Assembly: GCA_022402445.1 (NCBI GenBank)
Contig: JAKRSF010000010.1
Span: 124,001-188,000 of the forward strand
DNA: 64,000 nt
Direction of reading: 5' to 3'
Source of the DNA: Cyanobacteriota bacterium
Lineage (GTDB): Bacteria > Cyanobacteriota > Cyanobacteriia > CACIAM-69d
Shown here: positions 1 to 64,000 of the stretch, in pieces
Layout of the letters: each line of letters starts with the position of its first letter
Numbering within the stretch: position 1 is the first letter of the stretch
The notes under the pieces: model-generated
Told to the model about the DNA's origin: nothing
Database searches by the model: none
Seen by the model: only the letters and a program-made list of their open reading frames with translations
Position numbers and translations under genes: made by a program

Positions 1-792
1 GGGACGATCGCGGATTTGGAGCGATCGCGCGATCGCCTGACGGATCCCAAGCTGATCTATCCCGACTATTACCTCAAACCGTTCCACGCCTATGAGGCCG
101 GAAACCTATGCTGGCTGGCGGCCCTGGAGGCGGCGTCGGCAACCCAGGTGGTGGGCCTGCGGGCCTGGAAGGGGGAACCGCTCCAGGGGACCGAGGGGGA
201 GGAAAAACTCCGGCGCGGTTTCCATGAGGCCCTCGCGCCCCATCTGGAGGCCCACGGCGGGCCGATCGCGCGGGTGCTGGATGTGGGCTGTTCCGTGGGC
301 CTGTCCACGCGATCGCTCCATGGCTATCTCACGGACCGTCAAGGCACGGCTCCGACGACCTTTGGCCTAGATCTGTCGCCCCACATGCTGGCGGTGGCTG
401 AGGCGCTGGACCGCGATCGCGCGATCGCCCGGTGGATCCACAGCACCGCCGAAGCCATGCCCTTCTCCACCGGTCATTTTGATTTAGTTGCCCTGCAATT
501 TATTGTCCACGAACTGCCCCAGCGGGCCACCCGAGCGATTCTGGCGGAGGCGTTTCGGGTGCTGCGTCCCGGCGGCATTTTGGCCATCACCGACAACAAT
601 CCCAAATCACCGGTCATTCAAAACCTGCCCCCGGCCCTGTTTGTGCTGATGAAAAGCACGGAACCCTGGAGCGACGAGTTTTATACCCTGGACATGGAAG
701 GGGCGATCGCGGAGGCCGGGTTTGAGCTGCGATCGGTGGTGCCCAGCGATCCGCGCCACCGGGCCTTAGTCGCGGTCAAACCCGCCGCCTAA
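1..792 (+). CDS. class I SAM-dependent methyltransferase, 5'-truncated by window edge
   Basis: The reading frame is open from base 1, so the true start probably lies before the window; the first usable codon inside is a TTG at 16 (258 residues). A Rossmann methyltransferase core is visible: the glycine-rich SAM loop VLDVGCSVGLST near residue 90, an acidic strand end GLDLS about 30 residues later, and the post-core FDLVALQFIVHELP strand. A conserved aromatic lead-in (YPDYYLKPFHAYEAGN) is, from memory, common in a cyanobacterial methyltransferase family. The substrate cannot be read from the sequence. It converges on the NACHT gene with only 7 bases between stops. Fold sure, function open. Confidence 0.85.
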   Translation, partial: GTIADLERSRDRLTDPKLIYPDYYLKPFHAYEAGNLCWLAALEAASATQVVGLRAWKGEPLQGTEGEEKLRRGFHEALAPHLEAHGGPIARVLDVGCSVGLSTRSLHGYLTDRQGTAPTTFGLDLSPHMLAVAEALDRDRAIARWIHSTAEAMPFSTGHFDLVALQFIVHELPQRATRAILAEAFRVLRPGGILAITDNNPKSPVIQNLPPALFVLMKSTEPWSDEFYTLDMEGAIAEAGFELRSVVPSDPRHRALVAVKPAA

Positions 793-799
793 GTTCTCA

Positions 800-3118
800 C
801 TACTCCAACGGCATCAGTAGGGATTTTTCCAACTCCGCCGCGATCGCCCGACTCGCGGGCATTGCCGCCTGGATGCACTCCACCAAAAACTGGTTATCGC
901 GATAGAACCGGGCCAGGGTCCAGCGTTCATCATCATCCAGCGTCCAATCCCAGCCCAACTGCCGGTGCAGCGCCAGACATTGGCGGAAGCGATCGCCCCA
1001 GGCTGCCCCCTCCCGTCGCCACCAGTCCAGCAGCGCCTCGCGGCCCCCATCCAGCGGCGGCAACTGTTCCCGCAGGGTCGCCAAATCCGCCGCAAATTCC
1101 GGACTCAGGGTCAACTGCCGGTCAAAATCCAGCAGCATCCCGAACGACACCAAAGATTTCACGTCCGGGTGCTCAATGGTGGCATCGCAGGCCGTCAGCA
1201 CCCGCGCCACCGCCAAATCCAATTTCAACGGGGCCGGGAGGGTTTGCCCCAAACTCGGATCCAGGGCGATCGCCAAATTCATATCCCGCGTCTGGAACAG
1301 GGTGAGGTAAAAACTGCGCACCGCCGCCGGGGACACCCCCCCAAGGCCCTCCTGGACCGCCGCCGCCTGCTTCCGGGCGATCGCCCCCAGGATCCCCTGC
1401 AAAAACCCATGGCGCTCAATCACCCCATCAAGCTGCCCCTTCAACTGCTGCAACAGCACCTGGGGACGCGGCAGCATCTCCGACACCAGCAAAATTGTCT
1501 CCCGCCAGCGGGGCTCCGAAAACCGCTTCACCAGCCGCTGAATGGTCGGATCATCCCCCTGGGGCGTCGCCGTGGCCACCAGTTGGCGGGCCGTCAGATA
1601 TTCCTGGAACGTCAGGTGCGAAAAGGAATACACATCCCGCGCCTGCTCCACCAGCAGCCCATGCTGCAACTCCAGACTTTTTAAAATTTGCTCACTCTGG
1701 AGCCACAGGGCTTCCCAATTTTCCTCCTCCGGCACTAGCCCCGACAGCACTAGCCGATCCGCGATCGCGGAAATCGCCTCATTCTTCTCAAAAAAGCAAT
1801 TGCCCGCCTCAAAATTCGTCGCCGCAATACTGCACAGCAGGCCAATCTTGTCCGCCAGCTCCAGTTCCAGCTCGCCGCCCCCATCCCGCTGAATGCCCCT
1901 AGCGCTATCCCAACGCACCAGCAGCAGATCGAGCCCCGCCTGGTAGAGCTTGGAGCGCTTCGTGGGGAAGGTCGATCGCGCCTGAAACACCGAACAGACC
2001 AAACACAGCAGAATCGGCGTCTTGACCAGCTCGCGGATCGAATAATTCTCCCGCTGCTGAAGCCGGTCCAAAAACTCCGCCGCCCGCGCCGCCCCCCCCT
2101 GACCATCGAGGGCCGTGAACCATTGCCGCGCAAAGGTTTCCACCTGGGGCCACGCAAAATCCGCCAGCTCCAGATAGGCAAACCCCCGAAAGCGCACCCC
2201 ATCCGCCGCCAGCCGACAGGTGAGCACCATCGGCGCGCCGTAGTAGGTCTCCGAAAAGGTTTGGATCGCCTGCACCACCACATCGGTACTGTCGGCGGGC
2301 ACCTCATCGAGGCCATCGAGCAGCACCACCATCTGGCCCCGCTGCAACAGGAGCGAAATTTCCTCGCGCCCCAGGCCCGTCCCCTGCCACTGGTCACAGA
2401 TGGGGTCGAGCAACTCCACCGCCCCCCCTTCCTCAATGCGGGCGGCCCAGTGGCGCAGTTCCACGAAGGCGGGTAGGGTGCCCGGTCGAAAGCGCCCCGC
2501 GAGGCATTCGATCGCCACATGCTGCAATAGGGTGGTTTTGCCGGAGCCCGGTCGCCCCAGGACCGCCACCCGTTCCCGCTCCGCGATCGCGGTGGCCGCA
2601 GGCACCAGTTGCGGTGTCCCTGGCCCTTCTCGTCCCCAGCGGCCCGATCGCCCCATCTCCAGATCCGCCACCTCCAGCCACCGCTGACGGCTCAGTTCCA
2701 GGGACACAAACGGGGGCGTATAAATCGCCGACAGGGCCAGGGGCTGGGACGCCTCTAGGGGAGCCTGCACCACCCCACATTGGGCTTCGATGCGTTCCCG
2801 CAGCCGCGATCGCAGGGCCTCTAGATCAAACGTCCGTCCCGCCAACGGGGACAGGGCCGGGGTGATTTGCACCTGTTCCGGCGGCGGCGCTAGGGAGGGC
2901 AGATCCGCCACCTCCTGCCAGTCGAGCCCCAGGCGGAAGCAAATTTCCAGGAAGATATAGCGCTCAATGGGCCGCCCCGTGAAAAATTTCCAGATGGATT
3001 GCCGAGTGCTCAGCCCCACCTCGGCGGCCAGGTATTCCTGGGTCCAGCCGGTTCTTTCAAAGGCTCGCTTCGCGTGGAGGATGCCCTCGGGTGTGGCTTT
3101 TAGCGATCGTTTGCCCAT
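800..3118 (-). CDS. NACHT-domain STAND NTPase with N-terminal helix-turn-helix region
   Basis: About 772 residues. I chose the internal ATG at 3118 (MGKRSLKATPEG) because cyanobacterial relatives, as I recall them, begin there; an in-frame ATG at 3142 would add eight residues. Order: a helix-turn-helix-like segment (about 20-60, WTQEYLAAEVGLSTRQ), a linker, the NACHT ATPase with Walker A GRPGSGKTT (about 188-196) and Walker B VVLLDGLDE (about 264-272), then a helical C-terminal half ending in a conserved region rich in Trp and acidic residues. There are no LRR, TPR or WD repeats. Bacterial NACHT proteins include antiphage sensors as well as regulators; which applies here is inference. It stands alone on its strand, with no effector gene beside it. 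Confidence 0.88.
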   Translation of the reverse strand: MGKRSLKATPEGILHAKRAFERTGWTQEYLAAEVGLSTRQSIWKFFTGRPIERYIFLEICFRLGLDWQEVADLPSLAPPPEQVQITPALSPLAGRTFDLEALRSRLRERIEAQCGVVQAPLEASQPLALSAIYTPPFVSLELSRQRWLEVADLEMGRSGRWGREGPGTPQLVPAATAIAERERVAVLGRPGSGKTTLLQHVAIECLAGRFRPGTLPAFVELRHWAARIEEGGAVELLDPICDQWQGTGLGREEISLLLQRGQMVVLLDGLDEVPADSTDVVVQAIQTFSETYYGAPMVLTCRLAADGVRFRGFAYLELADFAWPQVETFARQWFTALDGQGGAARAAEFLDRLQQRENYSIRELVKTPILLCLVCSVFQARSTFPTKRSKLYQAGLDLLLVRWDSARGIQRDGGGELELELADKIGLLCSIAATNFEAGNCFFEKNEAISAIADRLVLSGLVPEEENWEALWLQSEQILKSLELQHGLLVEQARDVYSFSHLTFQEYLTARQLVATATPQGDDPTIQRLVKRFSEPRWRETILLVSEMLPRPQVLLQQLKGQLDGVIERHGFLQGILGAIARKQAAAVQEGLGGVSPAAVRSFYLTLFQTRDMNLAIALDPSLGQTLPAPLKLDLAVARVLTACDATIEHPDVKSLVSFGMLLDFDRQLTLSPEFAADLATLREQLPPLDGGREALLDWWRREGAAWGDRFRQCLALHRQLGWDWTLDDDERWTLARFYRDNQFLVECIQAAMPASRAIAAELEKSLLMPLE

Positions 3119-3694
3119 AGTTTTTTGGCGCAGCAGTGGCAATGGCCCCGGTGGTGGGGGAGGAGATTACCAAGGATCTTGGCAATCTGGCCCTTTTCCA
3201 TTTAAGGGGGGACGGTCGGATTTTGGGGAGATTTTTTTCGGTTTGGCCGCTGGGGGCGGCGATCCCCCTGGCTTTTGGGGAACAATGGTTGGATGGGTGG
3301 GCCGCTGCCCCTGGGGGATGGGTGAGGGAACGATTATACGGGGGGCGATCGCGGCGGCAGGGGCGAGGGTGCCAGGGGCACAGGTGTCAGGGGCACGGGC
3401 CAGCGCTAGGATGGGAAACAGCTAAAAAAATTCCAAATGAATTAAGGATCAAGCGAACGGGACCGGGATCCGGGATCCATGGGGGCGATTGGGGGATGGG
3501 CGGGGACGGGGCGGACCGATCGCACGGGTGACTGGGAAAGTTTGACCCCTAGGGCGTTGCCTGCGGCATGGTTCCCCAGGGGATTTTGCAGCGTTGTGGC
3601 CCCCTTCGGTGTGGATGCCGGGGGGGTGGGGGAAGTGAGGCATGGGGCTGTTGGAATGGCTGATCCTAAATGATGCGCGAGGTTGATACGGTCC
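3119..3694. other. intergenic region between divergent genes
   Basis: 576 bases separate the divergent NACHT and PAS-REC-HPt genes, so both promoters should lie here. An A-rich stretch near 3423-3445 is the only AT-rich patch. At 3370-3399 there is a 15-base direct repeat in tandem (TGCCAGGGGCACAGG then TGTCAGGGGCACGGG, 13 of 15 identical). I see no credible protein, tRNA or terminator. Confidence 0.5.
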
Positions 3695-5158
3695 ATGGTG
3701 TTTCAGTTTGAAAATCGCGATCGCGCGATCGTTGACCCATCCCTGCCCCTGCCGATTCTGGTGGCGGCCCTCGATGGGGTGCGGGAGGCCGTGGTGATCT
3801 GTGACGCCCAGGGGCGGGTGCGGTGGTGCAACCGGGCCTTTGGGCAACAGTGCCACCGCGATCGCCCTGCCCTGGTGGGGGTTGCCATTGATGATCTGCT
3901 GCACTGCGTGAATGGCCAGGGCCAGCGCCTCGGGACCGGTCCCCTGTGGGCGGCGGTGCGATCGCGCTCCACCGGCACCGGACGGGTTCACCCGAATTGG
4001 ACCCAGCCCGCCGCCCCCTGGATGATGACCTGGACCCGCCCCCTGGCCTCAGCGGGGTTGGTGGTGCTCCACCTCTGGACCGATGGGGAACGGATGGCCT
4101 GCCCCCGGGAACAGGCGGGGGTGCCCCTCCCAATACTGCGATCAGGGGCCGGGGAGGGGCGCGAACTGCGCAGCAAGGCCCAGCCTCCCCCTGGGCACCA
4201 GGCCCCCGATCCGGCCCCCAACACCGCGCCCTTGGCCCCCCGGCCCACACTCCACCAACCCACCAGCGGCCCTGGCTTCCCCCTGCGGGTGCTGCTGGCG
4301 GAGGATAACCGGGTGAATCAACAGGTGGCGCGGCTGATGTTGCAGCGGCTGGGCTATGAGGCCACGGTGGTTGACGATGGCCTCGCGGCGCTCCAGACCG
4401 TGGAGCGGGACCATTACGATTTGATTTTGATGGATGTGGAAATGCCGCGCATGGATGGGCTCACCGCCGCCCGGACCATTGTGCAACGGCATCGGTGGTC
4501 TAGGCTGTCCTCCGCATCCCCTGAAGCGCGGGGGGGCCGATCGCCCTATATTGTGGCCCTGACGGCCTATGCCATGCCCGGCGATCGCGATCGCTGCCTG
4601 GAGGCGGGCATGGATGACTACATCACCAAACCCCTGCGGGAGGAGACCCTGATGGCGGTCCTGGCCCAGGCGGCCCAGCGGGCGGCGGCGGCAGCAGCGG
4701 CAGCCCCGGATCCGGCAGCCCCCCCAACGCCCACCCCCCAGGGACCAAGCCAGCCCCATCCGGCGGGAACCTCGGCGATGGCCGCCGCGATCGCGGACCT
4801 CGAGCAGCATCCGATCCTGGATGTCGCCGTCATTGGCGATCTCAAACGCATGGCCGGTCAGCGGGCCGCCGCCCTCCTGGCCACCATCACCCAGCAGTAC
4901 GGCGAAGACAGCCCCAAACGCCTCGATGAGGTAACCATCGCGATCGCCCACCGGGACAGCGAACGCCTCCGCAAAGCCGCCCACAACCTGCGATCGAGCA
5001 GCGCCAACCTGGGGGCCTTGCGCCTCGCCGCGATCGCCGAACTGGTGGAAAACCACGCCCGCCAGGGAAAAACCTCCGAGATTGATGACCTCCTACCCAA
5101 ACTGCGAGAGGAGTATGAGAAGGTGATGGAGCGATTGCCACTAGCGATTGAGGAATGA
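3695..5158 (+). CDS. PAS-REC-HPt phosphorelay protein lacking a histidine kinase domain
   Basis: 487 residues from ATG 3695 (a TTG at 3683 is in frame but has no better ribosome site). Residues about 20-131 look like a PAS sensor (AVVICDAQGRVRWCNRAF). A low-complexity Pro-rich linker of about 60 residues follows. A receiver domain starts near 196 with acidic pocket AEDN, phosphoacceptor Asp about 247 in LILMDVEMP, and the conserved Thr (ALTAY) and Lys (TKP). The C-terminus is an HPt domain with its histidine near 430 in AHNLRSSSANLGA. HisKA and HATPase_c, expected between PAS and REC in a hybrid kinase, are absent. It probably accepts phosphate from another kinase and passes it on. Its stop overlaps the next gene's start (ATGA). 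Confidence 0.88.
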   Translation: MVFQFENRDRAIVDPSLPLPILVAALDGVREAVVICDAQGRVRWCNRAFGQQCHRDRPALVGVAIDDLLHCVNGQGQRLGTGPLWAAVRSRSTGTGRVHPNWTQPAAPWMMTWTRPLASAGLVVLHLWTDGERMACPREQAGVPLPILRSGAGEGRELRSKAQPPPGHQAPDPAPNTAPLAPRPTLHQPTSGPGFPLRVLLAEDNRVNQQVARLMLQRLGYEATVVDDGLAALQTVERDHYDLILMDVEMPRMDGLTAARTIVQRHRWSRLSSASPEARGGRSPYIVALTAYAMPGDRDRCLEAGMDDYITKPLREETLMAVLAQAAQRAAAAAAAAPDPAAPPTPTPQGPSQPHPAGTSAMAAAIADLEQHPILDVAVIGDLKRMAGQRAAALLATITQQYGEDSPKRLDEVTIAIAHRDSERLRKAAHNLRSSSANLGALRLAAIAELVENHARQGKTSEIDDLLPKLREEYEKVMERLPLAIEE

Positions 5159-6210
5159 GCCAGCCAGACGCCCGATCCCCAGACCCAGCCCCCCCTGAAG
5201 CGCCCCCCCTCGTCCTGATCGTTGACGACGATCGCTCCATGCGCATGTTGTTGGCCCTGGCGATGGAAGAGGAGGGCTACCACACCCTCGAAGCCAGGGA
5301 CGGAGAGCAGGGCCTTGAGGAGTTTCAGCGCAGCCGCCCGGACATGATTTTGCTCGATGCGGTGATGCCGGGAATGGACGGCATTGAATGCTGCCGCCAG
5401 CTCCGCACCATGCCGGGGGGCGATCGCGTGCCCATTTTGATTGTGACGGTCCTCGACGATCGCGAGTCGGTTGATCGCGCCTTCGAGGCGGGGGCCACGG
5501 ACTACATCACCAAACCGATCTACTGGCCGGTGCTCTGTCAGCGGGTGCGGCGGCTGCTGGAGGCCAACCAATCCCAGGCCAAGGTCCGCCGCACGGGGGA
5601 ACAGATTGAAGCCTTGCAGTCCTGGGCGGCGGTGGTGGAAGCCCTAGGCAAGCTGCTGGCGGACCAGGCGGATCCGGTGAATTCTAGCGGCGATTGCCCC
5701 TGTTCCCCCCCGGTGCGGGCGGTTTCCATCGAGGCCCTGGTGCCGATCCTGACGATCGCGCGGGCGGCCTTTGGGGCGCAGGGGCTGGGGGTGGTGTATT
5801 GGGGGGCGGCGCGATCGCCCGAGGGACGCTGGATTGACGATGGCCAAACCCCCGCTCCCCCCCTCGGTGCCCTGGCCGCCGCCGCGATCGCCTGGCCCCT
5901 GGCGGACCATCCCCAACCCCGGATTTTGACCTGGCCCCCGCCCTTCCCCGCCGCCCAAACCCTCCTGCGGGCCTGCCAGGGGGAACAGGTGGCGATCGCC
6001 CCCCTCGGAGCCTGGGGGCTGCTGGTGGCCCGCCTGCCGGAGACGGCCCGGTGGACCCCTGATGGGCTCCTGGGCCGGTGGCAAACCCTCAGCCACCTGT
6101 TGAGCTATGCCCTTGGAGCCCCGAGGCCAGGGCCAAACGCCCCCCCGAGCGCCCCCCCCGGCCCAGGGGCTCCCTGTCCGTCCCCCCCGACGGAAGCCCC
6201 CTGTCCCTAG
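5155..6210 (+). CDS. response regulator, REC domain plus GAF-like C-terminus
   Basis: 351 residues; the start ATG overlaps the previous stop by 4 bases, implying translational coupling. An N-terminal receiver domain (about 18-135) has the acidic pair VDDD, phosphoacceptor Asp68 in MILLDAVMPGMDG, Thr98 and Lys121 (TKPI). A short helical segment follows, then about 150 residues that resemble a diverged GAF domain (GLGVVYWG ... VAIAPLGAWGLLVARL). I see no DNA-binding, GGDEF, EAL or kinase output. It may receive phosphate from the HPt domain encoded immediately upstream. The Pro-rich C-terminal 25 residues look disordered. Confidence 0.86.
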   Translation: MSQPDARSPDPAPPEAPPLVLIVDDDRSMRMLLALAMEEEGYHTLEARDGEQGLEEFQRSRPDMILLDAVMPGMDGIECCRQLRTMPGGDRVPILIVTVLDDRESVDRAFEAGATDYITKPIYWPVLCQRVRRLLEANQSQAKVRRTGEQIEALQSWAAVVEALGKLLADQADPVNSSGDCPCSPPVRAVSIEALVPILTIARAAFGAQGLGVVYWGAARSPEGRWIDDGQTPAPPLGALAAAAIAWPLADHPQPRILTWPPPFPAAQTLLRACQGEQVAIAPLGAWGLLVARLPETARWTPDGLLGRWQTLSHLLSYALGAPRPGPNAPPSAPPGPGAPCPSPPTEAPCP

Positions 6211-6256
6211 TGCTGTTTGCTGTCCTAACCCTGTCGCCCCGATCGCGGATCGTCGG

Positions 6257-7300
6257 GTGTCCACCGCCGTGCCACTGAACTTTTCCCTCGGACCGATCCA
6301 GGCCATGCTGACCCAATTTGGCCTGCGGATCCTCGCCGCGATCGCGATCGCCACCCTGGGCCTGTGGGGGGCGCGGGTGGTCCGCCAAGCGGTCCGCCGC
6401 ATGATGGGCCAGCGCCACCTAGATGTCACCCTGGTGGCCTTCGCTGGCAACCTGGCCTATGTGGGCATCATCGCCTTCAGCGCGATCGCGGCCCTGGGGC
6501 AGGTGGGCGTTGACACCGCCTCAATTTTGACCGTCCTGGGGGCGGCGGGCCTCGCGATCGGCCTTGCCCTCCAGGGATCCCTCTCCAACTTCGCCGCCGG
6601 TATTTTGCTGGTGCTCTTTCGCCCCTTCAAGGTAGGGGATTTTATTGAAGGGGCCGGTGCCAGCGGCTATGTGGTCGAAATCCAATTCCTCTCCACCCTC
6701 GTCCGCACCCGCCAAAATAAACTCGCCATCATCCCCAATAGCGAACTGGTGGAGGGCAAAATCATCAACCACTCCACCGAGCCCTATATCCGCGTGGATG
6801 TGACGATTTCCGTGGACGGCCGTGAGGGGGCCAAGCGGGTGCATCGGGTGCTCCTGGAGGAGGTGCAGCGCCGTCCCTTGGTGCTGGCGGATCCGCCGCC
6901 GACGGTGGGGCTCATGGCCCTAGGGGAAGGGGCGATGCAATTTATGGTGCAGGCGTGGGTGGCGACCCCCAACCACTATTGGGTGGTGCATTTTGCCCTC
7001 AATGAGGCCATCAAGGAACGGTTTGATCGCGAGGGTATCCGCCTGCCGGAGCCGCCCCTGACGGAGATGGCCGAGGCGATTCGGGAGGCGCTCCACGATG
7101 GACCGACCGACGGCGCGGCGGATGAGGGAGCTGCTAAGGGGGATGCCGAGGGGGAGGGGGATGTCGGGGACGATCGCCCGGAGCCGGAGTCCGGGGCGGC
7201 CCTGGGGGCGGTGGCTAATCTGGGGGTGGGGGGCGATCGCGTGGGCAGTGATCCCCAGGGGGATGGGGCTGATGCTGGCGCTGGCGCTGACGCTGGGTGA
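6257..7300 (+). CDS. mscS: MscS-family small-conductance mechanosensitive ion channel
   Basis: About 347 residues from the GTG at 6257; GTG 6269 and ATG 6305 are alternatives, and the open frame further upstream is Pro/Arg-rich and overlaps the previous gene. Residues align with E. coli MscS through TM1, TM2 and the pore helix TM3 (GAAGLAIGLALQGSLSNFAAG, quoted in two parts: GAAGLAIGLALQ and GSLSNFAAG), then the beta domain (FRPFKVGDFIEGAG, IPNSELVEGKIINHS) and the alpha/beta domain. The inner-membrane channel opens under hypo-osmotic tension. A C-terminal tail of about 75 residues rich in Gly, Asp and Ala is unlike E. coli and may be disordered. It follows the two signalling genes on the same strand after 46 bases, so co-transcription is plausible. 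Confidence 0.9.
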   Translation: MSTAVPLNFSLGPIQAMLTQFGLRILAAIAIATLGLWGARVVRQAVRRMMGQRHLDVTLVAFAGNLAYVGIIAFSAIAALGQVGVDTASILTVLGAAGLAIGLALQGSLSNFAAGILLVLFRPFKVGDFIEGAGASGYVVEIQFLSTLVRTRQNKLAIIPNSELVEGKIINHSTEPYIRVDVTISVDGREGAKRVHRVLLEEVQRRPLVLADPPPTVGLMALGEGAMQFMVQAWVATPNHYWVVHFALNEAIKERFDREGIRLPEPPLTEMAEAIREALHDGPTDGAADEGAAKGDAEGEGDVGDDRPEPESGAALGAVANLGVGGDRVGSDPQGDGADAGAGADAG

Positions 7301-7306
7301 GGGAAT

Positions 7307-8464
7307 CTAGGGCGGCTCGGCGGCCATCACTAGGGCGCTGTTGACGCCGCCAAAGCCAAAGGCCAGGGTCAGGGCCGCCGCGATCGCCCTGGGGCGGGCG
7401 GTGGTGATCAGGTCCAGGGGGGGAAAGGCTGACTGGCCCAGGCCAACGCAGGGGGGTAACACCTGCCGGTGCAGGGCCAAGAGGGTCAGGGCTGCGCCGA
7501 TCGCGCCGGAGGCCCCGAGGGTATGGCCCGTGGCCCCTTTGGTGGAACTGGCGGGGATGCCGTCGGGCCAGCGGGTTTGGATCAGGTGCGCCTCGCGGGC
7601 GTCGTTGAGGGCGGTGCCGGTGCCGTGGGCGTGGACATAGCCGATCGCGGTGGGGCCTAGGATGGCTTCAGATCGGGCGATCGCCAAATCCATCGCCCGC
7701 TGCGCTGCCTTGAGATCTAGCCCCGGAGCCACCGATCGCTCCGCATCCACCGTGCTGCCGCTGCCCAGGATCGTGCCGTAAATTCTGGCCCCGCGCGCGA
7801 TCGCCGCCTCCCGGCCCTCCAGGAGCAGCAGCGCCCCCCCCTCCCCCAGGGCAAAGCCATCGCGATCGCGGTCAAAGGGCCGCAGGCCAGACGGGCTCAG
7901 GGCTCCCATTTTCAAAAAACCCGCGATCGTCAGGGGGGTAATCGGCGCTTCAATGGCCCCGGCGATCACCCCGTCACAGTGGCCCGATCGCACCAGGTCG
8001 GCCCCCTGGGCGATCGCCACGAGGCCCGTTGCGCAGGCGGCCATGGGGGCGATCGCCGGTCCCGAGGTGCCACAGGCCGCCGCGATCGCCGCCGCCACGG
8101 ACCCCGGCCAAACCAAGGGCCAAGATTTTGGGGAACCACCCCCCTTAGTCCCCTCGCATCGCCAGCGCTCCAGATTTCCTTGAAAACTGCGGCTAGACCC
8201 CACCGCCACCCCCCAGCGATCGCCCAGGGGGGCCGTCAGGCCAGCATCCTCCAGCACCGCCGCCCCCAGCCGCCCCGTCAGGGTGAGGAGGTCCACCGGC
8301 CCCGACGGATCCAGCAATCCCAACGGCAGCGGCGGCAAGTCCCCAAAGGGTTGCGCCCGAACCAGGCCCGATTTCCCCCGGAGCAGTTGCCCCCAGGTGG
8401 CCTCGCGATCGCTCAGCGCCGTCGCCAGGGCAATCCCCGTCACCACCACCGCCTCTGGTCCCAT
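7307..8464 (-). CDS. beta-ketoacyl-ACP synthase (KAS II-like)
   Basis: 385 residues, shorter than the roughly 415 of the usual FabF. The thiolase-fold catalytic triad is complete: Cys144 in MAACATGL, His280 in HAHGTGT and His314 in TGHTLGASGA, plus the C-terminal glycine-rich FGFGGVNSALV. The enzyme condenses malonyl-ACP with acyl-ACP in fatty acid elongation. Because it is short and not next to acpP, it is more likely a second KAS than the main fabF; I leave the symbol blank. It converges on mscS and is followed on the same strand by the cyclophilin gene's 3' end 30 bases away. Confidence 0.9.
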   Translation of the reverse strand: MGPEAVVVTGIALATALSDREATWGQLLRGKSGLVRAQPFGDLPPLPLGLLDPSGPVDLLTLTGRLGAAVLEDAGLTAPLGDRWGVAVGSSRSFQGNLERWRCEGTKGGGSPKSWPLVWPGSVAAAIAAACGTSGPAIAPMAACATGLVAIAQGADLVRSGHCDGVIAGAIEAPITPLTIAGFLKMGALSPSGLRPFDRDRDGFALGEGGALLLLEGREAAIARGARIYGTILGSGSTVDAERSVAPGLDLKAAQRAMDLAIARSEAILGPTAIGYVHAHGTGTALNDAREAHLIQTRWPDGIPASSTKGATGHTLGASGAIGAALTLLALHRQVLPPCVGLGQSAFPPLDLITTARPRAIAAALTLAFGFGGVNSALVMAAEPP

Positions 8465-8493
8465 GGATCCCGCGATCGCAACGCCGCCCGATC

Positions 8494-9378
8494 CTAGGGT
8501 TGCGGCGTTTCCGGCGAGGCCGGTGTGCCATCGGGCATTTCATCCGACGGGCTATCCGGCGTCCCGTCGGGCGCATCTTCCGCCGTGGAACCCGCCCCCG
8601 TCAGGTTTTCGAGGCCGCTAACCACCGTGGCCCGCACAATGCGATCGCCCTGCTGGATGCTATCAACCACATCGAGCCCCTCGGTCACATAGCCAAAGAC
8701 CGCGTAGCTGCCATCGAGCATCGGCAAATCCGACAGGGCGAAATAGAACTGGGCCGACGCCGAATCGGGAGCGGGCGATCGCGCCATGGCCACCGCCCCC
8801 CGCAGGTGCTTCAGGGCCGGTTCCACGGACCCCAGGCCCGCCATCTCAAAGGTGGCCCCATAGACCGGCTTCGGCTCCCCCGCCGGCAGAATTTCCAGGG
8901 GGATCAGGCGCGGCTGCTGGGTCTGCGGCTCAATGAAACTGCCCATCCCCAACTGGGACAGGGGCACCTTCGGATCCTTGCTCTGGGGATCGCCCCCCTG
9001 CACCACAAAGGGCGACGGCTCCCGCACCACCCGATGGAACGAGGTGCCGTCATAGACGCCCCGCTGCACCAGATCCACAAAATTTCCCGCCGTGAGGGGA
9101 GCCTTTTCGCCATCGAGCTGCATTTCAATGGTGCGGGGCGGATCCGCCTCCGGTGCCCCTTCGGATTTCACCTCCAGGCGCACGGTCGCAGGCCCTGTCA
9201 GTTGCGGCAACCCCCGATAGGCCGGGTCCAACTCATCCGGCGCAACGGCGGCGGGGGCTCCGGTCTCGGGGGCCGTTGATCCCGATGGGGGGGAAGCGGT
9301 TTGGGGGGCTCCGCCACACCCCGCGATCGCGATTACCAGCGCCATCACAACGCCCAAGCGCCAGCCCAATCCCTGCAT
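8494..9378 (-). CDS. peptidyl-prolyl cis-trans isomerase, cyclophilin type, lipoprotein
   Basis: The start at ATG 9378 is supported by a GAGG ribosome site about 6 bases upstream; an in-frame ATG at 9408 is rejected. The first 20 residues are a lipoprotein signal (hydrophobic stretch ending IAGC), so the mature protein is probably lipidated on the periplasmic or lumenal side. A cyclophilin domain follows: FHRVV, FVVQGGDP, a variant of the long cyanobacterial loop (PLEILPAGEPKP), VAMARS, SASAQFYFAL and FGYVTEGLDVV. The last 35 residues are an acidic Pro/Asp/Thr/Ser tail with near-repeats of PDGTP. Proline isomerisation of exported proteins is the family role; the client is unknown. Confidence 0.92.
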   Translation of the reverse strand: MQGLGWRLGVVMALVIAIAGCGGAPQTASPPSGSTAPETGAPAAVAPDELDPAYRGLPQLTGPATVRLEVKSEGAPEADPPRTIEMQLDGEKAPLTAGNFVDLVQRGVYDGTSFHRVVREPSPFVVQGGDPQSKDPKVPLSQLGMGSFIEPQTQQPRLIPLEILPAGEPKPVYGATFEMAGLGSVEPALKHLRGAVAMARSPAPDSASAQFYFALSDLPMLDGSYAVFGYVTEGLDVVDSIQQGDRIVRATVVSGLENLTGAGSTAEDAPDGTPDSPSDEMPDGTPASPETPQP

Positions 9379-9503
9379 GATGATCCTCAAAATTCCAAAA
9401 ACGTCCAAGGTGTTCCACCTTAGCCACAGTAACGGGTGCCATGCCGGTTTCAGGGGCTGCGGTGGCCGATTGCTAGGGCTCTAAAAAAACGCGACGACGC
9501 CCC

Positions 9504-10070
9504 CTACAGGCCCTCCAGGGGCACCCCCAGGAAGCGGGCCAGGTCTGCCCCCTGGGCCTCCAGTTCCGCCAGGGGCATGGGCTGGCCCACCCGCGTCAGG
9601 GGCAGGTCACCGCGCCCCTTGACCCGCAGATATAAGGCTCGTTTGGGGTTGAGCCCTTCCTTAATTTGCACGCGCACCGCGATCGCATCGCCGATGGGAT
9701 AGACCAGCTCCACCCGCCGATTTTTGCCGGGATAGCCCTGGCGGTAGATCGTGATCTTCTTGGTCTGGCGGTTGAACTCGTTGTAGCCCCAGCCCAAATC
9801 CCAAACCACCGTCAGCCACAGGTACGTCGCCAGCAGGAGACCCGCCGTGCCATAGAGCCCCATCACCAGCCCCTGGGGCACAAACCGCAACTGGGTCGCA
9901 TCCGACACCAGCAGCAGATTGATTCCGAAATAGCTCGATAGGCCCGAGAGCAAAAAGCCCGTTGCCCCCAGGGTCACCACCGACGCCCAAAGGTAGTTGC
10001 TCCACCGGCGGGAGCCTACGATTTCCTGGCGCAACACCTGATCTGAACTCGAAGGGGCCGAAACAGTCAT
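9504..10070 (-). CDS. ycf4: photosystem I assembly protein Ycf4
   Basis: 188 residues, the usual length. Two membrane helices lie near 26-47 and 68-90, followed by a conserved soluble region containing WDLGWGYNEFNRQ, IYRQGYPGKNR and the C-terminal GVPLEGL. Ycf4 is a thylakoid scaffold that helps assemble PSI reaction-centre subunits. The ATG has a GAGG site 7 bases upstream. It is divergent from psbD, sharing about 519 bases of upstream DNA. Confidence 0.97.
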   Translation of the reverse strand: MTVSAPSSSDQVLRQEIVGSRRWSNYLWASVVTLGATGFLLSGLSSYFGINLLLVSDATQLRFVPQGLVMGLYGTAGLLLATYLWLTVVWDLGWGYNEFNRQTKKITIYRQGYPGKNRRVELVYPIGDAIAVRVQIKEGLNPKRALYLRVKGRGDLPLTRVGQPMPLAELEAQGADLARFLGVPLEGL

Positions 10071-10589
10071 CTCAAATCCTCAGTGCCTTTCTCTGGATTT
10101 TGGTTTGATGGTTGTTTTTTAAACCGGATGCCCCCGGCTTGGCGGCTAGGGGCAGCCCTCAATCCTCAACCATGCTAGACCGCCCAGGCCCCCTGCGATC
10201 GCGCGACCCCTGACCCACCAGGGCGGATCCCCGATCCCCGCCCCCAGGGGCCGCTAATCTGAAAACAATCTAAAAATTTTGCAGAAATCCTTGGCCCCGC
10301 TGGGGCTCTCCGCGATCGCCGCGATCGCGAAAATGAGAAGCCATGTATCGGAATGTAAGGCTTTATCATCTACTATCATGGTCTTCATCTACCCGCGATC
10401 GCCCGCCTAGCGACTCAAACCTCAACCAAGTCAAGGTCGAGCCCTGTGCCCTAACGGGCGAATATGGTAGGTTAAGAAAAATTAATTGTCGGTTTTCCAC
10501 CCTTGGAAGACTGGCAAGCAAGCGCCCCCACCGAACCCCGGTGGACGCTGCACTTATTAATCGAGGATTGAAACGAGAGGATCCGATTA
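10071..10589. promoter_or_regulatory. shared ycf4/psbD upstream region with psbD leader
   Basis: 519 bases without a credible gene; a frame across 10343-10876 is only the psbD shadow extended upstream. An AT-rich patch at 10455-10490 (ATATGGTAGG, then TTAAGAAAAATTAATT) is the likeliest psbD promoter area. The end of the leader holds a stem-loop (10521-10549) and the ribosome site GAGAGG at 10575-10580, 9 bases before the ATG. Promoter positions are inference. Confidence 0.45.
10521..10549 (+). promoter_or_regulatory. stem-loop in probable psbD 5' UTR
   Basis: Inner stem CCACCG (10528-10533) pairs with CGGTGG (10539-10544) around loop AACCC; outer arms AGCG (10521-10524) and CGCT (10546-10549) also pair. 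It ends 25 bases before the psbD ribosome site and has no T-run, so it is not a terminator. It could influence psbD mRNA stability or translation; function is inferred from position only. Confidence 0.45.
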
Positions 10590-11648
10590 ATGACCATCGC
10601 AGTTGGACGCGCGAGCGCAGAGCGGGGATGGTTCGACGTCCTCGACGACTGGCTCAAACGCGACCGCTTTGTGTTTGTGGGCTGGTCCGGCCTGCTGCTG
10701 TTCCCCTGCGCCTACCTGGCGGTTGGGGGCTGGCTGACGGGGACCACCTTCGTGTCGTCGTGGTACACCCACGGCCTCGCCTCCTCCTACCTGGAGGGTT
10801 GCAACTTTCTGACCGTCGCCGTCTCCACCCCCGCCAACAGCCTGGGCCACTCCCTGCTGCTGCTGTGGGGTCCTGAGGCCCAGGGGGACTTCGTCCGCTG
10901 GTGCCAACTGGGGGGCCTGTGGAACTTCGTGGCGCTGCACGGAGCCTTCGGCCTGATCGGCTTCATGCTGCGTCAGTTTGAAATTGCGCGCCTGGTGGGC
11001 ATCCGTCCGTACAACGCGATCGCCTTCTCCGGCCCGATCGCCGTGTTCGTGTCCGTGTTCCTGATGTACCCCTTGGGTCAATCGGGCTGGTTCTTCGCCC
11101 CCAGCTTCGGCGTCGCATCGATCTTCCGATTCCTGCTGTTCCTGCAAGGGTTCCACAACTGGACCCTGAACCCGTTCCACATGATGGGCGTGGCTGGGAT
11201 TCTGGGCGGTGCCCTGCTGTGCGCCATCCACGGAGCAACGGTGGAGAACACCCTGTTCCAAGATGGTGACAAAGCGAACACGTTTGGAGCGTTTGAACCG
11301 ACCCAAGCGGAAGAGACCTATTCCATGGTGACGGCGAACCGTTTCTGGTCGCAGATCTTCGGGATTGCGTTTTCGAACAAGCGCTGGCTGCACTTTTTCA
11401 TGCTGTTCGTGCCGGTGACGGGGCTGTGGATGAGCTCCGTGGGCATTGTGGGTCTGGCGCTGAACTTGCGTGCCTATGACTTCACGTCGCAGGAGATCCG
11501 TGCGGCTGAGGATCCTGAATTCGAGACGTTCTACACGAAGAACATCCTGCTGAACGAGGGCATCCGTGCGTGGATGGCTCCGCAGGATCAACCCCACGAA
11601 AAATTCGCATTCCCTGAGGAGGTTCTGCCCCGTGGAAACGCCCTTTAA
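10590..11648 (+). CDS. psbD: photosystem II D2 reaction-centre protein
   Basis: 352 residues, the standard D2 length. It begins MTIAVGRA and contains the five-helix reaction-centre fold with the chlorophyll/pheophytin and iron-binding helices ([18 protein letters not shown] with the special-pair His, and [13 protein letters not shown] with the non-haem iron His). It binds QA and forms the PSII core with D1. The ATG is preceded by GAGAGG at 10575-10580. The 3' end overlaps psbC by 17 bases in another frame, the classic psbDC arrangement. GCGATCGC occurs only once inside the gene, unlike surrounding DNA. Confidence 0.99.
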
Positions 11649-13017
11649 TAGCGCAATGGTGGTGGGCGGTCGCGACCAGGAATCCACTGGATTCGCCTGG
11701 TGGGCCGGTAATGCTCGCCTGATCAACCTGTCCGGTAAGCTGCTCGGTGCCCACGTGGCCCACGCTGGCTTGATCGTGTTCTGGGCCGGTGCGATGACGT
11801 TGTTTGAACTGTCGCACTTCATCCCCGAGAAGCCCATGTACGAGCAGGGCTTCATCCTGCTGCCCCACCTGGCGACGCTGGGTTTGGGCGTTGGCCCCGG
11901 TGGTGAAGTGGTGGATACGTTCCCCTACTTCGTTGCGGGTGTGCTGCACCTGATTTCTTCGGCGGTGCTGGGCCTCGGTGGTATCTACCACGCGGTGCGC
12001 GGTCCTGAGACCCTGGAAGAGTATTCGTCCTTCTTTGGCTATGACTGGAAGGACAAGAACCAGATGACGAACATCATCGGCTATCACCTGATCCTGCTGG
12101 GTTGCGGTGCGCTGCTGCTGGTGTTTAAGGCGATGTTCTTTGGCGGTGTGTATGACACCTGGGCCCCCGGTGGTGGGGATGTGCGGGTGATTACGAATCC
12201 GACGTTGAACCCGGCGACGATTTTTGGCTACCTGCTGAAGGCTCCCTTCGGTGGTGAGGGCTGGATCATCTCCGTGAACAACATGGAGGACATCATCGGT
12301 GGCCATATCTGGATTGGCCTGATCTGCATTTCCGGTGGGATTTGGCACATTCTGACCAAGCCGTTTGGCTGGGCGCGTCGTGCGCTGATCTGGTCGGGTG
12401 AGGCTTATCTGTCCTACAGCCTTGGGGCGCTGTCCCTGATGGGCTTCATCGCTTCGGTGATGGTGTGGTACAACAACACGGCTTATCCGAGCGAGTTCTA
12501 CGGTCCTACGGGTCCTGAGGCTTCCCAGGCGCAGGCGCTGACGTTCCTGGTGCGTGACCAGCGTTTGGGTGCGAACGTGGGTTCTGCCCAAGGTCCGACG
12601 GGTCTGGGTAAGTATCTGATGCGATCGCCGTCGGGTGAGATCATCTTCGGTGGTGAGACGATGCGCTTCTGGGATTTCCAAGGCCCTTGGCTGGAGCCCC
12701 TGCGCGGTCCGAATGGTTTGGATCTGAGCAAGATCAAGAATGATATTCAGCCTTGGCAAGCGCGCCGGGCGGCTGAGTATATGACCCATGCGCCTCTGGG
12801 TTCGCTGAACTCGGTGGGTGGGGTTGCGACGGAGATCAACTCGTTTAACTACGTGTCTCCTCGTGCTTGGTTGGCGACGTCCCACTTCGTGCTGGCGTTC
12901 TTCTTCTTGATTGGTCACCTGTGGCATGCGGGTCGCGCCCGTGCGGCGGTGGCTGGTTTCGAGAAGGGCATCAACCGCGAACTGGAGCCGGTGCTGACGA
13001 TGCCGGATCTCGACTAG
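11632..13017 (+). CDS. psbC: photosystem II CP43 chlorophyll-binding antenna protein
   Basis: 461 residues from GTG 11632 ([13 protein letters not shown]); the frame is open further upstream inside psbD, but this GTG sits 8 bases after GAGGAGG in the psbD end and matches the known CP43 N-terminus. Six membrane helices with many His ligands and the large lumenal loop ([21 protein letters not shown] near the end) are present. CP43 transfers excitation to the PSII reaction centre and contributes a Glu/Arg side to the manganese cluster. The second half uses GGT/CCT/GCG codons heavily, typical of strongly expressed genes. Confidence 0.98.
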
Positions 13018-13070
13018 GTTTATTGGCTTTGGCTGATGCCTTGAGCTGAGACTTTAGCTTGAGTTGATGG

Positions 13071-13116
13071 GAGGCCCTCGCGATCGCGGGGGCCTCTTGT
13101 TTTTGGGTTTGTTTTT
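13071..13116 (+). terminator. rho-independent terminator of psbDC
   Basis: GAGGCCC (13071-13077) pairs with GGGCCTC (13090-13096); the loop contains a HIP1-like palindrome that can extend the stem. T-rich tracts follow from 13097 (TTGTTTTTGGGTTTGTTTTT). It lies 54 bases past the psbC stop. Confidence 0.8.
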
Positions 13117-13127
13117 GGGGGCCAGGA

Positions 13128-13853
13128 ATGACGGGGCTGGGGATTTTGCGGCGATCGCGGCGGCTGGCGGATCGGGTGGCGCGGGTTTTGGCGGGGGCGG
13201 GGGGTGATTGGGTGGAGCTGCTGCCCCGGCTCTATGGCTGGAGCGATCGGGCGACGGCTCGGGCGATTGAACGGGTTTCGGGGGAGGGGCAGGCGATCGC
13301 GTGTGGGGCCGGGTGCAGTAGCTGTTGCCATTTGGCGGTGCCGGTGTCGGTGCCGGAGGCGATCGCCCTGGCGGAGGCTTTAGAAAATTTGGAACCGGAA
13401 CGGCGCGATCGCATCACGGCCCGCGTCATGGCCGTCGGGAAACGGCTGGCGGAACAGCCGGGGGTGAATCGATTTACGGAAGCGTTGCCCTGCGGCTTTC
13501 TCGATGAAGGGGTTTGCTCGGTTTATGGGGTTCGGCCCTTCGCCTGTCGCGGGCACCACGGCCAAACCCGCAGCGGCTGCGAGGCGATCTGGCAAACGGG
13601 CCGATGGCAGGGGCGCTCGATCATGGCCGTCGATTGGGTTGCCCATGCGATCGCGGCGGGCCTCCAAACTACCCTTCAGCGGCGGCGGCTTGATGGGCAA
13701 CTCTACGAACTCAATGGGGCCGTCGCCGCCGTTCTGCAACCGGAACCGCGCGATCACTGGCAGCGGGGCGATCGCCTCCCCCTGGCTCCCCTCACCCCCG
13801 ACCAGATCCAGGGCGATCGCGGGGCCGAAAGGTCGCATAATGGACCGGCTTAG
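13128..13853 (+). CDS. YkgJ-family cysteine-cluster protein (putative metal-binding)
   Basis: 241 residues. The cysteine cluster of the YkgJ/Fe-S or zinc chelatase-like family is clear: Cys59, Cys63, Cys66 and Cys67 (ACGAGCSSCCHL), then CGFLDEGVCSVYGVRPFACRGHH-type residues near 124-145 with three further Cys and two His. Such clusters bind iron-sulfur or zinc, but the biochemical role of the family is largely unassigned. Helical arms flank the cluster. The 3' end overlaps the following gene by 14 bases, suggesting coupled translation. Confidence 0.85.
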   Translation: MTGLGILRRSRRLADRVARVLAGAGGDWVELLPRLYGWSDRATARAIERVSGEGQAIACGAGCSSCCHLAVPVSVPEAIALAEALENLEPERRDRITARVMAVGKRLAEQPGVNRFTEALPCGFLDEGVCSVYGVRPFACRGHHGQTRSGCEAIWQTGRWQGRSIMAVDWVAHAIAAGLQTTLQRRRLDGQLYELNGAVAAVLQPEPRDHWQRGDRLPLAPLTPDQIQGDRGAERSHNGPA

Positions 13854-15132
13854 GCAATCGGAGGTGGCGGCAATGGCAGCAGCAGACGCAATGGCGGGCG
13901 ACAACGGACAACTGGATCCCCTCAACCCCATGGATCCTGGAACGGATTTCGCCCCCGACTGGGCCATGGATGCGGACCCCAGCGACGACGCCAGCGGCGA
14001 CCCCAGCGACGACGATACTTCCCAGGAACGCCCCCCCCTGCGGCTCGATCAAGCGGACCTCGAACCCATGGGCGACCTCAACCTCAACGTCCCCGACCCG
14101 GACGACGATCGCATCCACGACGCCGACTTCCGCCACCAAATCGAACTGGCGTGGCAAGTGTGCGATCGCTTCGACCTGCAAACGGAAATCTGGCGCGGGC
14201 GGATTCTGCGGGCCATCCGCGATCGCGAAAAAAAACGCGGCGACGGACGCGGCACCGGCTTTCTGAACTGGCTCAAGGATCGGGAAATCAGCAAAAGCCA
14301 AGCCTACAAACTCATCGAACTCGCCGACAGCGCCGACGTGCTCCTGGCCCGCAACGACCTGTCCCCCACCGCCATGAACCGCTTTAGCAAACAAGCCTTC
14401 GTGGAAACCGCCAAAGCCCCCGTCGAAGTCCAGCACCTCGTCGTCGATGTCGCCAGCGGGGGCGATCGCGTCCGCCGCCAAACCGTCCGCCAACTGAGCG
14501 ACGAATGGGCCGCGATGACCTCCGACCTGCTGCCCGAAAACATCCGCGCCAAAGCCGCCGACCACACCCTCCCCCCCCGCTACCTCGCCCCCCTCGTGCG
14601 GGAACTGGAAAAACTCCCCGAAGTCCACCAAAGCGCCCTGCGCGACGAAGTGGAAGAAACCCCCGACACCGACACCGTTAAACAGGCCACCGCCCAGGCC
14701 CGCTACCTCGCCAAATATCTCGACGCCGCCACCCAGGTACGCGCCCTCGACCCCAGCGGCGGCCCCCTCGATCTGGAACTCGCCCTCGAAGAAGCCCTGC
14801 GGATCGGAGCCCTCAACGTCGCCGCCGACCTCGTGGCCCAGGCCACCCAACTGGAACAGGCCATCACCAAAGTCTACGGCAGTTGGAAAAGGATCCGCGA
14901 CCTGGCCGATCGCCTCTACGTCGAAAGCGGCTCCAGCACCCCCCACCTGCGGCACCTGATCAGCCAACTGCAACGGCTCTCGGGCGATCAGGTCGAAGTG
15001 CCCCTCGCGGGCGGCGGCGATCGCACCATCCGCGTCCAAATCCTCGAACTCCTAGAAAACGATCCCGACGCCGACCCCACCCCAGAACCCCCCAACCAAC
15101 CCCCGTCAACGGCCAATCTCAGCCCGTTTTAG
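13840..15132 (+). CDS. conserved cyanobacterial protein of unknown function, HTH-like
   Basis: About 430 residues from ATG 13840, which overlaps the previous gene by 14 bases; ATG 13873 is a second candidate. The first 80 residues are very acidic and low in complexity (repeated Asp, Pro, Ser). A helical region follows with GFLNWLKDREISKSQAYKLIELA (in pieces: GFLNWLKDRE, ISKSQAYKLIELA), which resembles the helix-turn-helix of ParB/KorB-like or phage regulators. The rest is predicted mostly helical with long Glu/Lys/Arg/Leu-rich stretches, then a conserved C-terminal segment VPLAGGGDRTIRVQILELLE. No enzymatic motif is seen. Similar proteins exist, as far as I recall, only in cyanobacteria. DNA binding is an inference. 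Confidence 0.75.
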   Translation: MDRLRQSEVAAMAAADAMAGDNGQLDPLNPMDPGTDFAPDWAMDADPSDDASGDPSDDDTSQERPPLRLDQADLEPMGDLNLNVPDPDDDRIHDADFRHQIELAWQVCDRFDLQTEIWRGRILRAIRDREKKRGDGRGTGFLNWLKDREISKSQAYKLIELADSADVLLARNDLSPTAMNRFSKQAFVETAKAPVEVQHLVVDVASGGDRVRRQTVRQLSDEWAAMTSDLLPENIRAKAADHTLPPRYLAPLVRELEKLPEVHQSALRDEVEETPDTDTVKQATAQARYLAKYLDAATQVRALDPSGGPLDLELALEEALRIGALNVAADLVAQATQLEQAITKVYGSWKRIRDLADRLYVESGSSTPHLRHLISQLQRLSGDQVEVPLAGGGDRTIRVQILELLENDPDADPTPEPPNQPPSTANLSPF

Positions 15133-15638
15133 GCCCGATTCAGCCCAATCCTTCCCCCAGTCCCATTAGAATTCCTGCTCAAATTGCCCCCAACCCATGA
15201 GTGGATTTTAAAAACAAATCTGTTGCAAAACTCCCCCACCCGCCCCCGCTGGCCCCGTCAACCGCCCAAAAGTCCCCGTAGCTGGGGCTTCAGTCCCCCC
15301 GGTCTGGGCCATCGCCCCCCATGGATCAGAACCGGTTGCCCGCGATCGCGCCCCCCCCGCCCCGCCGCCGCGCCCCCAGGGAAACGGGCGGCAATGGTAG
15401 AATCTGGGTATTTGTTTCCCGGCCGCAACCCGGCCCCAGCTCGCACGGTGGTTCTCAGCCGACTCGTGCCGCGATCATCGCAGGGGAGCCGCCGCCCAAG
15501 CATCGTCTAAACGCCGTGCGGGCACTCCCCGAGCAACCGGTGGCAGCCAGGGTAAGCGCGGCGCATCCCGCTGTGACCCATCCCCTCGGCTGCTTCGTCC
15601 ATCCCCCGATTCATCGCTCACCAGGAGACGCAAGACCT
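15133..15638. other. upstream region of ado
   Basis: 506 bases. A promoter-like TAGAAT hexamer is at 15398-15403 just before TTTGTTTCCC, and another AT-rich patch lies at 15208-15230. The frame that runs through from 15321 into ado is low-complexity Pro/Arg and is not taken as coding. I see no RNA gene. Confidence 0.4.
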
Positions 15639-16331
15639 ATGCCGCAGCTTGAGGCGACCTTAGAACTCAACTACCGCAGCGAAGCCTATAGGGATGCCTA
15701 CAGTCGCATCAATGCCATCGTGATCGAAGGTGAACAGGAAGCGACGGACAACTACATCCGCCTAGGGGAAATGCTGCCCGAGCATCAGGAGGAACTCCAC
15801 AGGCTGTCTCGGATGGAAGCGCGCCACAAGAAAGGGTTCATGGCCTGCGGTCGTAACCTGGAGGTGTCGCCGGATATGGACTTCGCCCGTGAGTATTTTG
15901 CGGGGCTCCACGGCAATTTCCAAAAGGCGGCCGAGACGGGCAATGTGGTGGCCTGTCTGCTGATCCAGGCGCTGATCATCGAAGCCTTCGCGATCGCGGC
16001 CTACAACATCTACATCCCCGTCGCCGACGACTTCGCCCGCAAGATCACCGAAGGGGTGGTCAAGGACGAGTACAGCCACCTGAACTTCGGCGAAGAATGG
16101 CTCAAGGCCCACTTTGAGGAGTCCAAGGACGCCCTAGAAGCCGCCAACCGCGAAAACCTGCCCCTCGTCTGGAAGATGCTCAACCAGGTGGAGAATGACG
16201 CGGCGGAACTGGGCATGGAGAAAGAAGCCCTCGTCGAAGACTTCATGATCCAGTACGGCGAAGCCCTCAGCAATATCGGCTTCAACACCCGCGAGATCAT
16301 GCGCATGTCCGCCATGGGCCTCGCGGCCTAG
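15639..16331 (+). CDS. ado: aldehyde-deformylating oxygenase (alkane synthase)
   Basis: 231 residues, the usual length, with ATG 15639 preceded by GGAG 11 bases upstream. The ferritin-like di-iron site is complete at the family's standard positions: Glu32, Glu60, His63 (EARH), Glu115, Glu144 and His147 (DEYSH). The enzyme converts fatty aldehydes to alkanes and formate using oxygen and ferredoxin-supplied electrons. It sits 211 bases before aar on the same strand, the usual cyanobacterial pairing for heptadecane/pentadecane synthesis, hydrocarbons found in thylakoid and cytoplasmic membranes. Confidence 0.98.
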
Positions 16332-16542
16332 GGTCGTTCGGGCCAAACGGGCCTTGGGGCCGCTGTCGCATCGGCGGCGCAGGGCGGGGCAAGTACGGGC
16401 AACGGAAGCCTAGATTTGTCTCCCCCAGGGGCGATCGCGCCCCCCTAGCCCCATCCCCCCCGGCCCCCGTTCCCCCAGCGCCTTCCCTTGACTCATTTCC
16501 CGTTCCCCATCCATCCGCTCTCCTTGAGGTCGTCTAAACAGC

Positions 16543-17574
16543 ATGTTCGGTTTGATTGGTCACTCCCCGAGCTTGACCCAGGCACACATCGCGGCACGGG
16601 AACTGGGCTTTCCGGAATATGCGGATCGCGACCTGGAATTTTGGTGCAGCGCCCCCCCGCAAATTGCCGACACGGTTCGCCTGACCAGCTTGACGGGCGA
16701 AACCATCGAGGGTCGATACATCGACTCGTGCTTTCTGCCGGAAATGCTGATGAACAATCGCGGCAAAACCGCCGTGCGCAAAATCCTCAACGCCATGGCC
16801 CATGCCCAGAAATACGGCATTCAGACCACGGCATTGGGCGGTTTTTCGTCGATTGTCTTTGAAAATTTCAAGCTCTATCAGATGCGCCAGGTGCGCAATG
16901 TGCAGCTTGAGTTTGAGCGGTTCACCACCGGTAATACCCACACGGCCTACATCATCTGTCGTCAGGTGGAACTGATGGCGGAGCGGCTCAATCTGGATTT
17001 GGGGCGCTCCACCGTGGCGGTGGTGGGGGCCACGGGCGACATTGGCAGCGCCGTATGCCGCTGGCTGAGCACCAAGCTGGATGTGCAGGATTTGCTGCTG
17101 GTGGCCCGTCAGCAGGATCGCCTAGAGGCCCTGGCGGGGGAGTTGGGGCGCGGCAAGGTGTTGCCCATGGAGGAGGCGCTGCCCCTGGCGGATGTGATCG
17201 TGTGGGTGGCGAGTATGCCCAAGGGCGTTGAGATTGACGCGGATGGCCTCAAAAAGCCCTGTTTGATCGTCGATGGGGGCTACCCGAAGAATTTGGGCAC
17301 CCGCATTCAGCATCCGGAGATTCATATCCTCAGCGGCGGCATTGTCGAGCACGCGATCGGCATTGAGTCGAAGATCATGCGGATCATTGGCATGGCGGAG
17401 CCCGCGCGGCAGGTGTTTGCCTGCTTTGCGGAATCGATGCTGCTGGAGTTTGAGAAGTGGTACACCAATTTTTCCTGGAGCCGTAACCAGATCACCGTGG
17501 CCAAGATGGAGCAGATCGGGCAGGCGTCCGTGAAGCATGGGTTTTCGCCCCTGCTGCTCGAGGTGGCAAGCTGA
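16543..17574 (+). CDS. aar: long-chain acyl-[acyl-carrier-protein] reductase
   Basis: 343 residues from ATG 16543. Features of AAR: N-terminal acyl-binding region starting [13 protein letters not shown]-binding loop [10 protein letters not shown] near 162, and active-site Cys294 (FACFAES), the thioester-forming residue in the Synechococcus enzyme. It reduces acyl-ACP to fatty aldehyde for Ado. It lies between ado and accA, a conserved order linking alkane output to fatty acid synthesis. Confidence 0.97.
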
Positions 17575-17663
17575 GGGGGCCATGGGGCCTTAGGGGGCCA
17601 GAACCGGGGCGGGACGACCGCCATTTTGCGATCGCCTTGTCCGAGTTGTAGGAATCAAGTTTT

Positions 17664-18656
17664 ATGTGTGCTGCCAGTCGAAAAAACCAGTTGCTTGATT
17701 TTGAAAAACCCCTAGTGGACCTGGAGGAGCGGATCGAGCGGATCCGCCAACTGGCGACGGAGAATGGGGTGGATGTGACGGATCAGTTGCAGCACCTGGA
17801 GGCGCGGGCGGCCCAGTTGCGCGAGGAGGTCTACAGCAGCCTGTCGTCGGTGCAGCGGCTGCAAATTGCCCGCCACCCCCGCCGCCCGAGCACCCTGGAC
17901 TATATTCAGGCCATGAGCGATGAGTGGTTTGAACTCCATGGCGATCGCCGGGGGGGCGATGATCCGGCCCTGGTGGGGGGCTTGGCGACTCTGGATGGGC
18001 GATCGGTGGTGATTTTGGGCCACCAGAAGGGGCGCGATACTAAGGATAATGTCCTGCGCAATTTTGGGATGGCCTCTCCGGGGGGCTACCGCAAGGCCCT
18101 GCGGCTGATGGAGCACGCCAACCGGTTCCGGATGCCGATTGTGACCTTCATTGATACCCCTGGGGCCTGGGCGGGGGTCGAGGCGGAACAGTTGGGCCAG
18201 GGGGAGGCGATCGCCTACAACCTGCAACAGATGTTCCGTTTTGAGGTGCCCATCCTCTGCACCGTCATTGGCGAAGGGGGCTCCGGCGGCGCATTGGGCA
18301 TCGGCGTGGGGGACTGTCTGATGATGTTCGAGCACTCGGTCTATACGGTCGCCTCCCCGGAAGCCTGCGCCTCGATCCTGTGGCGCGATGCCGCCAAGGC
18401 GGGGCAAGCGGCGGCAGCCCTCAAAATTACCTCTTGGGATTTAAAGGAGCTGGGCATCCTTGATCGCCTCCTGCCGGAACCCCTCGGCGGAGCCCACAAA
18501 AATCCCCTCGAAGCGGCGCGCACCCTCAAGCAGGCCATCCTCGAAAACCTGTCGGAGCTTGATCGCCTCTCTCCGGCGGAGCTGCGGGAACGTCGCTACC
18601 AAAAGTTTCGGCGCATCGGTGCCTTTACCGAAGTGCCGGTGGCCGCCGAGGGTTGA
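17664..18656 (+). CDS. accA: acetyl-CoA carboxylase carboxyltransferase subunit alpha
   Basis: 330 residues from ATG 17664. The N-terminal coiled segment ([12 protein letters not shown]) and the crotonase-fold carboxyltransferase core are both recognisable: [70 protein letters not shown] and [10 protein letters not shown]. With AccD it transfers CO2 from biotin to acetyl-CoA, giving malonyl-CoA, the first committed step of fatty acid synthesis. It follows aar after 89 bases. Confidence 0.98.
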
Positions 18657-18792
18657 TCGATTTGCCCTGTGTGAATCTAACCTTTGGGGGCCAGGGATTG
18701 CCGCTGGCGTGGCCATGGCTTTACGGCCCTGGCGTCGCTGGGGGGTCTCTCCCGTTTTCCCACGATCCTGGAAACCTTTCGCAACTCATACC

Positions 18793-19512
18793 ATGACTAT
18801 TGCCACCTCTGATGCTGCCTCCAATGGGGCGGTTCCGACGAATGCGTCCCCTGAGCGTAGTTCGGGTGTTGGGGCGATCGCGCCGCTGCCCGATCGCAAC
18901 ACCCACGGCGGCCAGCCCTCCCAGACCACGAACCCGCCGACGGTGGGCCTAGAGGACATGCAGGAGGCGGTGCGGACCATGCTCCTGGGGGTCGGTGAAG
19001 ATCCGGAGCGGGAAGGGTTGCTGAAAACCCCGAAGCGGGTGGCGGAGGCCATGCAGTTTTTGACCGGGGGCTACAACATGTCCCTGGAGACGCTGGTCAA
19101 TGGGGCCATCTTTGATGAGGGCCACAACGAAATGGTCCTGGTGCGGGACATCAATTTCTTTAGCCTCTGCGAGCACCACATGCTGCCGTTCATGGGGCGC
19201 GCCCACGTGGCCTATATCCCGAACCAAAAGGTGGTGGGCCTCAGTAAGCTGGCGCGGATCGTGGAAATGTATGCCCGCCGCTTGCAGGTGCAGGAACGCC
19301 TGACCCGCCAGGTGGCCGAAGCGATCCAGGAGGTGCTGGAGCCGCGCGGGGTGGCGGTGGTGATGGAGGCGAGCCACATGTGCATGGTGATGCGTGGGGT
19401 CCAAAAGCCCGGTTCCTGGACGGTGACCAGTGCGATGGTGGGCACGTTCCAGGACGATCAGAAGACCCGCGAGGAGTTCCTGAATCTGATCCGCCATCAG
19501 CCGTCGTTCTAG
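18793..19512 (+). CDS. folE: GTP cyclohydrolase I
   Basis: 239 residues from ATG 18793; the open frame upstream overlaps accA and is not used. The first 50 residues are low-complexity (Ala, Ser, Thr, Asn, Pro) and outside the family core. The core has [17 protein letters not shown], the zinc and substrate site [27 protein letters not shown], the QERLTRQVA helix and [10 protein letters not shown] with the second zinc Cys. The enzyme converts GTP to dihydroneopterin triphosphate for folates and, in cyanobacteria, pterin glycosides. It converges on trpF 12 bases later. Confidence 0.97.
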
Positions 19513-19524
19513 GGAAGTTCTGCC

Positions 19525-20214
19525 CTAGGGGGTTTGGGGCGATCGCGCGATCGCCCGAACTGCCCCGAAAAGCGCCTGAACTCGATCGAGATCCTTGTCC
19601 CCAGGCGATCGCTCAACCCCGCTGGATAGGTCAATGCCGTCCGGATGGGCTAGGGCGATCGCCTGGGCTGCGTTTTCGGGGGTGAGGCCACCGGCCAGGA
19701 GCCAGGGGCAGGGGGGCCGAAAATTTTGGAGCTGGCGCCAGTCAAGGGTGTCGCCCGTGCCGCCGAGGACACCGGGGCGGTAGGCATCCAGCAGCAGGGC
19801 ATCGACGTGGGGGCCATAGGCGATCGCCGCATCGAGGGTGCGGGCATCCTTGACCCGAAAGGCTTTGATCAGTTCAACGGACGGCAGCCGCTCCCGCAGA
19901 ACCGCGCAGAGGGCCGGGGGCTCGTCCCCATGGAGCTGCACCGCCGTCAGGCCCGCAATCTTGACCGTTTCAATGATTTCATCCGCCGTCGCATTGGCGA
20001 AGACCCCCACGCAGTCCACCGGGCGATCGCGGGGCAGGGCATCCACAACGGCCCGAATCTGCACCGGCGTCACATGGCGCGGCGACGCGGCCACGCAGAT
20101 AAACCCCAGGGCCGTTGCCCCCGCCCGCGCGATCGCCGCCCCCTGGTCTGGCCGCGTAATGCCGCAAATCTTGACGCGAAACGCCACCGCTCCCCCACCT
20201 GCCCACGGCCCCAT
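19525..20214 (-). CDS. trpF: phosphoribosylanthranilate isomerase
   Basis: 229 residues from ATG 20214; GTG 20187 (VAFRVKICG) is an alternative that would give an N-terminus closer to other TrpF proteins. The TIM-barrel motifs are all there: VKICGITRP with the catalytic Cys, [43 protein letters not shown] with the catalytic Asp, [10 protein letters not shown] and GIDLSSGVE. It catalyses the Amadori rearrangement in tryptophan synthesis. It stands alone, not in a trp operon, as is usual in cyanobacteria. Confidence 0.95.
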
Positions 20215-20512
20215 CGGCGGGGCACCGGGCGCAAAAACTAGCCCTGTCAGTCTACAAAGAAAGCGCCCTAAAAACCCCCAAGGGCCCCCTGGGCGCTAGC
20301 ATCCTGGAAAACTCGTCTTTGGAATTTTGCAGCGAATTGACGATTTTTGACGTGCAAGCCCCCAAATACTTTAAAAAAAGTTACGACCCGTGGCGCGGGT
20401 GTTAACTCTTGAAACGGTCTTCGGGGGGCTCGGGGGCCGCCTTGATACTGTGGAACAGCTTGCGATTTTTCGTATCGTCCCTTGCTGTTCCGTCGTTGGG
20501 AGTCCCTTTGCT
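20215..20512. promoter_or_regulatory. trpF/psaK divergent upstream region
   Basis: About 298 bases. AGCGCCC (20262-20268) and GGGCGCT (20291-20297) can form a 7-bp stem with a 22-base loop near the trpF side. On the psaK side two TTGACG hexamers lie at about 20337 and 20347, and the AT-rich stretch AAATACTTTAAAAAAAG follows at about 20365-20381; this is the best promoter candidate for psaK. Its exact -10 is unclear. Confidence 0.35.
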
Positions 20513-20803
20513 GTGTTTGGTGATTTGTCTGCGATCGCAGGGCTAGACCCGATCCTGGCCGCCGCTGGCCTGTCCGTCGCCTGGTCCCCGAAGGTGGCCA
20601 CCGTGATGGTGACCTGCAATCTTTTCGCCATTTCCGTCGGTTACTACGCCATCAAAAACCGTGGCCAAGGCCCCGCCCTGCCGCTGCCCCTGCCCGCCAT
20701 CTTCACGGGCTTTGGGGTGCCGGAACTGTTGGCTACGGCGAGCTTTGGCCATTTGCTCGGGGCGGGGATGATCCTGGGCATGGCGAACGCGGGCCTGCTC
20801 TAG
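20513..20803 (+). CDS. psaK: photosystem I reaction-centre subunit PsaK
   Basis: I place the start at GTG 20513, preceded by GGGAG 10 bases upstream, giving 96 residues, close to the family's 85-90; TTG 20525 is an alternative and the frame is open back to 20390. The hallmark SWSPK-like entry (VAWSPKVATVMVTCNLFAI) opens the first membrane helix. A cytoplasmic loop follows (NRGQGPALPLP, FTGFGVPELLATASFGHLLGAG), then a second helix ending GMANAGLL. PsaK is a peripheral two-helix PSI subunit binding chlorophyll. The gene is monocistronic. Confidence 0.9.
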   Translation: MFGDLSAIAGLDPILAAAGLSVAWSPKVATVMVTCNLFAISVGYYAIKNRGQGPALPLPLPAIFTGFGVPELLATASFGHLLGAGMILGMANAGLL

Positions 20804-20986
20804 CACCGGCGCGGGGGCCAAGTCAAGGCGATCGCGGGGCCGGGAAGCCGTCCGATCGCCCCTGGTCCTGGGCTCCGATGGGGCGGGGTGAAGCGGTTAA
20901 CCTGGAATAGGGTTTTGGTTCTGGTCCGCCGCGATCGCCCCGGACCGCCCCCAAGGCCCCTCACTGTTTCCCCGCTCCCCCTTCCC

Positions 20987-22210
20987 ATGCAAGCAGGCTG
21001 GCGCATCGGTTCAATTTTTGGGATTCCCCTCCTGGTGGATCCCTCCTGGTTCCTGATCCTGATCCTTTATTCGACGGTCAATGGCAGCGATTTTTACGAT
21101 CGCTTCGCCTGGGGAGTGCCCCTCGCCGCGATCGCGGGGTTATTGATGGCCCTGCTGCTGTTTGGCTCCGTCCTGCTCCATGAACTGGGCCATAGCCTCG
21201 TGGCGCGATCGCAGGGCATCCAGGTCAACTCCATCACCCTGTTCATGTTCGGCGGCGTCGCCTCCATTGACCGCGAATCGAAGACTCCGGGCCAAGCCTT
21301 CTGGGTGGCCGTTGCTGGTCCCGCCGTCAGTTTTATTTTATTTTTGCTGCTGGGTCTGCTGGCCGCCGCCCTGTCCGGGACCGATAACCCCGTGGCGGTG
21401 TTGGCGAACACCCTCTCGCGCATCAACCTGGTGCTGGCAATCTTTAACCTCATCCCCGGCCTGCCCCTGGACGGGGGCCAAATCCTCAAGGCCCTGGTCT
21501 GGAAGGTGACGGGTAACCGCTTCAAGGGCATCCACTGGGCGGCCCAGGCGGGGCAGGTGCTGGGGTGGCTGGCGGTGGCCTTTGGGCTCTATGTCACCCT
21601 GTCCGGCGGCGGCGGCGGCCTGTGGATTGCCCTGCTGGGCTGGTTCTGCGCCCGCAATGCCAATGCCTACGATCGCCTGAGCGTCCTCCAAGAGGCCCTG
21701 CTGGAGGTGACGGCGGGGGATGCCATGGTGCGGGAATTCCGCACGGTGAATGGGGATCTGACCCTGCGGCAGTTTGTGGAAAATTATTTGCTGGAGAGCG
21801 ATCGCCCCCCCTATTTCGCCGCCGCCCAGGGACGCTATCAGGGGTTGGTGCGGCCCGAGGCCCTGCAAACCATTGAGCGGAGCCGCTGGGATTTTCTGAC
21901 GGTGGGGGATTTGGCGGAACCGCTCCAGACGGTGCCCACGGCGCGGGAGACGACCCCCCTGGCGACGGTGGTCAGTGATCTGGAGCGCTTGCGGCTGGGG
22001 CGTTTGACGGTCCTGAGTCCGGCGGATGCGGTGGCCGGGACGGTTGATCGTGGCGATGCGGTGCGGGCGATCGCCCAGAAGCTGGGGTTCCGGTTCTCAG
22101 AAGCGGACATCCGTCGCATTAAAACCGAGGGCACCTATCCACCGGGGCTGAATTTGGCGGCGATCGCGCAAACCCTAGACAGCGCTGAGCTAGGGGCCAG
22201 TCGGTCCTAG
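20987..22210 (+). CDS. site-2 protease (M50) family zinc metalloprotease with CBS pair
   Basis: 407 residues from ATG 20987 (MQAGWRIGSIFGIPL); the frame is open upstream to 20888 but there it is Pro/Arg-rich. Membrane helices carry the zinc motif HELGHS (about residue 66) and the distal LPLDGGQ with the third ligand Asp. Family members cleave substrates inside the membrane, often anti-sigma factors. The C-terminal half (about 235-400) resembles a diverged CBS pair that may sense nucleotides. The stop codon shares the palindrome CTAG (22207-22210) with the stop of the convergent nei gene. Confidence 0.93.
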   Translation: MQAGWRIGSIFGIPLLVDPSWFLILILYSTVNGSDFYDRFAWGVPLAAIAGLLMALLLFGSVLLHELGHSLVARSQGIQVNSITLFMFGGVASIDRESKTPGQAFWVAVAGPAVSFILFLLLGLLAAALSGTDNPVAVLANTLSRINLVLAIFNLIPGLPLDGGQILKALVWKVTGNRFKGIHWAAQAGQVLGWLAVAFGLYVTLSGGGGGLWIALLGWFCARNANAYDRLSVLQEALLEVTAGDAMVREFRTVNGDLTLRQFVENYLLESDRPPYFAAAQGRYQGLVRPEALQTIERSRWDFLTVGDLAEPLQTVPTARETTPLATVVSDLERLRLGRLTVLSPADAVAGTVDRGDAVRAIAQKLGFRFSEADIRRIKTEGTYPPGLNLAAIAQTLDSAELGASRS

Positions 22211-23025
22211 GGCTGACAGGTGGGGCAGAAATAGTAGCGGCGGCCGGCGGCGATCGCCTTGACGATGGTCTGGCCGCAGCGGTGGCAGGGTTTGCCGTCG
22301 CGGGCAAAGACCCAGTGGCGGTAGGCGGATCGCGGCTGACCGGCGGCCTTGAGGGCCTGGGCGATCGCGAGGTCGTTGGTGATGCCGTTGTGGTCGTAGG
22401 ACTGGCGGGTGAGGGCGATCGCGGCGATCGCGAGGCGGTGCAGTTGGTCGTCGGTGCAGTCTAGGGGGCGCAGATCCGCACGCAAACCGGCGACAAAAAG
22501 GGCTTCGCTGCGTAGGTAATTCCCCAGGCCGCAGAGCAGGTGCTGATCGAGCAAAATGGCCCCCAGGCGGCGGCGTTTGGCGCGATCGCTCCGAAGGATG
22601 GCCACGAGGGCTTCGGGGGTGGTGGCCGGATCGAGGAGATCGGGGCCGAGTTTTTTGAGGAAGGGGTGGGCGGGGATTTCCTCGGGCGTGAGCACTTGGA
22701 TGTCGGAAGCGCTGTAGAGCAGGGCGGATTGGCGATCGCCGTGGAGGGCGAGGCGCAGTTGGCGGTTGGTGGTGGGCAGTTGGCCGCGCGATCGCACCAT
22801 CCAGACCCCATAGAGCTGGTTGTGGCTGTAGATGCTCAGGTCGTTGTCAAAGTGGATCAGGAGGGCCTTGCCCCTGGGTTCGACGGCCCGCACCCGTTGC
22901 CCCGTGAGGGCGGCTTCGTAGGATTTGAGGTGATCAAAGGCGAAGTACACCTCACCGATGGGGGGACCGATCAGGGCGGCGGCCACGCGATCGGCGGCGC
23001 GGCGGATTTCTGGACCTTCGGGCAC
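22207..23025 (-). CDS. nei: DNA glycosylase/AP lyase of the Fpg/Nei family, endonuclease VIII-like
   Basis: 272 residues beginning at a GTG (23025), fixed by the required N-terminal sequence MPEGPEIRR, whose Pro2 is the catalytic nucleophile and Glu3 the helper. The H2TH DNA-binding element (LCGLGNYLRSEAL) and a C-terminal zinc finger (CHRCGQ ... YYFCPTCQ) are intact. The start MPEGPEIRRAADRV is closer to Nei than to MutM. It removes oxidised pyrimidines. It is tail-to-tail with the M50 protease gene. Confidence 0.93.
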   Translation of the reverse strand: MPEGPEIRRAADRVAAALIGPPIGEVYFAFDHLKSYEAALTGQRVRAVEPRGKALLIHFDNDLSIYSHNQLYGVWMVRSRGQLPTTNRQLRLALHGDRQSALLYSASDIQVLTPEEIPAHPFLKKLGPDLLDPATTPEALVAILRSDRAKRRRLGAILLDQHLLCGLGNYLRSEALFVAGLRADLRPLDCTDDQLHRLAIAAIALTRQSYDHNGITNDLAIAQALKAAGQPRSAYRHWVFARDGKPCHRCGQTIVKAIAAGRRYYFCPTCQP

Positions 23026-23153
23026 GGCTGGGTTAGAACCTTGGGGACTTTTGAAGAGCGGTGGGGAATCCCGATCGCGCCTTGCATTGTAGCCCCGAAA
23101 TCCCGCCGAGGGTGCCCCGCTGTGCCCCCGTTGCCGTTAGCTCCCTGGATCCT

Positions 23154-24449
23154 ATGACTCACTTCGGCCTCCTTTGCCCCCCGTCGCCGGGGCACCTCAA
23201 CCCTAGTTTGATCCTGGGGGAAGTCCTCCGTGATCGCGGCCATCGGGTCACCCTGTTCACGGCGGCGGATCTGGTGCCGAAGCTGGCGAATGTGGGGGTG
23301 GAAGTCTATGGCGTGGGGCGCGATCGCCATCCCCCCGGCAGCCTAGAGGCGAGTCTGCAACGGCTGGGGGAATTGAGCCGCCTGGAGGGGGTGCTCTACA
23401 GCGTCCAGATCTTGGTGGAACACAACGACATTTACCTGGCGGAACTGCCGGAGTTGGCGGGACACCTGGGCATTGAGGCGTGGATTGTTGATCAAGTTTC
23501 CCTGGCGGGCCACGCCGTGGCGGAGTATTTGGGCCAGCCCCACGTAACCGTTTGCAATGCCCTGCCGCTCGATCTCGAACCGTCGATTCCGCCGCCATTC
23601 ACCCCCTGGGGCTACAGCGCGGCCCCCTGGGCAACCCTGCGCAACCGGCTGGCCAATGGCTTTGTCAATCGCGTTGTGGCCCCCATCAACCGGCGGGTGA
23701 TTCAACAGCGCCAAATGTGGGGACTGCCGCCCTTGAAGCGCTGCCGGGATTTTTATTCGCCGCTGCTGTGGGTGCGCCAGTTGCCGCCCGGATTTGATTT
23801 TCCCCGCCGGGAGTTGCCCGGTTGGGTCCATGATGTGGGGCCGCTCCAGCGCCGCGATCGCCGGGAGCCGCTGGGGTCTGATCTGCCGCCGTTTCCCTTC
23901 GAGCGGTTGGATGGCCGCCCGTTGGTTTATGCCTCTTTGGGGACGCTCCAGAATCAAATCCCGGCGATTTTCCAGATGATTGCCGATAGCTGCGCGGATT
24001 TGCCGGTGCAGTTGGTCCTGAGTTTGGGCCGCGCCGATGCCCAGGTGGCGGGGTTGACGTTGCCCGCCGGGGCGATCGCGGTGCCCTATGCGCCCCAGCA
24101 GCAGTTGATTGATCGCGCCCAGTTGGTGATCACCCACGCGGGTATGAATGCGACCCTCAGCGCCCTGTCCGTGGGGGTGCCCCTGGTGGCGGTGCCCATT
24201 ACCAATGAACAGCCGGGGATTGCGGCGCGCATTGCCCACCAGGGGGTCGGGATTCGGTTGCCCCTGAAGGGGTTGACGGTGGAGGGGCTACGCAACGCGA
24301 TCGCAACGGCCCTGCAAGATAACCGCTACCGCGATCGCGCCCGCCAGTTCCAGCAAACCATCCAGGGGGCCGGGGGCGTCGAACGGGCGGCGGACCTCAT
24401 TGAACAGGCCATCACCACCCGACAGCCGGTCCTGGCGATCGCCCCCTAG
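23154..24449 (+). CDS. GT1-family glycosyltransferase (MGT/UDP-glucosyltransferase-like)
   Basis: 431 residues from ATG 23154 (MTHFGLLCPPSPGHLNP). It is a GT-B fold: the N-terminal acceptor domain begins with the typical SPGHLNP loop and DRGHRVTLFT. The C-terminal donor domain has PLVYASLGTLQ, APQQQLIDRAQLVITHAGMNATLSAL and GVPLVAVPITNEQPGIAARI, matching the nucleotide-sugar motif of zeaxanthin glucosyltransferase (CrtX) and macrolide GTs. A lipid or carotenoid acceptor is plausible but unproven. It starts 128 bases from the divergent nei gene. Confidence 0.9.
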   Translation: MTHFGLLCPPSPGHLNPSLILGEVLRDRGHRVTLFTAADLVPKLANVGVEVYGVGRDRHPPGSLEASLQRLGELSRLEGVLYSVQILVEHNDIYLAELPELAGHLGIEAWIVDQVSLAGHAVAEYLGQPHVTVCNALPLDLEPSIPPPFTPWGYSAAPWATLRNRLANGFVNRVVAPINRRVIQQRQMWGLPPLKRCRDFYSPLLWVRQLPPGFDFPRRELPGWVHDVGPLQRRDRREPLGSDLPPFPFERLDGRPLVYASLGTLQNQIPAIFQMIADSCADLPVQLVLSLGRADAQVAGLTLPAGAIAVPYAPQQQLIDRAQLVITHAGMNATLSALSVGVPLVAVPITNEQPGIAARIAHQGVGIRLPLKGLTVEGLRNAIATALQDNRYRDRARQFQQTIQGAGGVERAADLIEQAITTRQPVLAIAP

Positions 24450-25285
24450 GATTTCTCGGTAGCGCTGGAAGCGGCGGACGGAATATCCAAATTCAAGAAC
24501 GGCACCGCCCCATTGCCGCCGAGCACCTGGGGAAAATGGCCGTCCCACTTCTCGATCGCCTGTTTCTGGAGCAATTCCCCCGTCAGGGTTTCCCGCAGGA
24601 GCCGTTGCGCTTCCGCTTGGCCCTTGGCGCGGTTAATGGTGGCGGCGGCTTCCTGTTCCGCTTCTCGGGCCACGTAGATCGCCCGCTGGGCCCGCTGTTC
24701 AGCGATTTGCTTTTCCTCGACGGCCCGGGAAAATTCCTTAGAAAAATTCAGATCCACCACGCTGGTGTCGAGGACGATGATGCCGTACTTTTGCAGGCGC
24801 AGGTCTAGGGCCTCGTCAAAATCGCGCTTGAGTTCCTCCCGTTTGGTGATGGCCTCTTCCACCGTGCGGCGGGCGGCGGCAATTTTGAAGGATTCCTGGG
24901 TTTGGGGGGCGACGATTTTCGAGACGATATTTTGCAAACTGCCCTGGGTGCGGCGGATCGTGACCACCTGGAGCGGATCGAGGCGGAAGTTGATCGCAAA
25001 GCTGGCGGAGAGTTCCTGCAAATCCTTGGTGGAGCTTTGGGCGGGCACTTCAAACTTTTGCACCGTCAGGTCGTAGACATCCACGACGGACACGAGGGGC
25101 GGTTTGACGTGGATCCCTTCGAGCAGGACGCCATCTTGGGCCTTGCCGAGGATGCTGAGGACGCCCGCTTGGCCCGGATTGATGACGATGAGGCTATTGA
25201 AGCCGATCGCGAGGAGGACGGCGGCGATCGCGGCGACGACGCTCAGGGTCCAGTTGGGGGGCTTGGGGGTGGCGGCTGATCGCAT
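24446..25285 (-). CDS. SPFH/prohibitin-family membrane protein
   Basis: 279 residues from ATG 25285 (MRSAATPKPPNW); a longer frame to 25399 is Pro-rich and lacks a ribosome site. One N-terminal membrane anchor (about 13-32), then a Band 7 domain (VINPGQAGVLSILGKAQDGVLLEGIHVKPPL) and a long coiled-coil with Ala/Glu/Gln (EEKQIAEQRAQRAIYVAREA). Prohibitins form large rings at membranes and stabilise proteases and complexes; cyanobacterial versions are implicated in stress response. The 3' end overlaps the GT1 gene's stop by 4 bases (convergent). Confidence 0.93.
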   Translation of the reverse strand: MRSAATPKPPNWTLSVVAAIAAVLLAIGFNSLIVINPGQAGVLSILGKAQDGVLLEGIHVKPPLVSVVDVYDLTVQKFEVPAQSSTKDLQELSASFAINFRLDPLQVVTIRRTQGSLQNIVSKIVAPQTQESFKIAAARRTVEEAITKREELKRDFDEALDLRLQKYGIIVLDTSVVDLNFSKEFSRAVEEKQIAEQRAQRAIYVAREAEQEAAATINRAKGQAEAQRLLRETLTGELLQKQAIEKWDGHFPQVLGGNGAVPFLNLDIPSAASSATEKS

Positions 25286-25452
25286 GGTGATTGGGGATGA
25301 TAAAACTCGAAAAAATGGGTCTAGGGTGCGCGGCGTGTTCCACTGTAGCAAGGGGGCCGGGGGCGGCGGCGCGATCGCGCGGGAAGGCTTTAGGATCAAC
25401 CGCCCAGGGATTTACCTAGGATTGACCTGTGGACGGAGCGGGAGGCGATCGC

Positions 25453-25779
25453 ATGGCGACACCGGGCATTGTGTTGACAACGACGGATTCCGAGGCGGCG
25501 GCCCAAACCCTGGGGCGGGCGCTGGTGGAGGAACGGCTGGCGGCGGGGGTGGCGATTAGTGCGATCGCGTCGATCTACCGCTGGCGCGAAGAAATTTGTG
25601 AGACGGCGGAATGGCTCTTGATCCTCAATACGGATCTCGATCGCCTGGGGGAGATTGAAGCGTTTGTGCGATCGCGCCATACCTACGAAGTGCCCGAGCT
25701 GATGGCGTTTCCGGCCAGCGGCGGCTTTGACGCCTATTTGCAGTGGATCGTCGCCAATACGCGCCCTAGCTCCCCCTGA
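25453..25779 (+). CDS. cutA: CutA1 divalent-cation tolerance protein
   Basis: 108 residues from ATG 25453, with GGGAGG 7 bases upstream. Conserved CutA features: VLTTTDSEAAAQTLGRALVEERLAA, the strand IYRWREEI, EWLLILNTDLDRL, and HTYEVPELMAFP near the C-terminus. CutA1 is a trimeric PII-like protein. Its name comes from copper tolerance in E. coli, but its role in cyanobacteria is unsettled. The usual Cys of the CVNI motif is replaced here (VAISAIASIYRW), which may affect metal binding. Confidence 0.93.
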   Translation: MATPGIVLTTTDSEAAAQTLGRALVEERLAAGVAISAIASIYRWREEICETAEWLLILNTDLDRLGEIEAFVRSRHTYEVPELMAFPASGGFDAYLQWIVANTRPSSP

Positions 25780-25876
25780 CGCCCCCTAGGCCGCCCTGGA
25801 TTGAGATGACGCCTAGCCCCGGTTCACCCTAGGATGAGGGTCCCCGGCGCTTGCAGTTTGTCGCCCCACCTCCGAG

Positions 25877-27997
25877 ATGCCCATGAGACCCTCCCGCTGG
25901 ACGATTGCCCCCGCGCGCCCGGACCTGGCCACCGCGATCGCCGACTACACGGGACTGTCCCCCCTGCTGGCCCAGGTGTTGATCAATCGTGGCATCGAAT
26001 CCCCGGAGGAGGCGGATCTGTTCCTCGATCCCGACGGGGCCGTCCTGCCGCCCCCCATCGAAGAATTTCCCGACCTGCCCCTGGCCCTGGATCTGCTGGC
26101 GGACGCGATCGCGGCGGGCACCCCCATCGGCATCTGCGGGGACTATGACGCCGACGGCATGACCAGCACCGCCCTACTCCTGCGGGCCTTCCGCCTGCTG
26201 GGGGGCGACGCGCGCCATGCCATCCCCAGCCGAATGCGCGACGGCTACGGCGTCAATGAACGGATTGTGGACGCCTTCCACCGGGAGGGCATCGGCCTCA
26301 TGATGACCGTGGACAATGGCATCGCCGCCTACGACGCGATCGCCCATGCCCGCGACCTGGGCCTGACGGTGATCATCACCGACCACCACGACGTGCCGCC
26401 CCAGATCCCCCCCGCCCACGCCATCTTGAACCCCAAGCTGATCAATCCCGCCTCCCCTTACCGTGGCCTTGCGGGGGTGGGCGTCGCCTATGTCCTGGCC
26501 GTGTCCCTCGGGCGCAAACTGGGCAAGGGCACCATCTGGCAACCGCTGCTGGAACTGTTCACCCTGGGGACGATCGCCGACCTTGCCCCGTTGGTGGGGG
26601 TCAATCGCCGCTGGGTGCGCCGGGGCCTAGAACTCATTCCCCATTCCCAAATTCCCGGCATCCGCGCCCTGCAACAGGTGGCCGGATTTGCGGTGCTGGA
26701 GGCCACTGGGACGGAATCGGGCACCGCGATCGCGCCCACACCCACCAAAGCCCCCCTCAAACCCGAAGCGATCGGCTTCCGTCTCGGGCCGCGCATCAAC
26801 GCCATCGGACGCATCGACAATCCGCAAACGGTCATTGAACTGCTCACCACCGATGATCCGGGGGTGGCCCTGGAGCGGGCGATGCAGTGCGAGCAAATCA
26901 ATAAACAGCGCCAACAGCTTTGTAACCAAATCGAGCAGGCCGCGATCGCCTGGTTCGAGGACAGTGAGATCGACCTGCGGGATCAGCGCGTCCTCGTGAT
27001 CGTGCAGCCGGACTGGCACCACGGCGTCATTGGCATCGTCGCCTCGCGCCTGGTGGAACGCTACGGCGCGCCCGTGTTCATCGGCACCTACGAGGCCCAC
27101 GAACCGGACAAAATCCGAGGATCCGCCCGTGGCATCCCGGAATTCGATGTCTTTGCCGCCCTGCAATATTGCCGCGATCTCCTGGGCAAACATGGGGGCC
27201 ATCGCGCCGCCGGAGGCTTTTCCATGGCAGCGGCGAATTTGGATGCTTTCCGCGATCGCCTGCGGGAATTCGGCCACCAGTGCCTCCCCCCCGAAACCAT
27301 CTGCCCTTTGGTGGAGGCGGACGTGGCGGCCCCCCTGGGGGAACTGGACGAGGATTTGTATGGACAGATTGATCGGCTGCACCCCTGCGGCATCGGCAAT
27401 GATGAGCCGGTCTTTTGGACGCCGAACCTGCGGGTGGTGGGCCAGCGGACCATCGGCCAGGACCGTTCCCACCTGCGGCTGACGGTGGCGGATGAAACGG
27501 GGCAGCGCGAAGCGATCGCGTGGCGCTGGGGCGATGCCTTCCCCCTGCCGGAGCGGATTGATTTGGCCTACACCCTCAAGGAAAATGAATGGAAGGGCAA
27601 TGTCACCATTGAGCTAAATGTGGTGGGGATTCGCCCCGCGATCGCGCCTGTACGGCCCCAGGTGCGCGATCAGCCCGGATCCTATGTAACAAATTCCGCC
27701 GTCATCACCCCGGCCCCAGCTCCAGCCCAGGATCGCCGCCGGGTGCGCGTAAAATTTCAGTTCCGCGATCGCCCCTATGAATGTGCCTATGGTCGCCACG
27801 GCGATCGCTGGGAATTACGTATCCGCAACGGCGACGGCAATATTTTGGCGGTGATCGAGGGGGAACCGGTGGGTAAACTCGGCCAGTCCCGTGATCGCGC
27901 CCAGGAGGTGGATCTAGCCAAACCCTTTTTCCGGGACCTGGTGGCGGCGGCCCACGGGGCGATCAACGACACCCAACGGCAAACCACCGCGCCCTAA
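25877..27997 (+). CDS. recJ: single-stranded-DNA-specific exonuclease RecJ
   Basis: 706 residues (ATG 25877; ATG 25883 also possible). The DHH phosphoesterase motifs are present: GDYDADG (88-94), VDNGIAAYDA, ITDHHDVPP, and GFRLGPRINAIGRID. The DHHA1 nucleic-acid domain shows VIGIVASRLVERYGAPVFIG, GSARGI and GKHGGHRAAGGFS. An OB-fold region follows. The last 110 residues (about 595-706, VRVKFQFRDRPYECAYGRHG) form an extra basic segment beyond the E. coli enzyme. RecJ degrades single-stranded DNA 5' to 3' in recombination and repair. Confidence 0.96.
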   Translation: MPMRPSRWTIAPARPDLATAIADYTGLSPLLAQVLINRGIESPEEADLFLDPDGAVLPPPIEEFPDLPLALDLLADAIAAGTPIGICGDYDADGMTSTALLLRAFRLLGGDARHAIPSRMRDGYGVNERIVDAFHREGIGLMMTVDNGIAAYDAIAHARDLGLTVIITDHHDVPPQIPPAHAILNPKLINPASPYRGLAGVGVAYVLAVSLGRKLGKGTIWQPLLELFTLGTIADLAPLVGVNRRWVRRGLELIPHSQIPGIRALQQVAGFAVLEATGTESGTAIAPTPTKAPLKPEAIGFRLGPRINAIGRIDNPQTVIELLTTDDPGVALERAMQCEQINKQRQQLCNQIEQAAIAWFEDSEIDLRDQRVLVIVQPDWHHGVIGIVASRLVERYGAPVFIGTYEAHEPDKIRGSARGIPEFDVFAALQYCRDLLGKHGGHRAAGGFSMAAANLDAFRDRLREFGHQCLPPETICPLVEADVAAPLGELDEDLYGQIDRLHPCGIGNDEPVFWTPNLRVVGQRTIGQDRSHLRLTVADETGQREAIAWRWGDAFPLPERIDLAYTLKENEWKGNVTIELNVVGIRPAIAPVRPQVRDQPGSYVTNSAVITPAPAPAQDRRRVRVKFQFRDRPYECAYGRHGDRWELRIRNGDGNILAVIEGEPVGKLGQSRDRAQEVDLAKPFFRDLVAAAHGAINDTQRQTTAP

Positions 27998-28770
27998 TCG
28001 TTGGCCCTTTCTGACTCGGCCTCTGAATCCTCGCCATAGAGCGCCGCCAAACAGGCATCATCCACCGCCGCCGCCGCCCGATCAAACACAACCCGGCCCC
28101 GCCGCAGCCCAATCAGCCGCTCGAAGTGCGATCGCGCGAAATCCACATCATGCAAACTCGCCACCAGGGTCTTGCCCGTCTCTAGGCTCAAATCCCGCAG
28201 CAGATCCATCACCGCCCGCGATCGCGTCGGATCCAGACTCGAAATCGGCTCATCCGCCAGAATCACCGCCGGATCCTGCACCAGCACCCGCGCGATCGCC
28301 ACCCGCTGCTGCTGCCCCCCCGACAGGCGATCGGTCCGCTCATAGAGCTTTTCGGCAATGCCCACCCGCTCCAGCGCCCGCGCCGCCGCCGCCACCTCCA
28401 AAGGCCACACCAGCGACGCGATCGCCTTCCACAGGGGCCAATGGCCCAGCCGCCCCCCATTGACGTTATGGATCACCCGCAAATTCTCCGTCAGGTGAAG
28501 CTGCTGATAAATCATGCCCACCTGCCGCTGCACCCGCCGCCGCCGCGATCGCCCCAGCCGCCGCAGATCCTGCCCCAGAATCCGCACCCGCCCCGCCGTC
28601 GGCGCGATCGACCCATTTAATAAACCCAGCAGCGTACTCTTGCCCGCCCCACTCTGGCCCACCAGCGCCACCCGCTCCCCCGGCCCGATGCGAAGCTGAA
28701 CCCCCGCCAGCGCCTCCGTGCCCCCAAATCGGCACCCGGCCCCTTCCAGCTCAAAAATCGGCACCCGCAT
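27994..28770 (-). CDS. ABC transporter ATP-binding protein, phosphonate (PhnC)-like, orphan
   Basis: I use ATG 28770 (MRVPIFELEG); in-frame ATGs at 28779, 28797 and 28854 add a repetitive stretch. The ATPase has Walker A GQSGAGKST, the Q-loop in IYQQLHLTENL, the signature LSGGQQQRVAIARVLVQDP, Walker B VILADEPISSLD and the switch His (SLHDVDF). Phosphonate importers carry VHNV(N)xGRL after the Q-loop, matched here by IHNVNGGRLG. No permease or binding protein is nearby, so the substrate is unknown. The gene overlaps the recJ stop by 4 bases (convergent). Confidence 0.9.
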   Translation of the reverse strand: MRVPIFELEGAGCRFGGTEALAGVQLRIGPGERVALVGQSGAGKSTLLGLLNGSIAPTAGRVRILGQDLRRLGRSRRRRVQRQVGMIYQQLHLTENLRVIHNVNGGRLGHWPLWKAIASLVWPLEVAAAARALERVGIAEKLYERTDRLSGGQQQRVAIARVLVQDPAVILADEPISSLDPTRSRAVMDLLRDLSLETGKTLVASLHDVDFARSHFERLIGLRRGRVVFDRAAAAVDDACLAALYGEDSEAESERAND

Positions 28771-28771
28771 C

Positions 28772-28812
28772 CCGTCCATCGCCCGTATCCCGTCCATCGC
28801 CCGCCAACCTCG
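28772..28812. repeat. short tandem repeat at 5' end of the ABC ATPase gene
   Basis: An 18-base unit (ATCCCGTCCATCGCCCGT on the + strand) occurs twice in tandem. It encodes repeated Ala-Met-Asp-Gly-Ile/Met-Arg in the alternative N-terminal extension and supplies several in-frame ATGs. It makes the true start uncertain. Confidence 0.55.
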
Positions 28813-28902
28813 AATCCCCCCACGCCTCTCCACCCCGGCAAAGCGCGATCGCACCCAAGCACCATAAAAAACAGACCCCAGCGTTTCAACCGGAATCTGC
28901 TT

Positions 28903-28964
28903 AAAAACTTGGGGTAAAACCCCGAGGTTTGTAGAGTTCTAGCCAACCCCTAGGGGCAGCTAGA
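28903..28964 (-). terminator. rbp 3' stem-loop plus terminator
   Basis: On the minus strand, directly after the RNA-binding-protein stop, a strong imperfect hairpin spans 28964-28938 (TCTAGC paired with GCTAGA, inner CCCC/GGGG). Then GGGG (28923-28920) pairs with CCCC (28914-28911) around TTTTA and is followed by five T at 28907-28903. The pair looks like a rho-independent terminator with a stabilising 3' stem. Confidence 0.55.
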
Positions 28965-28972
28965 GCAAAACC

Positions 28973-29275
28973 TTAGTAACGGCGCGAGAAGCTATCGCGA
29001 CGGCCACCGCCGCCACCGAACGACCCCCTAGGCTCACGAGGCTTGGCCTTGTTCACACGCAGGTCGCGACCCATCCACTCAGCCCCGTCGAGGGCCTCGA
29101 TGGCAGCTTGCTCCTCTTCTTCCGTATCCATATCGACGAACCCGAAACCGCGCATACGACCGGTTTCGCGGTCCACCGGCAACTGGACGCGCTTAACAGT
29201 ACCGTACTCTGCGAAGGCAGCATTCACATCTGCCTCGGTAACCTCATAGGAGAGGTTTCCTACGTAAATTGACAC
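28973..29275 (-). CDS. RNA-binding protein, single RRM, cyanobacterial Rbp type
   Basis: 100 residues: one RNA-recognition motif with RNP2 IYVGNLS (3-9) and RNP1 RGFGFVDM (42-49), then a short glycine-rich tail (GSFGGGGGRRDSFSRRY). Cyanobacterial Rbp proteins of this type are cold- or light-induced and bind single-stranded RNA; some help target photosystem mRNAs to the thylakoid. The leader of about 100 bases upstream is AT-rich compared with its surroundings, consistent with a regulated 5' UTR, but I see no defined element. Confidence 0.95.
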   Translation of the reverse strand: MSIYVGNLSYEVTEADVNAAFAEYGTVKRVQLPVDRETGRMRGFGFVDMDTEEEEQAAIEALDGAEWMGRDLRVNKAKPREPRGSFGGGGGRRDSFSRRY

Positions 29276-29834
29276 GAACTTTCTCCAAGATCGGAAGCGG
29301 ATAAAGAGTTAGATTTCAGAGAGAAGCTTGTCAACATCAAACGCGAAAAAACCGCTAAGACTTGAAACAAATGCCGCAACTGAATACCCAGACTCTGGGG
29401 CTACTCTAGCATTTCCGTTGGGGTTTTGGGTAGATGTGGCGGCAAATGTTGTGGGGACTGGATTAGGCGCGTTTGCGGGGGGCGGGGGCAGGGGATCCTT
29501 GGGCGATCGCGCGGCCCCGGCCCCGGCCCAAAAAAAAGGGCACCGTAGGCACCCTTCACAGCAAGATATGGAGTTATACCGAACTCTACGTCCGTTGAGG
29601 AGTAAGAGAGTCGCAACGGGGACGCCGCGTGGGGAGGGTCAGGGGGGTCGTTGGCTCCCATCGCTCCCCGGACCAATCGGTCAGGACTTGGCCCGTCGTT
29701 CTTGGGGGGAACTGGACGCATCGCCCCCGTCGCTATCCATTAAGGTAGGGGGCGGTTATGACAATCCCGTGGCACTGCCGTGAAGAATTGTTGACGGGGT
29801 GTGGCGGGGGCTGTCGCGATCGCGCGATCGCGGC
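29276..29834. other. gene-free region between rbp and ccs1
   Basis: 559 bases. The right part holds the 3' flank of ccs1 and the possible small RNA or terminator described separately; the left part (about 29276-29420) is AT-rich and likely carries the rbp promoter and leader. A plus-strand frame at 29328-29783 has no homology I recognise and unlike composition along its length; it is not called. Confidence 0.45.
29528..29620 (-). ncRNA. possible small RNA ending in a strong terminator
   Basis: Read on the minus strand: CCGTTG (29617-29612) pairs with CAACGG (29595-29590), presenting a 16-base pyrimidine-rich loop containing CTCTCTTACTCCT. Next is GAGTT/AACTC (29584-29569). Finally GGGTGCC pairs with GGTGCCC (29552-29536, two G-U pairs, loop TAC), followed by eight T (29535-29528). 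The anti-Shine-Dalgarno-like loop recalls Yfr1, but the sequence is not Yfr1. It could equally be just the ccs1 transcript terminator, about 280 bases past that stop. No promoter is evident. Confidence 0.35.
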
Positions 29835-31223
29835 CTAGCCCTGGGCAGCTTGCGGCGTTTCTAGGGCCGTGAGGGTATCCAGCAGTTCCCGCTCGAAGGC
29901 CACCTGGGCGCGGTTGGTGCGGCCCCCCACGTAAAGGCCCTCGGGGGTGTTGAGCAGCCAAATCTGGGAATGGGAAAAGTAGCTGAGGACGACCCCCAGC
30001 ATCAGCAGGCCAAAGCCGCCATAGACCAGGGGAATGCCCGGATCCGCTTTGATTTGCAAGCCCGTGCTGCCCACCAGTTCATCGATCGCGAGGGTGATGC
30101 CATTAACCTGGACCGATCGCCCGACGCGGGTGGTGGCGACGGGTTTGCCGGTTTTGTCGTAGATCAGCAGGGTGCCCTGGAGGTCGCGGGTCACCAGGGA
30201 AACCCCATCGCTCAGGTCCGTTTGGGTGGGAACCCAGGTGCCCCAGATGCGCCCCCCGGCCACGGGCAGTTGGGCCATGGGCAACTCGAGGATGGGGCTG
30301 TTGTTGAGGTGCAGGCGCACGGCGGAGATGCCCCAGTCCGTCTGGTACATGGTGATGCCGCGATAGCGCAGGGGTTTGTTGACGTGGATGGTCTGGCGAT
30401 CGCGTTCGGTGCCGTCGGGATCCACCACGGACAGGTCGGAGTAGAACTGATCGATGTTGCCGTCGGCGGTGTAGTCAATCCAGAAGCGGTTGACCTTGAC
30501 GGCCCAATCGGTGGGGATCTGGGGGGCGGACCAGGGGCCAGCGTCGAGGATATTTTGCACCTGGAAGGTTTGGCCGCTGGGGACCATTTCCTGCGCCAGA
30601 AAACCGGTGGTGGCCCCGACGATCGCGCCGACCAGGACGATGAGCATGGCAGCGTGGACGATGATCGGGCCGATGCGTCCGACGATTCCCTTGCGGGCGT
30701 AGAAGGCGTCCCCGTCGCGGTAGGTGCGGTAGCCCTTGGCTTTGAGGAGTCCCTCGGCCTGGTCGAAGGGCGCGATCGGGGCATCCGGTAGCTGGCCTAG
30801 GCGGGCGCTGAGGGCGAGTTTTTCAAACTGGCGCGGCTGGCGGTAGTATTTCCACCCCTGGGCGGCCTTGAGGGCGGGCAGTTGGCGGGTGAAGGTGCAG
30901 GCGGTGAGGCTGGCCCCAAACAGGATCAGCAGGGCCAAAAACCACCAGGTGCGGTAGACGGTGTTGAGCCCCAGGGCGAGGACGACTTTCCAGGTGAGGA
31001 AGCCGAAGAGGGCGGGGCTTTCGGGATAGTTTTCTTGATAGAAGGCGAGGCTTTGGCCCTGTTCGATGACGGTGCCGCTGATGCTGAACAGGGCGATCGC
31101 AAGGAGCAAGGCGATCGCCAGGCGCAGGTCCGCTAAAAGGGGCAGCAAATCCTGCTTCCAGAAGCGCGCGATCGCCTGACCGGCGGCGATGAGGGGTGAG
31201 GGGCTAGAGTCGTTGACATTCAT
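29835..31223 (-). CDS. ccs1: cytochrome c biogenesis protein Ccs1 (ResB family)
   Basis: 462 residues. Three N-terminal membrane helices (about 32-52, 76-96 by hydrophobicity, and 187-208) and one near the C-terminus (about 408-428) enclose a large lumenal domain (about 215-400) with [21 protein letters not shown] and [16 protein letters not shown]. Ccs1 with CcsA delivers haem to apocytochromes c such as cytochrome f and c6 in system II. ccdA lies 66 bases upstream on the same strand, so the two are probably co-transcribed; ccsA is not in the window. Confidence 0.96.
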
Positions 31224-31289
31224 GGTTTACGTATAGGGCGGCGGGTAGAGGGATTGGGGGCGCGTTGGCTGAGGGATTTTAGGGATCGA

Positions 31290-32057
31290 TCAAAGCAGGC
31301 CCGCGCGATCGAGGGGAAGGCGATTGACCAGGGAAATCACCCCAAAGGCAATCAGCACGACGCCGCTGGCGGGGGTGATCCACTGGCCCCATTGGCGCAG
31401 GGCCAATAGCCGCTTAAGGGTGGCGGCGAAGGTGCCCGCCAGCACCAGGGGGGAAACGTAGCCGATCGCGTAGGTCAGCAGCAGCAGCCCCCCCAGCACG
31501 GGCCGCCCGGTGGCGGAGACCCAGGCCAACAGGGTCGCCAGGACGGGGGTACTGCACGGGGACGCCACCAGGCCAAAGGTCAGCCCAACTAGATACGATC
31601 GCGCCGGACCGCCCACCCCCTCGGGCATGGGGAGCCAGCGATCGAGGGCCGGAAACCGCAGGGGCAACACCTCCAATAGATTGAGGCCCATGGCGATCGC
31701 AATGAGACTCACCACCACCGGCGCGCCCCAGCCCACCTGGCCGTAGACCCGCCCAAACAGGGCCGCCCCCATCCCCAGCAGGGCCAGCGTCGTCGCCAAG
31801 CCCAGGGCAAAGCAGGCCGATCGCCCCAGGGCACCCCAGGAAAATTGCCGTTCCGTGGAGCCCCCATCGCCATAGCCCCCCATGTAGCCCACCGCGATCG
31901 GCAGCATCGACAACATGCAGGGGGTCAAACTGGTCAGCAGCCCCGCCAGCAGCACGATCGCGAAACTGCCCCCACTGCCCGCCGCCAACTGGCTCGCCAC
32001 CAGCCCATCGGCCCAGCGCGTCATTTCATAAAGCGAGGTTTGAAGTGTCGTGTCCAT
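31290..32057 (-). CDS. ccdA: cytochrome c biogenesis protein CcdA (thiol-disulfide transmembrane carrier)
   Basis: 255 residues with six membrane helices. Redox cysteines Cys47 (SLTPCMLS) and Cys168 (ASPCSTP), each followed by the typical Pro/Ser residues, carry electrons across the membrane to keep apocytochrome c haem-site cysteines reduced. It is the DsbD-related short form. It is the first gene of the ccdA-ccs1 pair and is divergent from the small membrane protein gene at 32297. Confidence 0.95.
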   Translation of the reverse strand: MDTTLQTSLYEMTRWADGLVASQLAAGSGGSFAIVLLAGLLTSLTPCMLSMLPIAVGYMGGYGDGGSTERQFSWGALGRSACFALGLATTLALLGMGAALFGRVYGQVGWGAPVVVSLIAIAMGLNLLEVLPLRFPALDRWLPMPEGVGGPARSYLVGLTFGLVASPCSTPVLATLLAWVSATGRPVLGGLLLLTYAIGYVSPLVLAGTFAATLKRLLALRQWGQWITPASGVVLIAFGVISLVNRLPLDRAGLL

Positions 32058-32296
32058 CGGTTCCCTTGCCCCTTATCTCCCCTAGCTTCCCATCTCCGGC
32101 GTAACGGCAGATTGCGGCACATCTCAAAATATTGAAAAAGACGCGATCGAAACCGCCACTCCCCGAAATAGCCCTTAACCTAGAGTTTTAATGCCACCGG
32201 TTCACCGGGCCACCCCCGCGCGATCGCGGCCCCCTTCAGCCCTTCGCGATTAGCCCCGGGGCGATCGCACCCCCGATTCAATAGGCTACAAAAACC

Positions 32297-32596
32297 ATGG
32301 AAACCCTGCAACGCTACCGTTTTCGCTGCACCCTCACCTTTGGCGACATCTACGGCCAAATTATTGTGTGGCTCATCGTCATTTTCCTGAGCCTGGCCTC
32401 CGCGATCGCCATGATGGGCATGAGCCGCCCTGTGTACGCCCTGGCCACCGTGGGTTTGATTTTGGTGCTGTCGGTGCCCTTCCTGCTGTTCACCTTCGTC
32501 ACCACCCTGGTGAACCATATTGAAGTGGCCCCCCTCGACGCCGCCGCCATGGCCGAAGAGGTGGACTACAGCGGCCGCCCCGTCCAGGCGATGTAA
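32297..32596 (+). CDS. small two-helix membrane protein, conserved in cyanobacteria
   Basis: 99 residues from ATG 32297. After a charged N-terminus (METLQRYRFRCTLTFGDIYGQ) two hydrophobic helices span about 22-42 and 49-72, and an acidic soluble tail follows. I do not recognise a named domain; similar short proteins recur in cyanobacterial genomes, as far as I recall. A strong terminator follows 26 bases after the stop, so it is the end of its own transcript. Codon pattern and terminator support it as real. No function can be assigned. Confidence 0.8.
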   Translation: METLQRYRFRCTLTFGDIYGQIIVWLIVIFLSLASAIAMMGMSRPVYALATVGLILVLSVPFLLFTFVTTLVNHIEVAPLDAAAMAEEVDYSGRPVQAM

Positions 32597-32621
32597 GTTC
32601 CCAGAATTCCTTAAACCTCGG

Positions 32622-32658
32622 AAGGGCATGGCCAATACCGTGCCCTTTCTTGTTGTTA
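32622..32658 (+). terminator. rho-independent terminator after the small membrane protein
   Basis: AAGGGCATGG (32622-32631) pairs with CCGTGCCCTT (32638-32647), ten base pairs with one G-T wobble and loop CCAATA, followed by the T-rich TCTTGTTGTT. Confidence 0.88.
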
Positions 32659-32692
32659 TTGGCCCGAATTGAGATCCCCAGGGTTCCTCCCC

Positions 32693-34441
32693 ATGCTTGA
32701 ACACGACGTGATCATCGTTGGCGGTGGTTTAGCGGGTTCCCGCGCCGCCCTCGAAATTGCCCGCCTCAACCCCAGTTTGGATGTGGCGGTGGTGGCGAAG
32801 ACCCATCCGATCCGCTCCCATTCCGTGGCGGCCCAGGGGGGCATTGCGGCGTCGTTGCAGAATGCGGACCCGACCGATAGCTGGGAGGCCCATGCGTTCG
32901 ATACGGTGAAGGGATCTGACTTTTTGGCGGATCAGGATGCGGTGGCCCTGCTGACCCAGGAAGCGCCGCTGGTGGTGCGGGATCTCGAACGCATGGGGGT
33001 GTTGTTTTCCCGGACGGCGGATGGACGCATTGCCCAGCGGGCCTTTGGGGGCCATTCCCACAACCGGGCCTGCTATGCGGCGGATAAGACGGGCCACGCG
33101 ATTCTCCATGAGTTGATCTGCAATCTCCTGCGGCTGGGGGTGACGATCTATGACGAGTGGTATGTGATGGATTTGATCGTCGAGGAGGGGGCTGCGAAGG
33201 GGCTGGTGATGTTCCGCATCCTCGATGGGCAGGTGGCGATCGCGCGGGCGACGGCGGTGATGCTGGCGACGGGGGGCTATGGGCGGGCGTTTAATACGAC
33301 GTCGAATGATTTTGCCTGTACGGGGGATGGGTTGGCGATCGCGGCGCGGGCGGGGATTCCCCTGGAGGATATGGAGTTTGTGCAGTTCCACCCGACGGGG
33401 CTGTATCCGGTGGGGGTGCTGGTGTCGGAGGCGGTGCGGGGGGAGGGGGCCTATTTGTGCAATGCGGCGGGCGATCGCTTCATGGCGGAGTATGCGCCGA
33501 GCCGGATGGAGCTAGCGCCGAGGGATATTACGTCTCGGGCGATCGTGAAGGAGGTGCTGGCGGGGCGGGGGATCCATCGCGACGGCAGTGCGGGGGGGCC
33601 GTTTGTGCATTTGGATGTGCGGCACCTGGGGCGCGAGACGATTATGGAGCGGATCCCGTTCTGCTGGGAGGAGGCCCATCGGCTGTTGGGGGTGGATGCG
33701 GCGGTGCAGCCGATTCCGGTGCGCCCGACGATTCACTATTCCATGGGGGGGATTCCGACGAATACGGATGGGCGGGTGCGATCGAGCGGTGAGCGGCTGA
33801 TGGAGGGGCTGTTTGCGGCGGGGGAGGCGGCCTGTGTGTCGGTCCATGGGGCGAACCGCTTGGGCAGTAATTCCCTGCTGGAATGTGTGGTCTATGGGCG
33901 GCGGACGGGGGCGGCGATCGCGGCCTATGTGGAGGGTAAGTCGCGCCCGGACCTGGATGAGGAACCCTATTTGGCGGCGGCGCGATCGCGGCTCCAGGGG
34001 CTTCTTGATCGCGAGGGGGAGGAGCGCATTGCCCAGGTGCGTCAGGGGTTCCAGGACATGATGACCTACCACTGCGGGGTGTTCCGGACGGAGCCGCTGA
34101 TGGGGGAGGGGCTGGAGCAATTTAAGGATTTTTGGCGGCGGTGCGATCGCGCCTATCTAGATGACAAGGGAAGCTGTTGGAACACGGAGCTGATTGAGGC
34201 GCTGGAGTTGGAAAGTTTGATGCTGGTGGGTCAGGCGATTCTGACTTCGGCCTACCATCGCCAGGAAAGTCGCGGTGCCCATTGCCGTGAGGATTTTACG
34301 GCCCGCGATGATGTCAATTTCCTGAAACATACCCTGGCGTTTTGGGTGTCGGAGGGCCGTGATCGCGCCGCTAATGCCATCAAATTGGACTATATGCCCG
34401 TCACCCTCGGTTTATTTGAACCCCAGGAACGGAAGTATTAA
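32693..34441 (+). CDS. sdhA: succinate dehydrogenase/fumarate reductase flavoprotein subunit
   Basis: 582 residues from ATG 32693 (MLEHDVIIVGGGLAGSRAA). FAD binding: the GGGLAG dinucleotide loop and RSHSVAAQGGIAASL, where His corresponds to the covalent FAD ligand of SdhA. Catalytic and substrate residues are in QFHPTGLYPVG, HYSMGGIPTN and HGANRLGSNSLLE. The C-terminal domain ends in the typical LDYMPVTLG. It oxidises succinate to fumarate and feeds thylakoid plastoquinone. The iron-sulfur subunit gene is not adjacent, as in other cyanobacteria. Confidence 0.96.
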   Translation: MLEHDVIIVGGGLAGSRAALEIARLNPSLDVAVVAKTHPIRSHSVAAQGGIAASLQNADPTDSWEAHAFDTVKGSDFLADQDAVALLTQEAPLVVRDLERMGVLFSRTADGRIAQRAFGGHSHNRACYAADKTGHAILHELICNLLRLGVTIYDEWYVMDLIVEEGAAKGLVMFRILDGQVAIARATAVMLATGGYGRAFNTTSNDFACTGDGLAIAARAGIPLEDMEFVQFHPTGLYPVGVLVSEAVRGEGAYLCNAAGDRFMAEYAPSRMELAPRDITSRAIVKEVLAGRGIHRDGSAGGPFVHLDVRHLGRETIMERIPFCWEEAHRLLGVDAAVQPIPVRPTIHYSMGGIPTNTDGRVRSSGERLMEGLFAAGEAACVSVHGANRLGSNSLLECVVYGRRTGAAIAAYVEGKSRPDLDEEPYLAAARSRLQGLLDREGEERIAQVRQGFQDMMTYHCGVFRTEPLMGEGLEQFKDFWRRCDRAYLDDKGSCWNTELIEALELESLMLVGQAILTSAYHRQESRGAHCREDFTARDDVNFLKHTLAFWVSEGRDRAANAIKLDYMPVTLGLFEPQERKY

Positions 34442-34520
34442 CGCACATCAAAACGGCTCTGAAATAGGGCCAAAAATCGGTGCGGCAGGGGATGTAGGGC
34501 GTATCATCAAGATCCGTCAT

Positions 34521-34608
34521 CGTAGGGGTTGGGTCTCCCAACCCTCCCCCGCGCGATCTGGGCAGAACAGGGATCCTGGGGGCTGGGCGGGGAAACCCCG
34601 CCCCTACG
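34521..34608. repeat. short palindromic repeat element with CGTAGGGG terminal inverted repeats
   Basis: 88 bases bounded by CGTAGGGG (34521-34528) and CCCCTACG (34601-34608). Inside are two perfect hairpins: GGGTTGGG-TCT-CCCAACCC (34526-34544) and GGGCGGGG-AAA-CCCCGCCC (34585-34603). This pattern matches the small GTAGGGG...CCCCTAC repeats dispersed in many cyanobacterial genomes. It lies between the convergent sdhA and glycosyltransferase genes and could also act as a bidirectional transcription barrier. Confidence 0.65.
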
Positions 34609-34637
34609 ACAGCGTTTGTACCGATGGGCGGTTCGCC

Positions 34638-37600
34638 TTAATACAGTTGCTCTAGGTTGATGCTGTAGTCCTCGCGATCGCGGGTCAAATTGGGGCTATA
34701 GCAGGGATCCGCATCGAGGATTTGGTGCCAGCGGCGGCGCATATATTCAATTTCCCCCTGGAAGCGGCGCACCTTTTCCGGGGTGTTTTCTAGGCCACGG
34801 CTCTTGGATTCGTAGTGGTAGAGCACCACATGGGGCAAATGGACATTGCGATAGCCCCACTCCAGCAATTTCAAACAGAAATCCACATCGTTAAACGCCA
34901 CCTGCAACGACGGTTCAAAGCCCCCCACCTCTAGAAAAACTTCGCGGCGACACATCAAACAGGCGGCGGTGACGGCGGAATAATTATTGATGGTTTTGAG
35001 CTGCGCCCCGTAGCCCGGATCGCCATGGGGATAGTTCTTGTGGCTGTGGCCCGCAACGCCCCCCAGCCCCAGCACGACGCCCGCATGTTGGATGGTGCGA
35101 TCGGGATAGAGCAAGGTCACCCCCACGGCTCCGATGCTGGGGCGCTGGGCCTGTTCCACCAGGGCGGTCATCCAATCCCCGTCAATAATTTCCGTGTCGT
35201 TGTTCAAAAAGAGCAGGTACGGGCTATCGGTTTGCTCGACGCCAAAGTTGTTGATTTTGGAGTAGTTAAAGGGCGCATCGTAAGCAACAACGCGGAAGCG
35301 ATCGCCCTCCCGTTCCCGCCAGCGATCGAAGAGTTTTTCCGTGGCGGGTTCGACGCTGCCGTTATCGATAATTAAAACTTCGTAATCGGCGTAGGTGGTC
35401 TTTTCAAAGAGGGATTTGAGGCAGGTGTCGAGGACATCGGCCAAATCGCGGGTGGGGATGATCACGGTGACGCGACCGGGCCGCAGGATTTGATAGCGCA
35501 CAATCCAATGGCCGTGGTCCGTCAGCTCCAGTTTGGCGGCGGGTTCCCCCCGGCGATCGAGGGCCTCCGTGAGGGCGCGGCGGGCGGCGTCGGCGGCATA
35601 GTTTTTGCTGTCGAGGCGGAAGGCGGTGGATTGGCGGTGGCTGCGCCAGTGGTAGAGGATTTTGGGGATGTGGACGATCTGGTCAGGCCGGATCTGTTCG
35701 ATCGCGCGGAGGGCCAAGTCATAATCCTGCGCCCCTTCAAAACCGGGCCGGAAGCCCGCGATCGCGGTGAGGAGCGATCGCCGGTAGACGCTCAGGTGGC
35801 AGGTGTACATGCGCGACAGGAAACTGTCGGGACACCAGTCGGGCTTGAAGGCGGGATCACTGCGGCGATCGGCCTCGTCGATTTTGTCCTCGTCGCTGTA
35901 GATCAGGGCCGCGTCGGGTTTTTCACGTAAACGGTGGACCACTTCGTAGAGGGCGTGGGGGGCGAGGCGATCGTCGTGATCCAGCAGGGCGATCCAGTCC
36001 CCCGTGGCGAGATCGAGGGCGTCGTTGGAGGCGGCGACGATGTGGCCGTTTTCCGGGCGAAGTTTGAGGCAAATGCGCCCATCGCTGGCGGCGGCGGCTT
36101 CCAGCAGGGGGCGCACCTGGGGATCCGTCGAGGCATCATCCACCACGCACAGTTGCCAATGGGGATAGACCTGCTGGCGGACGGAGGCGATCGCGGCCTC
36201 CAGAAATTCCAAGGGCGGATTGTAGACCGGCATCACAATGCTGATCCGGGGCGGATTGTCCCAGGTGGTGATCTCTCGGGCCATGCGCCGCAGGTCCGCC
36301 TCCGTGGGGTCATGGTGCCGTCGCCACAGGTCGTAGTGATCATTGGGGCTGCCGAGGGCCGCGATCGCGCCGGGATTGCCGGGACCATCAGCGCCGTCCC
36401 CCGCCTCCAGAAGCGTCGCCATTTTGTTCAACTGCACTGGCACCAGATCCACCATTTCCGGCGTGGCGGTTTTGCCCGTCAGTTTCAGTAATGGCTTTTT
36501 GAGGGTGAACCAGCGATCGCGCAGTTTCCAGAACTTACTGGTGCGCATGGCCTCAAAACTGCTGCTGGCCAGGTCATAGAGCGATCGATAGGCCCGCTGC
36601 CACTGGGCGATCGCGCCGCGCAGGGCCTCGATTTCCCCTTCGAGGGTTTGGCGAATCTGTTGCAGATCGTCCCGCTCCCGCTGCAAGAGATTGCGCTCCC
36701 GCTGGAGATCCTGGACGGTGGTGCGCAGGGTTTCCACTTCCCGCTGGTAGGCCGGGAGCTGCCGCTGGAGGGGCTGGAGTTTGAGGGTGGCCTCCGCGAG
36801 CAAATTGAGATGGTGCTGGGCGGCGGCGATCGCGCGATCGCGTTCCTGCTGAAACGTAGAAATTTGGTTGGCAAGCTCTGAGGTCTGTTGGCGCGCTTCG
36901 AGGAGTTCCACGTCCTTATAGGCAAAAATCGCCGGGAAATTGGCCGTATACAGCGCCAAATGCTTACTGACCAGGTAATACATCAGGCGGCGGCGGTTAC
37001 TGGGCTGATTGCAGGCGGCCACCATGGAATCCGCCCGCACCCGGTATTCAAAGGAAATTTCCCCTAGGTGATGGAACTGCCAGCCCCGTTCGGCGGCGCT
37101 CAGCCACAGATCCCAGTCCTCGTAGCCGAGGCGATCGGGAATGTGGGGATCATAGCCGCCGCAGTCGGCCCACACCTGTTTCCGCAGGGGGGCGCAGGCG
37201 TCGATGTAGTTGCCCACCGCCAGAAGGTTGATGTCAAAATCCGCCACGATCCACGGGCCGACGCGATCGCCGATATATTCCGCATTGCCATAGACGACGC
37301 CCACCTCGGGATGGGCATCAAATATCGCGATCGCCTGGGGGATGTAGAGGGGCCGCAGGCGGTTGTCCGCGTCCAGGGGCAGGATGTAGTCGGCGCGGGC
37401 GGCGCGGATGCCCACATTGCGGGCGTTGGCGAGGCCGCCGTTGGTGGGGCAGTCGATGACGCGGTAGCCGTGGGTTTTCAGGTACTGCAAGATCGCCTGG
37501 GTTTTCGGCTCCGTCGAGGCGTCATTGACGATGATGATTTCGTAAACGGGTTCGGGGCAGCTATGGACGCTGGCGATCGCCTCTAGGAGATAGTCGCCGT

Positions 37601-38594
37601 GGTTGTAGCAGGGGATGACGACGGAGAGTTTGGGGGGCGTGTCGTCGGTGCTGTTCTGGATCGCCGGGATGGCGGGGGCGGCGGGCAGGGCGATCGCCTC
37701 CTGGACCGTCAGGGGCGTGTAGGGGGGATTTTGTCGCCCGGAGTGCCAGCGGTCGGCGCGATCACGGGGGGCGGGCCAATCGGCGATCGCATCGAGATCC
37801 AGCAGCCATTGGAGGGCGTAGGGCACATCCTGGCCCACCCAGGTGGCGAGGGGATGGCTGTCGGGCAACGGCGCGATCGCGGGGCCATCCAGGACGAAAT
37901 TATCGAGATCCAAATCCGTCGGCAGATCCAATCCCAACCGTTGGGCCAATAATTCTAGGGCCGCGCCGGGGCGATCGCGCAAACTCGGGCCGTGGAGCAG
38001 AACCACGCGATCGCGGTGGCGCTGATAGAAATCCAGGAGATGGGCGGCGTAGTAGGCCCAAACCTGCACCGTTTCCATCGGCAAATTTTCCAGGGGCGAC
38101 CCTTCCCCCTTGCACAGGGCCGCGATCGCATCCCAGGGAGTGTCATAAACGAGCACATAGCGCCCCTCCGGCAGCCGCGATCGCCAGAAATCCAGCAGCA
38201 GCGTCGAACGGGCATCCCCCCAGCCCCAGGGCCGCTCCAAGCCCGCATTCGCCTCCCAGGCCGCCCGCAACAGCCGCCGCCCGCGATTTTCTGGATCCTG
38301 GAAGCGATCGCCCCCAAACGCCTCGATCTTGTTCCATCCCCACTCGGGCAGGCGATCGCGCACCGTAGACACCGCCGGTTCCCCATCCGCCGCTTCAGCA
38401 GATTGGAGGGCCGTCACGCGATCGCACGCCGCCGCCAACAACTCCTTCTGGAACCCAAACAGGGCCGCCGCCGGATCGCTAGCGACATCTTCAGCATCCG
38501 CCAGGGCGATCGCCACCCCCAGCCGCCCCAACAGATCCGCCACCGGACGCAGATCAACACCGGGGGTACTCGCCAGCAAAAAATAAGCAGTCAT
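34638..38594 (-). CDS. multidomain glycosyltransferase: sulfotransferase-like head and three GT2 domains
   Basis: 1318 residues. Order: about 1-260 resembles a sulfotransferase-type domain (PWGWGDARSTLLLDFWRSRLPEGRYVLVYDTPW) but lacks an N-terminal PAPS loop; GT2 domain 1, 322-525 (SVVIPCYNHGDYL, DxD-type LDADN, EDWDLWL); a coiled coil, about 560-690; GT2 domain 2, 783-990 (SIVMPVYNPPLEFL, LDHDD, QDYDLALR); and GT2 domain 3, 1040-1290 (TVIIPTRDLADVL, LNNDTE, NDVDFCLKLLEWGYR). It probably adds successive sugars to an envelope polysaccharide, O-antigen or S-layer glycan. It stands alone, without an adjacent polysaccharide cluster. The domain reading is from visible motifs. Confidence 0.9.
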   Translation of the reverse strand: MTAYFLLASTPGVDLRPVADLLGRLGVAIALADAEDVASDPAAALFGFQKELLAAACDRVTALQSAEAADGEPAVSTVRDRLPEWGWNKIEAFGGDRFQDPENRGRRLLRAAWEANAGLERPWGWGDARSTLLLDFWRSRLPEGRYVLVYDTPWDAIAALCKGEGSPLENLPMETVQVWAYYAAHLLDFYQRHRDRVVLLHGPSLRDRPGAALELLAQRLGLDLPTDLDLDNFVLDGPAIAPLPDSHPLATWVGQDVPYALQWLLDLDAIADWPAPRDRADRWHSGRQNPPYTPLTVQEAIALPAAPAIPAIQNSTDDTPPKLSVVIPCYNHGDYLLEAIASVHSCPEPVYEIIIVNDASTEPKTQAILQYLKTHGYRVIDCPTNGGLANARNVGIRAARADYILPLDADNRLRPLYIPQAIAIFDAHPEVGVVYGNAEYIGDRVGPWIVADFDINLLAVGNYIDACAPLRKQVWADCGGYDPHIPDRLGYEDWDLWLSAAERGWQFHHLGEISFEYRVRADSMVAACNQPSNRRRLMYYLVSKHLALYTANFPAIFAYKDVELLEARQQTSELANQISTFQQERDRAIAAAQHHLNLLAEATLKLQPLQRQLPAYQREVETLRTTVQDLQRERNLLQRERDDLQQIRQTLEGEIEALRGAIAQWQRAYRSLYDLASSSFEAMRTSKFWKLRDRWFTLKKPLLKLTGKTATPEMVDLVPVQLNKMATLLEAGDGADGPGNPGAIAALGSPNDHYDLWRRHHDPTEADLRRMAREITTWDNPPRISIVMPVYNPPLEFLEAAIASVRQQVYPHWQLCVVDDASTDPQVRPLLEAAAASDGRICLKLRPENGHIVAASNDALDLATGDWIALLDHDDRLAPHALYEVVHRLREKPDAALIYSDEDKIDEADRRSDPAFKPDWCPDSFLSRMYTCHLSVYRRSLLTAIAGFRPGFEGAQDYDLALRAIEQIRPDQIVHIPKILYHWRSHRQSTAFRLDSKNYAADAARRALTEALDRRGEPAAKLELTDHGHWIVRYQILRPGRVTVIIPTRDLADVLDTCLKSLFEKTTYADYEVLIIDNGSVEPATEKLFDRWREREGDRFRVVAYDAPFNYSKINNFGVEQTDSPYLLFLNNDTEIIDGDWMTALVEQAQRPSIGAVGVTLLYPDRTIQHAGVVLGLGGVAGHSHKNYPHGDPGYGAQLKTINNYSAVTAACLMCRREVFLEVGGFEPSLQVAFNDVDFCLKLLEWGYRNVHLPHVVLYHYESKSRGLENTPEKVRRFQGEIEYMRRRWHQILDADPCYSPNLTRDREDYSINLEQLY

Positions 38595-38725
38595 CGGGCA
38601 GGGGTGGGGGAAAAGGGGGAATAAACGAAGCGCCGGAATTTAAGAGCGCCGCGATCGCCACGGCACCCCTAAGAATCCATACACGCAAGGGGACGCCAAT
38701 TCAAGCGATTGCCCCGCCCGCCCCA

Positions 38726-38971
38726 TCAATCAAGCCCGTCAATGCCCTCAATTTCCACCAACTTTTGGCGGCTGCCCTGGCCCAAACGAATCGTCACCGC
38801 CGACTTCGGCACCCCAAACCGCTTCGCCAGAAGCTTGATCAATTCCGCATTGGCCTTCCCATCCACCGGCGGAGCCTTTAGGAGCGCCGTCCAACTGCCG
38901 TCCGCCGCCTCCACAAGCTGCGATCGCGGGGCGTTGGGCTTCACCTTGATCTGAATCCGCCGACGACCCAT
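38726..38971 (-). CDS. DUF167 (YggU) family protein
   Basis: 81 residues from ATG 38971 ([18 protein letters not shown]); ATG 38995 would add eight. The family signature is complete: [34 protein letters not shown] and [16 protein letters not shown]. Structures of this family are known, but the function is not settled. It precedes the cupin-like gene's stop by about 30 bases on the same strand, so both may share a transcript. Confidence 0.92.
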
Positions 38972-39001
38972 GGCCCCAAAACTATGGTCAAACAACCCAC
39001 A

Positions 39002-39436
39002 TTAGGCCACCAGGCAGCACTCGGCCAACGCGCGGCGGGCGGCGGCTAAATCATAGGGGAACGGCGGCCTCATGGGGCGATAGTCGCGATCGCAGGGCTC
39101 CCCGTGGCGATGGACCGCATTGACCACCAAACAGGGCTCATCACTGAAACTCACGGCCCCGTGGGGCAATCCCGGCGGAATCGTCAATACGGCGGGGTGG
39201 CGATCGCTCAGGGGTACGTAATGGTACCGGCGGTTTTGCAGCACAACCAACACAAACTCCCCGCGCACCGCCATCAGGCGATCGGTCTGGAAATGATGCA
39301 CAAACAAATCATCCCGCGCCTGGGGTGGCACCCGCACCAGCATCGTTTCATGGCTGGATATGGGCGTATAAAACTCAGCCATCCCGGAGGCAATGGACGT
39401 GAGGGGCGCGATCGCCATCTGTCGAACCAGGGCCAT
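39002..39436 (-). CDS. cupin-like (RmlC-type beta-barrel) conserved protein
   Basis: 144 residues; internal ATGs at 39415 and 39382 are possible starts. The middle resembles a jelly-roll cupin of the dTDP-sugar epimerase/isomerase group: DLFVHHFQTDRLMAVRGEFVLVVLQ, an HYVPLSDRHPAVLTIPPGLPHGAVSF strand pair, then CLVVNAVHRHGEPCDRDYRP. No full catalytic set is evident, so it may be a binding protein. Upstream, TTGACA at about 39498-39493 (minus strand) could be a -35 element. It may be transcribed with the DUF167 gene. Confidence 0.75.
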   Translation of the reverse strand: MALVRQMAIAPLTSIASGMAEFYTPISSHETMLVRVPPQARDDLFVHHFQTDRLMAVRGEFVLVVLQNRRYHYVPLSDRHPAVLTIPPGLPHGAVSFSDEPCLVVNAVHRHGEPCDRDYRPMRPPFPYDLAAARRALAECCLVA

Positions 39437-39553
39437 GACAAAACTCCCGAGGGTGGTCTGGATCCACTCTAGGGTGTTGAATTTTTAAAAAATGTCAAAT
39501 CAATGACCCAATGGGGCGTTTTTGTGCATGTCCCCCCAATTCGGTTCCTGGGC

Positions 39554-40081
39554 CTATTCCAGAATCCGCACGTCAATGACGCTGGCATTGAAGTTATAGG
39601 TCTTGCCCTCCAGTTCGATGGGGGTGCCGATTTTCATTTTGCTGTTGCCCAGGACGGGGCCGTTGGGGGTGAGGGTGGCCTTGCCGCCGAGGGTGATCAG
39701 CATATCGGTGCTGAAGATATCGCTGCGGGGGTCCGCCATGGCCTTGACGGTGCCGTCGGGCTGGGGCACGAGGACATCGCGGGAGAGGGGCCGCAGACTC
39801 TTGATCTCGACGCTGCCGTAGGGCTGGTTCCGCACCACGAGGTTGACGCTGCGGCTGGCGCGCATTTCGCCCATGACCGTTTCGGGGTTGAGGACCGACA
39901 GGCCGCGCACCACGGCGTCAATTTCTACGGGTTTGGTGGTGGCCCCCACCTGGGCGACGGAACCGCCGGTGCCGGGGATGAAGAAGATGCCGATGACGAC
40001 CGCCAGGATGGTGAGGGCGGCTCCGACATCGAGGATGCTGACTTTGCCGAAGAGGCGACCGCGATCGTCCAGGAGTTTCAT
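39554..40081 (-). CDS. DUF4330 family membrane-anchored protein
   Basis: 175 residues from ATG 40081 (MKLLDDRGRLFGKVSILDVG); a TTG at 40090 is rejected. The N-terminal 15 residues are the family hallmark, followed by one membrane helix (about 17-36) and an exported beta-rich domain of about 135 residues with no known motif. DUF4330 is widespread in cyanobacteria and of unknown function. It is divergent from menD. Confidence 0.88.
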   Translation of the reverse strand: MKLLDDRGRLFGKVSILDVGAALTILAVVIGIFFIPGTGGSVAQVGATTKPVEIDAVVRGLSVLNPETVMGEMRASRSVNLVVRNQPYGSVEIKSLRPLSRDVLVPQPDGTVKAMADPRSDIFSTDMLITLGGKATLTPNGPVLGNSKMKIGTPIELEGKTYNFNASVIDVRILE

Positions 40082-40272
40082 GGCGTTCAAGGGATTTAGA
40101 CAGTTGGAGCGATGGGGATTGTCCAGATCCCATCGGGCTCAAGGGTCAGACTATCACGGGGGGTTGGCGATCGCGGCGGCTTCAAAACTTGCCCGCACGG
40201 GATGGGGGGCGGCCCCGTAGAATGTTTGGGCCAAGAACTGGGCCATGGATTAGAGCGGTAGGGATTTTGGGG

Positions 40273-42072
40273 ATGGATGGAGCGGGCGGCGGCGCGGCGA
40301 TGCTCGATTGGACCAATGGCAATATGCTGGCGGCGTCGGTGCTGGTGGAGACGCTGGTGCGGCTGGGGGTGCGTTGGGGGGCGGTGTGTCCGGGGTCGCG
40401 ATCGACGCCGTTGACGATCGCGTTGGCCCGTCATCCGGCGATCGAGGCGGTGCCGATTCTTGATGAACGGTCGGCGGCGTTCTGGGCCTTGGGGCGATCG
40501 CGGCGATTGCGGCGGCCTGCGGTGGTGGTGTGTACGTCGGGGACGGCGGCGGCGAATTTTTTACCGGCGGTGGTGGAGGCGTCTGAGCAGGGGGTGCCGC
40601 TGCTGGTGCTGACGGCGGATCGGCCTCCGGAATTGCGCGCTTGCGGGGCGGGGCAGGCGATTGATCAGGTGAAGCTATTTGGCTCGTTTGTGGTGGGCCA
40701 GATGGAGTTGGGCCTGCCGGAGCCGACGATCGCCTATTTGAGCTATTTGCGGCAGACGGTGCTGCGGGCCTGGGGGCGGGCGATCGCGGGGGCGGGGCCG
40801 GTACACCTAAATATTCCGTTGCGGGATCCGTTGCCGCCGTTGCCGGATCCGGCGATCGCCCAAGCCCTCGCAGCCTTGCGGGAATCTTTAGATGCAGCCA
40901 AATTTTTTAGCCACCTGACGCCGGAGTTGGGGGCGATCGCGGCGACGGAATTTCCTGCGGTGCCGTGGGAACTGTGGCGATCGCGGCGGGGGATCATCGT
41001 CGCCGGAGCAACGGGGCCGGTGGATCCGGTGGCCCATAATGAGGCGGCCACGGCGATCGCGGCGGCCCTGGGCTGGCCGATTTTGGCGGATGTGCTGTCC
41101 CCCCTGCGCCACGGGGGCGATCACACCGCCGGACGCATCGCCACCTACGACGGCATTTTACGGAACCGCGATCGCGCCGACGCCCTCCGGCCCGAGGTGG
41201 TCCTGCAACTGGGACAACTGCCCACCAGCAAAATTCTGCGGGATTGGCTTGCGGAACTGGCCCCGCCCCGCTGGATCCTGGAGCCGCGCGATCGCAACCT
41301 CGACCCCCTCCACGGCCCCGCGCTGCCCTTAACCTTAAGCCTCGAAACCCTCGCCGCCACCGTGCCGCCGGATTTGGCCCCGGCCCCGGACGCGATCGCC
41401 CTGCGGGATGCCTGGATCGAGGCCGATGCAACCCTGACCGCCGCGATCGCCGCCACCTTTCAGACCCGCCCCAAAACAGCCCCTCCCTTAGAAAGCCAAA
41501 TCCCCTGGATCCTGGCCCAAAGCCTCCCCCCGGAAACCCCCGTTTTTTTCAACAACAGTATGCCCGTGCGGGATGGAGAATGGTTTTGGCCGACGGGCGA
41601 TCGCGCCGTCGTGCCCCTGTGCAATCGCGGGGCCAATGGCATTGATGGGGTGCTGTCCACCGCGATCGGCGTTGCTTGGGATGACCCCAAACCCGCCGTT
41701 TTAATCACCGGCGATCTGGGCCTGTTGCACGACACCAACGGCCTCCTAATTGCCAAGCGTCTCCATCAACATCAGCGGGGCAGTTTAACGATTCTTTTGA
41801 TTAACAATGACGGCGGCGGCATCTTTGAAATGCTGCCCATTGCCCAATTTGATCCTCCGTTCGAGGACTATTTCGCCACGCCCCAATCCATCGATTTTTC
41901 CCAACTCGCCAAAACCTACGAGCTCCCCTGGGAATTAATGACCTCGGCGGACCATTTGCGCGATCACCTCCAAGTCCTCCCTCCCCATGGTCTTAGGATT
42001 TTGGAAGTGCGCCGCGATCGCAAGGAAGACAGCCACTGGCGCAAACAGCTATTTCAACAATTCACCCAATAG
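40273..42072 (+). CDS. menD: 2-succinyl-5-enolpyruvyl-6-hydroxy-3-cyclohexene-1-carboxylate synthase
   Basis: 599 residues from ATG 40273; ATG 40300 (MLDWTNGN) is closer to the usual MenD start. The thiamine-diphosphate enzyme layout is clear: N-terminal Pyr domain with ELVETLVRLGVRWGAVCPGSRSTPLT-type residues (LGVRWGAVCPGSRSTPLT), DERSAAFWALG, and VVCTSGTAAANFLPA; the ThDP/Mg motif GDLGLLHDTNGL ... INNDGGGIFEMLP lies near the C-terminus. It commits isochorismate to phylloquinone, the PSI A1 electron carrier in cyanobacteria. No other men genes are nearby. Confidence 0.96.
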   Translation: MDGAGGGAAMLDWTNGNMLAASVLVETLVRLGVRWGAVCPGSRSTPLTIALARHPAIEAVPILDERSAAFWALGRSRRLRRPAVVVCTSGTAAANFLPAVVEASEQGVPLLVLTADRPPELRACGAGQAIDQVKLFGSFVVGQMELGLPEPTIAYLSYLRQTVLRAWGRAIAGAGPVHLNIPLRDPLPPLPDPAIAQALAALRESLDAAKFFSHLTPELGAIAATEFPAVPWELWRSRRGIIVAGATGPVDPVAHNEAATAIAAALGWPILADVLSPLRHGGDHTAGRIATYDGILRNRDRADALRPEVVLQLGQLPTSKILRDWLAELAPPRWILEPRDRNLDPLHGPALPLTLSLETLAATVPPDLAPAPDAIALRDAWIEADATLTAAIAATFQTRPKTAPPLESQIPWILAQSLPPETPVFFNNSMPVRDGEWFWPTGDRAVVPLCNRGANGIDGVLSTAIGVAWDDPKPAVLITGDLGLLHDTNGLLIAKRLHQHQRGSLTILLINNDGGGIFEMLPIAQFDPPFEDYFATPQSIDFSQLAKTYELPWELMTSADHLRDHLQVLPPHGLRILEVRRDRKEDSHWRKQLFQQFTQ

Positions 42073-42154
42073 CCGCAATTTATCCATCCAAAACTTCAAC
42101 CCCAACCCCCAAAGACAAGGAGCTTTAAGCCCCTTGCCCCACCAGACCCTAAGC

Positions 42155-43129
42155 CTAGGCAAACACCAAACCCTTCGTCGCCAAAAACTCCGGATTATAG
42201 AGCTTCGACTGATAGCGCGAGCCCCCATCGCACAGCACCGTCACAATCGTATGCCCCGGCCCCATCTGCTGCGCCAATTTCACGGCGGCCCCCACATTAA
42301 TCCCCACCGATCCCCCCATAAATAGCCCCTCCTCCTTCAGAAGCCGCGACAAAATATCCATACATTCCTGATCCGTCACCCGAATCGCATCATCCGCCGG
42401 AGCCCCCGCCATATTGGCCGTCACCCGCCCATTACCAATGCCTTCGGTGATGGAATTGCCCTCCGAAGACAAATCCCCACATTTCACATAGCTATAGAGG
42501 GAACTGCCCATGGGATCCGCCACCACGGCCCGCAAATTCGGGTTCTTTTCCTTCAGAAACATGGCCGTACCCGCATAGGTGCCCCCGGTGCCCGTGGCGG
42601 CTACCCAAGCATCCACCTTGCCATCGGTTTGTGCCCAGATTTCTGGCCCCGTGGTTTCGTAATGGGCGAGGCGATTGGCGAGGTTATCAAATTGATTGGC
42701 CCAGACCGCATTGGGTAACTCCTCCGCAAGGCGCTGGGACACTTTGACATAGTTATTGGGGTTGCTGTAGGGCACCGCTGGCACCGTTTTGACGATCGCG
42801 CCGAGGGTCCGCAGCAGGTCCATCTTTTCCTGGGATTGGGTTTCCGGAATGACGATCTGACAGCGATAGCCCTTGGCATTGCAAATGTGGGCTAGGCCAA
42901 TGCCCGTATTGCCCGCCGTGCCCTCGACCACGGTGCCACCCGGCTTGAGCAGGCCGCGCCCCTCAGCATCCTCGACGATGTAGAGGGCGGCGCGATCCTT
43001 GACGGACCCCCCTGGATTTAAAAATTCCGCTTTGCCTAAAATTTCGCAGCCCGTTTCGTCACTGAAGCAGTTCAATCGAATCAAGGGGGTGTTGCCTACG
43101 GTGTCAACAAATCCGCGTTTGATATCCAT
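42155..43129 (-). CDS. cysK: cysteine synthase A (O-acetylserine sulfhydrylase)
   Basis: 324 residues from ATG 43129 (MDIKRGFVDTVGNTPLIRL); the longer frame to 43237 is not conserved. The PLP lysine is in LNPGGSVKDRAALYI, the phosphate/acceptor loop GTAGNTGIGLA follows, with GTGGTYAGTA and SVGINVGAA further on. The length and C-terminal LVFA suit the CysK rather than the CysM branch, though cyanobacteria carry several paralogues. It makes cysteine from O-acetylserine and sulfide. It converges on menD, 82 bases apart. Confidence 0.95.
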   Translation of the reverse strand: MDIKRGFVDTVGNTPLIRLNCFSDETGCEILGKAEFLNPGGSVKDRAALYIVEDAEGRGLLKPGGTVVEGTAGNTGIGLAHICNAKGYRCQIVIPETQSQEKMDLLRTLGAIVKTVPAVPYSNPNNYVKVSQRLAEELPNAVWANQFDNLANRLAHYETTGPEIWAQTDGKVDAWVAATGTGGTYAGTAMFLKEKNPNLRAVVADPMGSSLYSYVKCGDLSSEGNSITEGIGNGRVTANMAGAPADDAIRVTDQECMDILSRLLKEEGLFMGGSVGINVGAAVKLAQQMGPGHTIVTVLCDGGSRYQSKLYNPEFLATKGLVFA

Positions 43130-43383
43130 GGGTGAGGGTGGGTTAACGACAACGGTAGGGGGCATCGGGCGGAGCGATCGCAGCGCCAAGGGGGATGGGC
43201 CATCTGCATCGCTTGGGTGCCAATGCTGGGATGCCAATTTTTCTAGGGTACCGGAGTGGCGGAAGTCCTGGGTTGCGATCGCGATCGATCCCCCTGTGAA
43301 GATTCAAAACCAACCGACCGGGCCACCGGAGCGCCCTTGTTATCCTAGGGGTTGAGGACAGTGCACTGAGGAGGCGATTCGCC

Positions 43384-43854
43384 ATGTTGAGGAATGCCAT
43401 TGGTTTTGCGGTAACCCTGCTGGCTCCCTTGGTGCTGTCGGTGCCGTCCCAGGCGGTGGAACCGGATGAGATTGCGGAATTGCGGCTGACGGGCATGTGT
43501 GGCGGTTGCGACCTGGTGCAGGCGGACCTGGCGCGGATGGATCTGTCCGATAGCCATTTGATCGGGGCGGACCTGCGGGGGGCAGATTTGCGGGGGGCCA
43601 ACCTCAGTAATGCGAATTTGGAAGGGGCCAACCTGGAGGGGGCGGACCTGACGGGGGCCAATTTGACCGGGGCCATGCTCAATGATGCGTCCCTGCGGGG
43701 GGCGGTGCTGGATGGGGCGAATTTGGAAAATGCGACGCTCCACAATACGAATCTGGCGGCGGCGTCGATGGAGAACCTGAGGCTGTCGGGGGCTAGCATT
43801 TTCAATAGTGAAGTGGGCATTGGCGGTAGCGAGATTGTGGAACTGGAACATTAG
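43384..43854 (+). CDS. exported pentapeptide-repeat protein
   Basis: 156 residues: a cleavable signal peptide (about 1-24, LLAPLVLSVPSQA), then the motif CGGC (residues 39-42) followed by about 18 pentapeptide repeats of the A(D/N)LxG type between residues 45 and 135 (ADLRGADLRGANLSNANLEG). The fold would be a right-handed quadrilateral beta helix in the periplasm or thylakoid lumen. The lumenal type, with a Cys-x-x-Cys cap, is common in cyanobacteria; function unknown. A strong terminator follows the stop by 91 bases. Confidence 0.92.
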   Translation: MLRNAIGFAVTLLAPLVLSVPSQAVEPDEIAELRLTGMCGGCDLVQADLARMDLSDSHLIGADLRGADLRGANLSNANLEGANLEGADLTGANLTGAMLNDASLRGAVLDGANLENATLHNTNLAAASMENLRLSGASIFNSEVGIGGSEIVELEH

Positions 43855-43944
43855 GCCGCTGGGGACCGCCGCGATCGCGCCACCCTAGATCCTGTAGAGA
43901 TCGGCCCTGCCGGTGGCGGTTTAGGTAAATGGTCCTAGGGCTGA

Positions 43945-43980
43945 CGGATTAGGGAGATCCCTAGTCCGTTTGTGTGTCTG
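43945..43980 (+). terminator. rho-independent terminator after the pentapeptide-repeat gene
   Basis: CGGATTAGGG (43945-43954) pairs with CCCTAGTCCG (43959-43968), ten pairs including one G-T, loop AGAT, followed by TTTGTGTGTCTG. The tail is only moderately T-rich. Confidence 0.7.
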
Positions 43981-44044
43981 GGGGCCAGATGGCTGCCCGC
44001 AGGTTTGCGTTGTCTCCCACTAGGTTTTAGGAGTGAATGGTTTG

Positions 44045-44860
44045 ATGGTTTCCCCCCAATCGGTTCCAGCCGTGGCGATCGCGCCGGTGACCCACCCGAC
44101 GGTTGCCCATCCCCCGTCCGGTTTGCCCTTCTTGGGCCTGCGGCGGTCCGCCGGGGCGATCGCGGCCACCGTTGCCACCGGCCTTGCCACCACCGCCGCC
44201 GCCGTGACCCTCGCGGCGATCGCCGCCCTGCCCGCCCAGGCCCAAGAAGTGCTGCGGACCATTTCCGTTTCTGGAGAAGGGCGCATCGCGATTGAAGCCA
44301 CCGAAGCCCAGGTGCAGCTCGGGGTTGAAACGCGCGGAGCCAGCGCCGATGCCGCCCAGGCCGCCGCCGCCCGTCAGGCCGATTCCCTGGTCACCTACCT
44401 GCGGGGCCAATCGGTCCAGCGGCTCCAGACCAGCAGCATTTCCCTCCAGCCCATGTATGACCAAAATGGCCGGGAAATCACCGGTTACATCGCCCGCAAT
44501 ACCGTCAGTTTCCAGGTGCCCGTCAATCGCGCCGGGACCATCATCGACAACGCCGTCCGGGCCGGAGCCACCCGCATCGACAGCCTCCAAACCCTCGCCA
44601 GTGAAAGCGCCGTAGAATCCGCGCGATCGCGCGCCCTCGCCGCCGCCGCCCAGGATGCCCGCAACCAGGCCAATGTGGTCCTAGAAGCCCTGGGCCTCGC
44701 CCCGCGCGAAATCATCCAAATTAACGTCGCCGGAGCCGCCCTGCCGCCCCCCGTCTTCGTGGAAAACGTCCGGGCCATGGCCGACGCTCGACCCACCTCC
44801 CCGGTCGAAGGGGGCGAGCAAATCGTCCAGGCCAACGTCACCCTCCAGATTCGCTATTGA
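44045..44860 (+). CDS. SIMPL (DUF541) domain exported protein
   Basis: 271 residues from ATG 44045 with AGGAG 12 bases upstream; a GTG at 44033 is too close to that site. A long N-terminal signal or anchor region (to about residue 66, ending AQA) precedes the SIMPL domain: ISVSGEGRIAIEATEAQVQLGVETRG, SSISLQPMYDQNGREITGY, and the helical stretch SARSRALAAAAQDARNQANVV, ending in VTLQIRY. SIMPL proteins are periplasmic, form large oligomers in some bacteria and have no settled biochemical role. Divergence from the upstream terminator suggests its own promoter. Confidence 0.92.
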   Translation: MVSPQSVPAVAIAPVTHPTVAHPPSGLPFLGLRRSAGAIAATVATGLATTAAAVTLAAIAALPAQAQEVLRTISVSGEGRIAIEATEAQVQLGVETRGASADAAQAAAARQADSLVTYLRGQSVQRLQTSSISLQPMYDQNGREITGYIARNTVSFQVPVNRAGTIIDNAVRAGATRIDSLQTLASESAVESARSRALAAAAQDARNQANVVLEALGLAPREIIQINVAGAALPPPVFVENVRAMADARPTSPVEGGEQIVQANVTLQIRY

Positions 44861-44962
44861 TTCGTGATTGATCCGTGACCCATTCCCGATGGTGCGCAAT
44901 CCGTCGGGACCAACGCGCCCTAGAATTTGCTATGCAGCACTCCTGAAGACGAGGACGAACCC

Positions 44963-46120
44963 ATGGACCACAAACTGATGCTGACCATTCCTGGCCCCAC
45001 CCCCGTGCCGGAACCGGTCCTGCTGGCCCAGGCCAAACACCCCATGGGGCACCGCAGCGGTGAGTTCTGCGCGATCGTGGCGGAAATTAACGAAAACCTC
45101 CAGTGGCTGCACCAGACCAAAAATCAGGTGATCACCCTCGCCGCCAGCGGCACCGGGGCCATGGAGGCGGGCATCATCAATTTCCTGAGTCCGGGCGATC
45201 GCGTCCTCGTCGGATCCAACGGCAAATTCGGAGAGCGCTGGGGCTTGGTCGCCAAAGCCTTTGGCCTCAATGTGGAACTGGTGGAAGCGCCTTGGGGTCA
45301 ACCCCTGGACCCGGAAGCCTTCGGGAAGCGCCTCCGGGCGGACACGGACAAAACCATCAAGGCCGTCATCATCACCCACAGCGAAACCTCGACGGGCGTC
45401 CTCAACGACCTCGAAGGCATCAACCGCCACGTGAAGGCCCACGGGGAAGCGTTGATCATCGTGGATGCGGTCACCAGCCTCGGGGCCACCTCGGTGCCGG
45501 TGGACGAGTGGGGGCTCGATGTGGTGGGCTCCGGCTCCCAGAAGGGCTATATGATGCCGCCCGGACTGGCCTTTGTGTCCGTCAGCGAGAAGGCATGGCA
45601 AGCCTACGCCACGGCGACGCTGCCGAAGTTCTATTTGGATTTGGGCAAATACCGCAAGGCCCTCAAGGAGGACAGCACCCCCTTTACGCCGCCGGTGAAT
45701 TTGTACTTTGCCCTGCAGGCGTCGTTGCAGTTGATGAAGAAGGAGGGGCTCGATCAAATCTTTGCCCGCCACGATCGCCTCAAGCGCATGACCCGTTCGG
45801 CGATGAAGGCGTTGAATTTGCCGTTGTATGCGGCGGATGACTGCGCGAGTCCGGCGATTACGGCGGTGATGCCCCAGGGGGTGGAGGCGGAGAAGGTGCG
45901 ATCGGTGCTCAAGAAGCGGTTTGATATTGCCGTGGCGGGGGGCCAGGATGATCTCAAGGGTAAGATCTTCCGCATTGGTCACCTGGGCTTTGTCAGCGAT
46001 CGCGATGCCCTGACGGCGATCGCGGCGTTGGAGGCCACGTTGATCGAGCTGGGGGCGGAAGGGATCACCCCTGGTGCGGGGGTGGCGGCGGCGGCCAAGG
46101 AAATCCTGGCGGCGAGTTAA
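44963..46120 (+). CDS. alanine/serine-glyoxylate aminotransferase family enzyme (class V PLP)
   Basis: 385 residues from ATG 44963, with GAGG 8 bases upstream; a TTG further up is rejected. Fold-type I PLP motifs: the N-terminal PGPTPVPEPVL, LAASGTGAMEAGI (cofactor phosphate), IITHSETSTGVLND, VDAVTSLGATSV and the Schiff-base Lys in GSGSQKGYMMPPGL. This cyanobacterial family is often labelled soluble hydrogenase 42-kDa subunit by old mis-annotation; serine- or alanine-glyoxylate transamination in photorespiration is the likely role. Confidence 0.93.
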   Translation: MDHKLMLTIPGPTPVPEPVLLAQAKHPMGHRSGEFCAIVAEINENLQWLHQTKNQVITLAASGTGAMEAGIINFLSPGDRVLVGSNGKFGERWGLVAKAFGLNVELVEAPWGQPLDPEAFGKRLRADTDKTIKAVIITHSETSTGVLNDLEGINRHVKAHGEALIIVDAVTSLGATSVPVDEWGLDVVGSGSQKGYMMPPGLAFVSVSEKAWQAYATATLPKFYLDLGKYRKALKEDSTPFTPPVNLYFALQASLQLMKKEGLDQIFARHDRLKRMTRSAMKALNLPLYAADDCASPAITAVMPQGVEAEKVRSVLKKRFDIAVAGGQDDLKGKIFRIGHLGFVSDRDALTAIAALEATLIELGAEGITPGAGVAAAAKEILAAS

Positions 46121-46139
46121 GTCAACTTTGCCCGATGCC

Positions 46140-46415
46140 CTAGCGTAGGGTGGAATATTCCCAGCTCTGGCGCGGTGCGGGGCTGGGTTTTTGCGGCTCC
46201 GGCGCGATCGCGGCGCGGTGATTCAGCCAAGCAAAGAGGGTCGCGAACTGGTCAATGGTCAACAGGCCGTAGCGCCAGAGGATCGTCGGCAGCGCCTGCG
46301 GCCCCACCCGGCATTGGCCCAGCACGAACTCAATCATGGCGGGCGAGAGGGCCAACTCATCCCGCAGAAACGCTCGAATTTCGCTACCGGTGCGGCCTCC
46401 CCAAAAACTAGCCAT
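46140..46415 (-). CDS. DUF2949 domain protein
   Basis: 91 residues from ATG 46415 (MASFWGGRTGSEIRAFL); an upstream frame to 46607 is Arg/Pro-rich and not conserved in family members I recall. The core matches DUF2949: IRAFLRDELALSPAMIEFVLGQ, GPQALPTILWRYGLLTIDQFATLFAWL. Small helical proteins of this family occur across cyanobacteria without known function. The C-terminal 25 residues are Pro/Ser-rich. Confidence 0.8.
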   Translation of the reverse strand: MASFWGGRTGSEIRAFLRDELALSPAMIEFVLGQCRVGPQALPTILWRYGLLTIDQFATLFAWLNHRAAIAPEPQKPSPAPRQSWEYSTLR

Positions 46416-46979
46416 GATCGCGATGTCCCCTGTGCGGCGTGCTTTCCTTGCAGTATCGAGAGCCGTCCGGATGGTTTTGGCCGCCGGTGGCCACTTTCCC
46501 AAGCGCCAACCCCTTCGGGAACCATCTCGGGGGGGATGAGTCGGTCCGCGATCGCGCCCCCAACAGACCACGCAATCCCCAGCCCATCCAGCTTTTAGAC
46601 TATTCAAAATCCTTTAGCCTACGGCCCGCGATCGCCGCGATCGCCCTAGGAAGGACGGGCCGTTTTCTGTGCCGGTGGGGCAACTGGACCCCGATCGCCA
46701 TCTTCAGGCCCCTGCGGTTAACCGATGGCCCAGCAACCGCCCCTTAATTCGGATGCTCCGCGATCGCCAGGGAACGCTCCGGATGCCCCAAACCCCAGGG
46801 AAGTCGCGATCGCCATCCCCCCTGGAGGCGGCACTGTAATTGACCATGAAGTTTTCCATCCACCGCGACTTTTATTATGAAGTTCGCTTGCATTCAACCA
46901 CCGTCCCTCAGTTTAGAAGGGGAGAATAACAAATAGAGGGGAGCGATCCCGCCGCGCCGCGATCGATAGGAGTCACGCC
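46416..46979. other. gene-free region upstream of the TetR gene
   Basis: 564 bases. It contains a terminator-like structure: ACGGCCCG (46621-46628) pairs with CGGGCCGT (46656-46663), followed by TTTT on the + strand; no + strand gene immediately precedes it. The AT-rich stretch 46840-46945 probably carries the TetR gene's promoter (for example CATGAAGTTTTCC ... TTATTATGAAG). No RNA gene is recognised. Confidence 0.4.
46621..46666 (+). terminator. terminator-like hairpin, unassigned
   Basis: Eight-base stem ACGGCCCG/CGGGCCGT with a 27-base loop that itself contains HIP1-type palindromes, then a run of four T. It might end a transcript reading through from the aminotransferase gene at 46120. 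Confidence 0.4.
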
Positions 46980-47606
46980 ATGCGCTTGTTTAACCGACCA
47001 TCCCCATCGGAAGTGGAAACCCGCAGTCGAATCCTCGATGCGGCGCAGCATCTCTTTGCGCGGCGGGGCTACAACGCAACGACCACCCGCGATCTGGCCA
47101 AGGCGGCGGGCGTGGCGGAAGGGACGCTGTTTCGCCATTTTGAAAACAAAAAGTCCATCCTCATTGAGGTGGCAACCCAGGGTTGGGTAGAAATTTTGAC
47201 GGACTTGCTGATGGAGTTGAGCGCCATGGGCAGCTATAAGGCGATCGCCCAGGTGATGCGAAAGCGGATGCTCAATTTCCATCACAATGCGGACATGATG
47301 CGGGTGTGTTTCATGGAGGCGCAATTTCACCCGGAACTGCGCGATCGCATCCAAACGGAGGTGATTGATAAAATGACCGACGTGGCGGAGGCGTTCTTCC
47401 AGACGGCGATGGATCGCGGCGTCTACCGACCGATGAATGCCAAGGTGGTGGCGCGGATTTTCCTGGGCATGTTCGCGATCGCGGGTTTTAGTGACATGAC
47501 GGTGATCGATGCCCATGCGTCCGCCCAGGATATGCAGGAAATGGCGGAGGGGCTGGCGGATATTTTCCTCAATGGGGTGCTGGTGAAATCCACCGAAGGC
47601 CCCTAG
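46980..47606 (+). CDS. TetR/AcrR-family transcriptional regulator
   Basis: 208 residues. The N-terminal DNA-binding domain is typical: SRILDAAQHLFARRGYNATTTRDLAKAAGVAEGTLFRHFENKKSIL (residues about 16-61, given as pieces in the literature order LFARRGYNATTTRDLA and GVAEGTLFRHFENK). The C-terminal ligand-binding half is helical and Met-rich (AQVMRKRMLNFHHNADMMRVCFMEAQF). The ligand is unknown. Divergent upstream DNA of about 560 bases may hold its own operator; no palindromic operator stands out. Confidence 0.93.
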   Translation: MRLFNRPSPSEVETRSRILDAAQHLFARRGYNATTTRDLAKAAGVAEGTLFRHFENKKSILIEVATQGWVEILTDLLMELSAMGSYKAIAQVMRKRMLNFHHNADMMRVCFMEAQFHPELRDRIQTEVIDKMTDVAEAFFQTAMDRGVYRPMNAKVVARIFLGMFAIAGFSDMTVIDAHASAQDMQEMAEGLADIFLNGVLVKSTEGP

Positions 47607-47644
47607 CGGCAATCCCTGTGGCCAATCCCTGCAACGGCGCTGCG

Positions 47645-48250
47645 TTAGGCGATCGCCCCCTGGAGACTGAGGGCCGTGGCGATCGCCCAGCCATCCACCG
47701 CCAGCAGCAGCAGTGAGAACAGCAGCAGCAGCAAATACATCCACGGCTGGGCCAGGGGTCTCACGTCGCGGGTGTCGATGCCGGTTTTGGCCGCCACAAT
47801 GTCCACCAGCCGCCCAAAGCCCGCCACCCGCATGGGTAATAAAAATCCTTGGCCGCGATCGTCGAGGAAGTAATACACCAGCCCCCCCTGGCCCGTGGTG
47901 CGCGGTTTGAGGGCGCGGACCTTGGCCCAAGGCAGCCGCCAACCGGGCCGCAGCCAGCGCACCCAAGTGGGATAAGTGACGCGAATTTCCTCCTCGTCCA
48001 GTTCCACCCGCTCGCTCAGGATGGCCGCGATCGCGATCGCCCCAATCGCCAGTCCTGCCCAGAGCCAGCCCCCCGACACCGGCGCATCCGTCGCCGTCGC
48101 CAAAAACGGCAGGGGCAGCGTCAAAGCCCCATACAGCACCAACAGCGTCAGGCGCACCAACGGCGACAGGGGGAAGGCCGTCGGCAGGGCCAGACGATCG
48201 GCGGACTCCGGCGTGGCGGGTGAAGGATCAGCGGCGGGATCGGGGGACAT
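47645..48250 (-). CDS. membrane protein with a PH-like domain, unknown function
   Basis: 201 residues from ATG 48250 (MSPDPAADPSPATP); a longer frame upstream overlaps the 3' region of murB. Two membrane helices near 31-52 and 61-79, a soluble segment about 80-160 that looks like a small PH-type beta sandwich (IRVTYPTWVRWLRPGWRLPWAKVRAL), then a third helix near 169-193. Such proteins recur in cyanobacteria. It lies on the same strand downstream of murB (116 bases between). Confidence 0.8.
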   Translation of the reverse strand: MSPDPAADPSPATPESADRLALPTAFPLSPLVRLTLLVLYGALTLPLPFLATATDAPVSGGWLWAGLAIGAIAIAAILSERVELDEEEIRVTYPTWVRWLRPGWRLPWAKVRALKPRTTGQGGLVYYFLDDRGQGFLLPMRVAGFGRLVDIVAAKTGIDTRDVRPLAQPWMYLLLLLFSLLLLAVDGWAIATALSLQGAIA

Positions 48251-48365
48251 ATCCAAAAAATTTAAAAATGGGGCAGGGGCTGGCGATCGCGCGATCGCCA
48301 GCCCCCTGATTTTCCGAGCTATTCTAGCGTCGTTTTTGCAGTCACCCCAGGAGCACCCAGGGTCG

Positions 48366-49295
48366 CTACATCGCGATCGCCCCAAACGCCCCCAGCATCT
48401 TCACCTCCGGATGCAGCACCACATCCCAACGGTGATAGACCGCCTCCCGCACCGACTCGATCAGGCCCAGAATGTCCGCCGCCCGCGCCTCACCGCAATT
48501 GAGGATGAAATTGGCGTGCATTTGCGCCACCTCCGCATCCCCCCGACGCAACCCCTTGAGGCCCGTCTGCTCAATCAACCACGCCGCCTTGTGGGGCTCC
48601 GGATTGCGGAATACACTGCCGCAACTGGGCATGTGGTAGGGCTGGGTCGAGTGGCGCTGCTCCAGGTGGCGGCGGGTGCGGGCCTTCACCAGGGCCGGAT
48701 CAAATCCCGGCGTCAGTTGCAGCGTCGTTTGGGTCACCAGGCGGCGATCGCCCTGGAGGACCGACGTGCGGTAGCCATAGCCAAAATCCTCGCGCTTCAA
48801 GGTTTCCAGACGGTTACCATCGGCCGAGAGCACCTCCGCCTCCACCAGCACATCCTTCATCTCGCCCCCGTGGGCCCCCGCATTCATCACGGCGCTGCCC
48901 CCGAGGCTACCGGGGATGCCCACCGCCCATTCCAGCCCCGACCACCCCAGGGCCGCCGCCTTCCAGGCCAGGGTCGCGATCGACACCCCCGCCCCCACCG
49001 TCACCCGGCCCGCCTCCCGATCAAAGGCCATGCGCCGCAGGTGGCGGGTTGAAACGGTGAGCCCTTCAATGCCCCCGTCACTGACCAATAAATTAGACCC
49101 TGCCCCCAACAGGGTCACGGGGACCGATCGGCGATCGGCCCATTCAAAACTGTCCCGAAGTTCCTCCAGGGTTCGGGGAGCCACATACCATTCCGCCGGA
49201 CCGCCCACGCGGAACGACGTGAAGCGCGCCAGGGAAATTTGGGATTGGATAGCGCAATCCGGCGCGGCTGAAGTCAACTGCACGCTTGTCACCAT
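48366..49295 (-). CDS. murB: UDP-N-acetylenolpyruvoylglucosamine reductase
   Basis: 309 residues. FAD-binding and catalytic motifs: TSFRVGGPAEWYVAP, LGAGSNLLVSDGGIEGL, AVGIPGSLGGSAVMNAGAHGGEM, YRTSVL, and PSCGSVFRNP with the catalytic Ser proton donor. The C-terminal Glu (LHPEVKMLG) is present. It reduces UDP-GlcNAc-enolpyruvate to UDP-MurNAc for peptidoglycan. It lies downstream of murC on the same strand with 156 bases between, a conserved cyanobacterial order. Confidence 0.97.
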   Translation of the reverse strand: MVTSVQLTSAAPDCAIQSQISLARFTSFRVGGPAEWYVAPRTLEELRDSFEWADRRSVPVTLLGAGSNLLVSDGGIEGLTVSTRHLRRMAFDREAGRVTVGAGVSIATLAWKAAALGWSGLEWAVGIPGSLGGSAVMNAGAHGGEMKDVLVEAEVLSADGNRLETLKREDFGYGYRTSVLQGDRRLVTQTTLQLTPGFDPALVKARTRRHLEQRHSTQPYHMPSCGSVFRNPEPHKAAWLIEQTGLKGLRRGDAEVAQMHANFILNCGEARAADILGLIESVREAVYHRWDVVLHPEVKMLGAFGAIAM

Positions 49296-49451
49296 ATCGA
49301 GCTGTGAAAGTAAAGGACGAACGAACCTACGACCAACGGAGTCAAACTGTTACGGACTGGATCGGGACTAGATGGGTACCTCTGGCTCGTTCCGGTGACG
49401 CGTTCCGGCGAATGATGGACCGGTGCTACCCCAGAGCCAGTCGCTGTCATC

Positions 49452-51053
49452 CTAATCCGTTGCGTCAATCCGTGAATCCGACATTTCCTGATAATCTACC
49501 CGGTGATCTGGCTGACAATCGCTCAGCAGGGCGGGCACGATTTGGTTTAGGTTCCCGGCCCCGAGGCAAATGGCTAGGTCGCCGGCCTGGAGTTCCTGGG
49601 CGAGGTATTGGCGAACGTCGTCGAGGGTGGGCTGATAGATGACGCGATCGCGGTGGGCGGCCATGGCGTCGGCGAGGGTTTGGCCGCTGATGCCGAAGGT
49701 GTTTACCTCTCCGGCGCTGTAGATGTCCGTGAGCACCACCAGATCCGCTGCACCGAAGGCCGTTGCGAAATCCTCTAGAAACGTTTGGGTGCGGCTGAAG
49801 CGGTGGGGCTGGAAGATGGCCACCAGCCGTCCGTTGCCGTCCATCCCGTCGAGGCGCTGGCGGGCGGCGGCTAGGGTGACGCGCACTTCGCTGGGGTGGT
49901 GGGCGTAGTCGTCATAGAAGGCGATGCCGCCGCTGATCCCCAGCAGTTCAAAGCGCCGCCGGGTGCCGGTGAATTTGGCGAGGGCGTTGGCGATCGCGTC
50001 AAACGACAACCCTAAATGGCGTCCGAGGGCCACCACCGCCAGGGCATTGCTGAGGTTGTGGCGGCCGAGCAGTTGCAGTTGCAGGGATCCGAGCGGCTCC
50101 CCCCGTTCAAAGACCCGCGATCGCACCCCCGCCGCCGTCAGTTCAATATCCTCGGCCCAATAGTCCGCCCCCGCCGCCGGATCCAGGCTATAGGTCAGGT
50201 CCAGCTTCAGGCGATCGCGCACCGTCGGACAATCCACACAGCCAATCAGCACCCCACAGCGCTTCGCAAAGGCCAGGAAAATCTCCACCGTTTCATCGAG
50301 GGAAGCGTAGTGGTCCGGATGGTCTAGCTCAATATTCGTCACGATCCCCACCGCCGCCTCCAGCTTCACCAGGGATCCATCCGACTCATCCGCCTCCGCC
50401 ACAATCCACTCCCCCGCACCCACCCGGGCATTGCCATCCCAGGCCGCTACCTCGCCCCCCACCACAATGGTCGGATCGAGGCCCGCCTCCAGCAACATAA
50501 ACCCCGCCAAGCTGCTCGTCGTCGTCTTGCCGTGGGTGCCCGCGATCGCGATCCCGCGCCCCTGGGCCATCAGCGCCGCCAGCAGATCCGACCGGTGGAA
50601 AATCGGGCAGCCCAACGCGATCGCCGCCTCATATTCTGGATTATCCGCCCGGATCGCCGTCGAGCAAATCACCTGGGGCAACCCATCGATCGCCCCATCC
50701 TGGGGATGCACATCCTTATAAATAGAATTGGCCGGACGCCCTCCGACGCCGGCCGCGATCGCCCCAGTCCCCTCCGCCATCCCAGGCCCGGTCCCCCCGA
50801 ACTCCCCCGCCGCCTCAACCCCCCCAGACTTTCCCAACTCCTGCTGCAACCGCCGCAGATTATCCGCCCCCTGGCCCCAAAAAATCTGGACCCCCGCCGC
50901 CTCCAACCGACCCGTAATCGCCGAGGCCCGAGCATCCGAACCCGACACCCGCAGCCGCCGCTTGGCCAGCACATACGCCAACGCCGACATCCCAATTCCA
51001 CCAATGCCAATAAAGTGGAACGGGCGACCGTTGAAGTCCAGGGAACCCACCAT
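49452..51053 (-). CDS. murC: UDP-N-acetylmuramate-L-alanine ligase
   Basis: 533 residues from ATG 51053, with GAGGAG five bases upstream; a GTG at 51059 is rejected. Mur ligase motifs: FHFIGIGGIGMSALA, GTHGKTTTSSL (ATP loop), EADESDGSL, NIELDHPDHY, LGRHNLSNALAVVA and YDDYAHHPSEV. It adds L-Ala to UDP-MurNAc. An insertion of about 50 residues (around 68-120, Gly/Ala-rich) sits between GADNL and the substrate-binding LPQVICSTAI, making the protein longer than the roughly 460-490 usual. Translation through it is uninterrupted. Confidence 0.96.
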   Translation of the reverse strand: MVGSLDFNGRPFHFIGIGGIGMSALAYVLAKRRLRVSGSDARASAITGRLEAAGVQIFWGQGADNLRRLQQELGKSGGVEAAGEFGGTGPGMAEGTGAIAAGVGGRPANSIYKDVHPQDGAIDGLPQVICSTAIRADNPEYEAAIALGCPIFHRSDLLAALMAQGRGIAIAGTHGKTTTSSLAGFMLLEAGLDPTIVVGGEVAAWDGNARVGAGEWIVAEADESDGSLVKLEAAVGIVTNIELDHPDHYASLDETVEIFLAFAKRCGVLIGCVDCPTVRDRLKLDLTYSLDPAAGADYWAEDIELTAAGVRSRVFERGEPLGSLQLQLLGRHNLSNALAVVALGRHLGLSFDAIANALAKFTGTRRRFELLGISGGIAFYDDYAHHPSEVRVTLAAARQRLDGMDGNGRLVAIFQPHRFSRTQTFLEDFATAFGAADLVVLTDIYSAGEVNTFGISGQTLADAMAAHRDRVIYQPTLDDVRQYLAQELQAGDLAICLGAGNLNQIVPALLSDCQPDHRVDYQEMSDSRIDATD

Positions 51054-51266
51054 CGCCACTCCTCAGCCACACCGCTCAAAAGAATCACGCCATATGATAT
51101 CAGGCTCAGCCCCACCGCCCCCCGCCCCGCGCGATCGCCCCCACCCCTCGATCCCCATCCGCCCCATCTCGCGATCAGCGGGTTTGAAGTGTTCAGTCGA
51201 TAAGATATGATTTGGGGTACCATCGACGGATTTGTAAAATCTATTAAAACGCGAGGGCAAGGCGTA

Positions 51267-52283
51267 GTGATTAGAGTCGCAATTAACGGTTTTGGTCGCA
51301 TCGGACGTAACTTCTTGAGATGCTGGCTGACCCGTAACGATAGCCAGCTCGATCTCGTTGGCATCAATGACACATCTGACCCCAAAACCAACGCCCACCT
51401 GTTGAAATATGACTCTATGCTCGGCATTTGTAATGCCGACATTTCCGCTGACGATAACTCGATTATCGTTAACGGTAAGACCATTAAGTGTGTCTCTGAT
51501 CGTAACCCCCTCAACCTCCCCTGGGCCGACTGGGGCGTTGATCTAATCATCGAGTCCACCGGCGTGTTTGTCTCCGAAGAGGGCGCGTCCAAGCACATCC
51601 AAGCCGGTGCGAAAAAGGTCTTGATTACGGCTCCGGGCAAGGGCAACGGCGTGGGTACCTTCGTGATGGGGGTCAACCACGAGAACTATGCCCATGGCGA
51701 ATACAACGTCATCAGCAACGCGAGCTGCACGACCAACTGCCTCGCCCCGATCGTCAAGGTTTTGCATCAGAACTTTGGCATCATCAAGGGCACGATGACC
51801 ACCACCCACAGCTACACGGGCGATCAGCGCCTGCTGGATGCGAGCCACCGGGATGTGCGCCGGGCGCGGGCGGCGGCGATGAACATTGTGCCCACCTCCA
51901 CCGGTGCCGCGAAGGCGGTGGCCCTGGTGATCCCCGAAATGGCGGGTAAGCTCAACGGTATTGCCATGCGGGTGCCGACGCCGAACGTGTCGGTGGTGGA
52001 CCTGGTGGTGCAGGTGGAGAAGAGCACGATCGCGGAACAGGTGAACGATGTGCTGCGCCACGCTGCCGAAAATGAGATGAAGGGCATCATCAAGTATGGT
52101 GACCTGCCCCTGGTGTCGTCGGACTATCGCGGGACCGATGAGTCCACCATTGTGGATGCCAGCCTGACGATGGTGATGGGTGGCGATATGGTGAAGGTGG
52201 TGGCCTGGTACGACAACGAGTGGGGCTACAGCCAGCGGGTTGTGGACTTGGCGGAACTGGTGGCGAGCAAGTGGGCTGCCTAG
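51267..52283 (+). CDS. gap2: glyceraldehyde-3-phosphate dehydrogenase, Gap2 type
   Basis: 338 residues from GTG 51267, which gives the canonical [24 protein letters not shown] lies 10 bases upstream and the frame further upstream is not conserved. The NAD(P)-binding loop and active site [12 protein letters not shown] are intact; [19 protein letters not shown] and [13 protein letters not shown] are typical of Gap2, the NADPH-using Calvin-cycle isoform, which also serves gluconeogenesis. The strong terminator downstream and lack of HIP1 sites point to high expression. Confidence 0.97.
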
Positions 52284-52406
52284 GACCGTTGCCCTAGTGG
52301 TTTCAAGGGCGCGATCGCGGTCTGGGCTCACCGCCTAAGGTGCCCGCAGGACTGAACCAGTCGCGCCCAATAAATTTGGAGGATCGCTGTTCTCCTTTGT
52401 CATGGA

Positions 52407-52436
52407 TCGCTCTCCGATGGGGGGCGACTTTTTTTT
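52407..52436 (+). terminator. rho-independent terminator of gap2
   Basis: TCGCTCTCC (52407-52415) pairs with GGGGGGCGA (52419-52427), nine pairs with two G-T wobbles, loop GAT, then C and eight T. It lies 123 bases past the gap2 stop. Confidence 0.85.
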
Positions 52437-52496
52437 GGGTGTTCTGACGGGAACTGCGGTTTTTGACGGGCGCTGTGGCGTGGCGGGGGGGACTGC

Positions 52497-53882
52497 TCAG
52501 GGGTTGGGTCGGGGCGATCGCGGCCCCCGCGCCTCCAGATTCCGCAGGCCAACGACGGGGGCGGCATTAATTTCCCGGGCCGTGCGGATCAGCAGCCCCG
52601 CCAGGATCAGGCTCGACAGCATGGAACTGCCCCCATAGCTCAGCATTGGGAAGGGCAGCCCCGTGGTGGGCAAGGCTCCGGTGGCGACGCCCACATTCAG
52701 CATCGATTGGCCAATTAAAAAGGCCGTGGTCCCCACCGCCACTAGCCGCATGACGCGATCGCGGGCCTTGAGGGCGAGGCGCAGGCCAATCCAGCCGTAG
52801 GCCCCCAGGAGCCCCAGGAGCAACATGGAGCCAATCCAGCCAAATTCCTCCGCATAAACCGAAAAAATGAAGTCCGTATATTGGATCGGCAGATTGGCTA
52901 GCTTTTGGCGCGACAGGCCAAAGCCCACGCCCCCCCAGCCCCCCGAACCGATCGCCAGCAAACTTTGCACCAATTGATAGCCCGCCCCGAACGGGTCCGC
53001 CCACGGATCCAGGAACGATAAAATGCGCCGCTGCTGATACTCCCGCAGGCTAATGCTCAGGGCTGCCATCATCACTCCCCCGATCGCCGCCCCCCCCACA
53101 TACACCCACGGCAGCCCCGCCGCGATCGCCAGCAGCCACAGCACCAGACCACACAGCAGCGTCGTACTCAAATTCGGTTGCAGCAAAATCCCCACCAGGG
53201 CCGCCGCCACCGTCCCCAGCCAAAACCACCGCTGCCCCTGGGTCAGGCGTTCCCAATTCCCCAGCATTCGCGCACTTTGCAGCACCAGCAGCGGCTTCAA
53301 AAACTCCGACGGCTGTAGGGGAACCGGTCCCAACTGCACCCACCGCACCGCCCCATAGGCTTGGCGGCCCACCCCCGGCACCAGCAGCGACCAGGTGAGC
53401 AACAGCATCAGCAGCAGCCCCCCATTCGCCAGCCGCAGCACCCCCTGCAACGGCATCGACGCCACCCCCCGCATCAGCAAAACGCCGATCGCGATCCAGA
53501 GCAACTGGCGCTTAACGTAGTACAACCCATCCCCATGGGCCGAATCCGCCGTCACATAGGACGCCGACAGCAGCATCGCCACCCCCAACACCAGCCACAG
53601 AATCGTCAGCCAGCGCAGCAGCCTCGCCTCCGTCGCCCATCCCTGGGCCGGCCACCGGAGCCACTTCACCAGACCCGCGCCCCAACGACCAATCCCATCC
53701 TCCCCCGGCGGCGGCGGATCGGGCCGTGGCCCCCCGACGGCCCTGCTGTCCCCTTGACCGGAGCGCTCCCCCCGCGATCGGGGCAAAGCCCCCACCCATC
53801 GCCCCTTTGGCCCCCCCGTTCCCACAGGAGCAGGACGGCCCCCGGAACGGCGTCGGCCCCCGCGATCGCGCCCTCGACCCAT
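52497..53882 (-). CDS. ftsW: FtsW/RodA/SpoVE-family cell division protein (FtsW)
   Basis: 461 residues; the first 70 are unusually Arg/Gly/Pro-rich, and a GTG near residue 72 is an alternative. About ten membrane helices follow, with LSYVTADSAHGD-like entry (ASYVTADSAHGDGLYY), GVGRQAYGAVRWVQLGPVPLQPSEFLK (in parts: YGAVRWVQLG, QPSEFLKP), LLQPNLSTTLL and LPFPMLSYGGSSM, all hallmark FtsW motifs. FtsW polymerises lipid-linked peptidoglycan precursors at the septum with FtsI. It lies in the same orientation as, and downstream of, apcC. Confidence 0.94.
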   Translation of the reverse strand: MGRGRDRGGRRRSGGRPAPVGTGGPKGRWVGALPRSRGERSGQGDSRAVGGPRPDPPPPGEDGIGRWGAGLVKWLRWPAQGWATEARLLRWLTILWLVLGVAMLLSASYVTADSAHGDGLYYVKRQLLWIAIGVLLMRGVASMPLQGVLRLANGGLLLMLLLTWSLLVPGVGRQAYGAVRWVQLGPVPLQPSEFLKPLLVLQSARMLGNWERLTQGQRWFWLGTVAAALVGILLQPNLSTTLLCGLVLWLLAIAAGLPWVYVGGAAIGGVMMAALSISLREYQQRRILSFLDPWADPFGAGYQLVQSLLAIGSGGWGGVGFGLSRQKLANLPIQYTDFIFSVYAEEFGWIGSMLLLGLLGAYGWIGLRLALKARDRVMRLVAVGTTAFLIGQSMLNVGVATGALPTTGLPFPMLSYGGSSMLSSLILAGLLIRTAREINAAPVVGLRNLEARGPRSPRPNP

Positions 53883-54062
53883 CCCTGCCCCTCCCCCCCG
53901 TGAATGATCGCCACCAACGACAAACTCGCGCTAGCCATCCGTCAAAGCACCCACCCATCCCCAAACCCAGGACAGGCCAAGCATTTTGTCAGATGTTGCG
54001 CGAGTTCAACAATCCTAAGGCGGATTGAAACCATCGGCCACCGGCATCGGACGCGATCGCGC

Positions 54063-54266
54063 CTACGCCAGCCCCGTATTCGTCCCCGGACGACCCGTCG
54101 CCAGCTCGACCTTAACGATCTTGCCACCCATCTTCTGGATGCGCTGCTGCTCCTGGAACCAATTGCCGTAGGGCACGAGTTTCGTAAAGTAGGTATTTTG
54201 CAGTTCGCGCTGGGTGCGAATCCGCGTTTGGCTTGGCACGCAAGCCGTAATCTTAAACATACGCAT
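54063..54266 (-). CDS. apcC: allophycocyanin core linker polypeptide Lc7.8
   Basis: 67 residues from ATG 54266 with GGAGG about 8 bases upstream; a longer frame to 54386 is not conserved. The sequence is close to the family consensus: MRMFKITACVPSQTRIRTQ, ELQNTYFTKLVPYGNW, QQRIQKMGGKIVKVELATGRPGTNTGLA. It caps allophycocyanin trimers in the phycobilisome core. It is the third gene of apcA-apcB-apcC, 257 bases after apcB. Confidence 0.97.
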   Translation of the reverse strand: MRMFKITACVPSQTRIRTQRELQNTYFTKLVPYGNWFQEQQRIQKMGGKIVKVELATGRPGTNTGLA

Positions 54267-54523
54267 GGGAAAACCTCCGTCTTCGTCTAGACCTGGGTCG
54301 AGCGGGCAAAACTGCCGTTGGCCATCGCCAAAGCACAAAACCAACAAACAAAGACCTGAGCGGCTAAAGAGACTCGACCAAAGCAACTAAGCTGCACTGC
54401 AAGAACGCCTATGACGCTTTAACCGATCCCCACAACCTCTCAGGCCCTAGATACAAGATTCCTCGAATCAAGATCAACGCCCTAATCGGCATTCACCCGA
54501 TCGAACAATCCAACACCAATTGC
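54267..54523 (-). promoter_or_regulatory. apcB-apcC intergenic spacer
   Basis: 257 bases on the transcribed strand. GATTC/GAATC (54469-54457, loop GAG) forms a small hairpin, and no T-run follows. Because linkers are needed in far smaller amounts than the apc subunits, partial termination or processing here is plausible. This is inference from position; no clear attenuator is visible. Confidence 0.35.
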
Positions 54524-55009
54524 CTAGCTCAAGCCCGAGCAGATGTAGTCGAAGTACACACCCATTTCGCGGCCAGCGTCAGCGCCCACCAGGCTAGCGG
54601 TCACTTCCTTCATGGCTTGGATCGCCTGCACCGTCGCGCCGATGGGCACACCCAGGGAGTTGTAGGTTTCCTTCAGGCCGTTGAGCACGCGCTCATCCAG
54701 GATGGACGCATCGCCCGCCAGCATGGCGTAGGTCGCATAGCGGAGGTAGTAGTCCAGGTCGCGGATGCAAGCGGCATAGCGACGGGTGGTGTACATGTTG
54801 CCGCCGGGACGGGTGATGTCAGAGTACAGCAGCGACTTCGCCACCGCTTCCTTCACGATCGTCGCCGCATTCGCGCCGATGGCCGTCGCCGCACGAACCC
54901 GCAGCTCACCGCTTGCGAAGTAGCCTTGCAGCTTTTGCAGCGCCGAACCGTCGAGGTACTTACCCTGAACGTCGGAGGAGTTGATAACAGCGGTAATTGC
55001 GTCTTGCAT
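54524..55009 (-). CDS. apcB: allophycocyanin beta subunit
   Basis: 161 residues, exact family length. Chromophore-binding Cys81 ([18 protein letters not shown]) and the methylated Asn71 position (GGNMYT) are in place. It pairs with ApcA and carries phycocyanobilin in the phycobilisome core, passing energy to photosystem II. It follows apcA by 101 bases on the same strand. Confidence 0.98.
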
Positions 55010-55110
55010 GATTTTTTTCTGAAATAGCTCGGTTTTGGAAAGGTCGAAATGTCAATTCAAGGGTGAAACGCTGCTAAACGGACCGGAGCCCCCAGCAACC
55101 GTCGCCCCTC

Positions 55111-55596
55111 TTACTGCATAGCGCCGATCACGTAATCGAAGTAAGCGCCAGCTTCAGATGCGTCATCACCGCTCATCAGGGACGTGGCAACGCTCTTCAT
55201 GGAGCGCACGCTCTCGGCCACGGCGTCCACCGGGGTGCCCAGGGAGCGGTACATTTCACGCACGCCCACCAGACCGATTTCTTCGATGGGGGTCGTGTCG
55301 CCGGAAACCACACCGTAGGTCACCAGACGCAGGTAGTAGTCCATGTCGCGCAGGCAGGTGGCGGTCATTTCTTCGCCGTAGGCGTTACCACCGGGGGAGA
55401 CCACGTCGGGGCGCTTCTGGAACAGTTGGTCGCCAGCTTCCTTGACGATGCGCTCGCGGGCTTCCGTCAGGATTTGGGCGATGCGAACCCGCTGGGAGCC
55501 GCTAGCCACAAAGGCTTTGATGCGATCCAGTTCGCCGGGGCTGAGATAGCGCGCCTCAGCATCTGCATTCACGATCGACTTCGTGACGATACTCAT
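55111..55596 (-). CDS. apcA: allophycocyanin alpha subunit
   Basis: 161 residues, family length. It begins [20 protein letters not shown]; chromophore Cys81 lies in [18 protein letters not shown], and the C-terminus [10 protein letters not shown] is typical. The ribosome site GAGAGGAG precedes the ATG by about 10 bases. apcE, which often precedes apcA, is not present here; the next gene upstream is a ferredoxin. Confidence 0.98.
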
Positions 55597-55918
55597 GTAA
55601 TAAACTCCTCTCGAAAGGAAAAATCTGACTGGAGATGCCTAAGCCAAGGACTGCGCCGTTTTGCCTGTTCCGTGGGTGATTTCGGGGATGCTCATTCGCT
55701 GGTCCTCAACCCTGGGGCTGAGTCTTTAGCGAGTGCCCTATGCCCTTGGGGGGGCGCGAAACCGCACGGGGGATGATGACGACTGCCCTCGACAAATTAA
55801 TCATCATTTTCAGGCATGGGGTTCGCATCCTTATTTTCGATTAACAGTTTTTAACATCGCTTGAGTAATCGCAATTTTCGATGCGGCTGTGGTCCCTGGC
55901 CGGGGCGGCTCGGTGGGC
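55597..55918. promoter_or_regulatory. upstream region of apcA
   Basis: 322 bases between the ferredoxin stop and apcA. The part at 55790-55880 is clearly AT-rich, for example TTAACAGTTTTTAACATCGC on the + strand, and is the best candidate for the strong apc promoter. No -35/-10 pair can be called with confidence, and no ORF or RNA gene is seen. Confidence 0.45.
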
Positions 55919-56239
55919 CTAGGCGCTTTGGCCAAACTGGAGGTCGTACACTTCGTCTTCGCAGCCGACCTGGAGTTTGAGGTCGGATTTGGCTTTGGCG
56001 ACGCACAGCAGGACGTAGCCCTGGTCCTGGAGGGAGGGGCCGAGGCCCATGCAGTCCCCCAGGTCTACCTGGCCTTCAAGGATGCGGGCGGCGCAGGTGG
56101 TGCAAACGCCTGCATTGCAGGAGCTGGGTAGATCTAGGCCCGCGTCGAGGGCGCTCTGGAGAATGAATTGGTCGTCTGGAATTTCGAGCGATTGGCTGCT
56201 GCCGTTGGTGACAAATTCCACGCGGTAGGTGTTGGTCAT
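55919..56239 (-). CDS. plant-type [2Fe-2S] ferredoxin
   Basis: 106 residues. The cluster ligands follow the exact plant-type spacing: Cys41, Cys46, Cys49 and Cys79 (SSCNAGVCTTCAARI ... LLCVAKAKSD). The protein is about 10 residues longer than PetF, and its sequence differs from it around the cluster (DLGDCMGLGPSLQDQ), so it is probably an alternative ferredoxin rather than the main PSI acceptor. It lies between the atp operon and apcA on the same strand. Confidence 0.93.
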   Translation of the reverse strand: MTNTYRVEFVTNGSSQSLEIPDDQFILQSALDAGLDLPSSCNAGVCTTCAARILEGQVDLGDCMGLGPSLQDQGYVLLCVAKAKSDLKLQVGCEDEVYDLQFGQSA

Positions 56240-56377
56240 CGGTTCGGTGGCGACCCGCTGGGGGAACGCTGGCTAGCAATGGGGGCGGGGGATCCTAGGG
56301 GAAGGGTGGATCAATTGTTTCCATGGGAAAGCGATCGCCCACCTGGGTAGGCGATCGCGGTTCGGTAAACGGATGCA

Positions 56378-57328
56378 TCAGCCGCTGAGGGCTTCGGCAC
56401 CACCAACAACCTCTAGGATTTCCTGGGTAATAGCGGCCTGCCGTGCCTTGTTGTAGGACAGGGTGAGGCTGCTGATCAGGGTTTTGGCGTTGTCGCTGGC
56501 GCTGCTCATGGCGCTCATGCGGGCCGCCAGTTCACTCGCGGCCGATTCTTGCAGACCCCGCAACAACTGGTTGTTGAGGTAGAGGGGCAGCAGGGCGTTG
56601 AGGATTTGGACCGGATCCTGTTCAAAGATCATGTCCCGGGGGAAGCCCTTGACGGGGGCCGCCACCTTGGAGCGCTCCACCTGGAACTGGCCGCCGCTGC
56701 TGGTGAGCCGGAACATTTCGTCATCGGCCACCTCAAGGCCCTGGGGATCCAGGGGCAGCAGGGTTTGGATGACGGGGCGGGAGCTGATCAGGGAGACGAA
56801 TTTGGTGTAGACCAGTTCGACGCGATCAATGGATCCCGACAGGAACAGGGACAGCAGCTCGTCGGCGATCTGGGACGCTTCGGCGGCGGTCGGGATTTGC
56901 TCTAGCCCTTCGTAGGTGGCTTTGATGGGGTAGTCGCGGCGCTTGAAGTACTGCTGGGCTTTGCGGCCCACGATGATCATCTGGTAGCCAATGCCTTCGG
57001 CGGCCAGTTCCTTTGCCCGCTGCTCGGCCCGACGGATGATGTTGGAGTTGTAGGCTCCGCACAGGCCGCGATCGCCGGTGACCACCAGCAGACCCACGTT
57101 CTGGACCTCGCGGCGCTTCAGCAGGGGCAGATCCGCATCCTCGAACTTGAGGCGGGACTGCAACCCATAGAGCACCTGGGCGAGGCGATCCGCAAAGGGA
57201 CGGGTATTGACCACCTGCTCCTGGGCCCGGCGCACCTTCGCCGCCGCCACCAGCCGCATGGCTTCCGTAATTTTTTGGGTATTTTTAACCGACTGAATGC
57301 GATCGCGAATTAACTTGAGATTTGCCAT
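56378..57328 (-). CDS. atpG: ATP synthase gamma subunit
   Basis: 316 residues (atpC in cyanobacterial nomenclature). N- and C-terminal coiled-coil shaft helices: [34 protein letters not shown] and the C-terminal [28 protein letters not shown] (given in shorter form here). A segment of about 35 residues near 195-235 is the extra cyanobacterial/chloroplast insertion; the redox Cys pair of the chloroplast enzyme is absent. It is the last gene of the operon. Confidence 0.97.
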
Positions 57329-57426
57329 TGCCTCTTTCCTCTCGCTCTAAGCAGCGAACCGCCGCCCGTCAGGTCACCACCGCTTAGGTGAGCGACCCCG
57401 AGCAGCGATCCGTCCTTCGCAACCGT

Positions 57427-59608
<2,182 letters not shown>

Positions 59609-59612
<4 letters not shown>

Positions 59613-60175
59613 TTCTGATCACCTCCTACCAACGCCAAGCCGCGATCCACGGACTGGCGCTGCTGATCTTCGTTTAGACCGCCACTGAGCCGCGACTCGA
59701 CCTGGGTGATCGCCTGGGCCACGGCCCGCTGCCGCAGTTGAGCCACCACCCGCTCCTGTTCCGCCGCCAGATCGCGCGACGCATCTTCCCGCATGCGCTG
59801 CACATCCTGTTCGGACTTCGCCAGGATTTCCGCCTTCACCTTCTCCGCCGCCTGCACCGCATTGGCGCGGATGCGCTCCGCCTCCTGCTGGGCTTGGGCT
59901 AGCTTCGTTTGCTGTTCAGCGAGGGCCTTTTTCGCAATTCCTTGGCGCTCCTCAGCCTCGCGAATGGCCGCTGCGATATTTTCACGGCGGGTTCCGAGCA
60001 ACTTGCCCAGGAAACCGCGCCCGAAATACACCAGCAGGCCGATGACGATTACGAGGTTGAATAAGTTCGTTTCCAGAATATTGGTATTGAGGCCAAAGCC
60101 ATCCCCGTGGGCTAGGAGCGGCGTCAGGCCAATCCCGGTCCCCGACCAAAAATGGGTCATTAGTTCGACATTCAT
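59609..60175 (-). CDS. atpF: ATP synthase b subunit
   Basis: 188 residues: an N-terminal membrane anchor (about 35-55, NLFNLVIVIGLLVYFGRGFLGKLL-type, quoted as NLVIVIGLLVYFG), then a long Ala/Glu/Gln-rich coiled coil that forms half of the peripheral stalk. It starts 8 bases after the b' gene ends and overlaps atpH by 4 bases. Confidence 0.97.
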
Positions 60176-60183
60176 CGATCAAC

Positions 60184-60660
60184 TCAACCTAATTCGTACC
60201 CTAGTAGCTTCTTAACGATTTGACGACTTAGGCCATCCACCTGGGCATCGAGGGCCGCCATGGCGGTTTGCTTTTGTCGATCAATCTCTAGCTGAGCGCG
60301 CTCTCGCTCCGCCCGAGCCTGTTGCTGGGCTTCGGCGATCGCAGCGGCCGCAATAGACTGGGCGTCGGCCTGGGCATCCGCGATCGTCGTCTGGGCAGCA
60401 CGACGGGCATCCGCAAGGGCCACCTCATACTCCCGCGTCAGATTCTCTACGGTCGCCAGGGTTTCCTTCGCCTCAGCTTGGGTGTTGCGGATATAATCCG
60501 CCCGCTCATCCAGGGCCGCACCGAGGGGTTTGTAGAGCGTTGCATTCAACAGCAGCGCCAACACCAGGAACTGAACCGCCATCAGCGGCAGCGTGGCATC
60601 AAGGTCGAATAGGCCGCCCCCTTCAGCAGCCAGCAGGTTCGGTAAAACCGAATGCAGCAT
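60184..60660 (-). CDS. atpF2: ATP synthase b' subunit
   Basis: 158 residues (atpG in cyanobacterial nomenclature). Membrane anchor near 23-43 ([19 protein letters not shown]) followed by a coiled coil starting [23 protein letters not shown]. Photosynthetic bacteria and chloroplasts use a b/b' heterodimer instead of b2. It is separated from atpE by a 327-base spacer with an inverted repeat. Confidence 0.97.
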
Positions 60661-60987
60661 ATCCGTTATTACTCCCGTATCTGATTCAAAGCCTCGCCGT
60701 TAACTGCACCGAAGGTCACCAACACCCCATCCCACCGGAAACCATCTAGGTCACCAATGCTTCCCGAACCACCGAAAACCACAGACCCCAAGGCCCATCG
60801 CTCGAAATGGCACAGCCAAGAATCGGCAAACACAAAGTCCACTTCCATAGGGAAGGGAAGGGCTTAGGACCGGATTGATAAACCCCGCCAAGACCCTTCC
60901 CTGGGTGGCTAGCGATCGCGCCGATGCAGCACTCCATCGCCAATCACTGTTGTGGAATTCAGCGCGACTGAATCCCCAAACTGGAGC
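60661..60987 (-). promoter_or_regulatory. atpE to b' spacer with inverted repeat
   Basis: 327 bases, much longer than the other gaps in the operon. On the coding strand AGGGAAGGG (60902-60894) can pair with CCCTTCCCT (60857-60849), or the overlapping GGGAAGGG/CCCTTCCC (60901-60894/60862-60855), enclosing about 31-36 bases. There is no T-run, so it is not a clear terminator. A processing or stability element separating the abundant c-subunit message is a plausible reading. Confidence 0.45.
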
Positions 60988-61239
<252 letters not shown>

Positions 61240-61290
61240 CTAACCTTTCCTTTGTCTTGTGTCGAAAACTAACAACTGAATTGACCGAGG

Positions 61291-62040
61291 TCACTCATGC
61301 TCGCCGCCGTGGTGATCTTCCATGGCTTCGCCGATGTAGGACGCCGCCAGGGTTGCAAAGATCAGCGCTTGAATTGCACTCGTAAACAGCCCCAGAATCA
61401 TCAGCGGAATCGGGACGATCAGGGGAACGAGGAAGACCAGCACTGCCACCACGAGTTCGTCCGCTAGGATATTACCAAATAAACGGAAACTTAACGAAAG
61501 TGGCTTCGTGAAGTCCTCGATAATTTTGAAGGGAACCATGATGGGCGTCGGCTGCGCGTAATCCGCAAAATAGCCCAGTCCCTTACGGCTCAATCCGGCG
61601 TAGAAGTAGGCCACTGAGGTCAGCAGGGCCAGCGCCACGGTGGTGTTGATATCGTTGGTGGGTGCGGCCAATTCCCCCGACGGCAGCTCGACGAGCTTCC
61701 AGGGAATCAGGGCACCGCCCCAGTTAGAAACGAAGATGAATAAAAAGAGTGTTCCGACAAAGGGAACCCAGGCCCGGTACTCTTTTTCACCAATCTGCGT
61801 GCGCGTCAAGTCCCGCAGAAACTCCAGGGCATATTCCATGAAGTTCTGCATGCCCGAGGGCACGCGCTGGACATTGCGCGTGGCCAAGATGGAGGCGATC
61901 AGCAGTGCGGCAATGACGATCCAGGAGGCCATGAAGACTTGTCCGTGGATTTTGAAATTGCCAAGATGCCAATAGAAATGCTGCCCGACCTCCAACTCGG
62001 CAATCAAGCCTGAGTTGAGAACATTCGAGACATTTAACAT
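61291..62040 (-). CDS. atpB: ATP synthase a subunit
   Basis: 249 residues (atpI in cyanobacterial nomenclature). Membrane helices carry the proton half-channels; the essential Arg is in [21 protein letters not shown], and [15 protein letters not shown] and [12 protein letters not shown] are family features. It is between atp1 and atpE on the same strand. Confidence 0.98.
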
Positions 62041-62089
62041 AGCGATGTGCGCGAAAAGCGGCGGACTAGCTCAAGTTCGCGACCGATTC

Positions 62090-62527
62090 CTAGGTGTTAG
62101 GGTTGACGATCGCGCGCAATGCGTACAGGATTAGGCCCACTTTGTAGGTCAAAAATCCTAGAAATATGGGAAGAATTTCTAGGCTATCGACCCGGGTGGC
62201 AAGCACAATAACGGCGATGAACGGAACAAGGCGCGTTTTGCTGAGTTTGCGACGTCCTTGTCCTAGCTGTTCGACGTCACGGGCTAGCATTCGGAGGTAA
62301 ATTAACCCAACGGTGGCCCCTAACAGGTAGTTGAGGGCGATGTTGAGGGAATAGACCACCCAGACGGAAATGAATGAAACGGCGAGGACGGCAAAGACTA
62401 TGACGTATAGCTCGTATTTGAGCTTGTAATAGTCCTGCATGGCCTGCTGTCGCGTTTCCGGATCTGGTTCCGGTGCTAGTTCAGGTGCGGATTCCACGCG
62501 ATCGCGCTCAAGTTGGGAGGTGTCCAT
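62090..62527 (-). CDS. atp1: ATP synthase assembly protein Atp1 (AtpI family)
   Basis: 145 residues. After an acidic N-terminus, hydrophobic helices lie near 42-64, 65-85 (NIALNYLLGATVGLIYLRML) and 101-140. This is the first gene of the cyanobacterial atp operon; the family helps c-ring assembly or magnesium uptake. The gap to the a-subunit gene is 49 bases. Confidence 0.93.
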   Translation of the reverse strand: MDTSQLERDRVESAPELAPEPDPETRQQAMQDYYKLKYELYVIVFAVLAVSFISVWVVYSLNIALNYLLGATVGLIYLRMLARDVEQLGQGRRKLSKTRLVPFIAVIVLATRVDSLEILPIFLGFLTYKVGLILYALRAIVNPNT

Positions 62528-62675
62528 GGGTGTGGTTAATCCCGATTTGGCCCAAGGCGGGGAATCTGCATTACATGCCCTTGGCGGTCAATCCTAAAAC
62601 CCTGAGCAATCATATCACGCAGGGGTGATCGCTTTTGGCGGGGGCGGCAAGTGGCAATTTTTAGGGGGGTTGGTT

Positions 62676-63956
62676 TCAGTTTTTTGGCGGGGTGAGGATC
62701 AGCAGGCGCTGGTCGATGAGCTGGCGGATGCGATCGAGGTTGAGGGCGGGGCGGTTGAGCTGGGGGAGGATCTCGCCGATGGGGCTGGGGTTGGGGTGAT
62801 CGCACTGCTCCAGGAAGGCTTGTTCGTCGGGGTCGAGGCGGATGATTTGGTAGTCGGCGTTGAAGAGGGTGGCACCGGGCCAGCCGTCGAGGCAGGGGTT
62901 GAGGGTGGCGATCGCGGCGGCGAGGTTGCCATCATCGCTCCAGTCCTGGCGATCGAGGGGGGGCTTGGCGAGGAAGAATTCGTAGTGGGCGATCGCTTCG
63001 GGGTCGAGCAGTTCGATGAGGCGGTAGCGCTGGCGATCGTCTAGGCGGCTGGCCCGTTCGATCAGGTGGGGGGCTTTGGCGATGAGGCGATCGAGTTGCC
63101 AGATCTGCGGGTTGGAGAAGCCCAGGAAGTCGAGGCCGGAGGCGTCGATCAGGCCAAAGAGGCTGTTGAGGTTGTAGTCGATTTCCTGGGGATGGACGTA
63201 CATGTCGGCGAAACATTCGTCCCGCTGGTTTTCGAGGGACCAGCGATCGCGCTCCCGCTGCACGAGGCGGTTGTTGTCGGGCAGGGCGTTGAAGAGGGCT
63301 CTGCCGATTTGTACGCCGTCGCGGTAGGGGTTGGATTCGTCGCCGTCGGTGCGGGCGCTGCCGAGGAGGGCGATCGCCTCCTGCATCAGTTGAATTTCCC
63401 AGCGCCCCAGTTCGCCGTACACAAAGATGTGCATGAGGCCGCCCGGAGCGAGTTTGGCGGCGAGGGCTTGGATGCCTCGGATGGGGTCGGGCAGGTGGTG
63501 CAGGACGCCGACGCAGTTGATCAGGTCAAATTGGCCGGGGAGTTCGGCGGCGTCGTAGAGGCTCATGTGGCGGAATTGGACGCGATCGCGGTCCTCCGGT
63601 TTGCCCGTGCGGCGGTGGCGTTCCTGGGCGATCGCCAGGGCCTCGCTGCTCAGATCAATGGCCGTGATCTGCGCCTGGGGGTTCAGGTGCATCAAATATT
63701 CCGTGCCGACGCCGGTGCCGCAGCCCGCATCGAGGATCCGAATGTCCTGGCGATCGGGGCCGCGTCCGGTGCAGAACTGGTGGGCCGCCGTCCAGCTCCA
63801 GCGCCAGTTGTAGCCCGGTGGGGGCTCATCGAGGATCGGCTCCGGCGGGAAGGGGTAGGTGTCGTAGAGGCCACGGACGGCGGCGGTGGTGCTGGCCGTG
63901 TGGTCGCTGGCAGTATGGTCGCTGGCGGTGCGATCGCGGGCGTCGGAGACGGTCAC
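62676..63956 (-). CDS. class I SAM-dependent methyltransferase with C-terminal extension
   Basis: 426 residues. The first 25 residues contain near-identical TASDH units. A conserved lead-in (VRGLYDTYPFPPEPILDEPPPGYNWRWSW) precedes the methyltransferase core: ILDAGCGTGVGTEYL, ITAIDLSSEALAIA, FDLINCVGVLHHLPDP and LAPGGLMHIFVYG. About 200 more residues follow (YVHPQEIDYNLNSLFGLIDASGLDFLGFSNP and a late Pro/Asn region ending ILTPPKN) and do not match a domain I know. The substrate is unknown. Confidence 0.9.
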   Translation of the reverse strand: MTVSDARDRTASDHTASDHTASTTAAVRGLYDTYPFPPEPILDEPPPGYNWRWSWTAAHQFCTGRGPDRQDIRILDAGCGTGVGTEYLMHLNPQAQITAIDLSSEALAIAQERHRRTGKPEDRDRVQFRHMSLYDAAELPGQFDLINCVGVLHHLPDPIRGIQALAAKLAPGGLMHIFVYGELGRWEIQLMQEAIALLGSARTDGDESNPYRDGVQIGRALFNALPDNNRLVQRERDRWSLENQRDECFADMYVHPQEIDYNLNSLFGLIDASGLDFLGFSNPQIWQLDRLIAKAPHLIERASRLDDRQRYRLIELLDPEAIAHYEFFLAKPPLDRQDWSDDGNLAAAIATLNPCLDGWPGATLFNADYQIIRLDPDEQAFLEQCDHPNPSPIGEILPQLNRPALNLDRIRQLIDQRLLILTPPKN

Positions 63957-63963
63957 GGGGCAA

Positions 63964-64000
63964 AACTCCTAAACAAAACTTCTCAACAAAACTTCTCAAC
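63964..64000. repeat. short direct repeats at window end
   Basis: The unit CAAAACTTCTCAA occurs twice in tandem (ACAAAACTTCTC twice, with a diverged third copy AAAACTCCTAAAC just before), immediately upstream of the methyltransferase start. It is AT-rich and may be part of its promoter; it may continue beyond the window. Confidence 0.5.

What the first reader, a model, noticed from the sequence alone, without database searches (positions are those of the whole stretch)
3695..7300. Kinase-less phosphorelay (PAS-REC-HPt, then REC-GAF-like) leading into an MscS channel
The first gene keeps a complete REC and a complete HPt histidine site but has lost HisKA/HATPase, with a Pro-rich linker where they should be. 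The second overlaps it by ATGA. A mechanosensitive channel gene follows in the same direction, suggesting that an unlinked kinase, perhaps osmosensing, feeds this module.
Basis: partly seen in the sequence, partly recalled or inferred. Interest (0 to 1): 0.5.

Follow-up and report, generated by a model that had tools for sequence, protein, structure and literature searches.

The report
XssS-type hybrid kinase lacking its kinase
In this cyanobacterium a regulatory gene set related to the one that controls sulfated slime production in Synechocystis has kept its phosphate-relay parts but lost the enzyme core that normally starts the signal, and the channel gene behind it looks like an unrelated neighbour.

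Summary
Gene 1 (3695-5158) is PAS-REC-HPt with no histidine-kinase core, gene 2 (5155-6210) is REC plus a diverged GAF-like tail overlapping it by ATGA, and mscS follows. The interpretation needs changing. The kinase was lost, not absent from the start: the syntenic locus in another genus of the same family has a full PAS-PAS-GAF-HisKA-HATPase-REC-REC-HPt kinase followed by a REC-GAF regulator. The conserved neighbour is not mscS but the divergent NACHT gene (800-3142). All three match the regulators XssQ, XssS and XssR of the sulfated-exopolysaccharide cluster of Synechocystis 6803: NACHT/XssQ 40% over nearly full length; gene 2/XssR 35%; gene 1 aligns with both ends of XssS, the kinase middle missing. 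mscS was matched at no other of 73 loci, though most hold little sequence downstream. Loss of the kinase core recurs: 4 of 13 NACHT-linked sets lack it in the sequence held. Catalytic residues are kept and the REC-HPt part evolves no faster than its intact sister, so it is probably in use. Whether it relays phosphate from an unlinked kinase, drains the XssR homologue, or is a remnant is not shown. A new variant of a known regulatory set, of moderate interest.

The parts
800..3142 (-). NACHT-type STAND protein, XssQ homologue (780 aa; N-terminus like that of XssQ, NACHT, NCH2)
   Evidence: Pfam NACHT E 1.2e-12, NCH2 E 1.5e-19; 39.6% over 781 columns to XssQ, E 1e-180
3143..3694 (.). divergent intergenic region between the NACHT gene and gene 1
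   Evidence: ORF map
3538..3546 (+). AAGTTTGAC, exact match to the published XssQ consensus AAGTTXXAC
   Evidence: expected 0.03 in this stretch, but only 2 in the whole window against 2.5 expected; suggestive only
3695..5158 (+). gene 1: kinase-less XssS homologue, PAS-REC-HPt (487 aa)
3764..3904 (+). PAS domain, best Pfam stretches
   Evidence: PAS_4/PAS_8/PAS, all just below cut-off; aligned with the N-terminal PAS of XssS
4112..4288 (+). Pro-rich linker where PAS2-GAF-HisKA-HATPase-REC1 stand in XssS
   Evidence: sequence; blastp against XssS
4289..4663 (+). REC domain (equivalent to REC2 of XssS) with Asp, Thr and Lys motifs
4892..5125 (+). HPt domain with AAHNLRSSSANLGA
5155..6210 (+). 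gene 2: XssR homologue, REC plus diverged GAF-like tail (351 aa), ATGA overlap with gene 1
   Evidence: REC E 1.1e-29; 34.8% over 319 columns to XssR; REC 66% to the syntenic regulator of G001
6269..7300 (+). mscS; adjacent, probably not part of the set
   Evidence: Pfam; not found with related sets where enough flank is held

Best explanation
Genes 800-3142, 3695-5158 and 5155-6210 are an XssQ/XssS/XssR-type regulatory set in which XssS has lost its kinase core (second PAS, GAF, HisKA, HATPase, first REC; roughly 800 residues) but kept an N-terminal PAS, the second REC and the HPt. Likely working: the REC-HPt stub still exchanges phosphate with gene 2 (the XssR homologue), and gene 2 controls the DNA-binding NACHT activator (the XssQ homologue). 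The phosphate either comes in trans from another kinase (about 0.4) or runs backwards from gene 2 through the HPt to the REC and is lost as Pi (about 0.35); a mere remnant is less likely (about 0.2). Shown here: domain content, homology, synteny, loss of the core, kept catalytic residues, no faster evolution than the intact sister. Inferred: phosphotransfer, its direction, and control of the NACHT protein, which rests on published genetics in Synechocystis. Identity of the set about 0.88; the relay-in-use reading about 0.6.
For: Synteny: G001 has NACHT (46%) divergent from a 1285-aa full hybrid kinase followed by REC-GAF. Synechocystis pSYSM: the locus is matched by the window's NACHT and gene 2; gene 1 aligns to XssS 935-1206 and to XssS 24-68. 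REC-HPt tree: window is sister to the G001 kinase (95/84), inside a 10-row group of XssS-type proteins (94/97; 9 distinct, G068 entered twice); end branches 1.47 and 1.46. Tajima tests: 0 of 6 outgroups show faster change in the window REC-HPt than in G001 (lowest p 0.098). Parallel cases: of 77 gene 2-type regulators at 73 loci, 40 have a full kinase ending in HPt just upstream (within 350 bp), 5 a kinase-less REC-HPt (window included; in L245 the REC is partial), 4 an HPt only (in L228 it is split between frames), 1 a kinase without HPt, 6 another REC, 21 none; 3 of those 21 have a full kinase 410-603 bp upstream. The 289-aa stubs of G043 and G029 differ with dN 0.032, dS 0.151, ratio 0.21; their congener G056 has a 1524-aa kinase there. 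Published: deleting xssS raises exopolysaccharide, deleting xssR or xssQ abolishes it, and XssQ overexpression bypasses loss of xssR (PMC8205485, passages); XssQ plus XssR suffice without XssS in S. elongatus (PMC13125312, passages). Reverse relay precedent: ArcB (PMC11620690, passages).
Against: No exopolysaccharide cluster was found beside the set: none of the 7 Sulfotransfer_3 (PF13469) matches in the genome (5 genes by my reading) is on the window's contig (other sulfotransferase families were not searched), and no intergenic XssQ box was found in about 72 kb around them; no tandem boxes in the genome. The XssQ box was absent from 8 of 14 stretches tested, window and pSYSM included. The PAS of gene 1 is closer to a PAS of a nucleotide-cyclase protein in G001 (45%, E 1.7e-10) and its counterpart in G003 (41%, E 7e-9) than to that of XssS (E 0.004 in the same database), so it may be a swapped-in PAS. 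Two NACHT-linked kinases (G011, G285) fall outside the XssS group in the tree. No close relative allows a dN/dS test of gene 1 itself.
Confidence: 0.6

Rival explanations
1. The stub is a phosphate sink only: it removes phosphate from gene 2 by HPt and REC (reverse relay) and has no kinase input, so it is the phosphatase half of XssS kept alone.
For: Loss of XssS raises output in Synechocystis, so XssS normally suppresses XssR (PMC8205485); ArcB dephosphorylates ArcA by this route (PMC11620690); RcsC of P. aeruginosa is described as relay and phosphatase (PMC3842833). REC and HPt motifs kept.
Against: HPt-only stubs beside related regulators (4 of 77) cannot drain to Pi through a REC of their own. 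The passages I read do not say whether XssR is active with or without phosphate.
Confidence: 0.3
2. Gene 1 is a vestige: gene 2 and the NACHT activator run without any kinase, and the REC-HPt part is on its way out.
For: XssR and XssQ suffice without XssS in a foreign host (PMC13125312); NACHT plus gene 2-type regulator stand without kinase or HPt in about 16 kb held of two congeneric genomes, G125 and G140.
Against: Open frame with in-frame PAS, REC and HPt, catalytic residues kept, and no rate increase against G001; sister-case stubs under purifying selection.
Confidence: 0.2
3. One reading: a kinase-less phosphorelay built to control the MscS channel, fed by an osmosensing kinase.
For: Same strand, 58-bp gap, no terminator-like site in it. 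Downstream sequence is short at most related loci (median 736 bp), so linkage elsewhere is not fully excluded.
Against: mscS at 1 of 73 loci, the window itself; absent downstream in the syntenic G001 locus, 5.8 kb held; 4 of 4 best MscS homologue loci without a match to the gene 1 or gene 2 REC.
Confidence: 0.08
4. Assembly or sequencing artefact: the kinase is present but missing from the contig.
For: Among the genomes searched only this one carries exactly this form.
Against: The place is over 120 kb inside a 420-kb contig of a 99.93% complete genome; the frame is open across the junction; no kinase fragment in six frames of window 1-9000; the genome's best match to the G001 kinase is a different complete kinase on C7.
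Confidence: 0.04

Closest known systems
XssS/XssR/XssQ of Synechocystis sp. PCC 6803 (plasmid pSYSM, synechan cluster; PMC8205485)
   Same: Same three families side by side; NACHT 40%, REC-HPt 40%, regulator 35% identity; REC-HPt of gene 1 in the XssS group
   Different: Kinase core missing from the XssS homologue; NACHT gene divergent from the relay genes, whereas in pSYSM xssQ meets xssR end to end; no Sulfotransfer_3 match on the same contig
RR-HPt proteins of the two-component census (PMC4558063)
   Same: REC and HPt without kinase in one protein; the census lists 312 RRHPt proteins (passages)
   Different: That class is defined by architecture; here ancestry from one hybrid kinase, and its cognate regulator, can be named
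ArcB of E. coli
   Same: REC and HPt that can carry phosphate in both directions (PMC11620690, passages)
   Different: ArcB keeps its kinase; gene 1 matches the NCBIfam ArcB model only over its REC-HPt end, 93.9 bits against a cut-off of 838
RcsC of P. aeruginosa PA14 (PMC3842833)
   Same: Described as relay and phosphatase for a regulator that another kinase (PvrS) activates (passages)
   Different: A sensor with HisKA; no homology test made here beyond domain type
NACHT antiphage proteins such as EruA
   Same: NACHT domain
   Different: 24.8 bits against a cut-off of 1000; weak PADLOC matches only; XssQ is the near full-length match

Membership tests
XssS/XssR/XssQ regulatory set | XssQ: STAND protein with N-terminal DNA-binding HTH | tested here: met
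   NACHT and NCH2 over cut-off; alignment to XssQ over residues 9-771 of 780. HTH_31 itself only E 0.056
XssS/XssR/XssQ regulatory set | XssR: REC regulator without DNA-binding domain | tested here: met
   REC and no DNA-binding domain in Pfam; 34.8% to XssR over 319 columns
XssS/XssR/XssQ regulatory set | XssR: GAF domain at the C-terminus | tested here: inconclusive
   XssR and the G001 regulator have GAF hits; gene 2 has none, profile E 0.23
XssS/XssR/XssQ regulatory set | XssS: sensor histidine kinase with HisKA and HATPase | tested here: not met
   absent in protein and six frames
XssS/XssR/XssQ regulatory set | XssS: C-terminal REC-HPt of the XssS group | tested here: met
   tree; blastp
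XssS/XssR/XssQ regulatory set | Set lies near a sulfated-exopolysaccharide cluster | tested here: not met
   no PF13469 match on contig C13; PF00685 and PF03567 not searched
XssS/XssR/XssQ regulatory set | XssQ boxes (AAGTTXXAC) before target genes | tested here: inconclusive
   one box in the divergent intergenic region, none near sulfotransferases outside ORFs
XssS/XssR/XssQ regulatory set | Genetic order XssS suppresses XssR, XssR activates XssQ | not testable with these tools
   needs mutants
RR-HPt architecture class | REC and HPt in one protein, no kinase domain | tested here: met
Osmosensing relay controlling MscS | Conserved linkage of the relay with mscS | tested here: not met
   1 of 73 loci, the window, with short downstream flanks at most; 0 of 4 MscS homologue loci with a matching REC

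The most novel reading that the evidence does not exclude
Cyanobacteria repeatedly shed the kinase core of XssS-type and related hybrid kinases while keeping the REC-HPt or HPt part next to its regulator, so that control of a NACHT-type transcription activator is handed to unlinked kinases or to a kinase-free phosphate drain: a phosphorelay kept in use without a kinase of its own.
Probability: 0.4. Interest if true: 0.55.

Novelty: new variant of a known kind. Interest (0 to 1): 0.42.

Why it matters
The XssS/XssR/XssQ pathway is a genetically studied case of a two-component system acting on a NACHT-type activator; the passages I read do not say whether XssS acts on XssR as kinase or as phosphatase. 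Genomes that lost the kinase core and kept REC-HPt are natural experiments on that point: if the stub still suppresses, the suppressing activity lies in REC-HPt, not in the kinase. The survey also shows kinase loss in several separate lineages, so hybrid kinases can shed their engine and keep the relay. On print: the search for XssS, XssR, XssQ and synechan found 47 papers and listed 15; I read passages of two (12 of 17 and 12 of 16 places, plus part of one Discussion) and saw no mention of kinase-less forms; supplements were not available, so earlier notice cannot be excluded.

Tried and rejected
MscS/osmosensing: not supported as a conserved link. My first count for it showed the mscS flag only for the 57 of 71 loci that printed a regulator, so I recounted all 73 loci and raised that rival's odds from 0.07 to 0.08 because the downstream flanks proved short. 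Antiphage NACHT: weak PADLOC and NCBIfam matches only, far below the NCBIfam cut-off, while XssQ matches over nearly full length. Never-had-a-kinase: rejected by the syntenic kinase of G001 and by XssS. Kinase moved elsewhere in the same genome: the best own match to the G001 kinase without its last REC and HPt is G000:C7, itself a complete hybrid kinase with HPt; a second, G000:C3, has two REC and no HPt and its last REC is 52% identical to that of gene 1, so it is a candidate donor, no more. XssQ target genes: tandem-box search of the genome empty, no intergenic box near sulfotransferases. The PAS as proof of an internal deletion: the position fits, but a PAS in a cyclase protein of G001 is closer, so I do not claim a single deletion event. 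Genome-contig search: 80 of 338 relatives kept, mostly from other phyla; not followed up except as part of the PAS database.

Counts dropped: 4 loci (L210, L241, L243, L259) were left out because L263, L267, L265, L266 cover the same places. Flanks are uneven: L263 and L265-L268 were fetched wider because a NACHT match was already known there, so 13 NACHT-linked loci of 73 may be an undercount. Places fetched were those at about E 1e-40 or better; I did not fetch G015:C308, G208 or the weaker places, and G285 only through its NACHT match (L268). NACHT controls: 15 of the places listed that had no listed gene 2-type regulator were fetched (L264, L269-L282); 0 of 15 had one, while 7 of 15 had other REC or kinase genes.
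Full report
Gene 1 starts at ATG 3695 and ends at 5158; gene 2 begins inside its stop (ATGA, 5155-5158) and ends at 6210; mscS follows on the same strand. Pfam finds REC and HPt in gene 1 and REC in gene 2 with strong scores; the PAS is just below its cut-off. Kinase, HPt, REC and GGDEF profiles built here, run over all six frames of window 1-9000, find only the three expected domains and no kinase remnant. The window lies in a 4.08-Mb genome, on a 420-kb contig, completeness 99.93%; the reading frames at 10590-13017 look like psbD and psbC, so it is a cyanobacterium (recognised by eye; no call names the organism).

The kinase was lost. In 59 relatives the best matches to gene 1 are mostly C-terminal parts of long frames, and the best matches to gene 2 lie directly downstream of several of the same kinases. 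I fetched ten such loci; all ten have a kinase with REC and HPt followed by a gene 2-type regulator. The closest, G001 (same family, another genus), is syntenic: a NACHT gene (46% identical over nearly full length) divergent from a 1285-aa PAS-PAS-GAF-HisKA-HATPase-REC-REC-HPt protein, then a 308-aa REC-GAF protein. After it come a trypsin-like and an OprB protein, not mscS.

What the set is. A paper search for NACHT with two-component terms led to the synechan cluster of Synechocystis 6803 (PMC8205485; passages and part 1 of 2 of the Discussion read). There XssQ, a STAND protein with an N-terminal DNA-binding domain, is the activator, XssR its response regulator and XssS the sensor kinase; loss of xssS raises exopolysaccharide, loss of xssR or xssQ abolishes it, and XssQ overexpression works without xssR. 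Read directly, XssS is PAS-PAS-GAF-HisKA-HATPase-REC-REC-HPt and XssR is REC-GAF. Pairwise: NACHT to XssQ 39.6% over 781 columns; gene 2 to XssR 34.8% over 319; gene 1 to XssS 40% over the REC-HPt end, plus a short match of the PAS to the first PAS of XssS at the same position. The simplest reading is loss of everything between. I do not claim one clean deletion, because a PAS of a nucleotide-cyclase protein in G001, and its counterpart in G003, is more similar to that of gene 1 than the XssS PAS is.

The NACHT gene is the partner. Of 73 gene 2-type regulator loci (the window and pSYSM included), 13 have a NACHT homologue (E 1e-60 or better) within the fetched flanks. Nine of the 13 have a full kinase; four show none in the sequence held: the window (REC-HPt beside the regulator), G017 (a REC-HPt gene right behind the NACHT gene), and the congeneric G125 and G140 (regulator and NACHT only). 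In G068 kinase, regulator and NACHT follow each other on one strand, the last two overlapping. Fifteen NACHT homologue loci fetched as controls have no gene 2-type regulator; seven of the fifteen have other two-component genes nearby. mscS was matched at 1 of 73 loci, the window itself; but the sequence held downstream of the regulator is short (median 736 bp; 24 of 77 regulators have 1 kb or more and 17 have 3 kb or more, window included), so this speaks mainly for the loci with long flanks, G001 and other NACHT-linked sets among them.

Is the stub alive? In a tree of 49 REC-HPt rows the window is sister to the G001 kinase (95/84) within a group of XssS, G068 (entered twice), G001, G152, G184, G233, G264 and G017 (94/97); end branches 1.47 and 1.46. 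Tajima tests against six outgroups show no significant excess of changes in the window (p 0.098 to 0.79); controls with gene 2 (p 0.64 to 1) and the NACHT protein (p 0.067 to 0.68) show none either. The phosphate-accepting Asp, the Thr and Lys of REC and the HPt His motif are present (motifs recalled; alignment). G011 and G285, also NACHT-linked, fall outside that group, so linkage and ancestry do not coincide fully. Kinase-less REC-HPt needs four changes on the tree, at least three by well-supported branches: the window, G017, the pair G043/G029, and G012. The end branch of G017 is long (1.82), so its place is unsure. The pair G043/G029 is the cleanest parallel: 289-aa REC-HPt genes where their congener G056 has a 1524-aa kinase, with dN/dS 0.21 between them. 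Over all 77 regulators, 40 have a full kinase ending in HPt within 350 bp upstream, 5 REC-HPt without kinase (one with a partial REC), 4 HPt only (one split between frames), 1 kinase without HPt, 6 another REC, 21 none of these; 3 of the 21 have a full kinase a little further up.

Mechanism. In a foreign host XssR and XssQ activate targets without XssS (PMC13125312, passages), so a set without kinase can still be active. A REC-HPt stub can then do two things: pass phosphate from an unlinked kinase to gene 2, or drain gene 2 by the reverse route known for ArcB (PMC11620690, passages); a sensor acting as both relay and phosphatase is described for RcsC (PMC3842833, passages). The genome has 8 HPt matches and 91 HATPase matches, some of them split pieces of one gene, so donors are plentiful; one HPt-less hybrid kinase on contig C3 is a candidate. 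I cannot separate the two routes by sequence.

Against the reading as an exopolysaccharide regulator: the Sulfotransfer_3 matches of the genome are on other contigs (other sulfotransferase families not searched), without intergenic XssQ boxes in the fetched surroundings (two boxes there lie inside ORFs), and no tandem box was found in the genome. The single box at 3538-3546 is expected 0.03 times in its stretch, but the window as a whole has no excess of exact boxes, and 8 of 14 stretches tested have none. What this set controls here is therefore open.

Novelty. REC-HPt proteins without kinase are a known architecture (312 in the census of PMC4558063, passages) and XssS/XssR/XssQ is a known set. 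What is added is that a defined set has lost its kinase core, that this has happened more than once, and that the remaining relay is not evolving faster than an intact one. Other papers were seen only as search listings with the start of their abstracts.

Noticed in passing
L263:7122-13036 (G017:C1): REC regulator, NACHT gene and a kinase-less REC-HPt gene on one strand (two reverse-strand ORFs between the first two): a second NACHT-linked relay without kinase, of different gene order.
   Followed up: partly
L212:1556-2425 and L221:7114-7983, against L218:1677-6251: Congeneric genomes with and without the kinase core in front of the same REC-GGDEF gene; the G056 form also has two extra small genes, one of them a REC.
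   Followed up: partly
L209, L216, L248, L228: HPt-only genes before gene 2-type regulators, a further step of erosion; in L228 the HPt is split between frames.
   Followed up: no
L264, L271, L273, L275, L276, L278, L282: Other XssQ-like NACHT genes stand near different REC or kinase genes, so two-component control of this NACHT family may be wider than Xss.
   Followed up: no
window 7055-7300: The MscS protein ends in an acidic low-complexity tail of about 60-80 residues beyond the part that matches its four best homologues.
   Followed up: no
window 34638-38594: 1318-aa protein with three glycosyltransferase-2 stretches; its N-terminal 300 residues have no Pfam match at E 0.01 and look sulfotransferase-like by eye only.
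   Followed up: partly
L184:5729-10012 (G001:C133): Nucleotide cyclase with several PAS domains, one of which is the closest match found to the PAS of gene 1.
   Followed up: partly
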